From: Solibacillus sp. R5-41
GTDB taxonomy: Bacteria > Bacillota > Bacilli > Bacillales_A > Planococcaceae
Assembly (NCBI RefSeq): GCF_002736105.1
Contig: NZ_CP024123.1
Location: 3,836,001 to 3,900,000 of the forward strand
DNA length: 64,000 bases
Direction: 5' to 3'
In this document: positions 1-64,000 of the stretch, one piece after another
Numbering within the stretch: position 1 is the first letter of the stretch
Layout of the letters: each line of letters opens with the position of its first letter
Position numbers and translations under genes: made by a program
The notes under the pieces: generated by a model
What the model saw: only the letters and a program-made list of their open reading frames with translations
Databases searched by the model: none
What the model was told of the DNA's origin: nothing

Positions 1-441
1 AATAACTTGAAATAGAAATGATCCAATACCACTAAAGCCAACCAATGCACTAGCACCAAAGAAAAACATTGTACTAGTATGAATTGTTGAATAGAGTGAT
101 TCAAAACCTAACAGAGAAGGCGTTATAATCCTATTGTTCGTAATTGATTGAAAAGCAACGGTCGATAAACTGTGACAAATCGCTGCAATAATCATTGCCA
201 CAAGGGCTACTATCCTTCTCATAACAACTGGGATAAAAGAAGGGGAATCTACTGGAACTGGATTGTTATAAACTAAAAGACCATACGAAGAAAGACCACC
301 TAAAGCAAGTAATGTTATTAGCAAAATCCAATAACGTTTTTCCTCTTTTTTAGAACGAAAAGCTCTAGCTGATCTCTTTTCATTATGAAGGCTAGTCTCG
401 ATTTGGACATTTTCTTTATTTCTATATTCCAATGCGTTCAT
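1..441 (-). CDS. Iron-siderophore ABC transporter permease, FecCD family (partial, runs off the window)
   Basis: Second membrane permease of a siderophore importer; 147 codons are visible and the C-terminal part lies left of base 1. The ATG at 441-439 overlaps the stop of the preceding permease in an ATGA arrangement, so translation is probably coupled. After about 35 charged residues come hydrophobic segments typical of FecCD permeases (residues about 38-58, 68-85, 110-147). Gene order, binding protein then permease then permease, and the resemblance of the binding protein to B. subtilis YclQ suggest a YclNOPQ-like petrobactin-type system; the ATPase gene would lie further left. The family is clear; the substrate is inferred. 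Confidence 0.88.
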   Translation of the reverse strand, partial: MNALEYRNKENVQIETSLHNEKRSARAFRSKKEEKRYWILLITLLALGGLSSYGLLVYNNPVPVDSPSFIPVVMRRIVALVAMIIAAICHSLSTVAFQSITNNRIITPSLLGFESLYSTIHTSTMFFFGASALVGFSGIGSFLFQVI

Positions 442-1454
442 CTTAGCCTCCTTGGTTTTCTTTGTCTCAATAAAATAGTAGTAAATACGACTGCTCCCAC
501 TGTTCCAAGTATTAAAGAGACAGGTACTTCAAAAGGCATAATTATTGTTCGAGAAATTATGTCACAAAGAGTGATAGTGCCCATTCCGATCACACATACC
601 CATGGCAAATTACTTCTAAGATCATCCCCTCTAAACATTGAAACAATATTTGGAACGATTAAACCTAAAAAAGGTAGGTTTCCAATAACAGCCGCAACAA
701 TTCCAACTGCAACAGCAATAAGACCATTAGCCAAAAGAATGAGCCTGTTATAATTTACGCCAAGACTTGTTGCAACATCTTCCCCTAGTCCAGCTAAAGT
801 CAATCGATTCGCATACATGAAAATAAGGATAGTAACAATAACAATGACCCATAAATATTCATATCTTCCAACTTGAACACCCGCAAAAGAACCAACAAAC
901 CAACTTTCAATAACTTGTGTCATTTGAAAAAAGAGTCCCATAAAAGTTGACACTGCAGAAATGACTGCTCCAAGCATCAATCCAATGATTGGGACAATTA
1001 AAGACGAGCGAAGTTTAACTCTTCTTAAGAATAAAAAGAAAATCATAGTTCCTATAAAAGAAAAAATGATTGCACCCGTCATTCTAAGCACTAAAGTTGG
1101 TGCTGGAAATACTAAATACACAATGAGGAGTCCCAAGCCTGCCCATTCAATTGTTCCTGTTGTGGTAGGTTCTACAAAACGATTTTGTGTTATAAGTTGC
1201 ATTACGAGTCCTGCCATTGCCATAGCAGCTCCGGTAAGCATTAGTGCTACAGTTCTTGGAACACGAGTGATGAAAAACATTTCCATTCCATCTTCTTGGC
1301 CACGTATATCATAAACTCCAGTAAACAGTGATATCGCCCCTAAAATAATTACGACGATAACTGCTAATATAAAAGGTTTTGTCCATATTTTATTATAGGT
1401 ATAAAACTGGGGCTGAGAAAAATTCTCAACCCCGGTTATGACATTTTTCGGCAC
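438..1454 (-). CDS. Iron-siderophore ABC transporter permease, FecCD family (YclN-like)
   Basis: Complete 338-residue FecCD permease, the usual length. It starts at a GTG (1454) preceded by AAAGGAG nine bases upstream. A hydrophilic N-terminus of about 27 residues leads into roughly nine to ten membrane segments, and the ALMLTGAAMAMAGLVMQ stretch near residue 75 is the family signature around the first transport helices. It lies 19 bases after the binding-protein gene and overlaps the next permease by 4 bases, so the three form one operon. With its partner it should form the membrane channel for a ferric siderophore; petrobactin is suggested by the YclQ-like binding protein but not proven. 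Confidence 0.92.
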   Translation of the reverse strand: MPKNVITGVENFSQPQFYTYNKIWTKPFILAVIVVIILGAISLFTGVYDIRGQEDGMEMFFITRVPRTVALMLTGAAMAMAGLVMQLITQNRFVEPTTTGTIEWAGLGLLIVYLVFPAPTLVLRMTGAIIFSFIGTMIFFLFLRRVKLRSSLIVPIIGLMLGAVISAVSTFMGLFFQMTQVIESWFVGSFAGVQVGRYEYLWVIVIVTILIFMYANRLTLAGLGEDVATSLGVNYNRLILLANGLIAVAVGIVAAVIGNLPFLGLIVPNIVSMFRGDDLRSNLPWVCVIGMGTITLCDIISRTIIMPFEVPVSLILGTVGAVVFTTILLRQRKPRRLR

Positions 1455-1473
1455 TATGTTATACTCCTTTACA

Positions 1474-2487
1474 CTACTTAGCTAAAGAGTTAGCAATGTT
1501 GTCAAATAACTCTATAAAAGTTTGCAGTGATTCATTTGTGTAAGTGTCATTTGGTGCATAAATGATATTACCTTCAGTAACTGCCTTTGTGTTTTGAAGA
1601 GCAGGTGAATTTTCAACTACATCCTTAGCAGGAATTTTCTCGTCTGTAGAATTTATTGAAGCATCACGATCTAGTACAAATAGCCAATCAGGATTACTCT
1701 GTGCAATAGCTTCAACAGAAACTTCATCACCTTGGTGGTTTGTAGAAGAATCTTCAACTTCTAATGCAGGAGTCCATCCAAAAATGTCATACATTGGTCC
1801 CCAAACACGTCCAGAGTGTGGAGCTGAAAAACCAATATCTCCTCCAGAAACTATAATACTCATAACTTTATCTTTTCCGTTATATGCAGACTTAGCTTTT
1901 TCGATAGCTTGATCAAAATCAGCTGTCATTTTTTTAGCCTCTTCATTTTTATCAAAAATTTGTCCCAAAGTAATTGTTGCACCTTTAAGTCCATTTACTA
2001 AGTTTTCTCCAGGTGCACCAGCTTCCTCAGAAACATCAAAACTAAGATCAATAACAGCTGCATTTGGTACTAATTTTTTTATATCCTCATAATAGTCACC
2101 AAATCTTTGACCAACAATTACAAGTTCAGGATTTACAGCTGCAATAATTTCAAGTTTTGGTTCACCATGATTCCCAATATCTTGAACTTTTTCATCAGCT
2201 ACATATGGTGAATCTGCAGGCATTACACCCTTTGGAACAGCCGCTAACTCAATATCCCAATCAGCTAAAGTTTCAAACGTTCTATTATCTAAAGCAACTA
2301 CATTCTTAGGATTTACAGGAACCGTAACAGTTCCATGAGCATCAGTGATTTCAACTGTTGTAACCTCTGCAGTTTCTTTTTCTTTCTCCTTAGGTTCAGT
2401 TTTAGCAGGTTCATTACTTGAATTTGAACAAGCTGCCAACACCAAAACAAATATTGCCATAATTACAGTTAATTTAAACTTTCTCAT
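1474..2487 (-). CDS. Siderophore-binding lipoprotein, YclQ/FatB-like
   Basis: Solute-binding lipoprotein of 337 residues. A signal peptide (residues 1-19) ends in lipobox LAAC with the lipidated Cys at 20, followed by a Lys/Glu-rich linker and a periplasmic-binding fold of the FecB/FhuD type beginning near VTVPVNPKNVVALDN. The segments ETLADW and KGVMPADSPYV resemble the B. subtilis petrobactin-binding protein YclQ from memory. It is first in its operon, with AAGGAGAGAGG as ribosome site, and a perfect Fur box overlaps its candidate promoter about 160 bases upstream. Role: capture of a ferric catecholate siderophore at the cell surface. Class is secure, exact ligand inferred. Confidence 0.92.
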   Translation of the reverse strand: MRKFKLTVIMAIFVLVLAACSNSSNEPAKTEPKEKEKETAEVTTVEITDAHGTVTVPVNPKNVVALDNRTFETLADWDIELAAVPKGVMPADSPYVADEKVQDIGNHGEPKLEIIAAVNPELVIVGQRFGDYYEDIKKLVPNAAVIDLSFDVSEEAGAPGENLVNGLKGATITLGQIFDKNEEAKKMTADFDQAIEKAKSAYNGKDKVMSIIVSGGDIGFSAPHSGRVWGPMYDIFGWTPALEVEDSSTNHQGDEVSVEAIAQSNPDWLFVLDRDASINSTDEKIPAKDVVENSPALQNTKAVTEGNIIYAPNDTYTNESLQTFIELFDNIANSLAK

Positions 2488-2631
2488 TTTCTTATACCTC
2501 TCTCCTTATGTGTAAACTTTATAGACAAACAGTTTATTGAGTTGATAAAAATAATATCTATGTTATATTTTTATGCGCGATTTAAATAAAACAATTTTTT
2601 TCACATAGTGCACTGTGACGACACAAAAACA

Positions 2632-2660
2632 ATAACATCCTAAGTGATAATGATTATCAA
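2632..2660 (-). promoter_or_regulatory. Fur box over the promoter of the siderophore operon
   Basis: TGATAATGATTATCA at 2645-2659 is a perfect 7-1-7 inverted repeat, the core of a Bacillus Fur box. On the minus strand TTGATA (2660-2655) and TGTTAT (2637-2632), 17 bases apart, give a plausible sigma-A promoter whose -35 lies within the box, so iron-loaded Fur would block transcription. The box is visible; repression is inferred. Confidence 0.85.
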
Positions 2661-2930
2661 TTTCAATACCCTATTTAAGAATACCGAATTTAAAAATATT
2701 GTCAACCCCTATAATATTTTCCAAAAAATAATTTCATTATTTTAACTGATTTTAAAACAGGCATGTGCTTTCTAATTTCAGTTGGTTCAACACGAGGTTT
2801 AAAGAAGTCCGCAAATCTCATAGTCCCGTACAATGAATTTTAATAATCTTCGTAAAGGGCGTATTTTATAGCCCAATTTCTGATTGCTTCTTTTGGTGGA
2901 AAACCTGAAATATTAGAACAACAAAAAAAC
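2661..2930. other. Non-coding stretch with a possible decayed reading frame
   Basis: Between the Fur box and the next hairpin no intact gene is visible. On the minus strand about 2699-2820 there is an open stretch of some 39 codons beginning MRFADFFKPRVEP, preceded in another frame by GFPPKEAIRNWAIK and a stop. This looks like scraps of a broken gene of unknown family. Confidence 0.25.
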
Positions 2931-2956
2931 GAATTTCCCCTCGGAAATTCGTTTTG
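2925..2956. terminator. Hairpin terminator, works in both directions
   Basis: ACGAATTTCC (2929-2938) pairs with GGAAATTCGT (2943-2952) around a 4-base loop, flanked by A-rich and T-rich runs. It lies to the right of the Fur box and to the left of relic R1. Confidence 0.7.
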
Positions 2957-3009
2957 TTTTATTATTTTACTTCAACCACGAGATAGCTCCCCAGTATGGT
3001 GATTGTTGA

Positions 3010-3183
3010 TGCACAAAACAATTAGGTATTCTTCATAGATTGAAAAAATAACTTCGAAAATATTTTACATAAAAAAGACCGCACCAAAATCCGATGAAAA
3101 TCGGAATTTTTGGCACAGCTCATCTTAATAACTCAAACTATTTGTAATTAAGCTAATGCTTCACAGTGCAGATAAATCGGCTG
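3010..3183 (-). repeat. Relic R1 of an rlmCD-like 3' end with hairpin
   Basis: Three blocks shared with the other relic copies: TGCACAAAACAAT at 3010, a hairpin at 3084-3112 (CCAAAAtCCGAT against ATCGGAaTTTTTGG) that also serves as terminator for the ATPase gene to its right, and at 3150-3183 a sequence (AAGCTAATGCTTCACAGTGC and CGGCTGTT) that matches the end of intact rlmCD at 15785-15833. Oriented like rlmCD. The most eroded of the four copies. Confidence 0.55.
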
Positions 3184-3199
3184 TTCTATATTTTATATC

Positions 3200-4270
3200 T
3201 TATAAATGTTGAAATAACTTTGCTGTTCGTTTATTAAATTCATCTATATTTAGTGCAGCATCAATCGCTTCCCGAACTTTTCTTTCTTCGTCGGCAAATA
3301 ACTTTGCGAAACGTGTTGCCTCAGCTATTGAAGCTTTATATTTAGCAACAATTTCTTTAATATTATTTTCTTCTACTTCTGTTGGGTGACAATGCTTGGC
3401 GATATCAAAAATCTCATCGCCGGAACGGTTTTTTTCCGGAAAATAAACATGTGGCTCTGTGCTATCAAATATACAGAACTTTAATTCAGGCAAAATCACC
3501 ATATCAATTGAATTGGAGTCTAACCCACACCACACAAGCTGTACGTCATATCCCCGCTGCAAAGCTTCGTTTGCAATTTTTTTCATCATAGAAGACTTTC
3601 CTGTACCTGGATAGCCCTTGATGAACAATCGTTTTTCAAGATTTTGCGTTATGCTTTGAACTGTATCACGAGCCCCTGCTGGTGTTAATGTTCCAAGCAG
3701 GCGATGTGTTAACTTTGCGGACTTCTCTAGTTGGTTCTCTCCGAAAAGCTGCTTTGTTAAATCAGCATACTGTTGATTTAATCCATTCCAATCCATACTT
3801 TTTCTCGTCTCAACTTCCCAATCATCGTGAATGTGAATGGCTTTTGAAAGTGAGTCAAAGCATTTATCATAATATGCTTGCTTTAATTCAGTTATCGAAT
3901 GCATCGGAATATTTGAAGAAACCTTTTGCTCATCCAAACAATCATAGAGGGAAACGACCTGATCCCGATCACCAATAATTATTGGTTCAATCACTGGATT
4001 TGTTGCAGCAAGAAATAAAATTGCAAAAGGTGCTTTTACAAATGTCGCTTCAATTGACTGTTCAAACAAAGGGTCATGAAAATATTCGATTTCAGCACCT
4101 TTATCATGATAGTAGGTGCCTAGTTTTTGGAGTAGCTCAGAAATCTTAAACCCATGTGCACCTTTAAGAAGATACACTGTTTTTGCTTCATTCATAACTT
4201 CCTTATATACATTTTTTATGCCTTGCCCAGTCATTGCCTGCCCAAAGAAATGGGTAATTGCACCACTCAA
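3200..4270 (-). CDS. P-loop ATPase of duplicated-domain type (PRK06851-like), function unknown
   Basis: Starts at TTG (4270) with AAGGA eight bases upstream; 356 residues. The protein is an internal duplication: residues 30-95 and 212-285 follow the same pattern of hydrophobic strand, P-loop, helix, then a strand and ...FxPxxx. The second P-loop (GYPGTGKS, 219-226) is intact, whereas the first (GAHGFKIS, about 37-44) has lost the consensus. It resembles the uncharacterised Bacillus family catalogued as PRK06851, recalled from memory. It stands alone between relics R1 and R2, so it may be cargo of an inserted element. Nucleotide binding is likely only in the C-terminal half; biological role unknown. 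Confidence 0.7.
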   Translation of the reverse strand: MSGAITHFFGQAMTGQGIKNVYKEVMNEAKTVYLLKGAHGFKISELLQKLGTYYHDKGAEIEYFHDPLFEQSIEATFVKAPFAILFLAATNPVIEPIIIGDRDQVVSLYDCLDEQKVSSNIPMHSITELKQAYYDKCFDSLSKAIHIHDDWEVETRKSMDWNGLNQQYADLTKQLFGENQLEKSAKLTHRLLGTLTPAGARDTVQSITQNLEKRLFIKGYPGTGKSSMMKKIANEALQRGYDVQLVWCGLDSNSIDMVILPELKFCIFDSTEPHVYFPEKNRSGDEIFDIAKHCHPTEVEENNIKEIVAKYKASIAEATRFAKLFADEERKVREAIDAALNIDEFNKRTAKLFQHL

Positions 4271-4357
4271 AACGTCATCCTTCCATCATCTTATTATTCC
4301 TATTTTTATGTTAATAACCTAAAAAAGGTACCGTGATAAAATTGTCGAATAACTACC

Positions 4358-4547
4358 TGCACCCTGTGCAAATACAATTTAGATAATTAATTTTAAATTT
4401 CGTTCAATATAAATTATAAAAATAAAGAAAGCTGTGCCTAGAATTCCAATTAAAATTGAAGTATTTCGGCACATCTATTTTCCAACCATGCCTCCGGTTC
4501 ACAGTGCTAGGAGTGAATGTGGAAACACATGGGTGCTGGCAGGTTTA
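4358..4547 (-). repeat. Relic R2 of an rlmCD-like 3' end with hairpin
   Basis: TGCACCCTGTGCA palindrome at 4358-4370, hairpin at about 4433-4474 bounded by TGTGCC and GGCACA, then at 4477-4547 a region matching the rlmCD end: the 26 bases beginning TTCCAACCATGCC agree with the intact gene at about 21 of 26 positions, and GAATGTGGAAACACATGGG follows. Read on the minus strand with one shift it gives THVFPHS...CEPEAWLEN, against MFPHTTHCEAVAWLELK in the intact protein. Confidence 0.65.
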
Positions 4548-4621
4548 CCGAAAACTGTGTTTTTTCTTTTTGAAAATCTCACCTAAAGCTTCCTTTACTT
4601 TAAGTGAACATGCTAAAAATA

Positions 4622-5068
4622 TTAAAATTGTCTTTCAGCACACTGTTTCAATGCCTTCATTTGTTTCTCTAAACCTTTTTTCATAAATACACGAAAAAGG
4701 ATACTTAATATCTTTCCTGAAACAGTTTTAGCTGTCACTTCTTCTGTAATATTAAGAATACTGGAATTAGGACTAATTTCTTGAAGGTTATATGAAACAT
4801 TGATTAAGAAAGAAGGATGATTCATTTGAATACTTAATTTATTATTTTTATTGTATTCAGTAACTTGTCCTTCATACTCTTGAATACGATTTCCTTCTTT
4901 TAACCTTTGTTTAAACTTAACACCAACTGGATTACTAATATCTAACTTCGTTAAATACTCAGTTCCTTCTAATCCTGTCATCCATTCTTTTTGTTTATCA
5001 TTATCTTCTAAATAAGAGAATACTACCTCAATAGGGGCTTGAATCTCCGTTTGACTTGTTATTAACAA
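4622..5068 (-). CDS. SRPBCC-fold (START/polyketide-cyclase-like) protein
   Basis: About 148 residues when started at the TTG at 5068, which has GGAGG nine bases upstream; the longer frame to an ATG at 5101 has no ribosome site. The opening TSQTEIQAPIEVVFSYLED, a central KEWMTGLEG and a long C-terminal amphipathic helix (VFMKKGLEKQMKALKQ) are the standard layout of the hydrophobic-cavity SRPBCC family. Ligand and process cannot be told from sequence. Its own transcript would read leftward into the R2 hairpin. A monocistronic accessory gene between two relic copies. Confidence 0.75.
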   Translation of the reverse strand: MLITSQTEIQAPIEVVFSYLEDNDKQKEWMTGLEGTEYLTKLDISNPVGVKFKQRLKEGNRIQEYEGQVTEYNKNNKLSIQMNHPSFLINVSYNLQEISPNSSILNITEEVTAKTVSGKILSILFRVFMKKGLEKQMKALKQCAERQF

Positions 5069-5417
5069 TGTTTTGTTCCTCCAATTATCAGCAGTGGTCA
5101 TTATAATTTCTTAATTTTCATTCCACACTAAACAGATAGGTAAATATTTCTAGGTACTAAATCTGAAAGGTGTGTAGGGTGTATGTTTGCAAAAACTTGA
5201 GTCAGGGAACTCTTTTATTTTCGTCATTTTATTTAGTCATAAATCATATTGTGCCTTCTAATATGCGTTCTAATTTGAGGTTTTACATTCAGCATTACTT
5301 TTACATATTCCAGAAAAAAACCTTTCAGAATCTTATGCATCTTCAAGATCTAAATAAATCTAGCGGCACTCACTAATACTATTTTCTTCTGATTCCAAAT
5401 TTGATTCATAAATCCTG

Positions 5418-5528
5418 CTAAAAAGGAATTCCTTCACCTGTATCACCTGGTTTAAGTCCATAGATGTCAACATAAGTATACCCTAAAGACAGAAAATCAC
5501 CGACTATTACGGGAATTATAAGTGCCAT
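5418..5528 (-). pseudogene. Fragment of a membrane-protein C-terminus
   Basis: A 36-codon open stretch ending in TAG reads MALIIPVIVGDFLSLGYT then VDIYGLKPGD. It has a hydrophobic start and a glycine-rich end but no ribosome site. It looks like the last piece of a larger protein, separated from its body; family not recognised. The surrounding stretch 5069-5540 shows nothing else that is intact. Confidence 0.3.
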
Positions 5529-5541
5529 TCCAATTGTTCTC

Positions 5542-5763
5542 TGCACCTAGTGCAAAAAACAATCCTGCCTATTATCTACAATTTAAAAAGTTGTGCTAAA
5601 AATCCCAATAAAAATTGAATTTTCGGTACATCCTTTTTTATTAAATCAAACTAACTCCAACCACTCCACCGCTTCGCAATATGTCGAGCCGAGTGTATGT
5701 GGTAACACAAGGGTGCTGGTTGGTTTAAGTGATCGGCTAGGTCCCTTCTAAAGTAGGACCTAG
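5542..5763 (-). repeat. Relic R3 of an rlmCD-like 3' end, best preserved copy
   Basis: TGCACCTAGTGCA palindrome at 5542-5554, hairpin at 5589-5632, then the rlmCD-like block 5651-5720: CTCCAACCACTCCACCGCTT and its continuation agree with the intact gene at 23 of 26 bases, and GTATGTGG is exact. The minus strand reads uninterrupted as LPHTLGSTYCEAVEWLEL, against FPHTTHCEAVAWLELK in RlmCD. The right edge (GATCGGCTAG) is shared with R4. A 10-bp hairpin (GGCTAGGTCC/GGACCTAGCC, 5734-5763) closes it. Confidence 0.7.
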
Positions 5764-5950
5764 CCTTTTAGTTATTTTGTATTTTTCACTTATTTTATCC
5801 CCAGATTCATAGGTTTTAGGGTTACCATAAAAAATCTACTATAGCTTCCTCACAAAAGAATTTGTCGTGAATAACCTTTTGTGAAAAACACATAATAATG
5901 ATGTTAAAGGAGTTAATAAATATAAATTTAACGGGAAAGGATGTAACATT
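5764..5950. other. Upstream region of the YetF-like gene
   Basis: AT-rich, no reading frame. It must hold the promoter of the following gene, but no convincing -35/-10 pair stands out. The ribosome site AAAGGATG lies eight to ten bases before the GTG. Confidence 0.4.
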
Positions 5951-6655
5951 GTGGATTTCTTTCATGGTCAGGAATCACTTACAGAAATTCAATGGATTCT
6001 AAGAGCGGTCATTACTTTTTTCTTTTTACTCATGGCGACAAAAATTATGGGGCAGCGCTCTATTGCTCAGTTGGGATTACTTGATTTTGCTATGGCTATA
6101 ACTCTTGGTAATATCATCGCGCATCCCTTGTCCGATGAAGAATTAGGTTTAAAGGGTTCCATGATTACTATGTCGGTTTTAATTATTTTATATATGCTTG
6201 GAGTTTTTTTGAGTTTAAAATGGATACCGTTTCGACATTTTATAGACCCACCTCCGATACCGCTTGTTAAAAACGGGCAAATTGTTTCCGCAAACTTACG
6301 AAAGGCACGGATTTCTGTAGATTTTCTTTTATCAGAGTTAAGAAAAGAAAAGGTGGAAGATATTCAAAAAATCGCTCTCGCATTATGGGAACCAGACGGA
6401 TCTATTTCAAGTTTTCTTTATCCACAACACCAAACTCCAACGCGGGCAGATTTAAATATAGTACCTGAGCCTTTTTCTCTCCTTTCTGTACTCATTAAAG
6501 AAGGTAAAATTGATTACCATGAGTTGAACAAATCTAAGTTTTCTGTGGATTGGCTAAAAAATAATCTTACATCGACACATAACGTAGAAATTAAAGATGT
6601 CATATTAGCGACAATCGATCAAAATGATAACTTGCAAGTTTTCCTGTACAAATAA
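5951..6655 (+). CDS. YetF/DUF421-family membrane protein
   Basis: GTG start at 5951; 234 residues, the family length. Three N-terminal membrane helices (about 14-32, 42-60, 70-92) precede a soluble domain. The motif ATKIMGQRSIAQLGLLDFA and the later LVKNGQ are hallmarks of the DUF421/YetF group. In bacilli such proteins are often spore- or membrane-stress-associated, and one family member is linked to membrane potential; no specific function can be assigned here. It is the only plus-strand gene in the left accessory block, just right of relic R3. Confidence 0.88.
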   Translation: MDFFHGQESLTEIQWILRAVITFFFLLMATKIMGQRSIAQLGLLDFAMAITLGNIIAHPLSDEELGLKGSMITMSVLIILYMLGVFLSLKWIPFRHFIDPPPIPLVKNGQIVSANLRKARISVDFLLSELRKEKVEDIQKIALALWEPDGSISSFLYPQHQTPTRADLNIVPEPFSLLSVLIKEGKIDYHELNKSKFSVDWLKNNLTSTHNVEIKDVILATIDQNDNLQVFLYK

Positions 6656-6771
6656 AGGATTCACTTTGTTAATAAAGTGAACCCTAAAAGTAACTATATT
6701 AACCCCCTAACGAAGGTAGGAAAAAATTAAACAGTTGCTCGAACTATATATAGGGGAAATTTTATAGACAA

Positions 6772-6876
6772 TCAATCTTCTGTAGCATTCTGTTCAAAAA
6801 TTCTAACTATCTCAGACAAGTCGTTTTCTTTTAACCTTTCATAAATGGAAGGATGTGAACAAAACAACTTAGCTTT
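6772..6876 (-). pseudogene. Short fragment resembling an M48-type peptidase tail
   Basis: The minus strand reads KAKLFCSHPSIYERLKEND and ends NATED then stop, with stops just upstream. SHPSIYERL resembles the C-terminal SHPSxxERI element of M48 metallopeptidases (HtpX-like). Only about 34 codons remain; the assignment is tentative. Confidence 0.25.
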
Positions 6877-6918
6877 AAACTTCTAATTCCACATTATTAA
6901 ACTTGAGTGACTTCATAA

Positions 6919-8487
6919 TTATGAACCGCTCAATAGTTGGAGAAGCCACTTCTTCACATCAACAAGTCGATTATATTCAGGGAATTCATTCGTTCCAGTA
7001 ATAATTATCGGAACAATGGAATCTACTTTATGAAGAGAACCATGCGCTCCGCCTCCCGCATGGTCGTAACTATGCTCTTCTATAAACTCATAAGATGGAT
7101 TGGCATCCACGATAATGACACGCCCTTCATGTGAATGAAGCGCTCCGTGTAGCCTTGCAAGGGCATCTGGATAATTTTGATACTGAATGCGTCCTCCAGT
7201 AGTTACCTTCAAATCTAAGACTGATTCATTCCCAGCAATTCGCCACGATTGATCATAATCATCAACATACGTACCATTTGGTGAAAATGTTAATCCCTCA
7301 TTACTTAGTGGGCTTACAACGTAGTTTGTATGTTCATCTTTCCATGCGATAAAGCCAATACGCTCGTCCTCTTTCAAAGTGTTCACAATTTCAGATAATT
7401 CAACGTGTGGATCGTTTACGTAAATGTATGCCATTCGCTCATTAATCGCAATAGCAAGTTGGGCATTCTTTTTTTTTCTTTTCCAAAACGTATAACTCTT
7501 CAATGAATTATTTAAATCAATTAAAGAAGTTTCTTTATCTTTATTTATGATTGATTGGCCGCTATCCCCTAGTACAATCAGTGTTATCTTTTGAATTGCT
7601 TCTTCCCAAGATGAAAAGTTATTTAATATGTCTTGAAGCGACTGATCTGCTTTTTCAATACCCTTTAAATCTTCCGGACCATGTATGTGTACGGAAGCAT
7701 CCGAATCTGGTAAATAGCCCAGTGTAAAGGAGGGTAACTTATTTTGTTCGATTAAGTATTTTAACTCATTTCGAGTGAATTTATTATTGACCCCCATACG
7801 GTTCCATATAAATCTATAACGATTATTCTCTGGATTATATTTAGATAACGTACCAAGCGAAAACAGTGTTGGTCCATTTATTTCAATTTCTTTTGGCAAA
7901 AGATTGGCCATTGAAACAAGTTTTGGGACTTTTAGTTGATGTTCAAAACTTCCACGGTATAAAAGACCATTAATCGAAGCAGATGAAAGTTGAAGATGCG
8001 CTAGCTCTTCATGGATAGTTTGAACCTCTTTACTTAAATGGTTTTTATTGAGATGAACAACACTGTCCAGTGCAACATTTCTCACCCCATTATTCCATAT
8101 TTCACTGATCCCACTTCCATAACTAATCATTCGATATTCATCTTCTTTAAACCAAATCAATCCTGGAACTTTATGTTGATCTGGATACGTACCGGTTAGT
8201 AACGTACTATCAATGGTGACAGACATCGTCGGGTAAGAGCTAATCATTTCCTCATTAAGATGTCCATTGTTAATCAAAAATGCAAAGGCTGGTGCTTTTC
8301 CTTCTTTTACTGCTTTTTGTAATGGTTCACTCATTAATGAATCTACAATTATTAGTATAATGGGTTTCTTTGTTGAGTTTATTGTGATCTCTTCCACCTC
8401 ATTTATTGGAGATATAGAAATTGCTAGTACAAGACCAATACAGATGACAATAAAGATAATAAGCATGATTATTATTTTTCGTTTCAT
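6919..8487 (-). CDS. Membrane-anchored phosphodiesterase/nucleotide pyrophosphatase-type protein (alkaline phosphatase superfamily)
   Basis: 522 residues; one N-terminal membrane segment (about 5-25) then an extracellular domain. Metal and catalytic signatures of type I phosphodiesterases are in order: IIVDSL with the first Asp near 49, SSYPTMS with the nucleophilic Thr near 87, LTGTYPDQHKVPG, PDSDASVHIHGP, LGDSGQ and the closing HAGGGAHGS. The expected substrate class is phosphate mono- or diesters outside the cell. Bacillus homologues are annotated as alkaline phosphatase family proteins. It has its own ribosome site (AAGGTGAGG) and stands alone. Specific substrate unknown. Confidence 0.85.
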   Translation of the reverse strand: MKRKIIIMLIIFIVICIGLVLAISISPINEVEEITINSTKKPIILIIVDSLMSEPLQKAVKEGKAPAFAFLINNGHLNEEMISSYPTMSVTIDSTLLTGTYPDQHKVPGLIWFKEDEYRMISYGSGISEIWNNGVRNVALDSVVHLNKNHLSKEVQTIHEELAHLQLSSASINGLLYRGSFEHQLKVPKLVSMANLLPKEIEINGPTLFSLGTLSKYNPENNRYRFIWNRMGVNNKFTRNELKYLIEQNKLPSFTLGYLPDSDASVHIHGPEDLKGIEKADQSLQDILNNFSSWEEAIQKITLIVLGDSGQSIINKDKETSLIDLNNSLKSYTFWKRKKKNAQLAIAINERMAYIYVNDPHVELSEIVNTLKEDERIGFIAWKDEHTNYVVSPLSNEGLTFSPNGTYVDDYDQSWRIAGNESVLDLKVTTGGRIQYQNYPDALARLHGALHSHEGRVIIVDANPSYEFIEEHSYDHAGGGAHGSLHKVDSIVPIIITGTNEFPEYNRLVDVKKWLLQLLSGS

Positions 8488-8639
8488 GACCTCACCTTCA
8501 AATCAATTATTTACGTTAGTATGAGTTGAATATCATTAATTCATGTAGTTGAGGTTACGTTTTATGAAGGCTTTGTTTCGATCGTCACATGAAGACGGAC
8601 GTATTAAATAAATTCCAGCAGCTAAAATAAAACAATTAA

Positions 8640-8870
8640 AACTAAAAAAACTTAACCTAAAATTTTTAACTGAAAAAGAAATTGAACACGCGGCTTGCAT
8701 TACTCCAATTAAAAAACGTTGTTTGAATTTAGGTTTCCATCAGGCTGTAGAGAAAAATAAAATTAATCGTTCTGAACGCGCTGCCATTTTCCCAGGTAAA
8801 AAGGATAAGGAATACCCATCTCCTAAACAAAAAAAAATCAATTTCCCCCATGAAGAAATCGACCTTTAAA
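8640..8870 (+). pseudogene. Possible decayed transposase 3' end
   Basis: The plus strand reads LNLKFLTEKEIEHAACI then TPIKKRCLNLGFHQAVE, reminiscent of the IS30 transposase tail (RPRKCLGxxTPxEVF). It is preceded by stops and followed by unrelated frame up to a TAA at about 8868. Only a low-confidence relic; it abuts relic R4. Confidence 0.25.
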
Positions 8871-8963
8871 TTAACTATACTAATTCCAACCAAGCCACAG
8901 TTTCGCAATTTATCAAGTGTATGTGGCATCACATGGGTGATAGTGGGATTAAGTAATTGGCTA
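8845..8963 (-). repeat. Relic R4 of an rlmCD-like 3' end
   Basis: TTCCAACCAAGCCACAGTTT and following bases (8884-8909) match intact rlmCD at 22 of 26 positions; GTATGTGG and CACATGGGTG follow, as in R2 and R3, and GGATTAAGTAATTGGCTAG matches the right edge of R3. The minus strand reads THVMPHTLDK then, after a one-base shift, CETVAWLEL. The left hairpin is poorly preserved. Confidence 0.6.
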
Positions 8964-9282
8964 GAGCTAGCATAAAAGAAAGTCACAATTTGCGGGGCCA
9001 CCTAATCCTCTACACACTAAATGGTGATATATGTATTCGCTGCTAGTTAGACAATTTAGAGACTTTTTTATTATACGTTTTGAGACTGTATTGTTATTTC
9101 AGTAAAACGTAACATAGGACCAAGATGACAATTAAGCCATCTTGGTCTTTGTCTTTACGGCTTGTGTTTTAAACGCACTTTCTAGTTGACTTTTATAATC
9201 AAGCACCTAAACGTCTTATTTCTATACAAACTAGGAATCTTCCTTATTCAACTAAACGCAAAAAACAAGCACTTTAGTCATA

Positions 9283-9331
9283 AAAAACTGCACCCCCATA
9301 GATGAATCTAACAATTGGGGTGCAGCTCAAA
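9283..9331 (-). terminator. Terminator of nupC, built on a GCTGCACCCC palindrome
   Basis: On the minus strand GCTGCACCCC pairs with GGGGGTGCAGT, followed by a run of T. The arm CTGCACCCCAATTGTT also occurs at 15530, see the repeat there. Confidence 0.8.
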
Positions 9332-9363
9332 ATATATAGCAACAACTGCTTCTTTTTTCTAAA

Positions 9364-10545
9364 TTAAATAACGAAACCAACAATTGTAGCCGTTAAGATA
9401 CTAACGAGTGTGGCTCCATACAACAACTTTAAGCCAAAACGAGCAACTATATTCCCTTGCTTTTCATTCAAACCTTTTACTGCTCCCGCAATAATTCCGA
9501 TAGATGAAAAGTTTGCAAAGGATACAAGAAAGACAGAAATAATAGCTAGTGTATGTTCACTCATTGAATTAGCTACTTCTCCAAGGCTTATCATTGCAAC
9601 AAATTCATTCGTCACTAATTTGGTTGCCATAATTCCTCCGGCAGAAATAGCATCTGCCCATGGTACACCCATTAGGAAAGCTATAGGTGCAAAAATATAA
9701 CCCAATACACCTTGGAAAGATATACCAACAATCATTTCGAATAGTGAATTGATTAAATCCATTAATGCTACGAAACCGATAAGCATAGCACCAACAATGA
9801 TGGCTACTTTAAATCCATCCATGATATATTCTCCAAGCATTTGAAAGAAAGATTGCTTATGCTCATCTTCAATCGCTAAGATATCTTCACCTTCTTCTAC
9901 ACTATACGGATTAATGATTGAAACAATTATAAATCCACCAAACAAGTTCAACACAATTGCCGTTACTACATACTTCGGTTCAATCATAGTCATATATGCT
10001 CCAACAACTGACATAGAAACGGTCGACATTGCAGATGCGCATAATGTATACATACGCTGTGGAGCAATCTTATCTAATTGTTTTTTCACAGTAATGAATA
10101 CTTCAGATTGACCTACCATTGCAGAAGCTACAGCATTATATGATTCCAATTTCCCCATACCATTTACTTTGCTTAAAAGTAATCCTATCCACTTCATAAA
10201 GAAAGGAAGAATTTTAAAATGCTGCAAGATCCCTATCAATACAGATATAAAGACAATCGGTAATAATACATTTAGAAAGAAGGAATACTCTCCTTTATTC
10301 GCTAAACCACCAAAAACAAATGTTATGCCCGTATTTGCGTAAGACAATAAATAATCAAATACATTTGTTATTCCTTTGATTAGAACATAACCAAACTTTG
10401 TATTTAGCAGTAATGCTGCCAATAGAAATTGGATGATTAACATCATAATTATATTTTTAAATTTTATTTCTTTTTTGTTTTTACTCATTAACAGAGCTAA
10501 ACCAAAAACAAGTAGCAATCCACAAAAAGATATTAAGTATCTCAT
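9364..10545 (-). CDS. nupC: Concentrative nucleoside transporter NupC
   Basis: 393 residues from the ATG at 10545, which has GGAGG five bases upstream (an earlier in-frame ATG at 10557 overlaps that site). It is a typical CNT-family length, with about eight to ten membrane helices. Family motifs are visible: [29 protein letters not shown] and [18 protein letters not shown]. It imports nucleosides with a cation gradient at the cytoplasmic membrane. The gene is monocistronic, ends in a strong terminator and is flanked by relic material. No operator is obvious upstream. Confidence 0.93.
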
Positions 10546-10715
10546 AAGTTCCTCCATAATTATGATAATTTTTTGGCGTTCGACCGCAAGACTACAAAGC
10601 CATTCATTCGCTCATTATGTTCCTATATCAATACATGAAGAACAGCAGTCAGACGTCAGACAAACAATTCCACTATAACAGTTTTTTTACTAGCTATTCA
10701 ATAGTTAATAGAAAA

Positions 10716-10737
10716 AAAAGTATGCCAGAAGGCATAC
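10716..10737 (-). terminator. Terminator of the small secreted-peptide gene
   Basis: GTATGCC/GGCATAC with loop AGAA, followed on the minus strand by eight T residues. It lies 20 bases after the stop of the small frame at 10758. Confidence 0.75.
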
Positions 10738-10757
10738 GAGTACGACAAATACAGTAT

Positions 10758-10922
10758 TTAAGCAGGAATTTTTTTGGGGGTTAAAACGGTAAAATTAACT
10801 TCGCTCTGTATTTCGGGTATAGTTTTGCTATTGTGATTATACTTTTTTTCTTTAGCCATAATTATCATTGGGTAACCATTTAGCAGGATTAGGACAATTA
10901 CTAAACGTATCAAAAATACCAA
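10758..10922 (-). CDS. Small protein with signal peptide, probably a truncated secreted protein
   Basis: TTG start at 10922 with GAGGT six bases upstream; 54 residues. An N-terminal hydrophobic segment (about 2-20) looks like a signal peptide, followed by a charged stretch and the ending VNFTVLTPKKIPA. That last phrase resembles the first strand of DUF4367-type lipoprotein domains, in which roughly 100 more residues would follow, so this is either a truncated gene or a genuine small secreted peptide. The terminator directly downstream suggests a transcribed unit. No homologue recognised with certainty. Confidence 0.35.
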   Translation of the reverse strand: MVFLIRLVIVLILLNGYPMIIMAKEKKYNHNSKTIPEIQSEVNFTVLTPKKIPA

Positions 10923-11017
10923 TTTTCTACCTCAATTCTATTCGAACTTTCAGTTATTAGTATTTCCTACTTTTCAATTCTTATTAATCAATCCTGCTAT
11001 TTTAGCTTAATAAGAAA

Positions 11018-11046
11018 AAAGCTTAATTCCTTAAAGAAATTAAGCC
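11018..11046 (-). terminator. Terminator after the decayed kinase gene
   Basis: GCTTAATT and AATTAAGC form the stem; on the minus strand it is followed by TTTTTT. It belongs to the pseudogene immediately to its right. Confidence 0.7.
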
Positions 11047-11066
11047 CCGTTAGTTTAATAAATTTT

Positions 11067-11570
11067 TTAGTTGGAACTTAAATAATTGAGGACTAAATTC
11101 ACTCGCTCTTTTACCGTATAGTCTCCTTCTATTCTCAATATTGGACAAACTAAGTCCGACATCCAATGTTCGTGTAACATTTTACTTCTAATTTCCATTC
11201 CTGCTTCATCATATAAAGAGGCCCACTCCAAAAAGGCTTTTGATTGGTGGTGTTTACTACCACCAGCTAATATTTATTTCCCATACCTTTGAATTTCCCT
11301 TTGTTGCAATCTCTCAAGTCTTAATTTTGGGGAATCCATAAAAATATTACTAAGTCAAAATAGGTTTTAAATTAGTCACCCCAACCACATATTGCCCCCG
11401 AAAGAAAACAGTTTTGATTTATCGATAAATCATGTTTTAGCTTTTCTCTTCTTTCAGGTAATGGTCTTTGTTCTGTAAATTTAGTTATTCAAAAATAGTC
11501 GTCTGTATCAATATGAGTATAAGAAATTTCCTCTGATAACGCAGTTCCAAGCGTCTCCCAGCACAGGATA
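11067..11570 (-). pseudogene. Broken P-loop NTPase/kinase gene
   Basis: The minus strand can be read as a small AAA/shikimate-kinase-like NTPase: TALSEEISYTHIDTDDYF, then FTEQRPLPERREKLKHDLS, LSGAICGWGD, FDLVIFLWIP, RLERLQQREIQRYGK, and ending NLVLNYLSSN. It is interrupted by a stop after DDYF, a stop after CGWGD, a frameshift after LWIP and a stop after RYGK, and the N-terminal Walker A part is missing. Intact members in bacilli are about 180 residues and are annotated AAA-family ATPase. It has no remaining function. Its right end abuts the regulator gene at 11578. Confidence 0.8.
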
Positions 11571-11577
11571 TTAAAAA

Positions 11578-12438
11578 CTAATCAAGTAAATAGTTTTTAA
11601 CCTCTTTCTCCAAAATGTTTATCAGTTCTACTTGTTCAATTTGCTTAAGAATAGATAATCCCTTTTCAACATAACATTCATCAGCATTCTTTAAATTGTT
11701 TAAGCAAATGCCTTTTCTCACGTAACAGATAGATAGATTGATAAAAAGTTGCTCCGTTTTACATTTCTCGATTGCATCATTTATTAGACGTAGTGCTGTT
11801 TCAAAGTCCTTTTCTTTTATATTAATAAGTGATAGATTGACTAAAAAGTTTATTTTTAATTTGTTTATGTTCTGATAGCCTTTATATTTATCAAGATGAC
11901 GGAAAACAAATTCTTTTATTTTGGTTGCAGTATTAATCGGAAAAATAAATAAAATAGCATTTAGCAAATAAATATCAGATAAGTATAATGAATTTCTACG
12001 GGATAGATCCTCCCAAAGTGGCGATAAAATTTCAGCAGCCCTTATGAAATCATTGGATTTTGCTAAAACTATCATACCCTCTAGAACTGTATTAATTTTT
12101 ATTAATAAATTATCTTTAGGATTCATTAGTACATAAACACCACAATCATTTTTTAATTTATATAATGCACTCACAGAATTATAAGTTTGATTATAAAACT
12201 GATGTAATATTTTTTGTCGATCTTGCATTTCATAATTGTTGCTTATGTAATTGAATTCCTCAAATGACATCTCTAGTCGCTCTAAAAAATCATTCAATAT
12301 AGAGACTTTTACTTCTCTATTTCCCCACTTTTCAAATTTTGAATAGTTACCTTGTGTACATATATTTTCACACACATATTGCTGTGAATATCCTTTTCCA
12401 TCTCGAATCTCTTTTATAACGTTGCCATAATTACTCAT
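11578..12438 (-). CDS. Rgg/GadR/MutR-type transcriptional regulator (XRE HTH plus TPR-like domain)
   Basis: 286 residues. N-terminal Cro/CI-type helix-turn-helix (VIKEIRDGKGYSQQYVCENI, residues 8-60), then an all-helical region (about 75-286) of repeated helix pairs as in Rgg/PlcR-type regulators that bind short peptides. Length and layout fit the Rgg group. A minus-strand TATAAT about 25 bases upstream of the start is a candidate -10. A 32-codon peptide gene starts 83 bases away in the opposite direction, the arrangement seen for peptide-sensing regulators, so peptide-controlled gene regulation is a reasonable guess. Targets unknown. Confidence 0.8.
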   Translation of the reverse strand: MSNYGNVIKEIRDGKGYSQQYVCENICTQGNYSKFEKWGNREVKVSILNDFLERLEMSFEEFNYISNNYEMQDRQKILHQFYNQTYNSVSALYKLKNDCGVYVLMNPKDNLLIKINTVLEGMIVLAKSNDFIRAAEILSPLWEDLSRRNSLYLSDIYLLNAILFIFPINTATKIKEFVFRHLDKYKGYQNINKLKINFLVNLSLINIKEKDFETALRLINDAIEKCKTEQLFINLSICYVRKGICLNNLKNADECYVEKGLSILKQIEQVELINILEKEVKNYLLD

Positions 12439-12520
12439 ATAATCACCAAATTATTCTTTTAGATATATTATAACCTTTTTATTTGAATATTTGTAAAAAT
12501 AATACAAAGGTGGTGCTTAA

Positions 12521-12619
12521 ATGTTAGAATTTATTATTACTACTCTAGAGTTGTGGCTCATTGGTACAGAAATAACAGTTAAAGCAGAGGGTTTAGAGTT
12601 GCGATATCAGCACCTCTAA
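12521..12619 (+). CDS. Putative 32-residue peptide divergent from the Rgg-like regulator
   Basis: ATG at 12521 with AAAGGTGG nine bases upstream, 32 codons. The peptide has a hydrophobic N-terminal half (MLEFIITTLELWLIG) and a polar tail ending in RYQHL. It is too short for the usual gene callers. Its last 13 codons are part of the left arm and loop of a 22-bp terminator hairpin, so the transcript is short and self-contained. Divergence from an Rgg-type gene suggests a pro-pheromone, as for Shp peptides of streptococci. It could instead be a leader or chance frame. Confidence 0.45.
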   Translation: MLEFIITTLELWLIGTEITVKAEGLELRYQHL

Positions 12620-12640
12620 TCCCTCTGCTTTTTATTTTTT
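12581..12640 (+). terminator. Long terminator hairpin overlapping the small peptide gene
   Basis: Left arm 12581-12602 and right arm 12610-12631 pair at 20 of 22 positions around loop GATATCA, followed by TTTTTATTTTTT. The outer part is AAAGCAGAGGG/CCCTCTGCTTT. Confidence 0.88.
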
Positions 12641-12859
12641 AAACAAGCAAGACGGCAGATTTTTGTGGACTTACAAAGCTAATAAATATACAAAGAACTA
12701 TGGAATAACTGAGATTTTTCAGCATTGCTCATAATTCTCCTAAACCCTTGTGGTCATTGAATTTTATCTTTTATGAATAAAAAACTGTATAAATAATGTT
12801 CTTGTTTTTCACCAATAGAAAGTAACAAATAGTCGTACTTTCATTTTAATTAGCATTAC
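12641..12859. other. Non-coding gap
   Basis: AT-rich; no frame, hairpin or promoter that I can support. Confidence 0.4.
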
Positions 12860-13297
12860 TTATTTGATTTCCTCAGCCAACTCCAAAATAATCCCCTCTG
12901 GACCACGAACGTAGCATAATTTATAACTTTCTTCATATTGCTGTATCTTACTAAAGATTTCAGTACCCTTCTTTTGCAATTTGGCAACAACAGCTTCAAT
13001 ATCTTCAACAGTAAATGCAATATGTCGGATACCCAGTGAATTTGCAAAGGTTTGCTGAATATCTTTTTCATCTGACGGCGAATAAAATTTAATTAGTTCT
13101 ATCCATGTCTGACCGTCTGGCATTCCCAATCCTACACACGCTACTTTAACGTCATTAAGCCCAACTGCATATCCCATCAACTCTCCTTCCATTTCCCATT
13201 CCCCTTTCACCTCAAGTCCAAAATCGAGAAAAAACTCTTTAGCGGCAGAGAGATCATTTACGATTACACCCACATGATCTATTCTTTGTATCTTCAA
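12860..13297 (-). CDS. VOC-superfamily (glyoxalase / methylmalonyl-CoA epimerase-like) protein
   Basis: 145 residues from a TTG at 13297 with AGGAGG nine bases upstream. Two beta-alpha-beta-beta-beta modules are visible: IDHVGVIVNDLSAAKEFFLD (5-24) and IRHIAFTVEDIEAVVAKLQ (about 91-109). The metal-type residues His8, Glu in WIELIKF, His in IRHIAF and Glu in GIILELAEE fall at the expected places, so it could bind a divalent metal. The family includes glyoxalases, epimerases, dioxygenases and antibiotic-resistance proteins; the substrate cannot be told. Single gene between the peptide locus and the kinase-like gene. Confidence 0.8.
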   Translation of the reverse strand: MKIQRIDHVGVIVNDLSAAKEFFLDFGLEVKGEWEMEGELMGYAVGLNDVKVACVGLGMPDGQTWIELIKFYSPSDEKDIQQTFANSLGIRHIAFTVEDIEAVVAKLQKKGTEIFSKIQQYEESYKLCYVRGPEGIILELAEEIK

Positions 13298-13395
13298 ATT
13301 TCGTACCTCCTATGTTCCTGTTATTTTGCAATATCCTGTTTCAAATTCTAGTATTAACAATGAGAAAACTGCCCGTTAGTTGAATAATTTCTCTT

Positions 13396-14004
13396 TTATT
13401 TAGTTCCATCAACAACAATATCAGCACTTTCATAAGGCTTATGTTTTTCAACATAAATATCTTCTGAAATCATCCAATTATTTTCCCACATTTCACGAGC
13501 TTCTTCTCCGTCTCTATGAAGCCCCCTTGAAAGACGTTTTTCTCTTGGACAATCAACCCATATTTTAACATCGTATTTATCTACTAATTCTTTTCGAATA
13601 GAATATACGCCTTCGATTATTACAATTCCACCGACAGGAACAGTATGCCACTCTGCTAAGCTATCCGTTTCCCAATCATACCGTTGATAATGTCCCTCTT
13701 TTTCTTGGCTTATTGGTTCCAGCACCTGATTTAAAAGACGCTTCCAATCAAAATCAGCACCAATAGGTTTTTTTGTTGGATGTGTTTTTATAATTTGTGA
13801 GGAAGGAAGGTAAAAATCATCCTTATGAACAATCGTTACATTAGGAAATTCTTCTTTTATTTTATCAGCAAATGTACTTTTTCCAGAACCGCCACAACCG
13901 TCTATCGCAATCAAAAGTGTAGATTCCTTTTTAGAAATTTCATTTATACCATCTACTAATTGTTTGAAAGAACTAAATTGACCCTTTATTATTTTCAAAT
14001 TCAT
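13396..14004 (-). CDS. Uridine kinase-like P-loop kinase
   Basis: 202 residues; ATG with AAGGTGG upstream. Walker A GCGGSGKST at 36-44, a Walker-B-like strand IVIIEGVYSI near 125, and a lid with arginines (CPREKRLSRGLHRDGEE) match the uridine kinase/phosphoribulokinase group (nucleoside-kinase family proteins of bacilli). It probably phosphorylates a nucleoside or small alcohol using ATP; the main Udk of bacilli is a different, closer-to-210-residue protein with distinct motifs, so I leave the symbol empty. Its ribosome site overlaps the stop of a short relic just upstream. Confidence 0.72.
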   Translation of the reverse strand: MNLKIIKGQFSSFKQLVDGINEISKKESTLLIAIDGCGGSGKSTFADKIKEEFPNVTIVHKDDFYLPSSQIIKTHPTKKPIGADFDWKRLLNQVLEPISQEKEGHYQRYDWETDSLAEWHTVPVGGIVIIEGVYSIRKELVDKYDVKIWVDCPREKRLSRGLHRDGEEAREMWENNWMISEDIYVEKHKPYESADIVVDGTK

Positions 14005-14009
14005 CTTAA

Positions 14010-14162
14010 TTAACCACCTTCTGTTTTATATGGTCTAATTGTCTTTCCGTTTTTAACCATAGCCCAATATTCGATCTGGTTTTCTTCATTCAAGTATAAA
14101 AGTATTCTATATCGCTTTCCTTATCATCATCTGATGGTTTCACTAGATATGTTCTAGTTGCT
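14010..14162 (-). pseudogene. Remnant of a small gene, frameshifted
   Basis: The minus strand gives TYLVKPSDDDKE in one frame and, after a shift, KRYRILLYLNEENQIEYWA then MVKNGKTIRPYKTEGG and a stop. The two pieces look like one small protein with a frameshift. No family recognised. The rest of 14163-14400 holds only a small hairpin (GAGGGG/CCCCTC at 14185-14203). Confidence 0.35.
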
Positions 14163-14400
14163 GCCCTCAATGTTCCGTGTAAACGAGGGGTTCACCGCCC
14201 CTCTTTGCTATTTCTGCCAATGCATCTCCGATTTATTTGTCCTTCTGTACTAGCAGTGAACAGCACCCGACATGTGTTGACGAATCCATATTTTAGCTAT
14301 ATATCATTAAGTTCATAATTGAAAAGTTTATAAATCCCCTTTTGCTTGACAGAATCCTGATTAAACAACTTATAATCTCTCATGGTGTGCAATATTAATA

Positions 14401-14428
14401 AAAGCCCGAACTCCGAAGTTCGGGCTTT
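14401..14428. terminator. Strong hairpin terminator
   Basis: AAAGCCCGAACT (14401-14412) pairs perfectly with AGTTCGGGCTTT (14417-14428), loop CCGA. It lies 110 bases beyond the nicotianamine-synthase-like gene and may end its transcript. Confidence 0.75.
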
Positions 14429-14538
14429 GGAATTAGGTACCTTTGGCTCACTCACTATGTTTAGTTTCGATGCTGACAGATTCTTGCAATGATCATACTT
14501 GCAGATTTCCCCTAAAGTTTGGTGGACACGGTCCGATA

Positions 14539-15432
14539 TTAATTCGGCACAGAAGAATTAGTTACACGTTCAAGAAACAAAGTCGAATTGACGACCAGTT
14601 TTTCTTCAGGACAAGTTCTCCCCAGAATCCTCCACCCCTGGTTATTCAACTGAGATTCATCAATCGCTTCATACATGATTCTCCTCATCCCCTCTGCTGT
14701 GCGGACGGCTACTAAAGGATCTGCGGAAGTTCTGCTAATGGTTTCAAGCACCGCCTGCTTGTTTCGAACGAGACTAGCGACAAAGATCTGACTATAAGAG
14801 CTGTAGTCGAACTCAGATCCATCCTTCAATACGACAGTAACTTTATCTCCTAGGCCTAAGTGCTCCAGCAAGTAGCATGATGCGTCATAGGCGACAGCAT
14901 TCATCTCCAAACAGATAACCTTCGCATCACTGAGCAGGTGTAGAATAATAGAACTTATCGGCATTGGACCGCTGCCTACAAAGATAATGGGCAACTTTTC
15001 TGTGTTACGATTCTGCCGCATGTGCTGACGAATCATTTGCAATTCCTGACTAACTAGGGAAAAGTAACTGTTCCAATTAGTCAAACTTTTTACGATATCT
15101 AAGGCTGATCCCTCTAATTTGCAGATCTCATGAGAATCTCTAAGTTCTACAAGAAATTCGATTTCTGACAACTTATCCCGTAACTTTTGTTGATTTATTT
15201 GAATATACTCGTTGTTTAGAATAGCTTGTACTTCTTGTGGCAAAAAGTGGGAACGCAACTGAAGTAAAAGATGGTTGAATACCTCCGCTACCAATTGATT
15301 CGCAGGTGAAATATCTGTTTCCTTCTCAAGAAGCTCATTTACTTCACGGAAAAAAGCGATAAAGTTATTAACCCTTTGCATACTTGGCGCGTTACTTGTA
15401 ACTAGTAAAGAACCAGTTGAAGAATCCTCCAT
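14539..15432 (-). CDS. Nicotianamine synthase-like aminobutanoyl transferase
   Basis: About 297 residues from the ATG at 15432 (GGAGG ten bases upstream); an earlier ATG at 15450 has no ribosome site. The core motif FVGSGPMPISSI (about 157-168) followed by LEMNAVAYDAS is the SAM-binding signature of plant nicotianamine synthase and bacterial CntL. A helical N-terminal half of about 150 residues also fits. Such enzymes transfer aminobutanoate units from SAM to make nicotianamine- or staphylopine-type metallophores. Unlike cnt loci, no CntM dehydrogenase, CntK or transporter lies next to it, so it is an orphan and its product is open. It may be a horizontally acquired gene in the accessory block. 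Confidence 0.75.
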   Translation of the reverse strand: MEDSSTGSLLVTSNAPSMQRVNNFIAFFREVNELLEKETDISPANQLVAEVFNHLLLQLRSHFLPQEVQAILNNEYIQINQQKLRDKLSEIEFLVELRDSHEICKLEGSALDIVKSLTNWNSYFSLVSQELQMIRQHMRQNRNTEKLPIIFVGSGPMPISSIILHLLSDAKVICLEMNAVAYDASCYLLEHLGLGDKVTVVLKDGSEFDYSSYSQIFVASLVRNKQAVLETISRTSADPLVAVRTAEGMRRIMYEAIDESQLNNQGWRILGRTCPEEKLVVNSTLFLERVTNSSVPN

Positions 15433-15528
15433 TTTCTCAATTCCTCCCATACTCTACACTTGATTCGATAATATGAAATATATTCATGTGGTCAAGGATA
15501 TAGAAGAAATTAGTGTCACGTAATTATG

Positions 15529-15580
15529 AACTGCACCCCAATTGTTGTAGCACCAACTAACATTATAGGTGCAGTTCAAA
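15529..15580. repeat. Palindrome with IS-like ends, TGAACTGCACC ... GGTGCAGTTCA
   Basis: Eleven-base perfect terminal inverted repeats, beginning TG and ending CA as in IS3-family elements, with a further loosely symmetric interior (CCAATTGTTGTA against TATAATGTTAG). Only about 52 bases long, without a transposase: perhaps two joined IS ends or a terminator-like repeat. The arm is shared with the nupC terminator at 9283. The rest of 15433-15720 has no supported gene. Confidence 0.4.
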
Positions 15581-15720
15581 AGAATCGGTATTAAGTCTAC
15601 TTCTATCGCTACATAAATACCACAAATTGTGCACGAGTGTCTAGTTCTTCGGGCTTGTAATTCCATAATCCCTTAAAAACACACGTAAATTTCGCCAGTA
15701 ACTTTACTTTCACGAACAAT

Positions 15721-15764
15721 AAAACCCTTAATAATGCTGTTAAATCCACATTCTTAAGGGTTTT
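15721..15764 (-). terminator. Terminator of rlmCD
   Basis: AAAACCCTTAA (15721-15731) and TTAAGGGTTTT (15754-15764) form an 11-bp stem just after the stop codon; on the minus strand TTTTATTG follows. Confidence 0.85.
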
Positions 15765-15769
15765 GTTTA

Positions 15770-17134
15770 TTATTTTAGCTCCAACCAAGCCACCGCTTCA
15801 CAATGCGTCGTATGTGGGAACATATCAACCGGCTGTACTTCCTTTGTTTTATAGCCGCCATCTTCTAAAATGCGGAGGTCGCGAGCTAAAGTTGCGGGGT
15901 TGCAGGAAACGTACACGACGCGTTTTGGTTTTTGCTCGATGATAGTTTGAAGCAATGCCTCGTCACACCCTTTACGTGGGGGATCGACAACTAAAACATC
16001 AGCTTCTTTTCCTTCTTCATACCAGCGAGGGATGACTTCTTCTGCTGGGCCAGCCTCGAAATACGTATTTGTAAAACCGTTCAGTTCTGCATTGCGCTTT
16101 GCATCTTCAATTGCTTGTGGCACTATTTCAACGCCCATTACATGCCCTGCTTGCTGCGCTAAAAATAAAGAAATAGAGCCGATGCCGCAGTATGCATCAA
16201 TGACACGTTCATTTCCTGTAAGCTGTGCATAGTCAAGCGCCTGCTTATATAGCACCTCTGTTTGAAGTGGGTTTACTTGATAGAAGGAACGTGCCGAAAT
16301 TTCAAAGCGTACATTACCAATCGTGTCTTCAATCGTATCCTTCCCCCAAAGCGTGAATGTTTCATTACCAAAAATAACATTTGTTTTTTCACCATTGATA
16401 TTTTGGACAATCGACGTGACATTCGGTACAAGCGTACGAAGCATTTCAATCACTGCCTCTGCTTGTGGTAATTTGCGTGATTTTGTTACAAGCACAATCA
16501 TCACTTCCCCAGTAGCGCGTCCTTTACGTACAACAACATGGCGTAGCAATCCTCTATTAGATTGCTCATCATAAGGTCGAATGCCTAAAGTTGTTAATTT
16601 TTCTTTAAAATCAGCCATCATGACATCGGCTTCACCTGTTTGAATTAAGCAGCGTTCCATATTGACGATGGCATGGGATTTCATTTTATAAAAACCTGCC
16701 ACTGTTTGTCCCGCTTCACTTAGTCCAAAAGGAATTTGTGATTTATTACGATAATGCCAAGACTCCTCCATCCCTTTGACAGGAAGTACGGGCGCATCAA
16801 TTTTCCCTAAACGCTTCATCACATTGGCAACCATGTTTTGCTTCCACTTTAATTGCCCTTCATAAGAAAGATGCTGTAATTGGCAGCCTCCGCATTGTGC
16901 AAAGTATTCACATGGTGCATCTACTCGGTCCGGTGATTTTTCGATAATGTCTATGATTTTAGCAAAGCCATAATTTTTCAACGTTTTTACTACATGCACT
17001 TCCAACGTTTCACCAGGCAATGCCCCTTGGATGAATAGTGGGTAGCCATTTATTTTTGCGACACCATTGCCATCATGTGTTAAATCTTCTATATAAACAG
17101 TCGTTCGATCATTTTTATTAATTGGTGCAGTCAT
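15770..17134 (-). CDS. rlmCD: 23S rRNA (uracil-5-)-methyltransferase RlmCD (YefA/RumA type)
   Basis: 454 residues, standard length. N-terminal TRAM domain (about 8-65), an iron-sulphur cluster motif PCEYFAQCGGCQLQHL (about 75-90), and a C-terminal SAM methyltransferase domain with DAYCGIGSISLFLA, VDPPRKGCD and the nucleophile loop YVSCNPATLARD. It methylates uracil C5 in 23S rRNA using SAM. In B. subtilis yefA follows dgkB; here the cytochrome bd genes lie between. Its last about 60 bases are the template of relics R1-R4 to the left, pointing to this 3' end as an integration site. The copy itself is intact. Confidence 0.95.
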   Translation of the reverse strand: MTAPINKNDRTTVYIEDLTHDGNGVAKINGYPLFIQGALPGETLEVHVVKTLKNYGFAKIIDIIEKSPDRVDAPCEYFAQCGGCQLQHLSYEGQLKWKQNMVANVMKRLGKIDAPVLPVKGMEESWHYRNKSQIPFGLSEAGQTVAGFYKMKSHAIVNMERCLIQTGEADVMMADFKEKLTTLGIRPYDEQSNRGLLRHVVVRKGRATGEVMIVLVTKSRKLPQAEAVIEMLRTLVPNVTSIVQNINGEKTNVIFGNETFTLWGKDTIEDTIGNVRFEISARSFYQVNPLQTEVLYKQALDYAQLTGNERVIDAYCGIGSISLFLAQQAGHVMGVEIVPQAIEDAKRNAELNGFTNTYFEAGPAEEVIPRWYEEGKEADVLVVDPPRKGCDEALLQTIIEQKPKRVVYVSCNPATLARDLRILEDGGYKTKEVQPVDMFPHTTHCEAVAWLELK

Positions 17135-17240
17135 TTCATATTCGTCCTCTCGTTTTTCAATTCTTTTATTGTAACATGTGAATGACCTTTTGCACGTTTA
17201 ACTCACATTATGGGCTGTAATTTTCCGCTTAATACAAATA

Positions 17241-17285
17241 AAAAACGCCTCCCTTTAGCACCTGATTCGTGCGTGAAGGAAGGCG
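17241..17285 (-). terminator. Terminator of the cyd operon
   Basis: CGCCTCCCTT (17246-17255) pairs with AAGGAAGGCG (17276-17285), with an inner stem; the minus strand continues TTTTTTA. Confidence 0.85.
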
Positions 17286-17289
17286 ATTA

Positions 17290-17394
17290 TTATTGTTTCT
17301 TACTTAACTTATCATTAGGTGCTGTATAAAATGCAATAAATAACGTGAGCACGACGACAATAAATGGTGCGACAAAAATAAGAAATCCGCTCAT
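17290..17394 (-). CDS. cydS: Cytochrome bd small subunit, CydS-like (34 residues)
   Basis: An ATG at 17394 with AGGAGG eight bases upstream opens 12 bases after the cydB stop and gives 34 residues: one membrane helix (MSGFLIFVAPFIVVVLTLF, about 3-23) and a short charged tail ending LSKKQ. Position, size and a single N-terminal helix match CydS, the third subunit of Geobacillus-type cytochrome bd oxidases, though the sequence itself is short. It is followed at once by the operon terminator. It probably packs against CydA and stabilises the haem site. Missed by length cutoffs. Confidence 0.82.
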   Translation of the reverse strand: MSGFLIFVAPFIVVVLTLFIAFYTAPNDKLSKKQ

Positions 17395-17406
17395 TGTTGC
17401 TTCCTC

Positions 17407-18432
17407 CTATACATGCTCATCATGTATTCCTCGAACATAGTCTTTGTTAAATACAAACAGTTTGAACAATAAAATAAGTGAGGGAATTAATAAAGCCGCG
17501 CCAAATATAAACGCGATAATTAATGCAATAGCCATTTCTTTATTGGTAAAGCCATCGTATATCGTTAAATACGGATACAATAAATACGGATAATGCGAGA
17601 TGCCGTAAGCAAAGAAGGCAAATCCAAATTGACTAAATAGTAAAATGACCGCCAAGCCGTATTTTTTCTTTGTCCATAATAGCCATGTCGTAATGAAAAA
17701 GAGAATAGCCGAAATGGCAAATAGCCACCACACATCCACCATATTTTCAAAACGGAATGGATTATGCCCACGAAACTCAATAATAATTCCAATCGCAGCG
17801 ATTGCCAATGGTGCAGACCAAATTAACGCAAATTTCCGCATTAAATTCGATGCTTTATAATCTTTTGCTTTAAACGCATACCATGTTAAAAAAACCGCTG
17901 AAATATAAAGCACAGCAACAATACTTAAAACGACAATGCTCCAAGTTAACGGGCTCGTAAACAACGCCTTATAATTAAGCTGGGGGTAGTTGCTAACCAT
18001 TTCCACATAGCCTCCCTCTGAAATGGTAAATACTACTGACAGTGAGGCGGGTATTAATAATCCAGCTAAACCGTAAGCTGTGGCATACCCTTTATGCCCC
18101 GTCACTCCATACGATTCAAACGCATAATAGGCACCTCGAATGGATAAAAGTATTAATGAAATGCTGACTGGCACAAGTAAAAGCGTTCCATAATAAAAGG
18201 CGGTTTGTGGGAAAAAGCCCACCATGCCAACAAAGAAAAATACGAGAAAGACATTCGTTACTTCCCAAACAGGTGATAAATAACGTTTAATGACATCACT
18301 TAAAATATCCGAGCGATTCGTTAACACGCTATACGCATTATAAAATCCAGCACCGAAGTCTATGGAGGCGATAATGACATAGCCGAAAAGAAATGCCCAA
18401 AGCACGCAAATTCCAATAAGCTCTAAACTCAT
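17407..18432 (-). CDS. cydB: Cytochrome bd ubiquinol/menaquinol oxidase subunit II
   Basis: 341 residues with about nine membrane helices; opening LELIGICVLWAFLFGYVIIA and the motif SIDFGAGFYN are typical of CydB. The ATG overlaps the cydA stop by 4 bases (ATGA), so translation is coupled. With CydA it forms the quinol oxidase that reduces oxygen to water in the cytoplasmic membrane, useful at low oxygen. Operon cydA-cydB-cydS; no cydCD in this window. Confidence 0.93.
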   Translation of the reverse strand: MSLELIGICVLWAFLFGYVIIASIDFGAGFYNAYSVLTNRSDILSDVIKRYLSPVWEVTNVFLVFFFVGMVGFFPQTAFYYGTLLLVPVSISLILLSIRGAYYAFESYGVTGHKGYATAYGLAGLLIPASLSVVFTISEGGYVEMVSNYPQLNYKALFTSPLTWSIVVLSIVAVLYISAVFLTWYAFKAKDYKASNLMRKFALIWSAPLAIAAIGIIIEFRGHNPFRFENMVDVWWLFAISAILFFITTWLLWTKKKYGLAVILLFSQFGFAFFAYGISHYPYLLYPYLTIYDGFTNKEMAIALIIAFIFGAALLIPSLILLFKLFVFNKDYVRGIHDEHV

Positions 18433-19766
18433 ATGACGTCCCTCTCTTTCCTTCTTGCGATTTCATTTTCTATTGGATTCTTTTTAAACATGCGGTGCAA
18501 TGTGATAATACTACCCATAGCTAGAACAAAATAAAGTGCCGAGAACAAAATCAGCATTAAGTCGACGTATTCACTCGTTGTTGCGCCCTGTTCTGTACGC
18601 ATAATTCCTCGTAATAGCCAAGGTTGTCTTCCTACCTCAGCTAGCCACCACCCTAATTCTATCGCAATGACTGATAGTGGTCCTCCCGCTACAACAATCC
18701 ATCGAAACCATTTTGTTTGAATAAACGCCCAACCACGCCACAGTGCAAGTAAGTATAAGAGGGAAAGTGCCACCATAAACATTCCGATCATCACCATTCC
18801 ATCAAATAAATAATGAATATAGTATGGGGGATGTTCGTCTACGGGAAACTTATCTAGCCCAATCACCTCTGCGGTTGGATTACTATGTGCCAAAATACTT
18901 AAAGCATAGGGAATTTTCAATGCATATTTTATTTCCCCATCATCTAGTACACCAAACAAAATAAGCGGTGCATTCGGCTCGGTTTCAAAATGCCATTCTG
19001 CTGCTGCAAGCTTTTCTGGCTGGTATTCCGCTAAATATTTGCCCGAAAAGTCACCAACAATAGCCGTAGCAACCGCAAATATAAAGCCTAATTTCATCAG
19101 TAAATAAAGCGATTTCTTATGATATTCATGCTTTGACCCGCGCAATAAACGATACGCTGCAATGGATGCTAATAAAAACGCGCATGTCATATAGGCAGTC
19201 AATAATACATGTGCTACTTTCGTTGGCATTGCTGGATTGAACATCGCAACAAGTGGTTGAATATTAATTACTTGCCCATCGACAATATCGAAGCCTTGTG
19301 GTGCATTCATAAACGCATTTAAAACGGTAATAAACACCGAGGACATTGATGCCCCTATCGCTACCGGAATAAGTAACAGCATATGCTTTTTTTGATTTTC
19401 AAAACGATCCCATGTGTATAAATAAATACCTAAGAATATCGCCTCGAAAAAGAAAGCAAATGTTTCTAAAAACAGCGGCAAGGCAATTAATTGACCTGCC
19501 ATTTGCATAAAGTTCGGCCATAATAACGATAATTGGAGACCGATTACAGTGCCTGTCACTACGCCAACCGCAACGGTAATCACAAAACCTCTTGCCCAGC
19601 GTCTTGCCATTAATATATAGTGTTCATCATTATTTTTAATCCCAATCCATTGGGCAATCATAATCAAAATTGGAACACCAACGCCAATTGTGGCGTAAAT
19701 AATATGAAATGATAGCGTAACTTCTGTTAAAATACGGCTCCAAAATACCGCAGAATCATTGATCAC
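18429..19766 (-). CDS. cydA: Cytochrome bd ubiquinol/menaquinol oxidase subunit I
   Basis: Best start is GTG at 19766: AAAGGAG lies eight bases upstream and VINDSAVFWSRILTEVTLSF is the usual CydA beginning. The longer frame to 19901 runs through an intergenic repeat (19791-19818) and has no ribosome site. That leaves 445 residues, normal for the short-Q-loop type. Key features: SFHIIYATIG with the haem-ligand His, LPLFLETFAFFFEAIFLG with conserved Glu, the Q-loop around GKYLAEYQPEKLAAAEW with the quinol-site Lys/Glu, and GWWLAEVGRQPW. It binds the three haems and the quinol. Confidence 0.94.
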   Translation of the reverse strand: MINDSAVFWSRILTEVTLSFHIIYATIGVGVPILIMIAQWIGIKNNDEHYILMARRWARGFVITVAVGVVTGTVIGLQLSLLWPNFMQMAGQLIALPLFLETFAFFFEAIFLGIYLYTWDRFENQKKHMLLLIPVAIGASMSSVFITVLNAFMNAPQGFDIVDGQVINIQPLVAMFNPAMPTKVAHVLLTAYMTCAFLLASIAAYRLLRGSKHEYHKKSLYLLMKLGFIFAVATAIVGDFSGKYLAEYQPEKLAAAEWHFETEPNAPLILFGVLDDGEIKYALKIPYALSILAHSNPTAEVIGLDKFPVDEHPPYYIHYLFDGMVMIGMFMVALSLLYLLALWRGWAFIQTKWFRWIVVAGGPLSVIAIELGWWLAEVGRQPWLLRGIMRTEQGATTSEYVDLMLILFSALYFVLAMGSIITLHRMFKKNPIENEIARRKERDVI

Positions 19767-19790
19767 TTTATTTTCTCCTTTCATAAATCG

Positions 19791-19818
19791 AATCAACTTC
19801 GCCTCGGCGTAATTGATT
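19791..19818. repeat. Intergenic palindromic repeat, partial copy 1
   Basis: AATCAACTTCGCCTCGGCGT and the following TTGATT form a near-perfect palindrome related to the head of the repeat seen complete at 28351 and 39923. Confidence 0.5.
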
Positions 19819-19901
19819 CCAATTTTGAATTGTGCTAACTGACCAGCATCGTGCAGGCCTCCTTCAAAATCTGTGATATCGCCTGGAGGCATCATTTTCA
19901 T

Positions 19902-20350
19902 TCAACAGGCTTTTAAATGCATACTGAACGAAGATAAATAGTACTCATTCTATTACTATACCCATCTCATGACATTTCGAACGCTTAAATTTCATTTCTG
20001 TTCGATTGATTTTGGTGCGGTTCTTCTAATATTGATTCAAATAAAGTATGTGCTTGTGAGACTGGCTAAGCACATGAGCTACACTGCTTTGTGCAGGGAC
20101 AGCCTCTATAAATGTTTCCTATTCTGAAGCTTTCTGCATTTAGAGAGCAGCAAACGTGGAAGGCGGCGTATTCTTAGTTAGGCCTCCACTCCAATCAACT
20201 TACATTTTCACACTTAATTTTTATAGACAAACTAGCCAGCTTAACGAAAATATAGTGCCAAGAACATGCCGTGAGATGGATCAGGCAGTATATGTGGCTA
20301 GCGTAAAAGTTTTTAAACATATTTTGGTATTGGGCCATAATTCTTTTCTA
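19902..20350. other. Gap upstream of cydA and beyond dgkB
   Basis: No gene supported. A small hairpin (TGTGCTT/AAGCACA, about 20050-20076) is visible. The 81-codon plus-strand frame at 20156 has no ribosome site or recognisable content. No clear Rex-type TTGTGA...TCACAA operator for cyd was found. Confidence 0.4.
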
Positions 20351-20356
20351 GACAAA

Positions 20357-20391
20357 AAAGCATGTAAAGACATTGTGTCCTTACATGCTTT
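20357..20391 (-). terminator. Terminator of dgkB
   Basis: AAAGCATGTAA pairs with TTACATGCTTT; the minus strand continues with TTTTTT. Confidence 0.85.
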
Positions 20392-20405
20392 AATCAATTA
20401 ATGTA

Positions 20406-21323
20406 TTACATTTTATCTTCTTCACGAATTTCATCGATTGGTACAAATACTTCGATATGACGTTTTAAATTTTGGAATACCGCAGGGGCATCTCCACCGT
20501 ACTCACCATCTAAATTTAAGTGTACCTCTGCCTCAGAAGTAACTTTGACGCGGCTCGCTTTACGATAAATAAGGCGTTCATCATTTAAATGCTCGCCCCG
20601 TAAAGCAAGGGATGCGATTCGAACAAAGTCCGCGATATTGCATTCCTTTAAAATCATCACGGTAAATAATCCGTCATTAATCGTTGCATCTGGGGCAATT
20701 TTTTCAAAGCCACCTACAGAGTTCGTTAAACCACATAGGAACATCATCGCATTGCCATCAAATACTTCATCGTCCATTTCAATTGTCATTTGTGTTGCTT
20801 TAATGGAAGGAATCATTTCAATCCCTTTTAAATAGTAAGCTAATTGACCGAGCATCGTTTTCATTTTGCTCGGCACTTCGTATGTCAGCTCTGTAATACG
20901 TCCACCCGCGGCAATATTAATGAAATAGCGTTCCTCATTTAATATTCCAACATCCACCGGAATCGTTTCTCCTGCAATAATAATGTCTAGTGCTTCATCA
21001 ATTTTCCGTGGGATATGAACCGCACGTGCAAAATCATTCGTTGTTCCCATTGGAATTAATCCAATTTTTGGACGGTTTTCACATTGACTAACGCCTGAGA
21101 CAACTTCATTCAATGTACCATCTCCACCAACAGCAATAACGATATCAAATTGGCGATTTACAGCATCGATCGTCGCCTTTGTTGCATCTCCAGCTCCTGT
21201 TGTTGCATGGCAAGACGTTTCATAACCTGCTATTTCTAGTTTTTCTAATACTTCTGGTAAATGTTTTTTAAAAGTTTCTCGACCAGAAGTTGGATTATAA
21301 ATAATTCGTGCTCTTTTCATCAT
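20406..21323 (-). CDS. dgkB: Diacylglycerol kinase DgkB (DagK/YerQ family)
   Basis: 305 residues. The nucleotide-binding signature AVGGDGTLNEVVSGV (about 64-78), the opening RARIIYNPTSGRE and GLIPMGTTNDFARA are diagnostic of soluble DgkB lipid kinases. It phosphorylates diacylglycerol to phosphatidic acid, recycling the lipid left by lipoteichoic acid synthesis. In B. subtilis yerQ lies just before yefA; the same order holds here with cyd genes inserted. Ends in its own terminator. Confidence 0.93.
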   Translation of the reverse strand: MMKRARIIYNPTSGRETFKKHLPEVLEKLEIAGYETSCHATTGAGDATKATIDAVNRQFDIVIAVGGDGTLNEVVSGVSQCENRPKIGLIPMGTTNDFARAVHIPRKIDEALDIIIAGETIPVDVGILNEERYFINIAAGGRITELTYEVPSKMKTMLGQLAYYLKGIEMIPSIKATQMTIEMDDEVFDGNAMMFLCGLTNSVGGFEKIAPDATINDGLFTVMILKECNIADFVRIASLALRGEHLNDERLIYRKASRVKVTSEAEVHLNLDGEYGGDAPAVFQNLKRHIEVFVPIDEIREEDKM

Positions 21324-21449
21324 TATCTCATCCTGATTTATTATTTTTTACCATGTTAAAAGTATACTGTTGGTTGTTTCAAGAATGCAACTCTCGCTTG
21401 TATATTAGCTTAATTAGATTCTCTTCAATTATACGTTCCTTCCAAAAAT

Positions 21450-21485
21450 AAGTTCCTACTATTATTAATAGTAAGAACTTTTTTT
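21450..21485. terminator. Hairpin terminator between the thioredoxin-like gene and dgkB
   Basis: AAGTTCCTACTATT and AATAGTAAGAACTT pair at 13 of 14 positions with loop ATT region, T-rich on both sides. It serves the minus-strand thioredoxin-like gene. Confidence 0.75.
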
Positions 21486-21501
21486 ACACGGTATACTCCG
21501 C

Positions 21502-22059
21502 TTATAAAACAGCTTCCACTGTCTTTTTAAAATCTTCGTACACATAAGACCACATTTGAGGTGATTCTGTATATTGCGTCTTAATATTTCCATACATCGC
21601 TTTTTGTGCTTCTTCAAAATTTGGATCTTCTTTATCCGGAAGCTGCGCGCGACTTTCCATAACGAATTGTTGTAATTGTGGCGCACGTGGCCCCCAATGC
21701 CCTAGTACTTCTCCGGCTTCATTTAATATGATATAAATCGGAATTGCTCTTCCGCCATTTGTTAAATAGCGATCGATTAAATCCGTATCTGCATCACGCA
21801 ATACTGTGCGAATTTCGACATTAGCTGCTTCTGCAATTTTTCGGATGATTGGATTGTTTAGCATCGCATCCCCACACCAATCTTCTGTAATCGCCAAAAT
21901 ATGAACATTTGCATTTTTTAACTTTTCAATAAAGGCATCATCCTGTGCCACTTCAAAATTTTCATAAATAGAAAAACTATATTCTTTTAGCTGAGACATA
22001 TCCTCCATGTAATTTCCCATGTCTTTACTTTCTTCAAAATAATGCTGCTCTGTTTTCAT
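21502..22059 (-). CDS. Thioredoxin-family protein with a single active-site cysteine
   Basis: 185 residues. AITEDWCGDAMLNNPIIR (about 54-73) aligns with the thioredoxin active-site helix, but only one Cys is present where thioredoxin has CGPC, and the cis-proline element appears as GGRAIPIYIILNEAGEVLG. This is the Thioredoxin_9 pattern found in many bacilli. With one Cys it cannot act as a simple dithiol reductase; it may work by a thiol with a partner. The C-terminal 60 residues are a helical extension. GGGAGG lies seven bases before the ATG. Confidence 0.75.
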   Translation of the reverse strand: MKTEQHYFEESKDMGNYMEDMSQLKEYSFSIYENFEVAQDDAFIEKLKNANVHILAITEDWCGDAMLNNPIIRKIAEAANVEIRTVLRDADTDLIDRYLTNGGRAIPIYIILNEAGEVLGHWGPRAPQLQQFVMESRAQLPDKEDPNFEEAQKAMYGNIKTQYTESPQMWSYVYEDFKKTVEAVL

Positions 22060-22149
22060 TTCGATTACCTCCCTATTCGTATAAATCCATTTTGACGCTT
22101 TTTACGAAGAAATGAAAGGATAATTATTCCACATCGTCCGAATACCGCA

Positions 22150-22254
22150 ATCAATTACGCCTCAGCTAACTTTAGTTTATATTTTTTTCGAGCATGCTCG
22201 AAAAGTTACTCTAAAAATCTATGACATCCGCCGAGGGATTAATCAAGTTAAACT
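22150..22254 (+). repeat. Intergenic palindromic repeat, copy 2
   Basis: Begins TCAATTACGCCTCAGCTAAC, contains the palindrome TTTTCGAGCATGCTCGAAAA, and ends with GACATCCGCCGAGGG. Copy 3 at 24371 is the same variant inverted. Confidence 0.6.
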
Positions 22255-22513
22255 AGAACAAAAAGCTCCTTTCTTTCCTCATGACACACTCTAAGTAAGA
22301 TTAAATGTGTCCATTTTGTGACAAATCAAATTATTCGTATAATTCAAAACTAACAATTTTCACTTGCGTTTTTACCTCGAATTCAAAGTAATCCATTTCT
22401 TTTTTACTATGCGCATAACATATTCTGTAATTTATTAAAAATCTATGAATATTCTAAATTATTTTACTTATTTTATTTTTAAATTTTTTTTTAAAATAGT
22501 CTATTTTTCTCAA

Positions 22514-22562
22514 TAATATTTTGATATATTGAATTAACGCATCAAAATATTATCAGAAAATT
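22514..22562 (+). promoter_or_regulatory. Possible control region of oppA: inverted repeat and CodY-like box
   Basis: TAATATTTTGAT (22514-22525) and ATCAAAATATTA (22541-22552) are a perfect 12-bp inverted repeat. TATTATCAGAAAATT (22548-22562) matches the CodY consensus AATTTTCWGAAAATT at about 13 of 15 positions. CodY control of peptide uptake is common in bacilli; here it is inference. The rest of 22255-22513 is very AT-rich without a frame. Confidence 0.4.
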
Positions 22563-22595
22563 TAATTTACATGATTTTCTAGGGGGGACTATTTA

Positions 22596-24221
22596 ATGAA
22601 GTATAACAAAGTAGTATTACCAGCAATGGCTCTTTCTCTGTCTGCATTTTTAGCAGCATGTGGCAGCGATGACACGACGAAAGACACAGACAAAAATGCA
22701 TCAGGTGACGCAGCAAAAGAATTAAACTTATTAATTACATCTGAGCCACCTAAATTACACCCACAATTAGCGACAGATTCAACTTCTGGAGCAATTATCG
22801 GAAACGCATTTGAAGGTTTAACAACAATGGTGAATGGTGAGCCTATTTTAGCAGCTGCCGAAGATTACAAAGTTTCTGATGACCTACTTACTTACACATT
22901 TACGTTGCGTGATGCAGAGTGGTCAAACGGCGATAAAGTGACTGCTGAAGACTTTGCTTTTGCTTGGTTATGGGGATTAAATCCAGAAAACGCTTCTGAA
23001 TATCCATCAATCCTTTATGCAATTAAAGGTGCAGAAAAATATAACAATGGACAAGGTACTGCTGAAGAAGTAGGTATTAAAGCGATCGATGAAAAAACAC
23101 TTGAAGTTACTCTAGAAGCTCCTACACCTTATTTCTTAGAGTTAACAGCTTTCAGAACATTCTTCCCGATTCACAAAGCAACAGCTGAAGCGAATCCAAA
23201 TTGGTTCACAGAAGCAGATTCTTATGTATCAAACGGTCCATACAACTTAGCTTCTTGGGCTCACTCAAGTGAAATGGTATTAGAGAAACGTGATACGTAT
23301 TGGGATGCTGAAAATGTAGATATCGAAAAAGTAAACGTTGCAATGGTTGAGTCTGAAACGACACAAATGACGATGTTTGACAATAATGAAGTGGACTTCT
23401 TAGGTGCACCATTTGGAACAATTTCACTTGATTCAATTGACCGCTTAAAATCTGAAGATAAGTTAAACGTATCTGATTTATCAGGTATTTACTGGTATAA
23501 ATTCAATACGGAAGATGATGTAATGCAAAACGAAAACATTCGTAAAGCGTTATCATTATCGATCGACCGTGAAGGGTTAGTTAAAAACATCACTAAAGGT
23601 GAGCAAGAGCCAGCACTTGGTATTGTTCCAAACTCTGTTGCAGGTTTCGGCGATGACGAAGGTTACTTCCAAGATGCGAACTATGAAGAAGCGAAGAAGT
23701 ATTTAGACGCTGGTCTTAAAGAATTAGGTCTTGCAAGCGCTGCTGACTTAGAAATTAAAGTTTCTTACAACACTTCAGAAGCACACGCTGCAATCGCACA
23801 ATTCATCCAACAAGGTTGGACGAAAAACTTAGGCATCAAGATTAAGCTTGATAATGCTGAATGGCAAGTATATTTAGACAAAATCAACGGTGGCGATTAC
23901 CAAGTAGGTCGTATGGGTTGGTCTGCTGACTACAACGATGCATACTCGTTCTTAGAAATGTACAGCTCAGCAGAAAATGGAAATAACCAAACTGGCTGGA
24001 GCAACGCAGAGTATACGAAATTACTTAAAGAATCTACAACAGAAACAGATTCTGCTAAACGTTTAGAAAAATTATTAGAAGCAGAAGCTATTATTATGGA
24101 AGACATGCCAGTAGCACCTATCTACTTCCAAACAAACTTAAATGTTGTTTCGGATAAAGTAGAAAACATGGTACCAGATGCAAAAGGTACCATCAACCTT
24201 AAATACGTTGACGTTAAATAA
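22596..24221 (+). CDS. oppA: Oligopeptide-binding lipoprotein OppA
   Basis: 541 residues, ATG with AGGGGGG upstream. Signal peptide and lipobox LAAC, lipidated Cys22, then an SBP_bac_5 domain: LNLLITSEPPKLHPQLATDS at about 43, the family signature around DKVTAEDFAFAWLWGLNP, and NIRKALSLSIDREGLVKN. It binds peptides outside the cell and hands them to OppBCDF encoded just downstream. It has a separate terminator after it, which can leave the binding protein in excess over the transporter core. MppA- or DppE-like specificity cannot be excluded. Confidence 0.92.
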   Translation: MKYNKVVLPAMALSLSAFLAACGSDDTTKDTDKNASGDAAKELNLLITSEPPKLHPQLATDSTSGAIIGNAFEGLTTMVNGEPILAAAEDYKVSDDLLTYTFTLRDAEWSNGDKVTAEDFAFAWLWGLNPENASEYPSILYAIKGAEKYNNGQGTAEEVGIKAIDEKTLEVTLEAPTPYFLELTAFRTFFPIHKATAEANPNWFTEADSYVSNGPYNLASWAHSSEMVLEKRDTYWDAENVDIEKVNVAMVESETTQMTMFDNNEVDFLGAPFGTISLDSIDRLKSEDKLNVSDLSGIYWYKFNTEDDVMQNENIRKALSLSIDREGLVKNITKGEQEPALGIVPNSVAGFGDDEGYFQDANYEEAKKYLDAGLKELGLASAADLEIKVSYNTSEAHAAIAQFIQQGWTKNLGIKIKLDNAEWQVYLDKINGGDYQVGRMGWSADYNDAYSFLEMYSSAENGNNQTGWSNAEYTKLLKESTTETDSAKRLEKLLEAEAIIMEDMPVAPIYFQTNLNVVSDKVENMVPDAKGTINLKYVDVK

Positions 24222-24285
24222 CATCTTGTAAACTTCATACAAAAACTCATGCGAACACATGAGATGCTTGTCTTTTTCAAGTATG

Positions 24286-24322
24286 AAGGCTGCTGAAACA
24301 TTCATTTGTTTCAAGCAGCCTT
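24286..24322 (+). terminator. Terminator after oppA
   Basis: AAGGCTGCTGAAACA and TGTTTCAAGCAGCCTT form a long stem followed by TTCC; probably partial, giving more oppA than oppBCDF message. Confidence 0.7.
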
Positions 24323-24370
24323 TCCTGTTATATGAAAATATTCTAAATATTTAAACTTAATTTGTTAGGT

Positions 24371-24450
24371 CCCAAACCCCGGCGGATGTCACAGATTTTA
24401 TCGTGCATGTTTGATAAAAATCTAGACTAAAGCTAGCCGTGGCATAATTA
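24371..24450 (-). repeat. Intergenic palindromic repeat, copy 3 (inverted)
   Basis: Reverse complement reads TAATTATGCCACGGCTAGCT through ATGCACG to GACATCCGCCGGGG, the same variant as copy 2. It lies between oppA and oppB. Confidence 0.55.
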
Positions 24451-24468
24451 AAAAAGGAGGTATGGACA

Positions 24469-25398
24469 TTGTTAAAATTTATTATTAAACGATTACTATA
24501 TATCGTCCTAGCAATGTATTTAATTATTACAGCGACATTCTTCTTAATGCAGCTTGCACCAGGTAGTCCATTCGCGAGTGAACGTGACCTACCACCTGCA
24601 ATTGAAGAGCAACTAAACGCAAAATATGGGCTGGATAATCCTTGGTATATCCAATATAAAGATTATTTAGTCGACACGATGACTTTTGATTTTGGTGAAT
24701 CAATGAAGTACACAGGACGATCAACAAATGACCTTATCACTGAAAGTTTCCCTGTTTCCCTTGCTTTAGGTCTTCAAGCAATGATCTTGGCGATTGGGAT
24801 TGGGATTTTACTAGGGGTTGTTTCGGCACTGTATCACAATAAGTTTCCAGACTATGCAGCAACGATTATCGCCATTTTGGGGATTTCGGTTCCGTCATTC
24901 ATTTTAGCTGGACTGCTCCAATATTATTTATCTTACAAGATGGGGTTATTCCCAGTAAGTGGTTGGAAAGGCTTCTCTTATACGATTTTACCGGCATTTG
25001 CGATTGCGATTACACACGCAGGCTTCATAGCTAAACTAACGCGTTCAAGTATGCTGGAGCAAAATAATAGTGATTACGTGAAACTAGCTCGTGCAAAAGG
25101 TCTTGGAAAATGGACAGTTGTGTTCAAGCATTCATTACGAAACGCATTATTACCAGTTGTGACGTACTTAGGACCTCTTTTTGCAGGAGTTATTACAGGA
25201 AGTTTCGTAATTGAGCAAATCTTTGCCGTTCCTGGACTTGGTCGCCACTTCGTAACAAGTATTACGAACCGTGACTATACAGTAATTATGGGAACTACTG
25301 TGTTCTATTCACTTATTTTATTATTTGCTGTATTAATTGTGGATATTTTATATAGCGTAATTGACCCACGTATTAAATTGAAAGGAGCGAAAAAGTAA
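24469..25398 (+). CDS. oppB: Oligopeptide ABC transporter permease OppB
   Basis: 309 residues from TTG at 24469, eight bases after AAAAAGGAGG. Six membrane helices; QLAPGSPFASERDLPP after helix 1 and the EAA loop KLARAKGLGKWTVVFKHSL (about 204-222) are the OppB/DppB signatures. It forms half of the membrane channel for peptides. Its TAA shares an A with the ATG of oppC. Confidence 0.94.
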   Translation: MLKFIIKRLLYIVLAMYLIITATFFLMQLAPGSPFASERDLPPAIEEQLNAKYGLDNPWYIQYKDYLVDTMTFDFGESMKYTGRSTNDLITESFPVSLALGLQAMILAIGIGILLGVVSALYHNKFPDYAATIIAILGISVPSFILAGLLQYYLSYKMGLFPVSGWKGFSYTILPAFAIAITHAGFIAKLTRSSMLEQNNSDYVKLARAKGLGKWTVVFKHSLRNALLPVVTYLGPLFAGVITGSFVIEQIFAVPGLGRHFVTSITNRDYTVIMGTTVFYSLILLFAVLIVDILYSVIDPRIKLKGAKK

Positions 25399-26333
25399 TG
25401 AATTTAGACAAACAGCAAATTCCAAAAATTGCACCTGAAATGTTTGAAGTTGTCGGTAATCAAACTCAAGAAACTGACGCACTCGCAAAAAAACAAGTGT
25501 CCTTTTGGAAGGAAGTATTTTATCGCTTCTCTCATAATAAACTGGCGATTGTTGGTTCAATCATATTAATCTTCATTACATTAATGGCCATTTTTGCTCC
25601 TATATTTTCATCTTTTAACTACGAAGAAAGCGTGGGATTATATAACAGTGCACCATCTGCTACACACTGGTTTGGTACAGATGACCTTGCTCGTGACATA
25701 TTTGTTCGTGCATGGGAAGGCGCTCGAATTTCACTATTTATCGGTATTACCGCTGCTATCATTGATTTAATTATCGGTGTTTTATGGGGGAGTATTGCCG
25801 GTCTTGCAGGTGGCCGTGTCGACAATATTATGATGCGTATTGCTGACGTTTTAACTGCCATTCCTTACTTACTTGTTGTTATTATTTTACTTGTAGTTAT
25901 GGAACCTGGTTTAGTGCCAATGATTATTGCCCTATCGATTACCGGCTGGGTGAATATGGCACGTATCGTTCGAGGTGAAGTATTAAAAATTAAAAACCAA
26001 GAGTACGTACTTGCAGCTCGTACACTAGGTGCGAACAATTGGCATATTATTAAACGCCATCTTATCCCAAATGCGATGGGTGCGATTTTAGTAACGATGA
26101 CAATGACAATTCCAAGTGCAATTTTCACAGAAAGTTTCCTAAGTTATTTAGGTTTAGGTGTTCAAGCTCCATTAGCCAGCTGGGGTACAATGGCCTCTGA
26201 AGGTTTCAAGGCTTTAACATCTGCCCCGTGGCGATTATTGTTCCCTGCCCTGTTAATCTCGGTAACAATTTTTGCGTTTAACGCAGTTGGTGACGGGCTC
26301 CGTGACGCACTTGATCCGAAATTACGTAAATAA
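25398..26333 (+). CDS. oppC: Oligopeptide ABC transporter permease OppC
   Basis: 311 residues. A cytoplasmic N-terminus of about 50 residues, then six membrane helices. HWFGTDDLARDIFVRAWEGA and the EAA loop YVLAARTLGANNWHIIKRHL are diagnostic of OppC/DppC. It partners OppB. The one-base overlap with oppB implies coupled translation. Confidence 0.94.
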   Translation: MNLDKQQIPKIAPEMFEVVGNQTQETDALAKKQVSFWKEVFYRFSHNKLAIVGSIILIFITLMAIFAPIFSSFNYEESVGLYNSAPSATHWFGTDDLARDIFVRAWEGARISLFIGITAAIIDLIIGVLWGSIAGLAGGRVDNIMMRIADVLTAIPYLLVVIILLVVMEPGLVPMIIALSITGWVNMARIVRGEVLKIKNQEYVLAARTLGANNWHIIKRHLIPNAMGAILVTMTMTIPSAIFTESFLSYLGLGVQAPLASWGTMASEGFKALTSAPWRLLFPALLISVTIFAFNAVGDGLRDALDPKLRK

Positions 26334-26347
26334 GGAGAGTGTACGCT

Positions 26348-27406
26348 ATGAAGAAAAAAGTATTAGAAGTAAATGACTTACGTATTAATTTCAAAACGTA
26401 CGCTGGTGTGGTCCAAGCCGTACGAGGTGTAAGCTTTGAATTATTCGAAGGCGAAACTTTAGCAATCGTTGGAGAATCTGGTTCTGGTAAATCTGTAACG
26501 AGTAACGCCTTAATGAAATTAATACCACAGCCTCCTGGTATTTATGCAGGCGGGCAAATTAATTTCAATGGCAAAGACATTATTCCTTTAACTGAAAAAG
26601 AAATGATGGCCGTTCGCGGAAATGATATCGCGATGATTTTCCAAGATCCAATGACTGCTTTAAACCCAACAATGCGTATCGGTAAGCAAATTACGGAAGT
26701 TTTATTAAAACATAAAAAAGTGACTTCACGTGACGCTGCAAAAGTACGTGCGATTGAATTGCTAGATCAAGTAGGGATTCCGTTCCCAGACAAACGTTAC
26801 CGAGCATACCCACATGAATTATCAGGTGGGATGCGTCAACGTGTTGTCATCGCGATAGCCCTTGCTGCAGATCCGAAGCTATTAATTGCGGACGAACCAA
26901 CAACAGCTTTAGATGTAACGATTCAAGCACAAATTTTAGAGTTAATGAAAGAAATCCAAAAGAAATCGAACACGTCGATTATTTTCATTACTCATGATTT
27001 AGGTGTAGTCGCGAATATCGCAGACCGCGTAGCCGTTATGTATGCAGGACAAATTGTCGAGTACGGAACAGTAGAGGATATTTTCTACAATCCAAAACAT
27101 CCTTATACTTGGGGCTTACTTGGCTCGATGCCGGATTTAAACAACAGCTCAGATGAATTACTACGTGCGATTCCAGGCTCTCCACCAAACTTAATCGATC
27201 CACCAAAAGGCGATGCATTTGCGGCTCGTAATGAACATGCAATGAAAATCGACTTTGAAATGGAACCGCCAATGTTTAAAGTATCGGATACTCATTCTGC
27301 AAAAACATGGCTTTTACATCCAGATGCACCAAAACTTCCACTTCCTGATGCAGTAGCACGCCGCATCGAAGGCTATGAACTGGAGGGCAAAACAAATGGC
27401 AAATAA
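26348..27406 (+). CDS. oppD: Oligopeptide ABC transporter ATPase OppD
   Basis: 352 residues from ATG at 26348, eight bases after GGAGAG; an in-frame GTG at 26339 overlaps that site and is unlikely. Walker A GESGSGKS, Q-loop FQDPMTALNPT, signature LSGGMRQR, Walker B LLIADEPTTALD, switch His in ITHDLG. The C-terminal extension after HPYTWGLLGSMPDL is the peptide-transporter type (oligo_HPY). Some relatives carry a 4Fe-4S Cys cluster there; none is seen here. Drives import by ATP hydrolysis with OppF. Confidence 0.93.
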   Translation: MKKKVLEVNDLRINFKTYAGVVQAVRGVSFELFEGETLAIVGESGSGKSVTSNALMKLIPQPPGIYAGGQINFNGKDIIPLTEKEMMAVRGNDIAMIFQDPMTALNPTMRIGKQITEVLLKHKKVTSRDAAKVRAIELLDQVGIPFPDKRYRAYPHELSGGMRQRVVIAIALAADPKLLIADEPTTALDVTIQAQILELMKEIQKKSNTSIIFITHDLGVVANIADRVAVMYAGQIVEYGTVEDIFYNPKHPYTWGLLGSMPDLNNSSDELLRAIPGSPPNLIDPPKGDAFAARNEHAMKIDFEMEPPMFKVSDTHSAKTWLLHPDAPKLPLPDAVARRIEGYELEGKTNGK

Positions 27407-28304
27407 GATTTTAGAAGTACAAGGCTTAAAGCAACATTTCGGTACAGCAAAAGAACCGATTAAAGCGATTGACGGCATTAGCTTTGATGTATATGAAGGG
27501 GAAACATTAGGATTAGTTGGAGAATCTGGCTGTGGTAAATCAACGACTGGTCGCTCTATTATCCGTCTTTATGACATTACAGAAGGCCAAATTATGTTCA
27601 AAGGTCGCAATATTTCAGAGCTAAAATCACGCAAAGATTTACTACAATTTAACCGTGAAATGCAAATGATTTTCCAAGATCCATATGCATCGTTAAACCC
27701 TCGTATGACAGCTGGTGAACTAATTGCAGAAAGCTTTGATATTCATGGCCTTTATAAAAATAAAGCAGAGCGTCGCGAGAAAGTTGGTTCATTACTTGAA
27801 TCAGTAGGTTTAACGCGTGAGCATGCAAACCGTTATGCCCATGAATTTTCTGGTGGTCAACGTCAGCGTATCGGAATTGCCCGTGCCCTTAGCTTAGATC
27901 CTAGCTTTATCATTGCGGATGAACCTATCTCAGCACTGGATGTTTCGATTCAAGCACAGGTTGTTAACTTATTGAAGCAACTTCAAAAAGAGCGCGGCTT
28001 AACATACTTATTTATTGCCCATGACCTATCAATGGTAAAATACATTTCAGATCGTATTGCGGTAATGTATCGTGGTAAAATTTTAGAGCTTGGCCAAGCG
28101 GATGAGATTTACAATAATCCAATTCACCCTTATACAAAATCATTACTATCAGCGGTTCCTCAGCCAAACCCTGAATATGAGCGCAATCGTGTACGTATTC
28201 CTTACAAACATACCGAGCACGATCCTGCTGCAAAAGTAATTGAAGCTCGCCCTGGTCACTTCGTCTTCGGTACAGAAGCACAAGCGAAAGAATGGGCTAA
28301 ATAA
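27396..28304 (+). CDS. oppF: Oligopeptide ABC transporter ATPase OppF
   Basis: 302 residues from ATG at 27396, behind GGAGGG; it overlaps oppD by 11 bases. Walker A GESGCGKST, Q-loop FQDPYASLNPRMT, signature FSGGQRQR, Walker B FIIADEPISALD, IAHDLSM, and the C-terminal HPYTKSLLSAVPQPNP. Second ATPase of the peptide importer and last gene of the operon, followed by a terminator. Confidence 0.93.
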   Translation: MANKILEVQGLKQHFGTAKEPIKAIDGISFDVYEGETLGLVGESGCGKSTTGRSIIRLYDITEGQIMFKGRNISELKSRKDLLQFNREMQMIFQDPYASLNPRMTAGELIAESFDIHGLYKNKAERREKVGSLLESVGLTREHANRYAHEFSGGQRQRIGIARALSLDPSFIIADEPISALDVSIQAQVVNLLKQLQKERGLTYLFIAHDLSMVKYISDRIAVMYRGKILELGQADEIYNNPIHPYTKSLLSAVPQPNPEYERNRVRIPYKHTEHDPAAKVIEARPGHFVFGTEAQAKEWAK

Positions 28305-28343
28305 AAAGAACACATCTCGTGTAAAACGGGATGTGTTCTTTTT
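28303..28343 (+). terminator. Terminator of the opp operon
   Basis: AAAAAGAACACATCTCG and CGGGATGTGTTCTTTTT form a long stem beginning in the stop codon region of oppF. Confidence 0.88.
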
Positions 28344-28350
28344 ACTGTAA

Positions 28351-28441
28351 TCAATTACGCCTTAGCGTAATTGCGTTCGGAATCAGCCGGAGGCTTCAAC
28401 TTTATTTAGCTGATTTTCAAACATCCGCTAAATAAAGTTAA
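28351..28441 (+). repeat. Intergenic palindromic repeat, copy 4
   Basis: Starts with the palindrome TCAATTACGCCTTAGCGTAA, continues GCGTTCGGAATCAGCCGGAG, and ends with a second stem, CAACTTTATTTAGC against GCTAAATAAAGTT. It lies between two very similar terminators (28303 and 28441), as if it had inserted with duplication of its flank. Confidence 0.7.
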
Positions 28442-28473
28442 GAAAACATCTCGTGTTATACGAGATATTTTCT
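28441..28473. terminator. Terminator between opp and the P5C dehydrogenase gene
   Basis: AGAAAACATCTCGT and ACGAGATATTTTCT form the stem; T-rich on the plus side. It probably ends the minus-strand rocA transcript and backs up the opp terminator. Confidence 0.65.
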
Positions 28474-28480
28474 TTTTGTA

Positions 28481-30025
28481 TTAGAATGTTTCTGAAGTTG
28501 TTTTTGCTTGCATGTGTAATGTTAAGTAGTCTGGACCGCCTGCTTTTGAATCCGTGCCTGACATATTGAAGCCACCAAATGGTTGATAACCTACAATAGC
28601 ACCTGTACAGCCACGGTTAAAGTATAAATTCCCAACATGGAACTCATCACGCGCATATTCTAAATTCATACGATTTGTCGTAATGACTGCACCTGTTAAA
28701 CCGTACTCAGTGTTATTTGCAATTGCAATCGCCTCTTCAAACGTATCCGCCTTTGTTATCGCTACTACTGGACCGAAAATTTCCTCCTGCATAATGCGTG
28801 CTTTTGGATCAACATCTGCAAATACAGTTGGATTAACAAAATAGCCCACTGTATCATCTGAAATGCCGCCTGCAATAAGGCGCCCTTCATTTTTACCAAT
28901 TTCAATGTATTCATTAATCTTTTTAAACGCTGCAGCATCAATAACTGTCGCCATAAAGTTCGATGGATTGACTGGGTCACCAATTGTAAGCTCATTCGTT
29001 AACTCTCCTACGCGAGCAACTACTTGGTCGTACACATCTTTTACAATGACAACACGTGAACAAGCAGAACATTTTTGGCCTGAGAAGCCGAATGCCGATT
29101 TGACAATTGATTGTGCTGCAAGCTCTAAATCCGCCTCTTTATCCACAACCATCGTATCTTTCCCGCCCATTTCAGCAATGACGCGTTTAATCCAAATTTG
29201 ACCTTCATTTAATTTAGATGCGCGCTCATTAATGCGTAAGCCGACATCGCGTGAACCTGTGAAGCTAATGAAACGTGTTTTCGGGTGATCTACTAAATAG
29301 TCCCCTACTTCAGCGCCACTTCCTGGGACAAAGTTAACAACCCCTGCTGGTAAGCCCGCTTCCTCAAGCACTTCAATAAATTTATAAGCGACTACTGGTG
29401 TTGTAGAAGCTGGTTTTAATAATACTGTATTCCCTGTTACAACTGCCGCAACAGTAGTGCCAGCCATGATTGCAAATGGGAAATTCCAAGGCGAGATTAC
29501 AATGCCAATCCCAAGTGGAATGTAATCATAACGATTGTATTCATTTGGACGGCTTTCTACTTTACGACCATCCTTCATTGCTAGCATTTGACGTCCGTAA
29601 TATTCTAGGAAATCAATTGCTTCTGCCGTATCAGCATCTGCTTCATTCCAAGGTTTCCCAGCTTCTTTTGTTAACCATGCCGAAAATTCATGTTTGCGTC
29701 GACGAATGATCGTTGCTGCCTTAAATAAAACATCCGCACGAATTTCAGGCTTTACCTTTTTCCATGATTGGAATGCTTTATCGGCTTCTTGCATTGCCTT
29801 TTCTGCTAAATCCTGTGAAGCTTTCGAAACAGAACCAATTACTTCAGTTTTATTTGCTGGGTTATATGAAACGATTTTATCTTCAGTTGTAATGCGCTCG
29901 CCACCAATAATGAGTGGATATTCCGCACCTAATTGTGATTCTACTTTTGCTAATGCCTCTAAATATGCGTTTTTATGTGCTTCTACCGAGAAATCTGTAA
30001 ATGGTTCATGTTTGTAATCTATCAT
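28481..30025 (-). CDS. rocA: L-glutamate gamma-semialdehyde (1-pyrroline-5-carboxylate) dehydrogenase
   Basis: 514 residues, GGAGG upstream. Aldehyde dehydrogenase motifs: [31 protein letters not shown], catalytic Glu in VIAEMGGKD, catalytic Cys in [12 protein letters not shown], and EIFGPVV. Start EPFTDF and length match RocA/PutC of bacilli. It oxidises P5C to glutamate with NAD, the second step of proline degradation. It is divergent from the regulator and proline dehydrogenase genes, so the cluster handles proline as carbon and nitrogen source. Confidence 0.94.
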
Positions 30026-30090
30026 TTATCATTACCTCCGATGGTTAGTGCATTATTTTTTTGCGCCTTATAAAACGCTTACAAGTTTAA

Positions 30091-30113
30091 TTGTGCAATA
30101 TTTCATTGCTTAA
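30091..30113. promoter_or_regulatory. Candidate operator between rocA and the divergent regulator
   Basis: GCAATATTTCATTGC (30095-30109) is a short inverted repeat in the 160-base divergent spacer. A Fis-type regulator encoded next door could bind it. Visible symmetry only; binding inferred. Confidence 0.3.
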
Positions 30114-30194
30114 ATCAATATATTTTTCTGATTAATTAAAATTGTCTTACTCTAGATACTCCATGCTAAGATATATGTAAGGGGGTTGCACCGT

Positions 30195-31490
30195 ATGAAA
30201 CAACTTGATATTACAAATGTTTTTGAATTTATTACAGAAAAAATCGACATGGGGCTTTGTGCGATTGATGATAGTGGTCGTGTTATCGTCTTCAACAAAA
30301 AAATGCGCGAACTTACAGGTGAGTCACTCGAGCAAGTGACACACCGCTTTGTCTCGCAATCACTTGACTTTAATTTAGAGCAAAACATGCTGCAAAAGGT
30401 TTTTGCCTCTGGACAGGCAATTAGTCACGTGAAGCAAACTTTTTGGAATGAAAACGGTGAAGAAGTATCCCTGATTAATGATTATTATCCTTTTACCCTT
30501 AATGACGGGACGAAAATCGCCATCCAATTTTCACGTGATGTGACGCAACAGGAATTTTTAATGGACAGACCGCTCAGCCGTTATGGTGCCCCATTAACGT
30601 TTGATATTATTACCGCTGTTTCAAAATCGATGAAGCAAGTCATTCAACAGGCGAAAATTGCGGCTTTCGGCAGAATTCCTGTTATGCTTGTTGGGGAATC
30701 AGGAACAGGAAAAGATATGATTGCAGAGGGCATTCATCATGAGCTTGTCGAAAAAAACGATCGCTTTATTACGCTCATTTGCCGTCGCAACGAGGAAACG
30801 CTACTTACACAAATAGAAAAATATATTGCAGAAGAAAAGAAATATACGTTCTTTGCTGAAAGAATCGAATATTTATCCATGCCTGCCCAGGAACGCATTA
30901 TTGAATTATTAGAATCCTACCAAGATCGCCATCATGTATTCATTGCTAGCATTGGTGAGGATCCAATCGATTTAATTCAAAATGGACGCCTTTCTAAAAA
31001 CCTTTATTATTTATTTTCTAACTTAACCATTCAAGTCCCATCATTGCGTGAACGTCGCGAAGATATTAAGCCGTTTATCGATGATTATTTTGCCCGTCGA
31101 CGCAGTAACTACGGCATTCATATAAAAGGTTTAGCACCGGAAGTAGAGGAGCTCTTTCTTACATATGATTGGCCAGGCAATTTAAAAGAGCTTGAGGTTT
31201 TACTAGATGATATTAGCGCATTGCTGACAAATGAGGATTTTGTTGATATGACGCTCGTTCCTGCTTATTTCAAATGGAAACTGAATAAAGCACAGCCGAT
31301 TTCACATGATACAGCCAATCTTTTTGACTTTTCTCATCAAGAATTACAGCCCCTTGATGAATATATGCGAAAAGTGGAGGATCATTATATCCAATATGCA
31401 CTGCAATTAAATGACGGCAATATTTCTCAAACAGCCAAGTCCCTCGGCATTCACCGCCAAGGCTTACAATATCGCTTGAAACGAAAATAA
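30195..31490 (+). CDS. PAS/AAA+/Fis-type regulator of proline use, degenerate sigma-54-activator fold
   Basis: 431 residues from ATG at 30195 (AAGGGGG upstream; a TTG at 30186 sits on the ribosome site). PAS-like sensor about 10-115; AAA+ region about 130-350 with intact Walker A GESGTGKD (167-174); Fis-type HTH at the end (NISQTAKSLGIHRQGLQYRL). The GAFTGA loop that contacts sigma-54 is absent, the segment between it and Walker B is about 20 residues too short, and the usual GTLFLDE is YTFFAER, so the Walker B Asp is lost. LREREDI-like VPSLRERRED remains. It probably controls rocA and the proline genes with ordinary sigma-A polymerase; that role comes from context. Confidence 0.82.
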   Translation: MKQLDITNVFEFITEKIDMGLCAIDDSGRVIVFNKKMRELTGESLEQVTHRFVSQSLDFNLEQNMLQKVFASGQAISHVKQTFWNENGEEVSLINDYYPFTLNDGTKIAIQFSRDVTQQEFLMDRPLSRYGAPLTFDIITAVSKSMKQVIQQAKIAAFGRIPVMLVGESGTGKDMIAEGIHHELVEKNDRFITLICRRNEETLLTQIEKYIAEEKKYTFFAERIEYLSMPAQERIIELLESYQDRHHVFIASIGEDPIDLIQNGRLSKNLYYLFSNLTIQVPSLRERREDIKPFIDDYFARRRSNYGIHIKGLAPEVEELFLTYDWPGNLKELEVLLDDISALLTNEDFVDMTLVPAYFKWKLNKAQPISHDTANLFDFSHQELQPLDEYMRKVEDHYIQYALQLNDGNISQTAKSLGIHRQGLQYRLKRK

Positions 31491-31503
31491 ATTGTTTCGC
31501 ATT

Positions 31504-31547
31504 AATAAAATCAACATTTTGATTTAGGTCAAAATGTTGATTTTATT
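31504..31547 (+). terminator. Terminator of the regulator gene
   Basis: Nineteen-base perfect inverted repeat: AATAAAATCAACATTTTGA (31504-31522) and its complement (31529-31547), loop TTTAGG, then TTG. Strong in both directions. Confidence 0.9.
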
Positions 31548-31552
31548 TTGCG

Positions 31553-31813
31553 TTTCGAAGTAATTTTTATGTCATAGAACAACACTTTTACTTAGAACTG
31601 CAAAATTTCTTTGCATCAATTCTTAATTTTACGACATTTCCCATTCTTTATTATTCCAGTAAAAAAAAATACACTAAAAAACCCCTTGATATTACACAAT
31701 TTCTCCATATTGAAGTTAGAAAATTCTAAATTAGTGTTTCCTTTTTTTATTTTTTTACTATATACTCACTTCAACGTTAACATAACATTAAAATCATAGG
31801 GGGTTGCTTAAAT
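31553..31813. other. Upstream region of proline dehydrogenase
   Basis: Very AT-rich, no frame. TTAGAAAATTCTAA near 31714 is a perfect 14-base palindrome and may be an operator. GGGGG lies nine bases before the ATG at 31814. Confidence 0.35.
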
Positions 31814-32788
31814 ATGACGTTAAAAGATTTTTTTATCGCACTTTCAGAGAACCAAACTTTAAATTCTGTTGCTCAAAAATATGGTTTTAAACTTGGAGCG
31901 CAAAGTGTCGTTGCAGGTACAAATATCGACGAAGTGGTCGAAAGCATTAAAGAATTAAATGCACTAGGTATTTCATGTACGGTTGATAATTTAGGTGAAT
32001 TTGTTTTTGAAAAATCTGCTGCACTTGAGGCGAAGCAACAAATCTTAGCGGTTATCGATCGCATTCATACTGAAAATTTACAAGCTCATATTTCATTAAA
32101 ACCATCACAACTAGGCTTAGATATTGATTATGATTTTTGTTTTGAAAACTTAGAAGAGATTGTTTCGGCCGCAAATAATTATCAAATTTTTGTCAATTTC
32201 GACATGGAAAACTATGCACGTCTTCACCCTTCTTTCCAGCTACTTGAAAAATTAAGCGAGCACTATAATAACATTGGTACAGTTATTCAGTCGTATTTCT
32301 TCGAGTCAGATGAAAACGTAGATCGCTATAAAGACTACCGTTTACGACTTGTAAAGGGTGCTTATAAAGAAGATCACTCTGTTGCCTATCAAGCAAAGGA
32401 AGAGATTGATCGTAAATATATCGAGCACATTGAATATCATTTATTGCATGGGAAATTTACATCCATTGCAACGCATGATCACCATGTCATTAATCATGTA
32501 AAACAGTTTGTAAAAAAACATAATATTCCAAATGAAAAATTTGAATTCCAAATGCTTTATGGTTTCCGTAAAGAGCTACAACTAGAACTTGCACAAGAAG
32601 GCTATAACTTCTGTACGTATGTTCCTTTTGGTCATGATTGGTACGGTTACTTTATGCGTCGACTTGCTGAGCGCCCGCAAAATCTTTCGCTTGTTTCAAA
32701 GCAAGTTTTCAATAAAAAATCGAATACAATCCTTGCTGTTGCAGCTGGTGCCTTCTTGCTAGGACGCATGACAAAAAGAAAAAAATAG
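31814..32788 (+). CDS. Proline dehydrogenase with a C-terminal hydrophobic tail
   Basis: 324 residues. The FAD-binding barrel motifs are present: LSCTVDNLGE-like strand near 55, FVNFDMENYAR, RLRLVKGAYKE and the proline-binding signature YGYFMRRLAERPQN at about 277-290. It oxidises proline to P5C, feeding RocA; PutP follows to import proline. Unlike the usual FadM/PutB ending, the protein continues NKKSNTILAVAAGAFLLGR to MTKRKK. This hydrophobic segment with a basic end could be a membrane anchor, useful for passing electrons to quinone. The tail function is inferred. Confidence 0.9.
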   Translation: MTLKDFFIALSENQTLNSVAQKYGFKLGAQSVVAGTNIDEVVESIKELNALGISCTVDNLGEFVFEKSAALEAKQQILAVIDRIHTENLQAHISLKPSQLGLDIDYDFCFENLEEIVSAANNYQIFVNFDMENYARLHPSFQLLEKLSEHYNNIGTVIQSYFFESDENVDRYKDYRLRLVKGAYKEDHSVAYQAKEEIDRKYIEHIEYHLLHGKFTSIATHDHHVINHVKQFVKKHNIPNEKFEFQMLYGFRKELQLELAQEGYNFCTYVPFGHDWYGYFMRRLAERPQNLSLVSKQVFNKKSNTILAVAAGAFLLGRMTKRKK

Positions 32789-32879
32789 CAGCTGGGTGCT
32801 ACTAAATTTTGCGTTGAACGGGTATAAAGATACATGATACACTTAGCAGATTCTTATTAATATTTAAGGAGCTGTTATT

Positions 32880-34367
32880 ATGTCAGAATATAGCTATCAA
32901 CTTTTAGCTATTATCATTTATATGATTGCCATGCTTGGAATTGGCTGGTATGCATTTCGTAAAACTAGTAGTTTAACAGATTATATGTTAGGTGGTCGTG
33001 GGCTTGGTGCTACTGTTACCGCACTTAGCGCAGGGGCGGCGGATATGTCGGGTTGGCTTTTAATGGGCTTACCTGGTGCCATTTATGTTTCGGGTTTAGT
33101 TGAAGCATGGATTGCAATCGGTTTAACAATTGGAGCTTATTTAAACTGGTTACTTGTAGCACCTCGCTTACGTGTCTATACACAAGTTTCAAATGACTCG
33201 ATTACAATACCGAGTTATTTAGACAACCGTTTACGCGATAATACGAAACTACTGCGTATCGCTTCTGGAATTATCATTTTAGTGTTCTTTACTTTCTATG
33301 TATCTTCCGGAATGGTTTCAGGCGGGAAATTTTTTGAAAGTTCATTTGGAATGGACTATCATACAGGGCTATTATTCGTTTCAGCTGTTGTTGTAGCCTA
33401 TACTTTATTTGGTGGCTTTTTAGCGGTTAGTTATACCGATGTTATCCAAGGACTAATCATGGTCATCACATTAATCGCCGTTCCTGTATTCGGTATATTT
33501 TTAACAGGTGGCCTTGGTGATACACTAGATTCGATTAAAGAAGTAAATCCAGATATGCTAAGTTTATTACCAGCTACTGCTACTGCTGCCGGTATCATTT
33601 CATCGGTTGCTTGGGGTCTTGGTTATTTTGGTCAACCTCATATTATCGTACGTTTCATGGCGATTTCTTCCGTTAAAGAAGTGAAAAGTGCACGTCGCAT
33701 TGGAATTGGCTGGATGATTTTCAGTTTACTTGGTGCCCTATCGACTGCATTAGTAGGGGTTGCTTACTTCCAACAACAAGGAATCGAATTAAAGGATAGT
33801 GAAACTGTATTTATCGTATTAGGACAAATTTTATTCCATCCGTTTATTGCAGGGGTTATTTTAGCGGCGATTTTAGCGGCTGTTATGAGTACGATTTCTT
33901 CTCAATTGATCGTGACATCTTCTGCACTTATTGAGGACATATATAAAGCATTATTTAATAAGTCTGCATCGGATAAACACTATGTATTTTTAGGTCGTAT
34001 GGCTGTACTTTTAGTTTCTATTTTCGCTTCTTTCGTTGCTTGGAATCCTGAGAGTACTATTTTAGGGCTTGTTGCATTTGCATGGGCTGGTTTCGGTGCT
34101 GCCTTTGGTCCAATTATTTTACTATCGTTATTCTGGAAAAAGCTGACGAATTACGGAGCACTTTCAGGTATGGTTGCGGGTGCATTAGTGGCATTCATCT
34201 GGGGTCGTACACCAAGCTTATCTAGCATGCTCTACGAAATCGTACCTGGCTTCATCATTTGTTTAATTGTTGCCTTTATTGTAAGTTTAGCTACTTATAA
34301 ACATAATGCAGAAATTGAACAAGAGTTTGAAGAAACACAACGCATTTTAAAACAAGAACGCGAATAG
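32880..34367 (+). CDS. putP: Sodium/proline symporter PutP
   Basis: 495 residues, AAGGAG upstream. Thirteen-helix SSS family; GRGLGATVTALSAGAADMSG, GLVEAWIAIGLTIGAYLNW and the sodium-site segment AAVMSTISSQLIVTSSA identify a PutP/OpuE-type proline transporter. The gene follows proline dehydrogenase by 91 bases and likely shares its transcript. It imports proline with sodium at the membrane. OpuE, used for osmoprotection, is the alternative, but the catabolic neighbours favour PutP. Confidence 0.93.
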   Translation: MSEYSYQLLAIIIYMIAMLGIGWYAFRKTSSLTDYMLGGRGLGATVTALSAGAADMSGWLLMGLPGAIYVSGLVEAWIAIGLTIGAYLNWLLVAPRLRVYTQVSNDSITIPSYLDNRLRDNTKLLRIASGIIILVFFTFYVSSGMVSGGKFFESSFGMDYHTGLLFVSAVVVAYTLFGGFLAVSYTDVIQGLIMVITLIAVPVFGIFLTGGLGDTLDSIKEVNPDMLSLLPATATAAGIISSVAWGLGYFGQPHIIVRFMAISSVKEVKSARRIGIGWMIFSLLGALSTALVGVAYFQQQGIELKDSETVFIVLGQILFHPFIAGVILAAILAAVMSTISSQLIVTSSALIEDIYKALFNKSASDKHYVFLGRMAVLLVSIFASFVAWNPESTILGLVAFAWAGFGAAFGPIILLSLFWKKLTNYGALSGMVAGALVAFIWGRTPSLSSMLYEIVPGFIICLIVAFIVSLATYKHNAEIEQEFEETQRILKQERE

Positions 34368-34380
34368 TATTTTTGAAATA

Positions 34381-34432
34381 AGAGTATTCATCGGCTTTCG
34401 AAATGGAGCCGTGAATACTCTTTTTATTTTTT
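34381..34432 (+). terminator. Terminator of putP
   Basis: AGAGTATTCAtCGGCT and AGCCGTGAATACTCT pair with one bulge, followed by TTTTTATTTTTT. Confidence 0.9.
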
Positions 34433-34489
34433 AATGAAGATTCTTATGAAGTGTGGGCTTGTGGCAAATGCGTCAAGACCACCATTTTT

Positions 34490-35350
34490 CTAAAATAACG
34501 CTGCCCCTATTAAACCAGCATTTCCTTTGTTTATACTTGCTTGTATGCGTCCTTTTTTATGTTCAAAAAAGGGCAATGTGAAGTAAGCATCCACCTTCTC
34601 CGCAATTTCCTTTACCATTTGTGGATGATGGTTCATAACACCTCCACCAAGGACAATAACATGGGGGTCGAGTAACATTAAAAACGTATGAATTTTATGT
34701 GCAACCTCTTCTTGCCAAGTTTGGATAACCGGCATAATAAGCGGATCATTTTTATAATAGCGCTCGAAAAATTGTTCGAGCGTTGCATCATCACCTGTTT
34801 TTTCTTGCATCATTTTTTGTAGTGCAGGTCCTGATCCCATCCACTCTAAATACTCTCCTTCACGCGTTAAGGAAAATCCAACTTCTCCTGGTATACCTGC
34901 GCCGCGCAAAATCTTCCCATCATGAATTGTACAGCAAGCAATTCCGGTACTAATGGTCATATAAATCATCGTTTCTTTCTGAAAATGACGGATTTTATAT
35001 TCACCATTTGCTGCTGTGGTCATATCCGTTTCCATTTTAATTTCCACATTCGGGTAGTGTGCCTGCAATTTATCGACGAGCGGGAATTGACGCCACGGTA
35101 AATTTTGTTGATAGATGACGAGTCCCTTCTCAATATCGAGGACACCTGGTAAACCTACTGAAACCTTTGTCACGTCACCTAACTCATTTTCAAGCATGCT
35201 CTGAAAACCATCAATCATTGCCTTGAATAACGCATCAGATTGCTGCGGGCTTTTCACTTCTATTTGTTTAACGAGCTTTTCCGGCTCCTCTACTTTCGAT
35301 ATTGCGAGCGCTAATTTTGTCCCACCTATATCACCACTTAAAATCCACAT
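34490..35350 (-). CDS. ROK-family sugar kinase-like protein lacking the zinc motif
   Basis: 286 residues from ATG at 35350 (AGGTG six bases upstream); a GTG at 35359 overlaps that site. ATP site SGDIGGTKLALAIS at the start, VSVGLPGVLD near 68, and YMTISTGIACCTIHDGKILR near 129. The conserved GEVG is followed by FSLTREGEYLEWMGSGPAL where ROK proteins have GH...CxCGxxGCxE, so the zinc-binding His and Cys residues are missing. It could be a glucokinase or other sugar kinase of the zinc-free type, or a repressor-like relative without HTH. Single gene between putP and GNAT. Confidence 0.78.
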   Translation of the reverse strand: MWILSGDIGGTKLALAISKVEEPEKLVKQIEVKSPQQSDALFKAMIDGFQSMLENELGDVTKVSVGLPGVLDIEKGLVIYQQNLPWRQFPLVDKLQAHYPNVEIKMETDMTTAANGEYKIRHFQKETMIYMTISTGIACCTIHDGKILRGAGIPGEVGFSLTREGEYLEWMGSGPALQKMMQEKTGDDATLEQFFERYYKNDPLIMPVIQTWQEEVAHKIHTFLMLLDPHVIVLGGGVMNHHPQMVKEIAEKVDAYFTLPFFEHKKGRIQASINKGNAGLIGAALF

Positions 35351-35564
35351 ACACTTCACCTGCTTTACAAAAATACCGTACTGTTGCCAAATTTTATAAC
35401 CATGCTTTTCAAAAAAGTTTATAATAAAGCCAACTGTCGAACCTATCCCCGTTGCATTTTTTGAAATGTAATCGTCATTTACTTTAGATTACATAAAAAG
35501 GTAATAAACTCAAGTCCATTTAAATAAAAGAGTAAACAGGGCTTGATTTGCCTGCCCACCTTTT

Positions 35565-36437
35565 TCACGCTAAGCCACTATACGGATATAGCACATTATT
35601 CGGATAATGCATTTTAGATTGCTCTTTCACAAACATCGCGCCATCATCTTCAAAAATACCTTGTACAACCGGAATCGTTAGTTCATCTGGTGTGAAGCAA
35701 AGTTGAATAGATGGTGCTGTGATAGGCAAGTTTTGTAATACATCTACGACACCTATTGGATACTTTGAAATGACATCTATCAGTTCGAGTACACCATCTT
35801 CTTCCTGACAAATAATGATTGCCTTCAGCTTTGGTACATAGTAAATACAATCCTTATATTGTGTTAATGCATGATACATGACAATATCTTCGTTTTGAAG
35901 CATGCTCATTTTCATGCTAATTGGCAATCGGTGCATAATCGTTTCATACAATAATTCACGTGCTTTTGGCTCATTCATATCAAGCTTCTTTACTTCTGTT
36001 AACTGTAATTTAAAATCAGCCGTTTTCACATGATAGGTTGCCTGCCTTCTTTTTTCAAAACCAAATTTAGTATAAAACTGAAGAACCGATGCATTTGCAA
36101 ACAAATAAACAAACTGAGCCTGTTGTACATCTTCTAATGCAGCTTCCATTAGCTTTCGAGATAAACCTTGCCCTTGATAGCCCGGCTTCGTCATAACCGT
36201 CCCGATTTGCACCGATTGATACGCTTGTCCCTCTAAAATCATCGTACCTATACTAGTAGAAACGTTCGCGACAATTTCACCTTTGTCTTCAAACGCATAG
36301 CAACAATAACTATCATTCCAATAACCTAGCTGTGCCCATTGTTCAAATTGCAGTTGAAACGTTTCTTCACTAAATTGAAAGAAGCTTTTCATCAGTTGCT
36401 CATTTTTACGAATTTCGTCACCCTTAATCAATTTCAT
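35565..36437 (-). CDS. GNAT-family N-acetyltransferase
   Basis: 290 residues from ATG at 36437, which has GGGAGG seven bases upstream; a 5-codon longer frame is less likely. The acetyl-CoA loop VMTKPGYQGQGLSRKLMEAA (about 81-100) and VLQFYTKFGFEKRR are classic GNAT motif A and B. The remaining 150 residues form a second, GNAT-like or sterol-carrier-like half typical of Eis-related proteins in bacilli. Acceptor substrate unknown. The plus-side gap to 35351 holds no gene. Confidence 0.82.
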   Translation of the reverse strand: MKLIKGDEIRKNEQLMKSFFQFSEETFQLQFEQWAQLGYWNDSYCCYAFEDKGEIVANVSTSIGTMILEGQAYQSVQIGTVMTKPGYQGQGLSRKLMEAALEDVQQAQFVYLFANASVLQFYTKFGFEKRRQATYHVKTADFKLQLTEVKKLDMNEPKARELLYETIMHRLPISMKMSMLQNEDIVMYHALTQYKDCIYYVPKLKAIIICQEEDGVLELIDVISKYPIGVVDVLQNLPITAPSIQLCFTPDELTIPVVQGIFEDDGAMFVKEQSKMHYPNNVLYPYSGLA

Positions 36438-36530
36438 TTCATTGCCTCCCATATATTGCTAGAATATCATATTTGGGATTTATTTCAAAAACGGATTGTG
36501 CTAGTTTTTAAATTATTTCAGCAAACAAAA

Positions 36531-36559
36531 AAAAACGATGGCGTTATGCCATCGTTTTT
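36531..36559. terminator. Terminator of gatCAB
   Basis: AAAAACGATGGC and GCCATCGTTTTT, loop GTTAT; symmetric, so it works both ways. It lies 12 bases from the gatB stop. Confidence 0.9.
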
Positions 36560-36570
36560 CCTCTAAGAAA

Positions 36571-38016
36571 TTAACGTTTATTAATTTCTTCCATTAAAAT
36601 TTGGTTTGTTAATTGTGGGTTAGCTTGTCCTTTTGAGGCTTTCATAATTTGGCCTAAAAGTGCTTTTACTGCACGATCTTTACCAGCTTTGAAATCCTCC
36701 ACTGATTTTGAATCGTTATCAAGTACTGTTGTAACAAAGCCAAGAATAACAGCTGGGTCTGAAATTTGAACTAAGCCTTTTTCTTTCACGATTTTCGTAG
36801 CGTCTCCACCGTTTTCTACTAGCTCAGTGAATACTTTCTTCGCAATCTTAGATGAGATTGTGCCATCAGAAATTAATTTCACCATGCCTGCTAAGTTTTC
36901 TGGTGTTAATGCTGTATTTTTTAAATCTTTTTGCTCTGCGTTTAAGTAAGCTGAAACATCGCCCATTAACCAGTTTGCAGAAAGTTTTGCGTCTGCTCCA
37001 GCAACAGTCATTGCGTCGAAGAAATCAGAAATTTCCTTGTTCACTACAAGTACTGCCGCGTCATATGCAGTTAAGCCTAACTCTTCTACATAGCGTGCTT
37101 TTCGTGCATCCGGTAATTCAGGAATTGATTGGCGAATGCGCTCAACCCACTCATCTGAAATAGATAGGTGTACTAAATCTGGCTCTGGGAAGTAACGGTA
37201 ATCATCCGTACCTTCTTTAACACGCATAAGCAATGTTTTACCAGTCTTTTCATCATAGCGACGTGTTTCTTGCTCAATTTCGCCACCTGACATTAGCACT
37301 TGAGCTTGACGGATTTCTTCATGCTCAAGACCTTTACGTACAAAGTTAAATGAGTTTAAGTTTTTCAGCTCGGCTTTTGTACCAAATTGTTCTTGACCAT
37401 ATGGACGTAATGAAACGTTCGCATCACAACGTAAAGAACCTTCCTCCATACGTACGTCAGAAACGCCCGCATATTGGATAATTGATTTTACTTTTTCAAG
37501 GTAGGCATATGCTTCGTCCGGTGTACGGATGTCTGGCTCAGATACGATTTCTACAAGTGGCGTACCTTGACGGTTTAAGTCTACTAAAGAATAGCCATCA
37601 GCGTGCGTTAATTTACCAGCATCTTCTTCCATATGAAGACGTGTAATACCGATTTTTTTCTTGTAACCTGGTTTGCCGTCTTTTGCTTCAATTTCAATTT
37701 CAACCCAACCATTTTTACCGATTGGTTTATCAAATTGTGAAATTTGGTAAGCTTTCGGATTATCCGGATAGAAGTAGTTTTTACGGTCGAACTTTGTTTC
37801 TTGTTCGATTTCCATGTTTAACGCTAAAGAAGCACGCATTGCATAGTCTACTACTTGCTTATTTAATACTGGTAAAACACCTGGGTAACCAAGGTCAATT
37901 ACTGAAGTATTTGTGTTTGGCTCTGCGCCGAAGTGGTTAGGTGAAGCCGAGAAAATTTTAGATTTAGTTTTTAATTCAACGTGAATTTCTAAACCGATTA
38001 CTGTTTCAAAGTTCAT
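36571..38016 (-). CDS. gatB: Aspartyl/glutamyl-tRNA amidotransferase subunit B
   Basis: 481 residues (family about 476). [19 protein letters not shown] at the start, the [17 protein letters not shown] segment and [10 protein letters not shown]-like [11 protein letters not shown] are GatB hallmarks, and the C-terminal helical/YqeY domain follows. It phosphorylates and amidates Glu-tRNAGln with ammonia from GatA. One base separates it from gatA; operon gatC-gatA-gatB. Confidence 0.96.
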
Positions 38017-38017
38017 C

Positions 38018-39481
38018 TTATTTTACCTCCCATAATGCTGGAGTTTGTGTGTTGAAGTCTGTTTGTTGCTCATAAGCATAAGCTACACGGTAAATTGTTT
38101 CTTCATCGAAGTGTTTACCGATAATTTGTAAACCTAGTGGTAAACCATTTTCAAATCCACATGGTACAGAAATTGCTGGTACACCTGCTAAGTTAATAGG
38201 AATTGTTAAAATATCATTTGCGTACATTGTCATTGGATCTTCAATGTTTGCACCCACTTCGAACGCTGGTGTTGGCGCTGTAGGTCCAACAATTACATCG
38301 TAGTTTTCGAAAACCTTGTCGTAATCTGCTTTGATTAATGTACGTGCTTGTTGTGCTTTTTTGTAATACGCATCATACGTACCTGCTGATAATGAATAAG
38401 TACCAAGCATAATACGGCGTTTCACTTCATCGCCGAAACCTTCAGCGCGAGATTGTTTGTAAAGCTCTAATAAGTTTGTCGCATTTTCTGAACGGTAACC
38501 GTAACGAATACCATCGAAACGAGAAAGGTTAGAAGAAGCTTCTGATGATGAAAGAATATAATAAGCAGCTAATGCGTATTTAGAGTGAGGAAGTGAAACC
38601 TCTTCTACAGTCGCACCTTGTGCTTTTAATACTTCTAATGCATCTAATACAGATTTTTTCGCCGCTTCGCCAACGCCTTCACCTAAAAACTCTTTAGGTA
38701 CCGCAATTTTTAAGCCTTTAATGTTGCCATCAAGTGCTGCTGCGTAGTTTGGTACTGGCACATCTGCAGAAGTAGAATCCATTTCATCCACACCTGAGAT
38801 TGCTTCTAGTAATAATGCATTATCTGTTACATTACGTGTAATTGGTCCGATTTGATCTAATGAAGATGCAAATGCAACTAATCCAAAACGAGACACACGA
38901 CCGTATGTAGGTTTCATCCCTACAACACCACAGTAAGCTGCCGGTTGACGGATTGAACCACCTGTATCTGAACCTAACGAGAATGGCACTTCGCCGGCTG
39001 CTACTGCTGCTGCAGATGCACCTGAAGATCCACCTGGTACGTGGTTAAGATTCCATGGGTTTTTTGTTGTTTTGTACGCTGAGTTTTCGTTTGAAGAACC
39101 CATTGCGAATTCGTCCATATTTAATTTACCGATTGTTACCATACCCGCATCGCGAAGTTTTTTTACGATTGTTGCATCGTAAATTGGCATGAAGCCTTCT
39201 AAAATTTTAGAAGCACAAGTCGTTTCTAAACCTTCTGTTACGATATTATCTTTAACCCCAATCGGCATACCGAAAAGTGGTCCGCGCTCCTCGAAAGGAA
39301 CTTGATCTAGCTCTGCTGCACGAGCCGTTGCTTCTTCTTTATTTAAAGCTAAAAATGCTTGAACATCGCCGTCCAACTTTTCCACGCGGGCAAATGCTTC
39401 GCTTGTTAAGTCTGTAATTGTCAGTTCACGCGTTTTTAAAGCTTCTTGTAATTGTGCTGATGTGCGCTCAAATACTGTCAT
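38018..39481 (-). CDS. gatA: Glutamyl-tRNA(Gln) amidotransferase subunit A
   Basis: 487 residues. Amidase-signature enzyme with Lys in PIGVKDNI, and the Ser-cisSer-Lys catalytic core in [20 protein letters not shown] and [12 protein letters not shown]. It releases ammonia from glutamine and channels it to GatB. GGAGGG lies nine bases before the ATG. Confidence 0.96.
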
Positions 39482-39501
39482 GTGACATGTCCCTCCTTAA
39501 A

Positions 39502-39792
39502 TTATTCCATGATTGATGGTACTTTAATTTGACCAGCTTCTTGGTTCTTTACATTAAGCATTACTTTTTCAATTGATAAGCCTTCTTTAGCTACGTCTTC
39601 ACGCATTACGTTTACAAGTGGTAAAACATGTGATGTTGGTTCTACGTTAGTTGTATCTAATTCATTTAGCTGCTCTGCAAAGTCTGTAATTTTGCCAAGT
39701 TGTTCAGCAAATTTCTCTGCATCCTCTTCTGTAATAGCAAGGCGAGCTAAGTGTGCTACGTGTTTTACTTCTTCTTTAGATATTTTTGCCAT
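39502..39792 (-). CDS. gatC: Glutamyl-tRNA(Gln) amidotransferase subunit C
   Basis: 96 residues, normal length. [20 protein letters not shown] and the ending [18 protein letters not shown] identify GatC, which stabilises the GatA-GatB complex. First gene of the gat operon, GGAGGTG upstream. Confidence 0.95.
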
Positions 39793-39922
39793 TTCCTACA
39801 CCTCCAAATTCGAATTAACCATGCCAATAATCATACCATTTTTCCCTGTAAAAATCACAATTTTACCGAAAGTTTCAGCAAACAGCAGGAAGGTTTGGCC
39901 GTTTTTTGGAAAATTAAAGTAA

Positions 39923-40014
39923 CCAATTATGTTTCGGCATAATTGCGTCCGGAATCCGCCGGGAGCTTAACTCCTTTCAGCGGGTGTTTGGACATCCGCT
40001 GAAAGAAGTTAAAG
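39923..40014 (+). repeat. Intergenic palindromic repeat, copy 5 (best preserved)
   Basis: Two stems: AATTATGtttcggCATAATT at the head, then TTAACTCCTTTCAGCGG against CCGCTGAAAGAAGTTAA around GTGTTTGGACAT. Between them GCGTCCGGAATCCGCCGGGA. It lies between gatC and the camS terminator. Confidence 0.75.
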
Positions 40015-40049
40015 TGTTAACGTGTTTTTTTAGTCTATATAATGTGAAA

Positions 40050-40089
40050 AAACCATCATGTTGATCAAAAAAAATCAACATAATGGTTT
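40050..40089 (-). terminator. Terminator of camS
   Basis: AAACCATCATGTTGAT and ATCAACATAATGGTTT pair with one mismatch; minus strand continues TTTTTTC. Confidence 0.88.
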
Positions 40090-40108
40090 GATGTTTTATA
40101 TGTTTTAG

Positions 40109-41284
40109 TTATTCATAAATATGAATAATTGGCTCTTTTTCATTCGGCTCTTTTTTAATTAATACTTCTGGTCCATTTACTGAAGTAATGCTGATCGTAA
40201 TTAATAAATCTTGCGGTAAATGAGTCAGCATTAACCCTGATAAATATTGTGTGAAGCCTGTAATTTCAGCTGTCCCATAAAATTGGATTGGGATTTCGAT
40301 ATCGAGTTTTTGTATTTCATTATCTTGATAAAAACCTGTTGCAAATACACTTGTGAAGTTCGAGAAATATTTATCGACATCTTGCTTAAAGTTTAGGAAT
40401 TTCGTATTCATCTCACGGGTCACATCATCGGGTGTGGACATCGGGAATTTCACATATTTCTCATGAACATCTTCCCAATCCCCTAAAGCCGATTGGTTAG
40501 CATCAACTGAATTATATGCAAAATAAGTACCTGGAACAATTGAATTACGCTCTTCTTGCTTAAATAGCGCAATGACGATCGGTACATCAGCTAACTCTGA
40601 ACGTGCTCTTAGTCGATTTATGACTTCCTGCGCGATTTTCTTCCCTTCTTTTTCTAACTCATTATCCGGGATTTTTTTCTCATAAAACTCTCCATATTTC
40701 TCTTTTTGATAGTAATAAACTGAATTTAATGCCAAACCAATGGAAATACCCGATAGCTTTACTTTATTATTGTCTGTTTTTGTTAAGTAATTTTGCTCCA
40801 CTATATGGGCTAAGTACACGGGTGCTTCAGTTGCTTTAATCGTCGGGTCCATCTCTTGCCCTGTTGCCTCATCAATGCTCGAAGGATTTAGTCCCTGATT
40901 TTCAGGTCCTTCATCTTTTGTTTGATTTGGACGGGCTAGCCAATTTTTTAATGTGTCCTCGGATAAATATTGCCCCTCTTGAAAGAAGTAATTTTCGGTA
41001 TCAAATTTATTTTGCGAAATGCGCATTAAACCTAATTCGGCTTCTTTCATATCATATTTTGTATAAATATTCGAAACAACTAATCCTCGGCTCGCACTTT
41101 CTTTATACGGGATCAATGTTTTATAGTAATTATCATTTATTTGCTTATTTGGGATAATGGTTGTCTCAACTTCTTCTGTTGAATCAGATTCCTGAGTGAG
41201 CTCTGTCTCTGGTGTAATCTTCGGTGCACACGCAGTAAGAAGCAAAGCTGCTACCATCGCCGGTAACCAGCGGTATTTTTTCAT
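40109..41284 (-). CDS. camS: CamS family lipoprotein
   Basis: 391 residues. Signal peptide with lipobox LLTAC, Cys19, then a Glu/Thr-rich linker and the CamS domain, which in staphylococci is the precursor of a cAM373-like pheromone released from the signal peptide. Here the signal-peptide end reads VAALLLTA, unlike the AIFILAS/AIFILAA pheromones. YerH is the B. subtilis equivalent. Same position after ligA as in B. subtilis. Surface-located; molecular role unknown. Confidence 0.9.
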   Translation of the reverse strand: MKKYRWLPAMVAALLLTACAPKITPETELTQESDSTEEVETTIIPNKQINDNYYKTLIPYKESASRGLVVSNIYTKYDMKEAELGLMRISQNKFDTENYFFQEGQYLSEDTLKNWLARPNQTKDEGPENQGLNPSSIDEATGQEMDPTIKATEAPVYLAHIVEQNYLTKTDNNKVKLSGISIGLALNSVYYYQKEKYGEFYEKKIPDNELEKEGKKIAQEVINRLRARSELADVPIVIALFKQEERNSIVPGTYFAYNSVDANQSALGDWEDVHEKYVKFPMSTPDDVTREMNTKFLNFKQDVDKYFSNFTSVFATGFYQDNEIQKLDIEIPIQFYGTAEITGFTQYLSGLMLTHLPQDLLITISITSVNGPEVLIKKEPNEKEPIIHIYE

Positions 41285-41302
41285 GAGAACGAGTCTCCTT
41301 TA

Positions 41303-43312
<2,010 letters not shown>

Positions 43313-45574
43313 CTAAGCTTTTTGGATCGGTGCGAATTTTGCTAATAAGCGTTTAATACCTGTAGGTGCTGGGAATGCAATATCCAACTCCATTCCGTCT
43401 CCTTCACCTTTCACACTAACGACCATGCCAATACCCCATTTTCCATGGGCGGCTTTATCTCCAATTTTCCATTCAAATTGACTGCCACCTGTGTTTGCAA
43501 GACGGGAAGTCTGCGCTGCTGGACTTTGAACAGCACCTAATGAACGCTTCGTCGTCGCACGATCATAACGATTCGATGCGAAAGGTAAAGAGGTATCGCG
43601 GTAAGATGCACCACCTGACTTGGATACTTGCTCAATCACATCCTCGTCAATTTCACGCAAGAAACGAGAAGGTGCATTATAACCAGTCCGTCCAAAGATT
43701 GTTCGCGAGCCTGCACATGTTAAGTACAATCGCTGTTCTGCACGAGTCGCGCCGACATACATTAACCTTCTTTCTTCTGCCATTTCCTCTTCATTTTCTA
43801 ATGAACGTGAATGCGGGAATATGTTTTCCTCCATGCCAATAATGAAAACAACTGGGAATTCCAGTCCCTTCGCAGCATGCATCGTCATTAATATAATGGA
43901 GCCCTTCGCTTTCTCCTCTTCATCTAAAGAATCAATATCTGCTACTAATGCAAGATCCGTTAAAAAGGCAACAAGTGATTGGTCTTCACTGCGTTTTTCG
44001 AAAGCCTGTGTTACCGTTAAAAATTCTTGAATGTTTTCAAGTCGACTTTCGGCTTCAATTGATTTTTCAGCTTCTAGCATTTTACGATAGCCTGATTTTT
44101 CGATTACTTCTTCTACAAGCTCAGTCACTGACAAGTCATTTTGTCGCTCAGTAAATGAACGAATCATATTGTAAAATTGTTCAGCTGATGCTGATGCCTT
44201 CCCTGTTAACCCCATAAAGACTAGCTCACTCATCGCATCAAAAATCGAACGGTCTTGCTCGATTGCATATTGGAGCATCTTATCAAATGACGTCGCTCCT
44301 ATTGCTCGTTTTGGCTCGTTAATAATACGTGCGAGCGATAAATCATCATCATTGTTCGCAATTAAACGTAAATACGCAAGTAAGTCTTTAATCTCTTTAC
44401 GGTCATAGAATTTTGTTCCGCCAACAATTTGATAGTTCATACTCGATTTTACGAGTACATCCTCAATTACACGTGACTGCGCATTCGTACGATAAAGTAT
44501 GGCAAAATCATTGAGCTGATAGTTTTCATCTTTCATGAGCTTTTGGATTGTTCGAATGACATATTGCGCTTCATCCTGCTCATTGCCAGCCTTGTAAAGT
44601 TGAATTTTTTCGCCATCGGTATTGTCTGTACGCAATACTTTTTTATAGCGATTTTTATTCTTTTCAATGACGCTATTTGCTGCCTGTAATATACGTTTTG
44701 TCGAGCGATAGTTTTGCTCTAACATGATTACTTTAGCCTCTTTATAATCCTTTTCAAACGATAAAATATTCGTAATATCCGCGCCACGCCAACGATAAAT
44801 CGACTGATCAGAATCCCCAACAACACAAATATTGCGGAATTTTTTAGCCAACATTTGCACTAAAAGATACTGCGTTTTGTTTGTATCCTGGTACTCATCC
44901 ACGTGAATATACTGGAATTTATTTTGGTAAAATTCGAGCACATCTGGTGCCTGCTCAAATAGACGGATTGTCAGCATAATTAAATCGTCGAAATCGAGAC
45001 TTTGATTTTGCTTTAAACGCTTTTGATAGCCTTTATACACCTGTGCCGCAATTTTTTCAAACGGATTGTGCGGATTTACATTGGCTTCGAATTGCGGGGC
45101 CGTAATGCATTCATTTTTTGCCGAACTAATCGTATTTAAGAGCGCGCGTGGATCGTATTTTTTCGGGTCAATATTATCCTGCTTTAGTATATTTTTTATA
45201 ACCGTCAACTGGTCTGTACTATCCAAAATAGAAAAGCTTTTCGTATAGCCAATGCGATCAATATAGCGACGTAAAATTCGCACACACATTGAGTGGAACG
45301 TCGATACCCACATACCCTCTGTTGTACCGTTGCCAAGTATGCCATCAATTCGTTCACGCATTTCACGTGCGGCTTTATTCGTAAATGTGATCGCTAAAAT
45401 TTTCGAAGGATATACTTGCCGCTCAACAACTAAATAGGCGATGCGATGTGTTAAAACGCGGGTTTTCCCTGAACCTGCACCAGCCATAATAAGTAGTGGT
45501 CCTTCTGTTGTTTTTACTGCTTCTGCTTGCTGTGGATTCATGCCTGTTACTAAACTTTTTGCAATATGATCCAT
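43313..45574 (-). CDS. pcrA: ATP-dependent DNA helicase PcrA
   Basis: 753 residues from ATG at 45574, which has GGAAGGTG just upstream; the nine codons further up lack a site. UvrD/Rep family: [14 protein letters not shown] (Walker A), [12 protein letters not shown] (motif II), [14 protein letters not shown] (III), QNYRST (IV), [15 protein letters not shown] (V) and [12 protein letters not shown] (VI). The C-terminal tail after about 690 ([15 protein letters not shown]) is the RNA-polymerase-binding Tudor-like region. Role: repair and conflict resolution. Confidence 0.97.
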
Positions 45575-45617
45575 ACTACACCTTCCAATCCAAAAGAACA
45601 TTTGTTCTTATTGTATA

Positions 45618-46310
45618 TCATTTTGTTTCATTTTTCACTGCTTGTACTGTTTTTAACGCTGTATTTAAATCATCATATACAATATTTCCGACAATGACCG
45701 TATCTGCATAGGCAGCCATTTCTTTCGCCTGCTCAGGTGATGTAATGCCACCACCATAAAACAGCTTCGTATCACTCAATACTTCACTTACCGCTCTTAC
45801 CACTTCAGTATCGCCATAAGTTCCGCTATATTCTAAATAAAAAATTGGCAGTTTAAAAAGATTCTCCGCCATGCGTGCATAGGCAACAACATCTTCCTCC
45901 GTTAAATCTGTTTTTGCATTTGTCAATTGCGCTACTTTACAATCTGGATTTAGCACAACATAGCCTTCTGCAACTAGCTCTTCCCAAATTAAAATATCGC
46001 CATATTCTCTTATCGCCTCATGATGCAAATCTTTTACCCAACGCGTCTCTGTACTATTTAATACCGTCGGAATGAAATAATAATCGTAGCCTGGTGTAAT
46101 ACTTTCTAAATTTGAAATTTCTAAAGCAATCGGCACTGAAAAACGACGCACACGTACTAAAAGGTCTAATACCCCATCTAACGTGACATCATCCGTGCCC
46201 CCAACTAAAATAACATCTGTTCCTGATTCACAAATTTGCTCCAGTGCTTCATCAGAAATCTCTTTTGCAGGGTCTAATTTAAACACATGTTGCCAATTTA
46301 AATATTCCAT
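45618..46310 (-). CDS. pcrB: Heptaprenylglyceryl phosphate synthase PcrB
   Basis: 230 residues from ATG at 46310, eight bases after AGGTGG. TIM-barrel GGGP synthase family: [11 protein letters not shown] at the start, [13 protein letters not shown], and the phosphate-binding [12 protein letters not shown] and [12 protein letters not shown]. It joins heptaprenyl diphosphate to glycerol-1-phosphate, making a bacterial ether lipid. Directly upstream of pcrA, as in other bacilli. Confidence 0.94.
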
Positions 46311-46387
46311 TTTTATATCCACCTGTTCATTCATCAATTTATACTTTAATCTTCAACTATAAGTATAGCGAAGTTTCTAGAAATATT

Positions 46388-46421
46388 AAAAGACTGAGCA
46401 AATAAAATGCCCAGCCTTTTC
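46388..46421 (-). terminator. Terminator between yerC and pcrB
   Basis: AAAAGACTGAGC pairs with GCCCAGCCTTTT using G-U pairs on the minus strand. Confidence 0.65.
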
Positions 46422-46474
46422 ACACAATTTTATTTTAAGCCCTAGCCCAATATGTCGAGGAGCCCCGTTCAATC

Positions 46475-46789
46475 TTACTTTGGTGAAAATGGTTTCTCAT
46501 CAGGATACAAGCGTCCCAGCATCTCATCATACGTATCATTCCCGTAATCAAAGCAGCGGCGAACACGTGAAATTGTTGCTGTTGAAGCACCTGTTTCTTT
46601 TTTGATCGTCTCATACGTTTTCTTTAAACGTAATAAATGTGCTACTTCAAAGCGTTGTGCTAATGATTGTATTTCACTAATTGTGCATAAATCATCAAAA
46701 AACTTGTAGCATTCTTCAATATCGTTTAATTCAAGGACCGCCTTAAATAACTGCTCTGTTTGATGACCGCGAATTTTTTCGATTTGCAT
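46475..46789 (-). CDS. yerC: YerC/YecD family TrpR-like DNA-binding protein
   Basis: 104 residues, GAGGGGGG upstream. The TrpR superfamily HTH is visible in SEIQSLAQRFEVAHLLRLKK followed by TGASTATISRVRRC. Bacillus YerC has this length and position between yerB and pcrB. A regulator of unknown target; a role in tryptophan control is not implied. Confidence 0.9.
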   Translation of the reverse strand: MQIEKIRGHQTEQLFKAVLELNDIEECYKFFDDLCTISEIQSLAQRFEVAHLLRLKKTYETIKKETGASTATISRVRRCFDYGNDTYDEMLGRLYPDEKPFSPK

Positions 46790-46810
46790 ATAGTTCCCCC
46801 CTCTTCCTCT

Positions 46811-47869
46811 CTATTGTGAATATGTAACAGATGACGCGAGCCCTGGTGACGTTGGTACAAAATGAACCCACGTTTGCCCTGGTACTAGCTTCACTTCAGA
46901 ACCATCTTCTTCTATGGCAATTAAAAAACCATCTGTATTTTTCCATTTTACTTCACGCATCATTCCACCCTGAAAAACATATGCGTTCCCTCCACCTTTA
47001 ATATTGATTTCGCGTCTACCTTCGTTATCAATCGTTTGATGGGGCATTTCAAAAAATAAAACGTTGGCTAATTCGATTGGCTGCTGCGTTACATAATCTA
47101 CTGTTTGGACATTAGCAGAAAATCTTGTATAGCTATTTGCCTCTGAATCAAATACATACTGGCTATTAAATTTCCCATTCGTACTATAGTTTATCGCTAC
47201 TTCACTAGCCTGTGTTCCTATTTTAACACTATCTTCGCCTTCATAAAAAGGATAAGATACTTTTTTCTGATAAAGTAGTGAAGCCCCAATTTTTTCCGCT
47301 CCTGCAAGTACATTTTCGCCTGAAATATAGGAATTATGTGGTGCTCTTCGCTCAGAGGAACGTTTGAAATAAATGCCATCATATTTCATCCCATTAATCC
47401 CTTCTACCACTTTCCTATCTAGCATAGATTTCGCCTCTGGACTATAGCCATGCGCTATATAAAATGCATCTAAACCTTTCGCAATATCGATAAAGTAAGA
47501 TCGTGCACTTCGAATTGGACCGATAGATTCTGGAATTTTCGACTGATACAATGCTAAAAATCTCGTTACATCGCCTTCTGCAAGCATTTCATAAACGACA
47601 TCTGCCTGCGCTAAACCCGATTGTGGACGTGCTAATGGATGATTATTAATCGTCGCAATAATAGGACGCTGCGTTATTTCCTCGGCAATTGGCTCACCCG
47701 TAAACGGCGCAACAAATGGCAGTACCGCCTCTTCAACGTTAACATCTTCCTCTTGTTTCTCATTTTCTTCAATTTCTACTTCCGGTTGCTCCACCTGTTC
47801 TTTATCCGAACAACCTGAAACGACCGCTGCACTTATAATAGCTGCAATAAATAAACCGCGCATCCTCAT
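46811..47869 (-). CDS. yerB: YerB-type lipoprotein, DUF3048
   Basis: 352 residues. Lipobox VVSGC, Cys20, then an acidic linker (about 22-48) and a DUF3048 domain beginning near RPIIATINNHPLARPQSGLA, with GPIRSARSYFIDIA and VPGQTWVHFVP typical of the family. Surface lipoprotein with no established biochemical role. Conserved neighbour of yerA and yerC. Confidence 0.92.
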   Translation of the reverse strand: MRMRGLFIAAIISAAVVSGCSDKEQVEQPEVEIEENEKQEEDVNVEEAVLPFVAPFTGEPIAEEITQRPIIATINNHPLARPQSGLAQADVVYEMLAEGDVTRFLALYQSKIPESIGPIRSARSYFIDIAKGLDAFYIAHGYSPEAKSMLDRKVVEGINGMKYDGIYFKRSSERRAPHNSYISGENVLAGAEKIGASLLYQKKVSYPFYEGEDSVKIGTQASEVAINYSTNGKFNSQYVFDSEANSYTRFSANVQTVDYVTQQPIELANVLFFEMPHQTIDNEGRREINIKGGGNAYVFQGGMMREVKWKNTDGFLIAIEEDGSEVKLVPGQTWVHFVPTSPGLASSVTYSQ

Positions 47870-47890
47870 TTTGTTCTCCTCCTATTTTGG

Positions 47891-49615
47891 TTAACGCATT
47901 ACAGATGGTAGCATGACTGTATTTTTCAGGACATCGAAAATCCCTCTTGGTGTTATACGGATATAAGGTAAATGCGTTGATTGTAAAAATAGTAATGTAT
48001 AAATTGCATCAGTATAGTGATAGCCACGGTCCTTTAAAGCTGCCTTTAAATCTAGCTCTAGTGAAATAACGTTCTCCACTTTCCCATCAAAGAACGAACC
48101 CGAAAATGCTAACGGTAGGGATGTCACAACTTGTCCATTCTCCACTAATACGATGCCGCCATTCATTTTCTTTAATTCTTCAAAAGCATGCTTCATATCT
48201 TCCATACTCTTTCCTATTAAGATGATATCGCCTGTATTTGAATATGAGGAAGCAAAGCCCTTTACGTGCGTGGCAAAGCCTTTCAGCATTGTATTAATGC
48301 GCCAAGCTCCATCGCGATCGACTAGCATTAAATAGCTTTCGTCATGGTCTGTTGACAATTTATTTCCTTTATTTGTAACGCTGTATGGTTTCGTTATCAC
48401 ATCATTAACCATCTCAATACCGATTGGCATTGAAAATTGGAAATCTGTATCTGTTAAATCAAAATCAATCGTTAATTTTCCAAAATCGGATAAATCCATT
48501 GTTGGGAATGCTTGTTGATCTACATGATTACGTTTCAACCAAACTCCTTTTGAAAGAACAGATTCTGGAGTTGGTGAGTATTCATCTGGCAAAATATTAA
48601 TATTTGCATAACGTCCCGTCGCAATAATTCCATGTAAATTGGACATATCATAGTAGCGCGCGACATTGTAAGATGCCATGTTGTACGCGTCAATTGGACT
48701 AACACCTGCTTCTATTGCAGCACGAATACATTTATCAATAACACCATCTTGATGGAAGCTTGGAGTTGAGCCATCCGTTGTCATCATTAAATGGTCAAAA
48801 ATTGGATATCCTCGCTCAACAACGCCCTTTAATATTTGCGGTAAATCTGGGCGAATGGAAGAATAACGTAGTGTCACGGCATAGCCATGTAAAATGCGCG
48901 CCTCTACATCTTCAATTGTCATTGCTTCATGATCTCCATCAACACCAAATAAACGCATTTTTGCCAATGTTTTTTCCGATGCACCAGGGAAATGGCCTTC
49001 GATTTTCTTACCTTTATGCTTCGCTGCTTGAATCCAATATAGCATTTGGTCATCACCACGCGTTAAACGTGGCCAGCCTGTCAATTCGCCACCTAAAAGC
49101 ACATCCGGACGATCTAACCATTCACATACCGAAGCATTCGAATAAAGCTCCCCTTCGTTTTCAAGCGCTGTTTGTGAATCAAATCTCGCCCACCAATAAA
49201 ATGAAAATGGCAATTGACTTAATTTATCTAAAAAAGAAAACGCTTTCTTATTTTCAAACATGGAAACAAAGGACATATTATCTGAAATAAATGTCGTCGT
49301 ACCCGATTGTGCACAAAACTGCGCAAAGCTATATGGATTATAAAGTTGGAATGGATGTACATGTGGCTCAATATAGCCAGGTACAACTGTTTTCCCCGTC
49401 ATATCTAGTACTTCTGTGCCTTCTAAATTAGCTGGCATTTCCTTTCCAACATACACAATGCGGTCACCAGAAATCCAAATATTTCCCGTCAACCATTGCT
49501 TATAAATACTATGTAAGTATTTTGCATTTTGTAGCACGATGCTAGGGGATACCTTCCCATCAATAATACTTACTTGTTCACGAATATTATTTAATTTCCA
49601 TTTGATTTCAGACAC
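47891..49615 (-). CDS. yerA: Adenine deaminase-related amidohydrolase YerA
   Basis: 574 residues from GTG at 49615, eight bases after GAGGAG; the frame continues six codons to a TTG without a site. Amidohydrolase fold of the adenine deaminase family: metal motif PGYIEPHVHPFQLYNP (about 84-99), EGHFPGAS and the late DHDESYLMLVDRDG. Adenine deaminases convert adenine to hypoxanthine and the gene lies next to purD, which fits purine salvage; B. subtilis YerA itself is not proven to have that activity. Confidence 0.87.
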   Translation of the reverse strand: MSEIKWKLNNIREQVSIIDGKVSPSIVLQNAKYLHSIYKQWLTGNIWISGDRIVYVGKEMPANLEGTEVLDMTGKTVVPGYIEPHVHPFQLYNPYSFAQFCAQSGTTTFISDNMSFVSMFENKKAFSFLDKLSQLPFSFYWWARFDSQTALENEGELYSNASVCEWLDRPDVLLGGELTGWPRLTRGDDQMLYWIQAAKHKGKKIEGHFPGASEKTLAKMRLFGVDGDHEAMTIEDVEARILHGYAVTLRYSSIRPDLPQILKGVVERGYPIFDHLMMTTDGSTPSFHQDGVIDKCIRAAIEAGVSPIDAYNMASYNVARYYDMSNLHGIIATGRYANINILPDEYSPTPESVLSKGVWLKRNHVDQQAFPTMDLSDFGKLTIDFDLTDTDFQFSMPIGIEMVNDVITKPYSVTNKGNKLSTDHDESYLMLVDRDGAWRINTMLKGFATHVKGFASSYSNTGDIILIGKSMEDMKHAFEELKKMNGGIVLVENGQVVTSLPLAFSGSFFDGKVENVISLELDLKAALKDRGYHYTDAIYTLLFLQSTHLPYIRITPRGIFDVLKNTVMLPSVMR

Positions 49616-49754
49616 AATAAACGCTCCTCTCAACTACCAGAATTTTTATTAATTACCCTTAAATCGATGAAAATATTTCATTTTCGAACTTATTTTTATC
49701 GTATCATAGCACTTTCATAAAGCAAAGTATTATAGAAAAAAATTACAATTCAAA

Positions 49755-49784
49755 AAGTACGGTAGTCATATTTCTACCGTACTT
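49755..49784 (-). terminator. Terminator of the purine operon (after purD)
   Basis: AAGTACGGTAG and CTACCGTACTT, 11-bp perfect stem; minus strand continues TTTTTGAATT. Confidence 0.9.
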
Positions 49785-49837
49785 CCCAACGACTGCTACG
49801 TCTTTCTCTGACGAATAATCAGCAAAACTTCATTCTA

Positions 49838-51088
49838 TTATTCAAATGTTCTCCAGCCAATATCTTGACGGAAGAAGAAGTTCGACCATTCCTTTTTGGC
49901 AAGTTCAGCATATACTTTTTCTTGCGCTGCTTTTAAATCTTTCGCTTCCGCAGCAACTAAAATGACACGGCCGCCATTTCCGACAAATTGGCCATCTACA
50001 AGCTTTGTACCTGCGTGATAAATCGGAAGTGCTGAATCGTTTAAATTAGGAAGCGTATTCCCTTTTACTACATCTCCAGGATAACCTTCAGCAGCTACGA
50101 CAACGCCTAAAATTGCTTCTTCTTTCCATTGTAGATTGAAAGGCTTTTCGTTCATTAATGCGAGCATAAATTCACCAAAATCCGATGCCATGCGTGGTAA
50201 AACGACCTGTGTTTCTGGGTCACCGAAACGCGCATTGAACTCGATTACTTTCGGACCTTTTTGAGTTAAAATTAATCCAGCATATAAAATACCTGTAAAC
50301 GATACGCCTTCAGCTTCCATTGCCTTTACTGTTGGTTCAACAATTGTGTCATAAGCTTCTTTTACAATTTCCGCTGAAATTTGTGGCACTGGTGAATAGG
50401 CACCCATACCACCTGTGTTCGGTCCTCTATCGCCGTCATAAGCACGTTTATGATCTTGTGCAATAACCATTGGATAAATTTGTCCTTTGTGAACAAATGA
50501 CATAAAGCTAAACTCTTCCCCATCAAGGAATTCTTCAACTACTACGCGAGAAGAAGAGTCACCAAAGCGTTGATTTCCAATCATATCCTCTACCGCTTCA
50601 ATTGCTTCTGCTTCGGTTATTGCTACAATTACACCTTTACCTGCTGCAAGTCCATCTGCTTTAATAACGATTGGTGCACCTTGTTCTTTAATGTACGCCA
50701 CAGCTTTATCGGCTTCAGTAAACGTTTCATGTGCTGCAGTTGGAATATTATATTTATTCATAATATCTTTGGCATACGATTTTGAGCCTTCAATTTGTGC
50801 TGCTGCTTTTGTTGGTCCAAAGATTACTAAGCCTTGCTCATTAAAGTAATCTACAATCCCTTCAGCTAATGGCTGCTCTGGACCTACGAATGTTAAAGCT
50901 ACTTCATTTCCCTTTGCAAATTCCGCTAATTTCGTGAAATCAGATGCTTCAATTGCAATGATTTCTGCATCATTCTTCATCCCATCATTGCCTGGGGCAA
51001 CAAATACTTTCTGTACTGAAGGGGCATTATTAAATTGCTTAGCGATCGCATGTTCACGACCACCACTACCGATTACAAGTATATTCAT
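49838..51088 (-). CDS. purD: Phosphoribosylamine-glycine ligase
   Basis: 416 residues, AAAGGAG upstream. ATP-grasp enzyme: VIGSGGREHAIAKQF, VIKADGLAAGKGVIVA, DRGPNTGGMGAYSPV and EFNARFGDPETQVVLPR. It makes GAR from phosphoribosylamine and glycine. It is the last pur gene, separated from purH by a 409-base spacer that holds an apparently independent RNA gene with a terminator, so purD may need readthrough or its own promoter. Confidence 0.96.
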   Translation of the reverse strand: MNILVIGSGGREHAIAKQFNNAPSVQKVFVAPGNDGMKNDAEIIAIEASDFTKLAEFAKGNEVALTFVGPEQPLAEGIVDYFNEQGLVIFGPTKAAAQIEGSKSYAKDIMNKYNIPTAAHETFTEADKAVAYIKEQGAPIVIKADGLAAGKGVIVAITEAEAIEAVEDMIGNQRFGDSSSRVVVEEFLDGEEFSFMSFVHKGQIYPMVIAQDHKRAYDGDRGPNTGGMGAYSPVPQISAEIVKEAYDTIVEPTVKAMEAEGVSFTGILYAGLILTQKGPKVIEFNARFGDPETQVVLPRMASDFGEFMLALMNEKPFNLQWKEEAILGVVVAAEGYPGDVVKGNTLPNLNDSALPIYHAGTKLVDGQFVGNGGRVILVAAEAKDLKAAQEKVYAELAKKEWSNFFFRQDIGWRTFE

Positions 51089-51106
51089 TTTTTTGCTCTC
51101 CTTTTA

Positions 51107-51137
51107 TTATCAATTACGCCTCGGCGTAATTGCGTCT
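51107..51137 (+). repeat. Intergenic palindromic repeat, partial copy 6
   Basis: ATCAATTACGCCTCGGCGTA continuing ATTGCGTC, the head palindrome of the repeat family, in the purD leader. Confidence 0.6.
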
Positions 51138-51182
51138 AATTTTTGAATTTAGTTTTAAGCACTATGTATTTTTTGTATAGTA

Positions 51183-51461
51183 GAAAAAAAAAACGCCCGC
51201 CAAAAGCAGGCGAGCGTTTTTATTAATAAAGTGGCAACAATGCTATCCGACCAGAATAGTACTGCTGCGTCCCCTATAAATAAAGGTTGTTAACAGGCAT
51301 CCCCCGACCAAAGTGGATGTTTGTTAACAATTTATTGAACGGAGGACCCGGCCAAGGTCATCCATTCGGTCTTCTTCACTATTTTTCCGGCCAGAAAGAA
51401 TAGTGAAGAAAGCATTTGCAAACGCTTCTGCTAATGCCCGGCCAGAGCATTAGTGAAACAT
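51183..51461 (-). ncRNA. Small RNA gene with five UGGYCGG-loop hairpins
   Basis: Reads leftward. Promoter TTGAAA (51497-51492) and TATAAT (51473-51468), spacer 18, begins right after the purH stop; expected start about 51461. Five hairpins follow, each with UGGCCGG or UGGUCGG in or at the edge of its loop: H1 51431-51453 (7-bp stem), H2 51372-51410 (12 bp perfect), H3 51337-51367 (11 of 12), H4 51287-51330 (9+5 bp), H5 51234-51268 (12 of 13 with G-U). It ends in terminator AAACGCCCGCC/GGCGAGCGTTT (51191-51219) with ten U. No ribosome site or frame. I match it to no RNA family I know. Function unknown: protein sponge, antisense RNA or attenuator are possible. Confidence 0.78.
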
Positions 51462-51467
51462 TATTCT

Positions 51468-51497
51468 ATTATACTATACATAGTGATGAATTTTCAA
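51468..51497 (-). promoter_or_regulatory. Sigma-A promoter of the five-hairpin RNA
   Basis: TTGAAA, 18-base spacer, TATAAT. The -35 touches the purH stop codon. A consensus -10 inside an operon argues for a separate transcript rather than a simple spacer. Confidence 0.72.
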
Positions 51498-53030
51498 TTA
51501 ATGTTTGAAATGACGAACCCCAGTAAATACCATCGCAATACCGTATTTATTCGCTGCGTCGATTGATTCTTGATCTTTAATAGAGCCACCTGGTTGGATA
51601 ATTGCTTTAATTCCTGCTTTAGCAGCAGCTTCAACTGTGTCACCCATTGGGAAGAATGCGTCCGATGCAAGTGCTGCTCCGTTTGCTTTTTCTCCCGCTT
51701 GCTCAAAGGCAATTTTCGCTGCACCAACACGGTTCATTTGACCAGCACCAACGCCTAATGTCATTTGATCGTCTGTTACTACGATTGCATTTGATTTTAC
51801 GTGCTTCACAACTGCCCAGCCAAGTTTTAATGCGTTCCACTCCGCTTCAGTTGGTTCGCGGTCTGTTACGACTTTAATTTCTGCTTCGTTAAAACCATAG
51901 CGGTCTGGCTCTTGAACAAGTAAGCCACCTTCTACCGATACCACATTGAATTGATCTTGCTTCGCTTGTGCAAAGTCAATTGTCATTAAGCGGATATTTT
52001 TCTTTTTCGTTAAAATTTCAAGTGCTTCCTCTGTGAATGAAGGTGCAATAATAATTTCTAAGAAAATTTCGCTTAATTTCATTGCTGTCGCAGCATCTAC
52101 TTCCTTATTTAGTGCGATAATGCCTCCGAAAATAGATGTTGGATCTGCTTCATATGCTTTATTGAATGCTTCTTCAATTGTTTCACCTGTACCAACACCA
52201 CATGGATTCATATGCTTTACAGCAACTGCTGCTGGCATTTTGAATTCTTTTACAATTTGTAATGCAGCATTGGCATCTTGGATGTTATTGTAAGATAATT
52301 CTTTACCATGTAATTGATTGGCATAAGCGATTGAGAAGTCAGAGCCTAGACGTTTTGCATAAAATGCTGCTTTTTGGTGTGGGTTTTCACCGTAACGTAA
52401 CGTTTGTTTCAACTCATAAGTTAATGTCATGTTTTCCGGGAATTCTTCGCCAATTGCACTTGAAAGATGATTTGAAATATACGAATCATATGCAGCTGTA
52501 TGACGGAATACTTTAGCCGCTAAACGACGACGTGTTTCTAATGTAGTTTTGTTATCTACTTTTAGCTCTTCTAAAACAGTGGCATAGTCATTTGCATCCA
52601 CGATTACAGTTACATAATCATGATTTTTTGCTGCAGAACGTAGCATTGTTGGACCACCGATATCGATGTTTTCAATCGCGTCATCCCAAGAAACATTTGG
52701 CTTAGAAATTGTTTCAACGAATGGGTAAAGATTTACACATACGATTTCGATTGGCTCGATACCATGCTCTTGCATTTGTGCTACATGGCTTGGTTCGTCA
52801 AATTTCCCTAAAAGACCACCGTGAATCATTGGGTTTAATGTTTTAACACGGCCATCTAAAATTTCTGGGAATTTTGTTACTTCATCCACTGCTGTTACTG
52901 GTACATTGTTATCGTGAAGTAATTGTTTTGTACCACCAGTTGATAATACTTCATAGCCTAGAGCTACTAATTCTTTTGCAAATTCTAAAATACCACTTTT
53001 ATCTGAAACACTAATAAGTGCGCGTTTAGT
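51498..53030 (-). CDS. purH: Bifunctional AICAR transformylase/IMP cyclohydrolase
   Basis: 510 residues from GTG at 53030, eight bases after GGAGG; the six codons further up overlap that site. N-terminal IMP cyclohydrolase domain ([28 protein letters not shown]) and C-terminal transformylase domain ([13 protein letters not shown] with the catalytic Lys-His, [25 protein letters not shown]). It carries out the last two steps to IMP. Confidence 0.96.
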
Positions 53031-53112
53031 CACGATTAGGTCCTCCAATTAATTTCAATTTCAATAATCTTTTCCGTGAGCACATCCCACACAAGAGCGG
53101 CTCAAACGAAAA

Positions 53113-53679
53113 TTAGCTGTTGAATAACTGCTGTAATGTATTTGTGTACAGTTCATGCTCTAGTTGGTGAATACGAGATTCCGTTGCAACGCGGTCGTCT
53201 TCTACAACATCGACAACGCCTTGTGCAATAATCTTCCCTGTATCCATACCAGCATCTACATAATGTACTGTTACACCCGTAATTTTCACACCATGCTCCA
53301 TTGCTTGTCCAATTGCATCTTTGCCTGGAAATGATGGTAGTAAAGATGGGTGAATATTTATGATACGATTTTCAAACGCGGACAATAATGTCTCACCAAC
53401 AAGACGCATGTACCCCGCCAAAATAACCCATTCAATATTCTTTTCTTGTAGCACTTCAATAATCTTCTCTTCGTAAGCGGCCTTTGATTCAAATGTTTTT
53501 GGCACTAATTCCAATACTGGAATGCCCATTTTTTCGGCACGCGTTACGACGAAGGCACCTGGCTTGTCTGTAATAACAAGCCCGATGTTTGCTGTTAATT
53601 CGCCGCGCTCAATGCTTTCGGCAATTGCTTGAAAGTTACTGCCACTGCCTGAAGCAAATACTGCGATTTTGGCTACCAT
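53113..53679 (-). CDS. purN: Phosphoribosylglycinamide formyltransferase
   Basis: 188 residues. AVFASGSGSNFQAIAESIERG, VLAGYMRLVGETLL and the catalytic INIHPSLLPSFPG with HYVDAGMDTGKII identify the folate-dependent PurN. Its ATG shares a base with the purM stop. Confidence 0.96.
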   Translation of the reverse strand: MVAKIAVFASGSGSNFQAIAESIERGELTANIGLVITDKPGAFVVTRAEKMGIPVLELVPKTFESKAAYEEKIIEVLQEKNIEWVILAGYMRLVGETLLSAFENRIINIHPSLLPSFPGKDAIGQAMEHGVKITGVTVHYVDAGMDTGKIIAQGVVDVVEDDRVATESRIHQLEHELYTNTLQQLFNS

Positions 53680-54734
53680 TATACTAAACTCCCGTCGTGG
53701 TCACCGTTGAAAATAACGCCTTCACCTTTTACTACGCGACCAATTGTATAAGCTTTTTCGCCATTTGCTTCAGCTGCTGCGATCACCTTATCCACTTCAC
53801 TTGCAGGAACAGCCATTACAAATCCAATTCCCATATTAAAAACGTTATATAAATCCTTGTCTGCTAAAGCACCTTTTTCCTTTAAAAAGTCAAAGATACG
53901 TAATACTGGCCAAGAACCTAAGTCAATTTCTGTTGCTAAACCTTTTGGCATCATGCGTGGTAAGTTTTCATAGAAACCACCACCTGTTACGTGTGCACAA
54001 CCATGAACGTCTGCTGCTTTTAAAGCTGCTAATACAGGTTTTGCGTAAAGCTTAGTAGGTACTAAAAGCGCTTCGCCGATTGGACCAAGATCTTCATAAC
54101 CTTCTACAACTGCATCTACTGCATACTCATTATCTGCAAATACAACTTTACGCACTAATGAGTAACCGTTTGAGTGAACGCCACTTGAAGCAAGACCAAT
54201 TAGTACGTCTCCTTCTACAATCTTTTCACCTGTAACGATATCTGACTTTTCACAAGCACCTACTGCAAAGCCAGCTAAATCATACTCATCTTCTTCATAA
54301 AGACCTGGCATTTCTGCTGTTTCGCCACCGATTAGTGCTGCACCAGATTGTACACAGCCATCTGCTACACCTTTTACGATTTGCTCGATTTTTGCAGGCA
54401 CTGCTTTACCTACCGCAACATAGTCAAGGAAGTATAGTGGCTCTGCACCTTGTGCAACAATATCGTTTACACACATAGCTACACAATCAACACCGATTGT
54501 GTCATGCTTATCCACCATAAAAGCAAGCTTTAGCTTTGTTCCAACACCATCAGTACCTGAAATAAGAACCGGCTCTTTTAAGTTCAGTACAGACAAATCG
54601 AACATGCCGCCAAAACCACCAAATGTCCCCATCACACCTAATCGATTCGTACGATCAACGTGTGATTTCATTCGCTTTACTGCTTCATAACCTGCTTCAA
54701 TATTTACGCCTGCTTGTTCATATGCTTTTGACAT
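53679..54734 (-). CDS. purM: Phosphoribosylformylglycinamidine cyclo-ligase
   Basis: 351 residues, GGAGGAGC upstream. [39 protein letters not shown] and [14 protein letters not shown] are AIR synthetase signatures. It closes the imidazole ring of FGAM using ATP. A 114-base spacer separates it from purF. Confidence 0.96.
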
Positions 54735-54848
54735 AATGTACTTGCTCCTCCTTTAGAAAGACACGTCTTGTACCAATTAGCACAAGACGATATTCTTACT
54801 TATGTCGACTAAGGTCGATTAACACTTTTTGTCAACTAGGTAACCTTC
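54735..54848 (-). other. purF-purM spacer with hairpin
   Basis: CGTCTTGT (54764-54771) and ACAAGACG (54782-54789) form an 8-bp stem ahead of the purM ribosome site, and TTGACA occurs upstream without a good -10. Possibly an mRNA-stability or processing element; no T-run, so not a terminator. Confidence 0.4.
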
Positions 54849-56267
54849 TTAAAATTCTTTTTCGTGTGGTAAAACTGTATCTGGAAAAATTTCTGTTGGA
54901 TATTTTCCTGTGAAGCATGCCATACATAGACCAGCATTCTCGTCTTCAAATGGTCGTTCTGTTGCACGAACTAAGCCATCAGCTGATAAAAATGTTAATG
55001 AATCCGCTTCAATTGCTACTCTTATGTCTTCAACCGAATGACTTGAAGCGATTAGCTCCTCATGTGTTGACGTATCGATTCCGTAAAAACAAGGATCTGT
55101 CATTGGTGGAGATGAAATGACAACATGTACTTCTGTTGCACCCGCTTCTTTTAACATACGGACAATACGCTTAGAAGTTGTCCCACGTACGATTGAATCA
55201 TCTACCATGATTACGCGCTTGCCTTTTACAACTTGAACAACTGGTGAAAGCTTCATTTTCACTCCACGCTCGCGCAGCTCTTGCGTTGGCTGAATAAATG
55301 TACGGCCAACATAACGGTTTTTAATAAGTCCAAGCTCATATGGAATTCCGCTCTCTTCAGAAAAACCAATTGCTGCTGAAATCGATGAATCCGGAACACC
55401 CGTTATAACATCTGCTTCAATATGTGCGCATTCTTTTGCAAGCTCTTTGCCCATACGTTTACGTGCCATATGAATATTAATGCCGTCAATATTTGAATCA
55501 GGACGTGCAAAGTAGACATACTCCATTGCACACATAGTACGTTTATCTTTTTCAACAAAGCTATCTACTTCTAAGCCATTGTTTGAAATGATTAATAATT
55601 CACCAGGCTCTACTTCACGAACATATTCAGCTCCGATTAAGTCAAATGCACATGTTTCAGAAGCTACCACGTATGCATCGCCTAATTTACCTAATGATAA
55701 CGGTCGTAATCCGTTACGGTCACGCGCCACAATCATGCTATCATTTGTTAATAAAATAATTGCAAAGGCACCTTTTAATAAAGATAGAGCATTTTTCACT
55801 TTTGAACGGAACGGTGAATGCGATGATTTTTTAATCAAATGCACGACTACTTCCGTATCTGAAGTCGAGTTGAAAATACTACCAGAGCGCTCCAGATATT
55901 GCTTTAAGTGCGTTGCGTTTACCAGATTACCGTTATGTGCAATCGCTAATGAACCTGTTGATGAACGAAATAACAACGGTTGAACGTTTTCTATTCCTTT
56001 ACCACCTGCTGTTGCATAACGTACATGGGCAATTGCTGCATGACCCGTAACTTTAGATAATTTATCTTCATTAAATACATCATTAACAAGTCCTTCTCCG
56101 CGTACAGCCTGAAGCTGTTTACCGTCAGTTGTGACGATACCAGCTCCTTCTTGTCCACGATGTTGCAACGCATGTAAGCCATAGTAGCTTAAGTGAGCTG
56201 CACTTTGATTACCCCAAATACCAAATACACCACATTCTTCATTTAAGCCTCTGATTTCAGCAAGCAT
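54849..56267 (-). CDS. purF: Amidophosphoribosyltransferase
   Basis: 472 residues from ATG at 56267, seven bases after AAAGGAG. An 11-residue propeptide ([11 protein letters not shown]) precedes the nucleophile Cys12 in ECGVFGIWG, as in B. subtilis, where cleavage exposes the Cys. The PRPP motif [16 protein letters not shown] and the Cys residues of a 4Fe-4S cluster ([24 protein letters not shown]) are present. First committed step of purine synthesis, feedback-inhibited by nucleotides. It overlaps purL by 25 bases. Confidence 0.96.
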
Positions 56268-58480
56268 GGAATTGCTCCTTTCCAAGCCGAACGGAATTCA
56301 TCCACAGTACCTTCAACTAATACTCCTTGGTTACCATTGATTTTAATGCTTGCGTCTTCTGTTACAACGCCAACCTTTTTCGCATCTGTAATGATTTTTT
56401 CAAATGCTTCTGCATTTTCTTCTTTAACCGTTAAGATGAAACGAGATTGTGACTCAGCGAATAAAGCGGTAACTGCTGAACCTTCAATTGTTGCTTGAAT
56501 ACCTAAGCCTTTTGCGCTAAATGTTTTTTCAGCTAAAGCCACGGCTACGCCACCTTCAGAAACATCATGTGCAGATTGAACTAAACCAGCTTGAATTGCT
56601 TCTAAGATTGCTTTTTGGCGAGCTGCTTCTACTGTTAAATCAATTGCAGGTGCTTTCCCAGAAATTTTACCGTTGTTAATTAATTTTTGTAATTCAGAAC
56701 CACCAAACTCTGTTGTTGTTTCACCAATTACATACACAACGTCACCAGCAGCTTTCACTTCTTGTGTTGTTACGTGTGCTAAATCTTTTATTAAACCAAC
56801 CATACCAATTGTTGGTGTTGGGTAAACTGCTTCACCAGAACGCTCGTTATACATTGATACGTTACCACCTATTACTGGTGCATCTAATGCTAAACATGCT
56901 TCTGAAATACCATCAGCTGACTTTTGAATTTGCCAGAAAATTTCTGGTTTCTCTGGGTTACCGAAGTTTAAACAGTCTGTAATTGCAAGTGGTTGTCCAC
57001 CAGAACATACGATATTACGTGCTGCTTCAGCAACCGCGATTTTCCCGCCTGTAGTTGGATCTAAATAGATGTAGCGAGAGTTACAATCTGTTGTCATCGC
57101 TAGACCTTTATTTGTGCCACGTACACGAACCACTGCTGCATCAGAACCTGGTGCTACCACCGTACTTGTACGTACTTGGTAATCATATTGGTCATAAACC
57201 CACTCTTTAGAAGCAACAGTTGGTGCTTTAAGTAGTGCCGTTAATGTTTCTTTGTAATCTGCTACAGTTGGTTCAACATTTTCCATTGCTTGGAACTCAG
57301 CAAAGTAAGCTGGTTCTGCATCTGGCATATTGTACACCGGTGCATCTTCAGCAAGTGCATCAGCAAGAATTTCCGCTACTACCTCACCGTTGTGGATTAA
57401 GCGTAACATTTTATCATCCGTCACATGACCAACTGCTACAGCATCTAAATCATATTTCTCAAAAATCTCTTTAATCTCTTCCTCGCGACCTGCTTTTACA
57501 ACGATTAACATACGCTCTTGAGATTCAGATAACATCATCTCGTATGCTGTCATGTTCGTTTCACGTTGCGGGATTAAGTTTAAGTTCATCTCTACACCAG
57601 TACCAGCTTTAGAAGCCATCTCTGCTGAAGATGATGTAAGACCCGCAGCACCCATATCTTGAATCCCAACTAATGCGTCAGATTTAACCACTTCTAGGCA
57701 CGCTTCAAGAAGAAGTTTTTCCATGAATGGGTCACCAACTTGTACTGCTGAGCGGCTTTCTTCTGTATCTTCAGATAATTCTTCAGAAGAGAATGTCGCG
57801 CCGTGGATCCCGTCACGACCAGTTTTTGCACCAACATACATTACTGTGTTACCTACACCAGCGGCAATCCCTTTTTGAATATCCTTATGGTCGATTAAGC
57901 CCACGCACATAGCGTTAACAAGTGGATTTCCTTCATAGCAAGGGTCGAACTGAATTTCGCCGCCTACTGTTGGAATACCGATACAGTTACCATAGCCTGC
58001 GATACCTGCAACAACTTCTTCAAATAAATACTTACCACGCGCTGTTTTTAGTTCTCCAAAACGTAGTGAGTTAAGCATTGCGATTGGACGTGCACCCATT
58101 GAGAATACGTCACGGATAATACCACCAACACCTGTTGCTGCACCTTGGTATGGCTCGATTGCAGATGGATGGTTATGTGATTCCATTTTGAATACAACAG
58201 CTTGCTCGTCACCGATGTCAACAATACCAGCACCTTCACCAGGTCCTTGTAGAACTTGAGGACCTTTTGTTGGGAATTTACGCAATACTGGCTTTGATTT
58301 TTTGTAAGAGCAGTGTTCTGACCACATTACTGAGAAAAGACCAGTTTCAGTCCAGTTCGGTAGGCGTCCACCTAATTTTTCTATTGCTAAATCAAACTCT
58401 GCATCTGACATCCCCATGTCCGCATAAAGACGTTGCTCTTTAATTTGCTCTGGTGATGGCTCAAAATTAGTTGTTGACAT
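56243..58480 (-). CDS. purL: Phosphoribosylformylglycinamidine synthase subunit II
   Basis: 745 residues from ATG at 58480 (GGAGGG six bases upstream); eight further codons lack a site. Small-type Pur[59 protein letters not shown] and GNVSMYNE. It forms FGAM with PurQ (glutaminase) and PurS. It overlaps purQ and purF, so translation is coupled. Confidence 0.96.
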
Positions 58481-59150
58481 GTTGTTCCCTCCACTGCTTA
58501 ACAATTGATTTAAATACCTTTAATCCGTCCGCGCCACCTACAAGTGCATCAACTGCACGCTCTGGGTGAGGCATCATTCCAAGTACATTACCGCGCTCGT
58601 TTGTAATTCCTGCGATATCTTCTAAAGAACCATTAGGATTGTCACCTGCATATGTGAATACGATTTGGTTATTCGCTTTTAATTTTGCTAATGTCTCTTC
58701 GTCACAGTAGTAGTTCCCTTCACCGTGAGCGATTGGCACTTGAATTTCTTCGCCTGCTTCATATTGATTTGTAAATAACGTGTTGTTATTTTCAACTTTT
58801 AAAGTAACAGTACGGCACATGAATTTTAAGTTTTTGTTACGTAAAAGGGCACCTGGAAGTAATCCCGCTTCCGTTAAAATCTGGAATCCATTACATACAC
58901 CAAGCACTGGTTTGCCCGCTTCAGCTGCTTTCTTCACTTCTACCATGATATTAGATTGATTGGCCATAGCACCACAGCGTAAGTAATCTCCATAAGAGAA
59001 GCCACCTGGAACTAAAATTCCGTCAAAACCACTTAAGTCTGTTTCAGTATGCCAAACATATTCTACTTCTTCGCCCAGTTCATCTTTAATTGCATGATAC
59101 ATATCGATATCACAGTTAGACCCTGGGAAAACGAGTACTGCAAATTTCAT
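58467..59150 (-). CDS. purQ: Phosphoribosylformylglycinamidine synthase subunit I (glutaminase)
   Basis: 227 residues. Class I glutamine amidotransferase: [17 protein letters not shown], nucleophile Cys in [16 protein letters not shown], and MPHPERAVD carrying the His and Glu of the triad. It supplies ammonia to PurL. Confidence 0.96.
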
Positions 59151-59153
59151 TGC

Positions 59154-59399
59154 TTATGCCTCCTCGATTTCGTAACGGTAGTTTTCGATTACAGTGTTTG
59201 TTAACACTTTTTCACACATTTCTTTTACAATTGTATCGATATCACGGTCTGTATCTGCGATTGTTACTTCTAAATATTTACCAATACGTAAATCCGTTAC
59301 TTCACCGAAACCAATTTTCGTTAATGAACCTTGTACTGCTGAACCTTGTGGATCTAAAATACTTTCTTTTAATGTTACGTAAATTTTAACTTTCTTCAT
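59154..59399 (-). CDS. purS: Phosphoribosylformylglycinamidine synthase subunit PurS
   Basis: 81 residues. VKIYVTLKESILDPQGSAVQ is the diagnostic start. It bridges PurL and PurQ. Three bases before purQ and three after the purC stop. Confidence 0.95.
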   Translation of the reverse strand: MKKVKIYVTLKESILDPQGSAVQGSLTKIGFGEVTDLRIGKYLEVTIADTDRDIDTIVKEMCEKVLTNTVIENYRYEIEEA

Positions 59400-59402
59400 G
59401 AC

Positions 59403-60113
59403 TTATTTGCCTCCAAGTTTGTTTAAAATAATTTCGTATACTTCAGTAATACTGCCTAGATCACGGCGGAATACATCTTTATCCAGCTTTTGATTTGATT
59501 CTGCGTCCCATAAACGACAAGTGTCCGGTGAAATTTCATCTGCTAGTAGGATATTGCCCTCTGCATCACGACCGAATTCCAATTTAAAATCGACTAATGT
59601 TACACCAACTTCTGTAAAGATTGGACGTAGCACTTCATTCACATGTAAGGCTTTGTCATATAAATCTTGTACTTCTTCTGGTGTAGCGATTTCTAAAATT
59701 TCAATATGTTCTGTTGTAATCAGCGGATCACCTAACGCATCATCTTTAAAATAAAATTCAATGATTGGACGTTTTAATGGTGTACCTTCTTCACTGCCAA
59801 GACGTTTCGCTAAACTACCTGCAGCAACATTGCGCGTAACAACTTCAATTGGAATAATATCGACTTTTCGTACAAGCTGCTCGTTACTTGAAATACGTTT
59901 CACGAAATGTGACGCAATTCCGTTTGCTTGTAATTTTTCGAAAATTAATGTCGTAATTTGATTATTTAAATTCCCTTTTCCAGAGATTTCGGCTTTTTTC
60001 TCACCATTAAACGCAGTCGCACTGTCTTTATATTCAACGAAAAGGATTTCTGGATCCTCCGTTTGATATAATCGTTTCGCTTTACCCTCGTACAAAAGTT
60101 GACCTTTATTCAT
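59403..60113 (-). CDS. purC: Phosphoribosylaminoimidazole-succinocarboxamide synthase
   Basis: 236 residues from ATG at 60113 (GGAGG eight bases upstream); the upstream TTG frame lies on the site. LLYEGKAKRLYQTEDPEILF, IEVVTRNVAAGSLAKRLG and LVDFKLEFGRDAEGNILLAD are SAICAR synthetase motifs. It joins CAIR and aspartate with ATP. Confidence 0.96.
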   Translation of the reverse strand: MNKGQLLYEGKAKRLYQTEDPEILFVEYKDSATAFNGEKKAEISGKGNLNNQITTLIFEKLQANGIASHFVKRISSNEQLVRKVDIIPIEVVTRNVAAGSLAKRLGSEEGTPLKRPIIEFYFKDDALGDPLITTEHIEILEIATPEEVQDLYDKALHVNEVLRPIFTEVGVTLVDFKLEFGRDAEGNILLADEISPDTCRLWDAESNQKLDKDVFRRDLGSITEVYEIILNKLGGK

Positions 60114-60143
60114 GACGTATTCCTCCAAAAAGTTAGTAGTTGA

Positions 60144-61445
60144 TTAGTTAAGACCTAAACGTTCAAATATTAAATCGACGTTTTGAATGTGATAGTTGTA
60201 ATCGAAGCAATCATTAATTTCTTCTGGTGATAAATAAGAAGTAATCTTTTCATCTGCTTCTACTAATAGGCGGAACTGAATTTGTTCATCCCATGAGCGT
60301 GCTGTTAACGGTTGAACCGTATCGTACGCTTCTTCACGAACTAAACCTTTACCAATAAGTGCAAGTAGGATACGTTGCGAGTAAATTAACCCGAAAGTAC
60401 GCTCCATATTACGCTTCATATTTTCTGGGAATACTGATAAGTTTTCAATAATATTGCTAAAACGATTTAACATATAGTTCAGTGTAATCGTTGCATCTGG
60501 GATAATGACGCGCTCTGCAGATGAATGTGAAATATCACGTTCATGCCATAACGACACGTTTTCAAATGCTGTGACCATGTAACCGCGCATCAGCCTAGCC
60601 ATACCTGTCATGTTCTCAGAACCGATTGGGTTACGTTTATGTGGCATTGCTGAAGAACCTTTTTGACCTTTTGCAAAGCCTTCTTCAACTTCACGAGTTT
60701 CTGACTTTTGTAAGCCACGCACTTCTGTTGCAAACTTCTCAATCGAAGTTGCGATTAATGCTAATGTCGAGAAGTACTGTGCATGACGATCTCGCTGTAA
60801 TGTTTGTGTTGAAATTGGCGCTGCTGCTAAACCTAAATTTTCACATACATATGCTTCAACACGAGGGTCGATATTCGCATATGTGCCAACAGCACCACTC
60901 ATTTTACCCACTTCAATCACAGCTGCTGCCGCTTCGAAACGCTCAATATTTCGCTTCATTTCTTCATGCCATAATGCTAGCTTCAAACCAAAAGTTGTCG
61001 GTTCAGCGTGCACGCCATGAGTGCGTCCCATGCACACGGTCTTCTTATGTTCTTTTGCTTTTTTGGCAATAATTTGTATAAACTTGTTTAAATCTTTACG
61101 AAGAATTTCATTAGCTTGCTTTATTAAATATGAAAGAGCTGTATCGACAACATCTGTTGAAGTTAAGCCATAATGAACCCATTTACGTTCTTCACCTAAG
61201 GCTTTCGTTTCTGATACAGCGCGAGTGAACGCTACTACGTCATGGCGCGTTTCCTTTTCGATTTCGTAAATACGCTCAATATCAAAATCGGCATTCGCAC
61301 GTAATTTAATAACATCTTCTTTTGGTATATCGCCAATTTCAGCCCATGCTTCACAAGCTAAAATTTCTACTTCTAACCAAGCTCGATATTTATTTTCCTC
61401 TGTCCAAATGGCACCCATTTCCTGACGTGTATAGCGTTCAATCAT
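60144..61445 (-). CDS. purB: Adenylosuccinate lyase
   Basis: 433 residues, GAAGGAG upstream. Fumarase/aspartase-family signature [33 protein letters not shown] with the catalytic His, and [16 protein letters not shown]. It acts twice, on SAICAR and on adenylosuccinate. Confidence 0.96.
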
Positions 61446-61460
61446 CGTATTATTCTCCTT

Positions 61461-62585
61461 CTATTCTGGCCAAATACCAGATTCTTTGATTTTTTGTAAT
61501 GCAGTATTTAAATCATCTGTCATGATTGTGACATGTCCCATTTTACGATTTACTTTTGCTTCAGTTTTTCCATAAAGATGAATGGACCAATCAGGATATT
61601 TTGAAATAGAGTTTGTTAATGCTACAACATGTTGCCCGAGTACATTTACCATAATCGATGGTGCCCACAGTCTTGGTTTACGTAATGGCCATCCGCATAC
61701 AGCACGAATATGCTGTGTGAATTGTGAAATATTGCACGCCTCAATCGAGTAATGACCAGAATTATGTGGTCGCGGTGCACATTCATTAATAACAATGTTG
61801 CCATCTTCTAATACAAATATTTCGACTGCTAATGTTCCGACAAGCTTTAAATAATCCGCAATTTTCATCGCTGCCTCTTCGGCTAATGTCGCTGTGTCAT
61901 GTGTAATACGAGCTGGCACAATCGTTTCATGTAAAATATGATTTACATGAATATTTTCTCCAACTGGTAAGCAGTATGTTTCGCCATGCCCGTTACGCTG
62001 AACAATGACCGAAATTTCTTTCGTAAATGGTACAAAGCCTTCAGCAATACATTGTGAATGGTCAAATAGACTTTTGGCAAATGGTAAATCATCGTTACTT
62101 TTTAAAAGTTGCTGTCCTTTACCATCATAGCCACCTCGAGCTGTTTTAATGATGCAAGGGAAGCCAATTTGTTCAATTGACTCACATAGTTGCTCATAAG
62201 TGTCTGCTACTACATAAGGTGCTACTGGACAGCCTGCTTCGACTATCGCAGCTTTTTCTGTTACACGGTTTTGCGTAATGCGTACTAACTCAGCCCCTTG
62301 AGGAACATAAGCAATTTCCGTTAAACGCTTTAAACCTTCATAATCAATATTTTCAAATTCATAAGTAATAACATCACTTACTTCTGCTAATTCTTCTAAT
62401 GCGGCTTCATCATCATATGGTGCTACTATACGAATATCTGCAACTTGTCCACATGGTGAATCCATAGTAGGCTCTAGTACAGCAACTTTATAGCCTGCCT
62501 CTTTTGCAGCAACTGCCATCATTCGACCAAGCTGACCGCCACCAATAATGCCGATTGTCTGCCCAGGATAGATCATCTTCGTCAC
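61461..62585 (-). CDS. purK: 5-(carboxyamino)imidazole ribonucleotide synthase
   Basis: 374 residues; GTG start overlaps the purE stop (GTGA). ATP-grasp protein: [53 protein letters not shown]. It carboxylates AIR with bicarbonate and ATP for PurE. Confidence 0.95.
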
Positions 62586-63073
62586 ACTAGGTCACCTGTG
62601 CTTTCTAAAACTTGTGCCTTCGTTGCTTCACGACGAGCATCTAGCTTATTTGCTAGTTCTTGATCCGTCGCTCCTAAAATTTGTGCTGCAAGTAAACCTG
62701 CGTTTGTTGCACCTGCTTTACCAATTGCGACTGTCGCTACCGGCACACCACCTGGCATTTGAACAATTGATAATAATGAATCAAGTCCATTTAACGCACG
62801 TGATTGTACAGGAACTCCGATGACAGGTAATGTCGTTTTCGCAGCGACCATTCCTGGTAAGTGTGCTGCGCCACCCGCACCCGCAATAATAACTTGAATA
62901 CCGCGCCCACGAGCTGCTTCTGCATACTCAAACATTAAGTCTGGTGTACGATGTGCTGATACAACTTTCTTTTCATAAGGAACTGCTAATTCATCTAAAA
63001 TATCACATGCATGTTTCATTGTTTCCCAGTCACTAGAACTGCCCATAATAACACCGATTTTCGGATTCATCAT
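62582..63073 (-). CDS. purE: 5-(carboxyamino)imidazole ribonucleotide mutase
   Basis: 163 residues; class I Pur[34 protein letters not shown] and [17 protein letters not shown] carry the catalytic Ser and His. First gene of the operon, behind the guanine riboswitch. Confidence 0.96.
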
Positions 63074-63117
63074 TTTGCTCTCCTTTAAAACAACTTTCTT
63101 TATTCAGTATTATACTG

Positions 63118-63174
63118 AAAAAAAATCCCCAAATAATCTACTCTCTATTTGAAAGAAAGCAAATCACTTGAGGA
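63118..63174 (-). terminator. Riboswitch-controlled terminator of the purine operon leader
   Basis: On the minus strand TCCTCAAGTGATT (63174-63162) pairs fully, with G-U pairs, with GATTATTTGGGGA (63138-63126), followed by eight T. It is the expected expression platform downstream of the aptamer. Confidence 0.82.
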
Positions 63175-63248
63175 CCTAAAGATGAAAGAATATGCACATA
63201 ACTTCATTCGAAGACACACCCTTTGCTAATTTTTCCAAAAGTTGCTTT

Positions 63249-63317
63249 CCCTCATAGTCCGAAATTTAAGGTTTCGGGTAGAAACGCTAGAGCCATATTA
63301 TCTAGCATATATGTGGG
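63249..63317 (-). ncRNA. Guanine-specific purine riboswitch aptamer
   Basis: Minus strand: P1 arms CCCACATA and TATGAGGG; core sequences AATATGG, GTTTCTACC, CC-TAAA and GGACTATG match the purine riboswitch consensus. The specificity position before TAT is C, as in guanine riboswitches (adenine ones have U). Guanine or hypoxanthine would favour the downstream terminator and shut off pur genes. Confidence 0.93.
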
Positions 63318-63339
63318 GTTTAATGTTTTTCCTTTAGTC

Positions 63340-63416
63340 ATTTTAACAAGGGTTCACAAGAAAAGCAACGATAAAATGCGAACGTTACAATTTTCGGTAA
63401 TGATATTGTTCGGATT
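63340..63416 (-). promoter_or_regulatory. pur operon promoter with two PurR boxes
   Basis: Minus strand: TTGCTT (63368-63363), 17 bases, TAAAAT (63345-63340). Upstream, two inverted PurBox-like sites with CGAAC cores: ATTGTTCGGATT (63405-63416, plus strand) and AATGCGAACGTT (63375-63386), 18 bases apart. In B. subtilis PurR binds such a pair and is released by PRPP. Start of transcription would be near 63333. Confidence 0.75.
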
Positions 63417-63434
63417 TTGGTAACATGTTTTAAA

Positions 63435-63620
63435 TTATTCGCTTAAAATGCCTTTAAACATAATCTTTTGACGTAAATAAGTCGGTTCACCATCTACTAG
63501 ATGAAAAACAGGTTCTTCTTTTCGTCCAAATGGCAAATAACCATCTTTCTTCATTCTTTCCAAACATTGCTCAATTGTCTCGTTTTCTTGCACTTCATAC
63601 CAAATCTGTTTTTTAGACAA
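63435..63620 (-). CDS. yebG: NETI-motif protein, YebG-like
   Basis: 61 residues from TTG at 63620 with AAGGA upstream. Contains the eponymous ENETIEQCLERMKKDGY and the ending VDGEPTYLRQKIMFKGILSE. In B. subtilis yebG sits immediately before purE, as here. Function unknown. Confidence 0.88.
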   Translation of the reverse strand: MSKKQIWYEVQENETIEQCLERMKKDGYLPFGRKEEPVFHLVDGEPTYLRQKIMFKGILSE

Positions 63621-63721
63621 TATGACTCATTCCTTCCGTCTTTCTTTTATTTTCTTTACTATAACATGCGTCTATCTATTTTTCCCCCGCCCTCAACTAA
63701 AGAACAAGAAATAGACAAAAC

Positions 63722-63766
63722 AAAAAGAGCGCATTTATCATTTATAAAATGACAAATACGCTTTTT
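63722..63766. terminator. Terminator of the gene at the right edge
   Basis: AAAAGAGCGCATTT... pairs with ...AAATACGCTTTTT with a few mismatches; A- and T-rich flanks on both sides. Confidence 0.7.
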
Positions 63767-63767
63767 C

Positions 63768-64000
63768 CTATTGCACAAGCTCCATCTTTTCAATGTACGC
63801 ATATATTTCTTCAAATGTAGTATCTGGGTTCTCGATCATAACATTGTATGTTAAGTTATCTTCTGACCATTGAATTAAGCGGAAATTACCCATCTCTATT
63901 TGTTCACCTTCTATATTTCGCACCGTTATCTTTTCTTCACCTAGCGATCCTTCATCATCGACTTGTACTTTAGGTAAAATTGATAACACCAGCCAATTCG
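63768..64000 (-). CDS. C-terminal part of an unknown protein (runs off the window)
   Basis: The frame is open to base 64000 (NWLVLSILPKVQVDDEGS ...), so the start may lie beyond the window; a GTG at 63989 would give 73 residues but has no ribosome site in view. The visible part is hydrophilic with IEMGNFRLIQWSEDN and a closing helix FEEIYAYIEKMELVQ. No family recognised. Confidence 0.5.
   Translation of the reverse strand, partial: NWLVLSILPKVQVDDEGSLGEEKITVRNIEGEQIEMGNFRLIQWSEDNLTYNVMIENPDTTFEEIYAYIEKMELVQ

Follow-up and report, generated by a model that had tools for sequence, protein, structure and literature searches.

A multi-hairpin RNA with a repeated UGGYCGG loop in the purine operon of Solibacillus and related genera

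Introduction

RNAs that titrate a protein by means of a repeated loop are, to our knowledge, known chiefly for CsrA/RsmA in Gram-negative bacteria. The CsrB/CsrC and RsmX/Y/Z RNAs are built from several hairpins whose stems differ while a single loop motif recurs, in a variable number of sites, and they are intergenic, with their own promoter and terminator and no open reading frame. The motif recognised by CsrA is ANGGA, with the core GGA. An array of hairpins sharing these features, its promoter being predicted, lies in a 64,000-nt stretch of DNA from Solibacillus sp. R5-41 (hereafter the window). It differs from CsrB in its loop, which is UGGYCGG and not ANGGA, in its location within the pur operon, and in having no Rfam match. 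The core GGA is completed in only 48 of 128 loops, namely those with A at position +7. A gene for CsrA is present in 27 of the 28 genomes carrying a strong copy of the array (the exception, G111, is 87% complete), and since the loop is not the CsrA motif although CsrA is encoded, a protein other than CsrA is favoured as partner. On these comparisons, we read the array as CsrB-like in its logic but not as a member of the CsrB RNAs.

Three further groups of RNAs invite comparison. Like the leaders controlled by PyrR or TRAP and the riboswitch leaders, the array is a structured RNA ahead of a biosynthetic gene, with an intrinsic terminator and a possible alternative pairing; unlike them, it has repeated identical loops and a predicted promoter inside the operon, and no known aptamer or PyrR site was found in it at gathering score. 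The ToxI RNAs of type III toxin-antitoxin systems resemble it in that a terminator and then a gene come after their tandem units, whereas the units of the array share the loop only and the following gene is purD. Finally, GOLLD, ROOL and OLE RNAs are homo-oligomers, as reported in one study (PMC12286853). The array resembles them as a bacterial structured RNA whose role is unclear and in which kissing loops are possible, but it is far smaller and is without an Rfam match at gathering score.

The Rfam 15 search of the 64 kb window at gathering score returned a purine riboswitch (63235-63334) as its sole match. Within 51050-51550, at E values up to 5, there were 31 matches, all below gathering, the best with 28 bits against 54. 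A reading of the window made from the sequence alone (hereafter the sequence-only reading) had likewise matched the array to no RNA family. No paper on the RNA was found among those listed in a literature search with little coverage of subscription journals, so that absence from print is not proven, and it is not mentioned in the available passages of two RNA-discovery papers (PMC11109978, PMC8632094).

Location, promoter and terminator

The array occupies positions 51184-51497 of the - strand, in the spacer between purH (51498-53048, -) and purD (49838-51088, -). The operon has the order purE-K-B-C-S-Q-L-F-M-N-H-[RNA]-D, the gene names being assigned by reading the translations, and is located 3' of the purine riboswitch. 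The riboswitch aptamer (63235-63334, -) scores 79.4 bits and lies 5' of purE, and the operon is therefore riboswitch-led. purH is the upstream and purD the downstream neighbour in 28/28 strong copies, and every copy is on the same strand as both genes.

A sigma-A-type promoter is predicted at 51468..51497 (-), comprising TTGAAA, an 18-nt spacer and TATAAT with 11/12 matches to the consensus; the -35 element can alternatively be read as TGAAAA with 17-nt spacing. The promoter proposed in the sequence-only reading thus holds for the window, but its TTGAAA is not general among the 28 copies. Instead, the constant element is TATAATARAATA, found 5' of hairpin 1 in 28/28 copies, and the terminator is followed by a T-run of 6-10 in all 28, both counts being made with patterns that demand these elements (for the T-run, at least 6 T). 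At 23 nt before TATAATARAATA a T is present in 28/28 copies, and at 21 nt before it a G in 26/28. The predicted transcript (51184..51462, -) is ~270-279 nt long, with a start placed ~7 nt after TATAAT and an end in the T-run; across the 28 copies the predicted length is 206-291 nt. The intrinsic terminator (51184..51221, -), described as strong before, combines a 13-bp stem (51221-51189) with ten T at 51193-51184, some of which are used by the last stem pairs, and its 5' arm AAACGCTCGC is nearly invariant.

The longest reading frame has 24-86 codons, depending on the copy, and neither its start nor its frame is the same throughout the 28 copies. A small open reading frame as the product of the array was rejected on this inconsistency, which leaves no sign of a conserved peptide. 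The absence of a reading frame claimed for the array thus extends to the comparison, as no conserved open reading frame was found among the 28 copies. These comparisons support the array as a noncoding RNA with its own, predicted, promoter and terminator, from which its transcription is deduced.

Hairpins and fold

Five hairpins follow one another on the - strand of the window. Hairpin 1 (51421..51462) presents the loop TGGCCGG at 51438-51444, and its 3' arm AGCGTTT is complementary to the 5' arm of the terminator. Its 3' arm was also compared with the cre consensus, and a cre site was rejected because the likeness is too poor. Hairpins 2 (51371..51411) and 3 (51337..51367) carry the same loop at 51387-51393 and 51348-51354, respectively. 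The loop of hairpin 4 (51287..51330) is TGGTCGG at 51304-51310, inside the longer conserved context ATCNACTTTGGYCGGGRGAT, and that of hairpin 5 (51219..51284) is TGGTCGG at 51247-51253, with the outermost pairs abutting the terminator stem. The five stem-loops and the heptamers given in the sequence-only reading were borne out.

The minimum free energy of the 284-nt stretch is -110.5 kcal/mol, with a z of -8.07, and 0/200 shuffles were as good. In 20 aligned copies, 92.0% of the cells are paired under the named structure against 40-57% when the partners are slid, a control on which the structure is favoured, as it came from the tested alignment itself. Two-sided changes occur at 36/82 pairs in the same copies versus 16.0 +/- 2.7 in shuffles, and the RNAalifold energy is -124.6 versus -60.8 +/- 7.4 in 20 column shuffles. 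Stems at one position are homologous between species and covary, while stems differ between positions. Hence, the earlier description of the stems as unrelated is true of a comparison between positions and fails for one position followed through the species.

The conserved loop

The heptamer TGGYCGG occurs five times on the two strands of the window, all in the array, on one strand and within 198 nt, where 5.3 would be expected by chance over the whole 64 kb. The 20 aligned copies were picked by DNA similarity and not by motif, and with hairpins read by homologous columns over five positions, the exact heptamer is present in 94 of 98 hairpins, L019 being without hairpins 2 and 3. The four inexact loops all belong to hairpin 2 and read TGGCTGG (twice), AGGCCGG and CTGCCGG. 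Among the 28 copies, 18 have five exact heptamers, eight have four and two have three, for a total of 128. The five exact loops put forward earlier are accordingly a feature of these 18 copies, the window's included, and are not general. Four of the ten copies with fewer than five have a changed hairpin 2 loop (L005, L006, L007 and L017), and the other six, by reading, have hairpins absent.

Position 4 of the heptamer is C or U in 98/98 hairpins, and the last two letters are GG in 98/98. The pairing partners of this final GG switch between U and C, the base facing G being mostly U. Among the 128 exact loops, 84 have C and 44 have U at position 4, whereas at position +7 there is a G in 80 and an A in 48. 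On the 5' side, 109 have U at position -2, and position -1 is T in 78, C in 49 and A in one. By prediction, each of the first five letters is unpaired with a mean probability of 0.91-0.92, and the last two with 0.12 and 0.06. Because the final GG is fixed in every hairpin though its partners switch and A-U would pair, the last two G appear to be read as sequence in spite of being predicted as paired. The heptamer is kept while the stems vary with compensation, which supports the view that the loop is under constraint, as the sequence-only reading had proposed in arguing for selection on the loop. One loop repeated on different stems is, in turn, suggestive of a multivalent site.

Distribution and evolutionary history

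In a DNA search of 61 genomes, the 15 other members of the genus and G029 all showed long matches, and G030, G032 and G033, which represent three further genera, showed part matches. A covariance model built from these 20 copies, the window's included, was then used on 261 genomes of the family; at the level of the order, the set searched was identical. At E 0.01, 56 genomes are reached, of which 28 score at least 126 bits and 28 at most 31.6 bits. The window's genus accounts for 16 of the strong carriers (16/16 of its genomes) and four other genera for the remaining 12, with one strong match per genome in 28/28. Many of the weak matches cover the terminator positions 263-296 alone, and the two weak-match loci that were read from these 28 genomes, L067 and L068, are plain terminators without the heptamer. 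A covariance search of family genomes and an Rfam comparison had been proposed with the sequence-only reading, which named lack of covariation and a match to a known family as outcomes against it; the two-sided changes and the Rfam result both came out in its favour.

At the level of the class, 396 of 398 sampled genomes were without a match at E 1e-5 under stricter filters, and the two with a match were G000 and the carrier G032. Named genomes, scanned by pattern, yielded 13 records, 11 of which have 3-5 heptamers and purD in the locus. These belong to Solibacillus, Caryophanon, Metasolibacillus, Lysinibacillus odysseyi, 'Bacillus ndiopicus' and a Lysinibacillus MAG, and purH is found in 10/11, L069 being cut. 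The remaining two are alphaproteobacterial; they contain one heptamer each, have neither purH nor purD, and were taken as chance. No copy of the array was found in viral contigs (two patterns), phages or plasmids, and an origin as a mobile element or phage RNA was set aside in view of this and of the single strong match per genome.

In 19 non-carrier loci that were read, no heptamer is located between purH and purD, and the gap ranges from direct contact to several hundred bases. Some of these spacers show, by eye, a single terminator-like hairpin, e.g., L083-L086 and L091. Of two near genera, g14 and g11, 12 loci were read, two of them repeated. In g14 (L150-L155 and L082), 7/7 genomes read have a different single hairpin, GACCGRGRTG...CATCTCGGTC, in the purH-purD spacer, with no clear T-run. 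In g11, the array-less loci L083 and L156 still have the terminator AAACGCTCG ahead of purD, as might be seen after loss of the array alone. On a PurD tree (43 of 47 rows) the carriers need three changes, where the shuffled mean is 12.6; the starred branches force at least two changes, several forks being weak and long branches meeting. One gain followed by two losses fits this pattern. As relatives placed among the carriers are without the array, it is dispensable. We read the array as a lineage-specific RNA that is new.

Function of the array

The array is conserved and folded, its loop is constant and its promoter and terminator sequences are conserved; the loop as a binding site, the partner as a protein and titration as the outcome are what we infer. 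The array RNA would arise both from its own promoter and from transcription continuing out of purH, and would end at the intrinsic terminator before purD. The 3-5 hairpins may be interchangeable holders of one apical heptamer, UGGYCGG, each loop binding one copy or subunit of a common conserved partner, most likely an RNA-binding protein. In this way, the RNA could titrate or assemble its partner in step with transcription of the purine operon. The presence of three to five exact heptamers per copy is as expected of additive sites. We assign a probability of roughly 0.4 to this reading, a dedicated noncoding RNA whose loops form a multivalent protein site that titrates or assembles a partner. 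Against titration, the place between purH and purD is constant in 28/28 copies, which a role in trans does not require, relatives placed among the carriers do without the array, and the mRNAs that titration would set free are not visible outside the array in a single-hairpin search.

For this search, the model was built from 29 distinct hairpins of the 128, each with at least 9 of 11 standard pairs, a selection that biases its pair counts. Run on 16 genomes, it returned 46 rows, of which 29 fall in the array; the 17 others (E 0.03-3.7) were all read. One match, in a gene that reads as a permease, recurs in G000, G009 and G033, i.e., in three of the 12 carriers searched. The sites are located at L037 ~1505 (-), L174 ~1042 (-) and L171 ~1029 (+), where the hairpin UUYUGGYCGGA falls at codon 40-41 and encodes FWPEIK, FWSEIK and FWSDIK, respectively; the P/S codons CCG/TCG differ at the heptamer's Y alone. 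Since the tryptophan and its neighbours are conserved in the protein and nine other carriers are without the match, the hairpin is probably due to the coding of a conserved FW[PS][ED]IK-type peptide, a second binding site being less likely. The model also matched engB, in antisense orientation, in G000 and in the non-carrier G263, again over a conserved peptide. The protein sponge suggested in the sequence-only reading therefore gains no target here, as the one candidate titration hairpin that recurs among carriers is explained by protein sequence.

With the same model and stricter filters, 398 class genomes gave 30 rows, four of them in the window's own array, and in 19 further class loci that were read no second heptamer was found within 400 nt, two being without any GGYCGG. 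The pattern YTYTGGYCGGR occurs 13 times in the window's genome, with four in the array, seven in or antisense to long frames and two intergenic. The two intergenic sites show CTTTGGTCGGG in a loop: a terminator-like hairpin beside a CotZ-like gene, by reading, at L032 1480-1520 (738 kb), and an intergenic hairpin without an Rfam match at L043 1480-1540 (4082 kb).

Alternatively, the array could act in cis, as the 5' part of the purD transcript. AGCGUU of hairpin 1 and AACGCU of the terminator would then form an antiterminator, and a loop-bound partner would choose between it and the terminator. The array is located directly upstream of purD, on the same strand and with the terminator between, in 28/28 copies. 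The distance from the T-run to the start of purD is 30-34 nt in 10 copies, 42 nt in one and 65-265 nt in 17. In the 11 close copies, purD would hardly have space for a promoter of its own, and read-through is the probable route to it. The AGCGTT/AACGCT complementarity is present in 28/28 copies, 27 of them exact and L007 with a G-U pair. With the 3' arm of the terminator not yet made, the antiterminator has a predicted P of at least 0.8 in 20/28 copies, but in the other 8/28 the nascent P is 0.10-0.79, and for the full RNA it exceeds 0.101 in none of the 28. By our estimate, a match of 6-7 nt in ~260 nt has a chance probability of roughly 0.06-0.3, and the pairing is without covariation, both arms being nearly invariant, so that the complementarity is a hint only. 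Furthermore, L083 and L156 keep the AAACGCTCG terminator without the array, and the constancy of the terminator thus does not need hairpin 1; the number of hairpins also varies. We place a cis leader or attenuator second to titration, as the less likely function of the array, and it is not exclusive of titration. The brake on purD suggested in the sequence-only reading gained some support from the short distances and the complementarity, whereas the low probability of the antiterminator in the full RNA speaks against it.

Pairing with other RNAs is a less probable use of the loops, which could bind RNAs carrying CCGRCCA and so serve as an antisense regulator or a sponge for small RNAs. A G-rich loop of 7 nt is seed-like, and the Y at position 4 fits a target G by C-G or U-G. 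In L168, CCGRCCA is located just 5' of a plausible ribosome-binding site, in G002 alone, and in the engB mRNA of G000 (L038 ~1505) there is, close to the start, CCGACCAGAA, fully complementary to the loop of hairpin 5. The engB site is also present in the array-less G263 (L113 ~1513), however, and encodes a conserved RPEQ. In the window's genome, CCGRCCA gave 0 hits at 3-25 nt 3' of GGAGG and 0 hits at 0-25 nt 5' of it. G002, G010 and G029 gave nine hits: three far inside long frames, two on the opposite strand of a single gene, three in short, unresolved frames, and L168. An antisense RNA acting on ribosome-binding sites found no support, as conserved complementary sites were not found in the four genomes searched with the exact 7-mer near GGAGG, and the sponge for CCGRCCA RNAs proposed in the sequence-only reading is unsupported at these sites. 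The 3' end of tRNA-Pro is CCGACCA, and the T-box motif is UGGN. The former fits just 44/128 loops, those with U; the C in 84/128 would mismatch A73, and mimicry of either the tRNA-Pro 3' end or the T-box UGGN was therefore rejected.

It could also be speculated that the RNA associates with itself, although we regard this as quite improbable. The self-complementary GGYC (GGCC, or GGUC with G-U) would form kissing loops within or between RNAs and build a multimer. Position 4 is restricted to C or U in all 98 hairpins, both of which keep the self-complementarity, and in two RNAalifold predictions loop 3 was joined to loop 4 or 5. Yet, no other palindrome occurs among the 98 hairpins, the outer U and GG are nearly or fully fixed, the changed loop of L017 (CTGCCGG) breaks the palindrome, and the predicted pentaloop is tight for four kissing pairs. 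Finally, a chance or neutral repeat in the spacer, to which the restriction of the array to one lineage and the other single hairpins in the spacers of several relatives might point, is hardly credible against a z of -8, the RNAalifold energy relative to shuffles, the covariation in 20 copies and the 28 carrier genomes.

Perspectives

Returning to the multivalent protein site, the array may represent a new class of multivalent RNA in Bacillota that titrates or assembles a UGGYCGG-binding protein, is coupled to purine synthesis and possibly gates purD, a tentative view that may well prove wrong. Action in cis would make the array RNA a multi-hairpin switch of a new kind, set before the gene that closes the purine operon. 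As a conserved array in Bacillota with a loop different from that of CsrA-titrating RNAs, it would hint at an as yet undescribed RNA-binding protein whose motif can be read, and the loop itself would be the bait for finding it.
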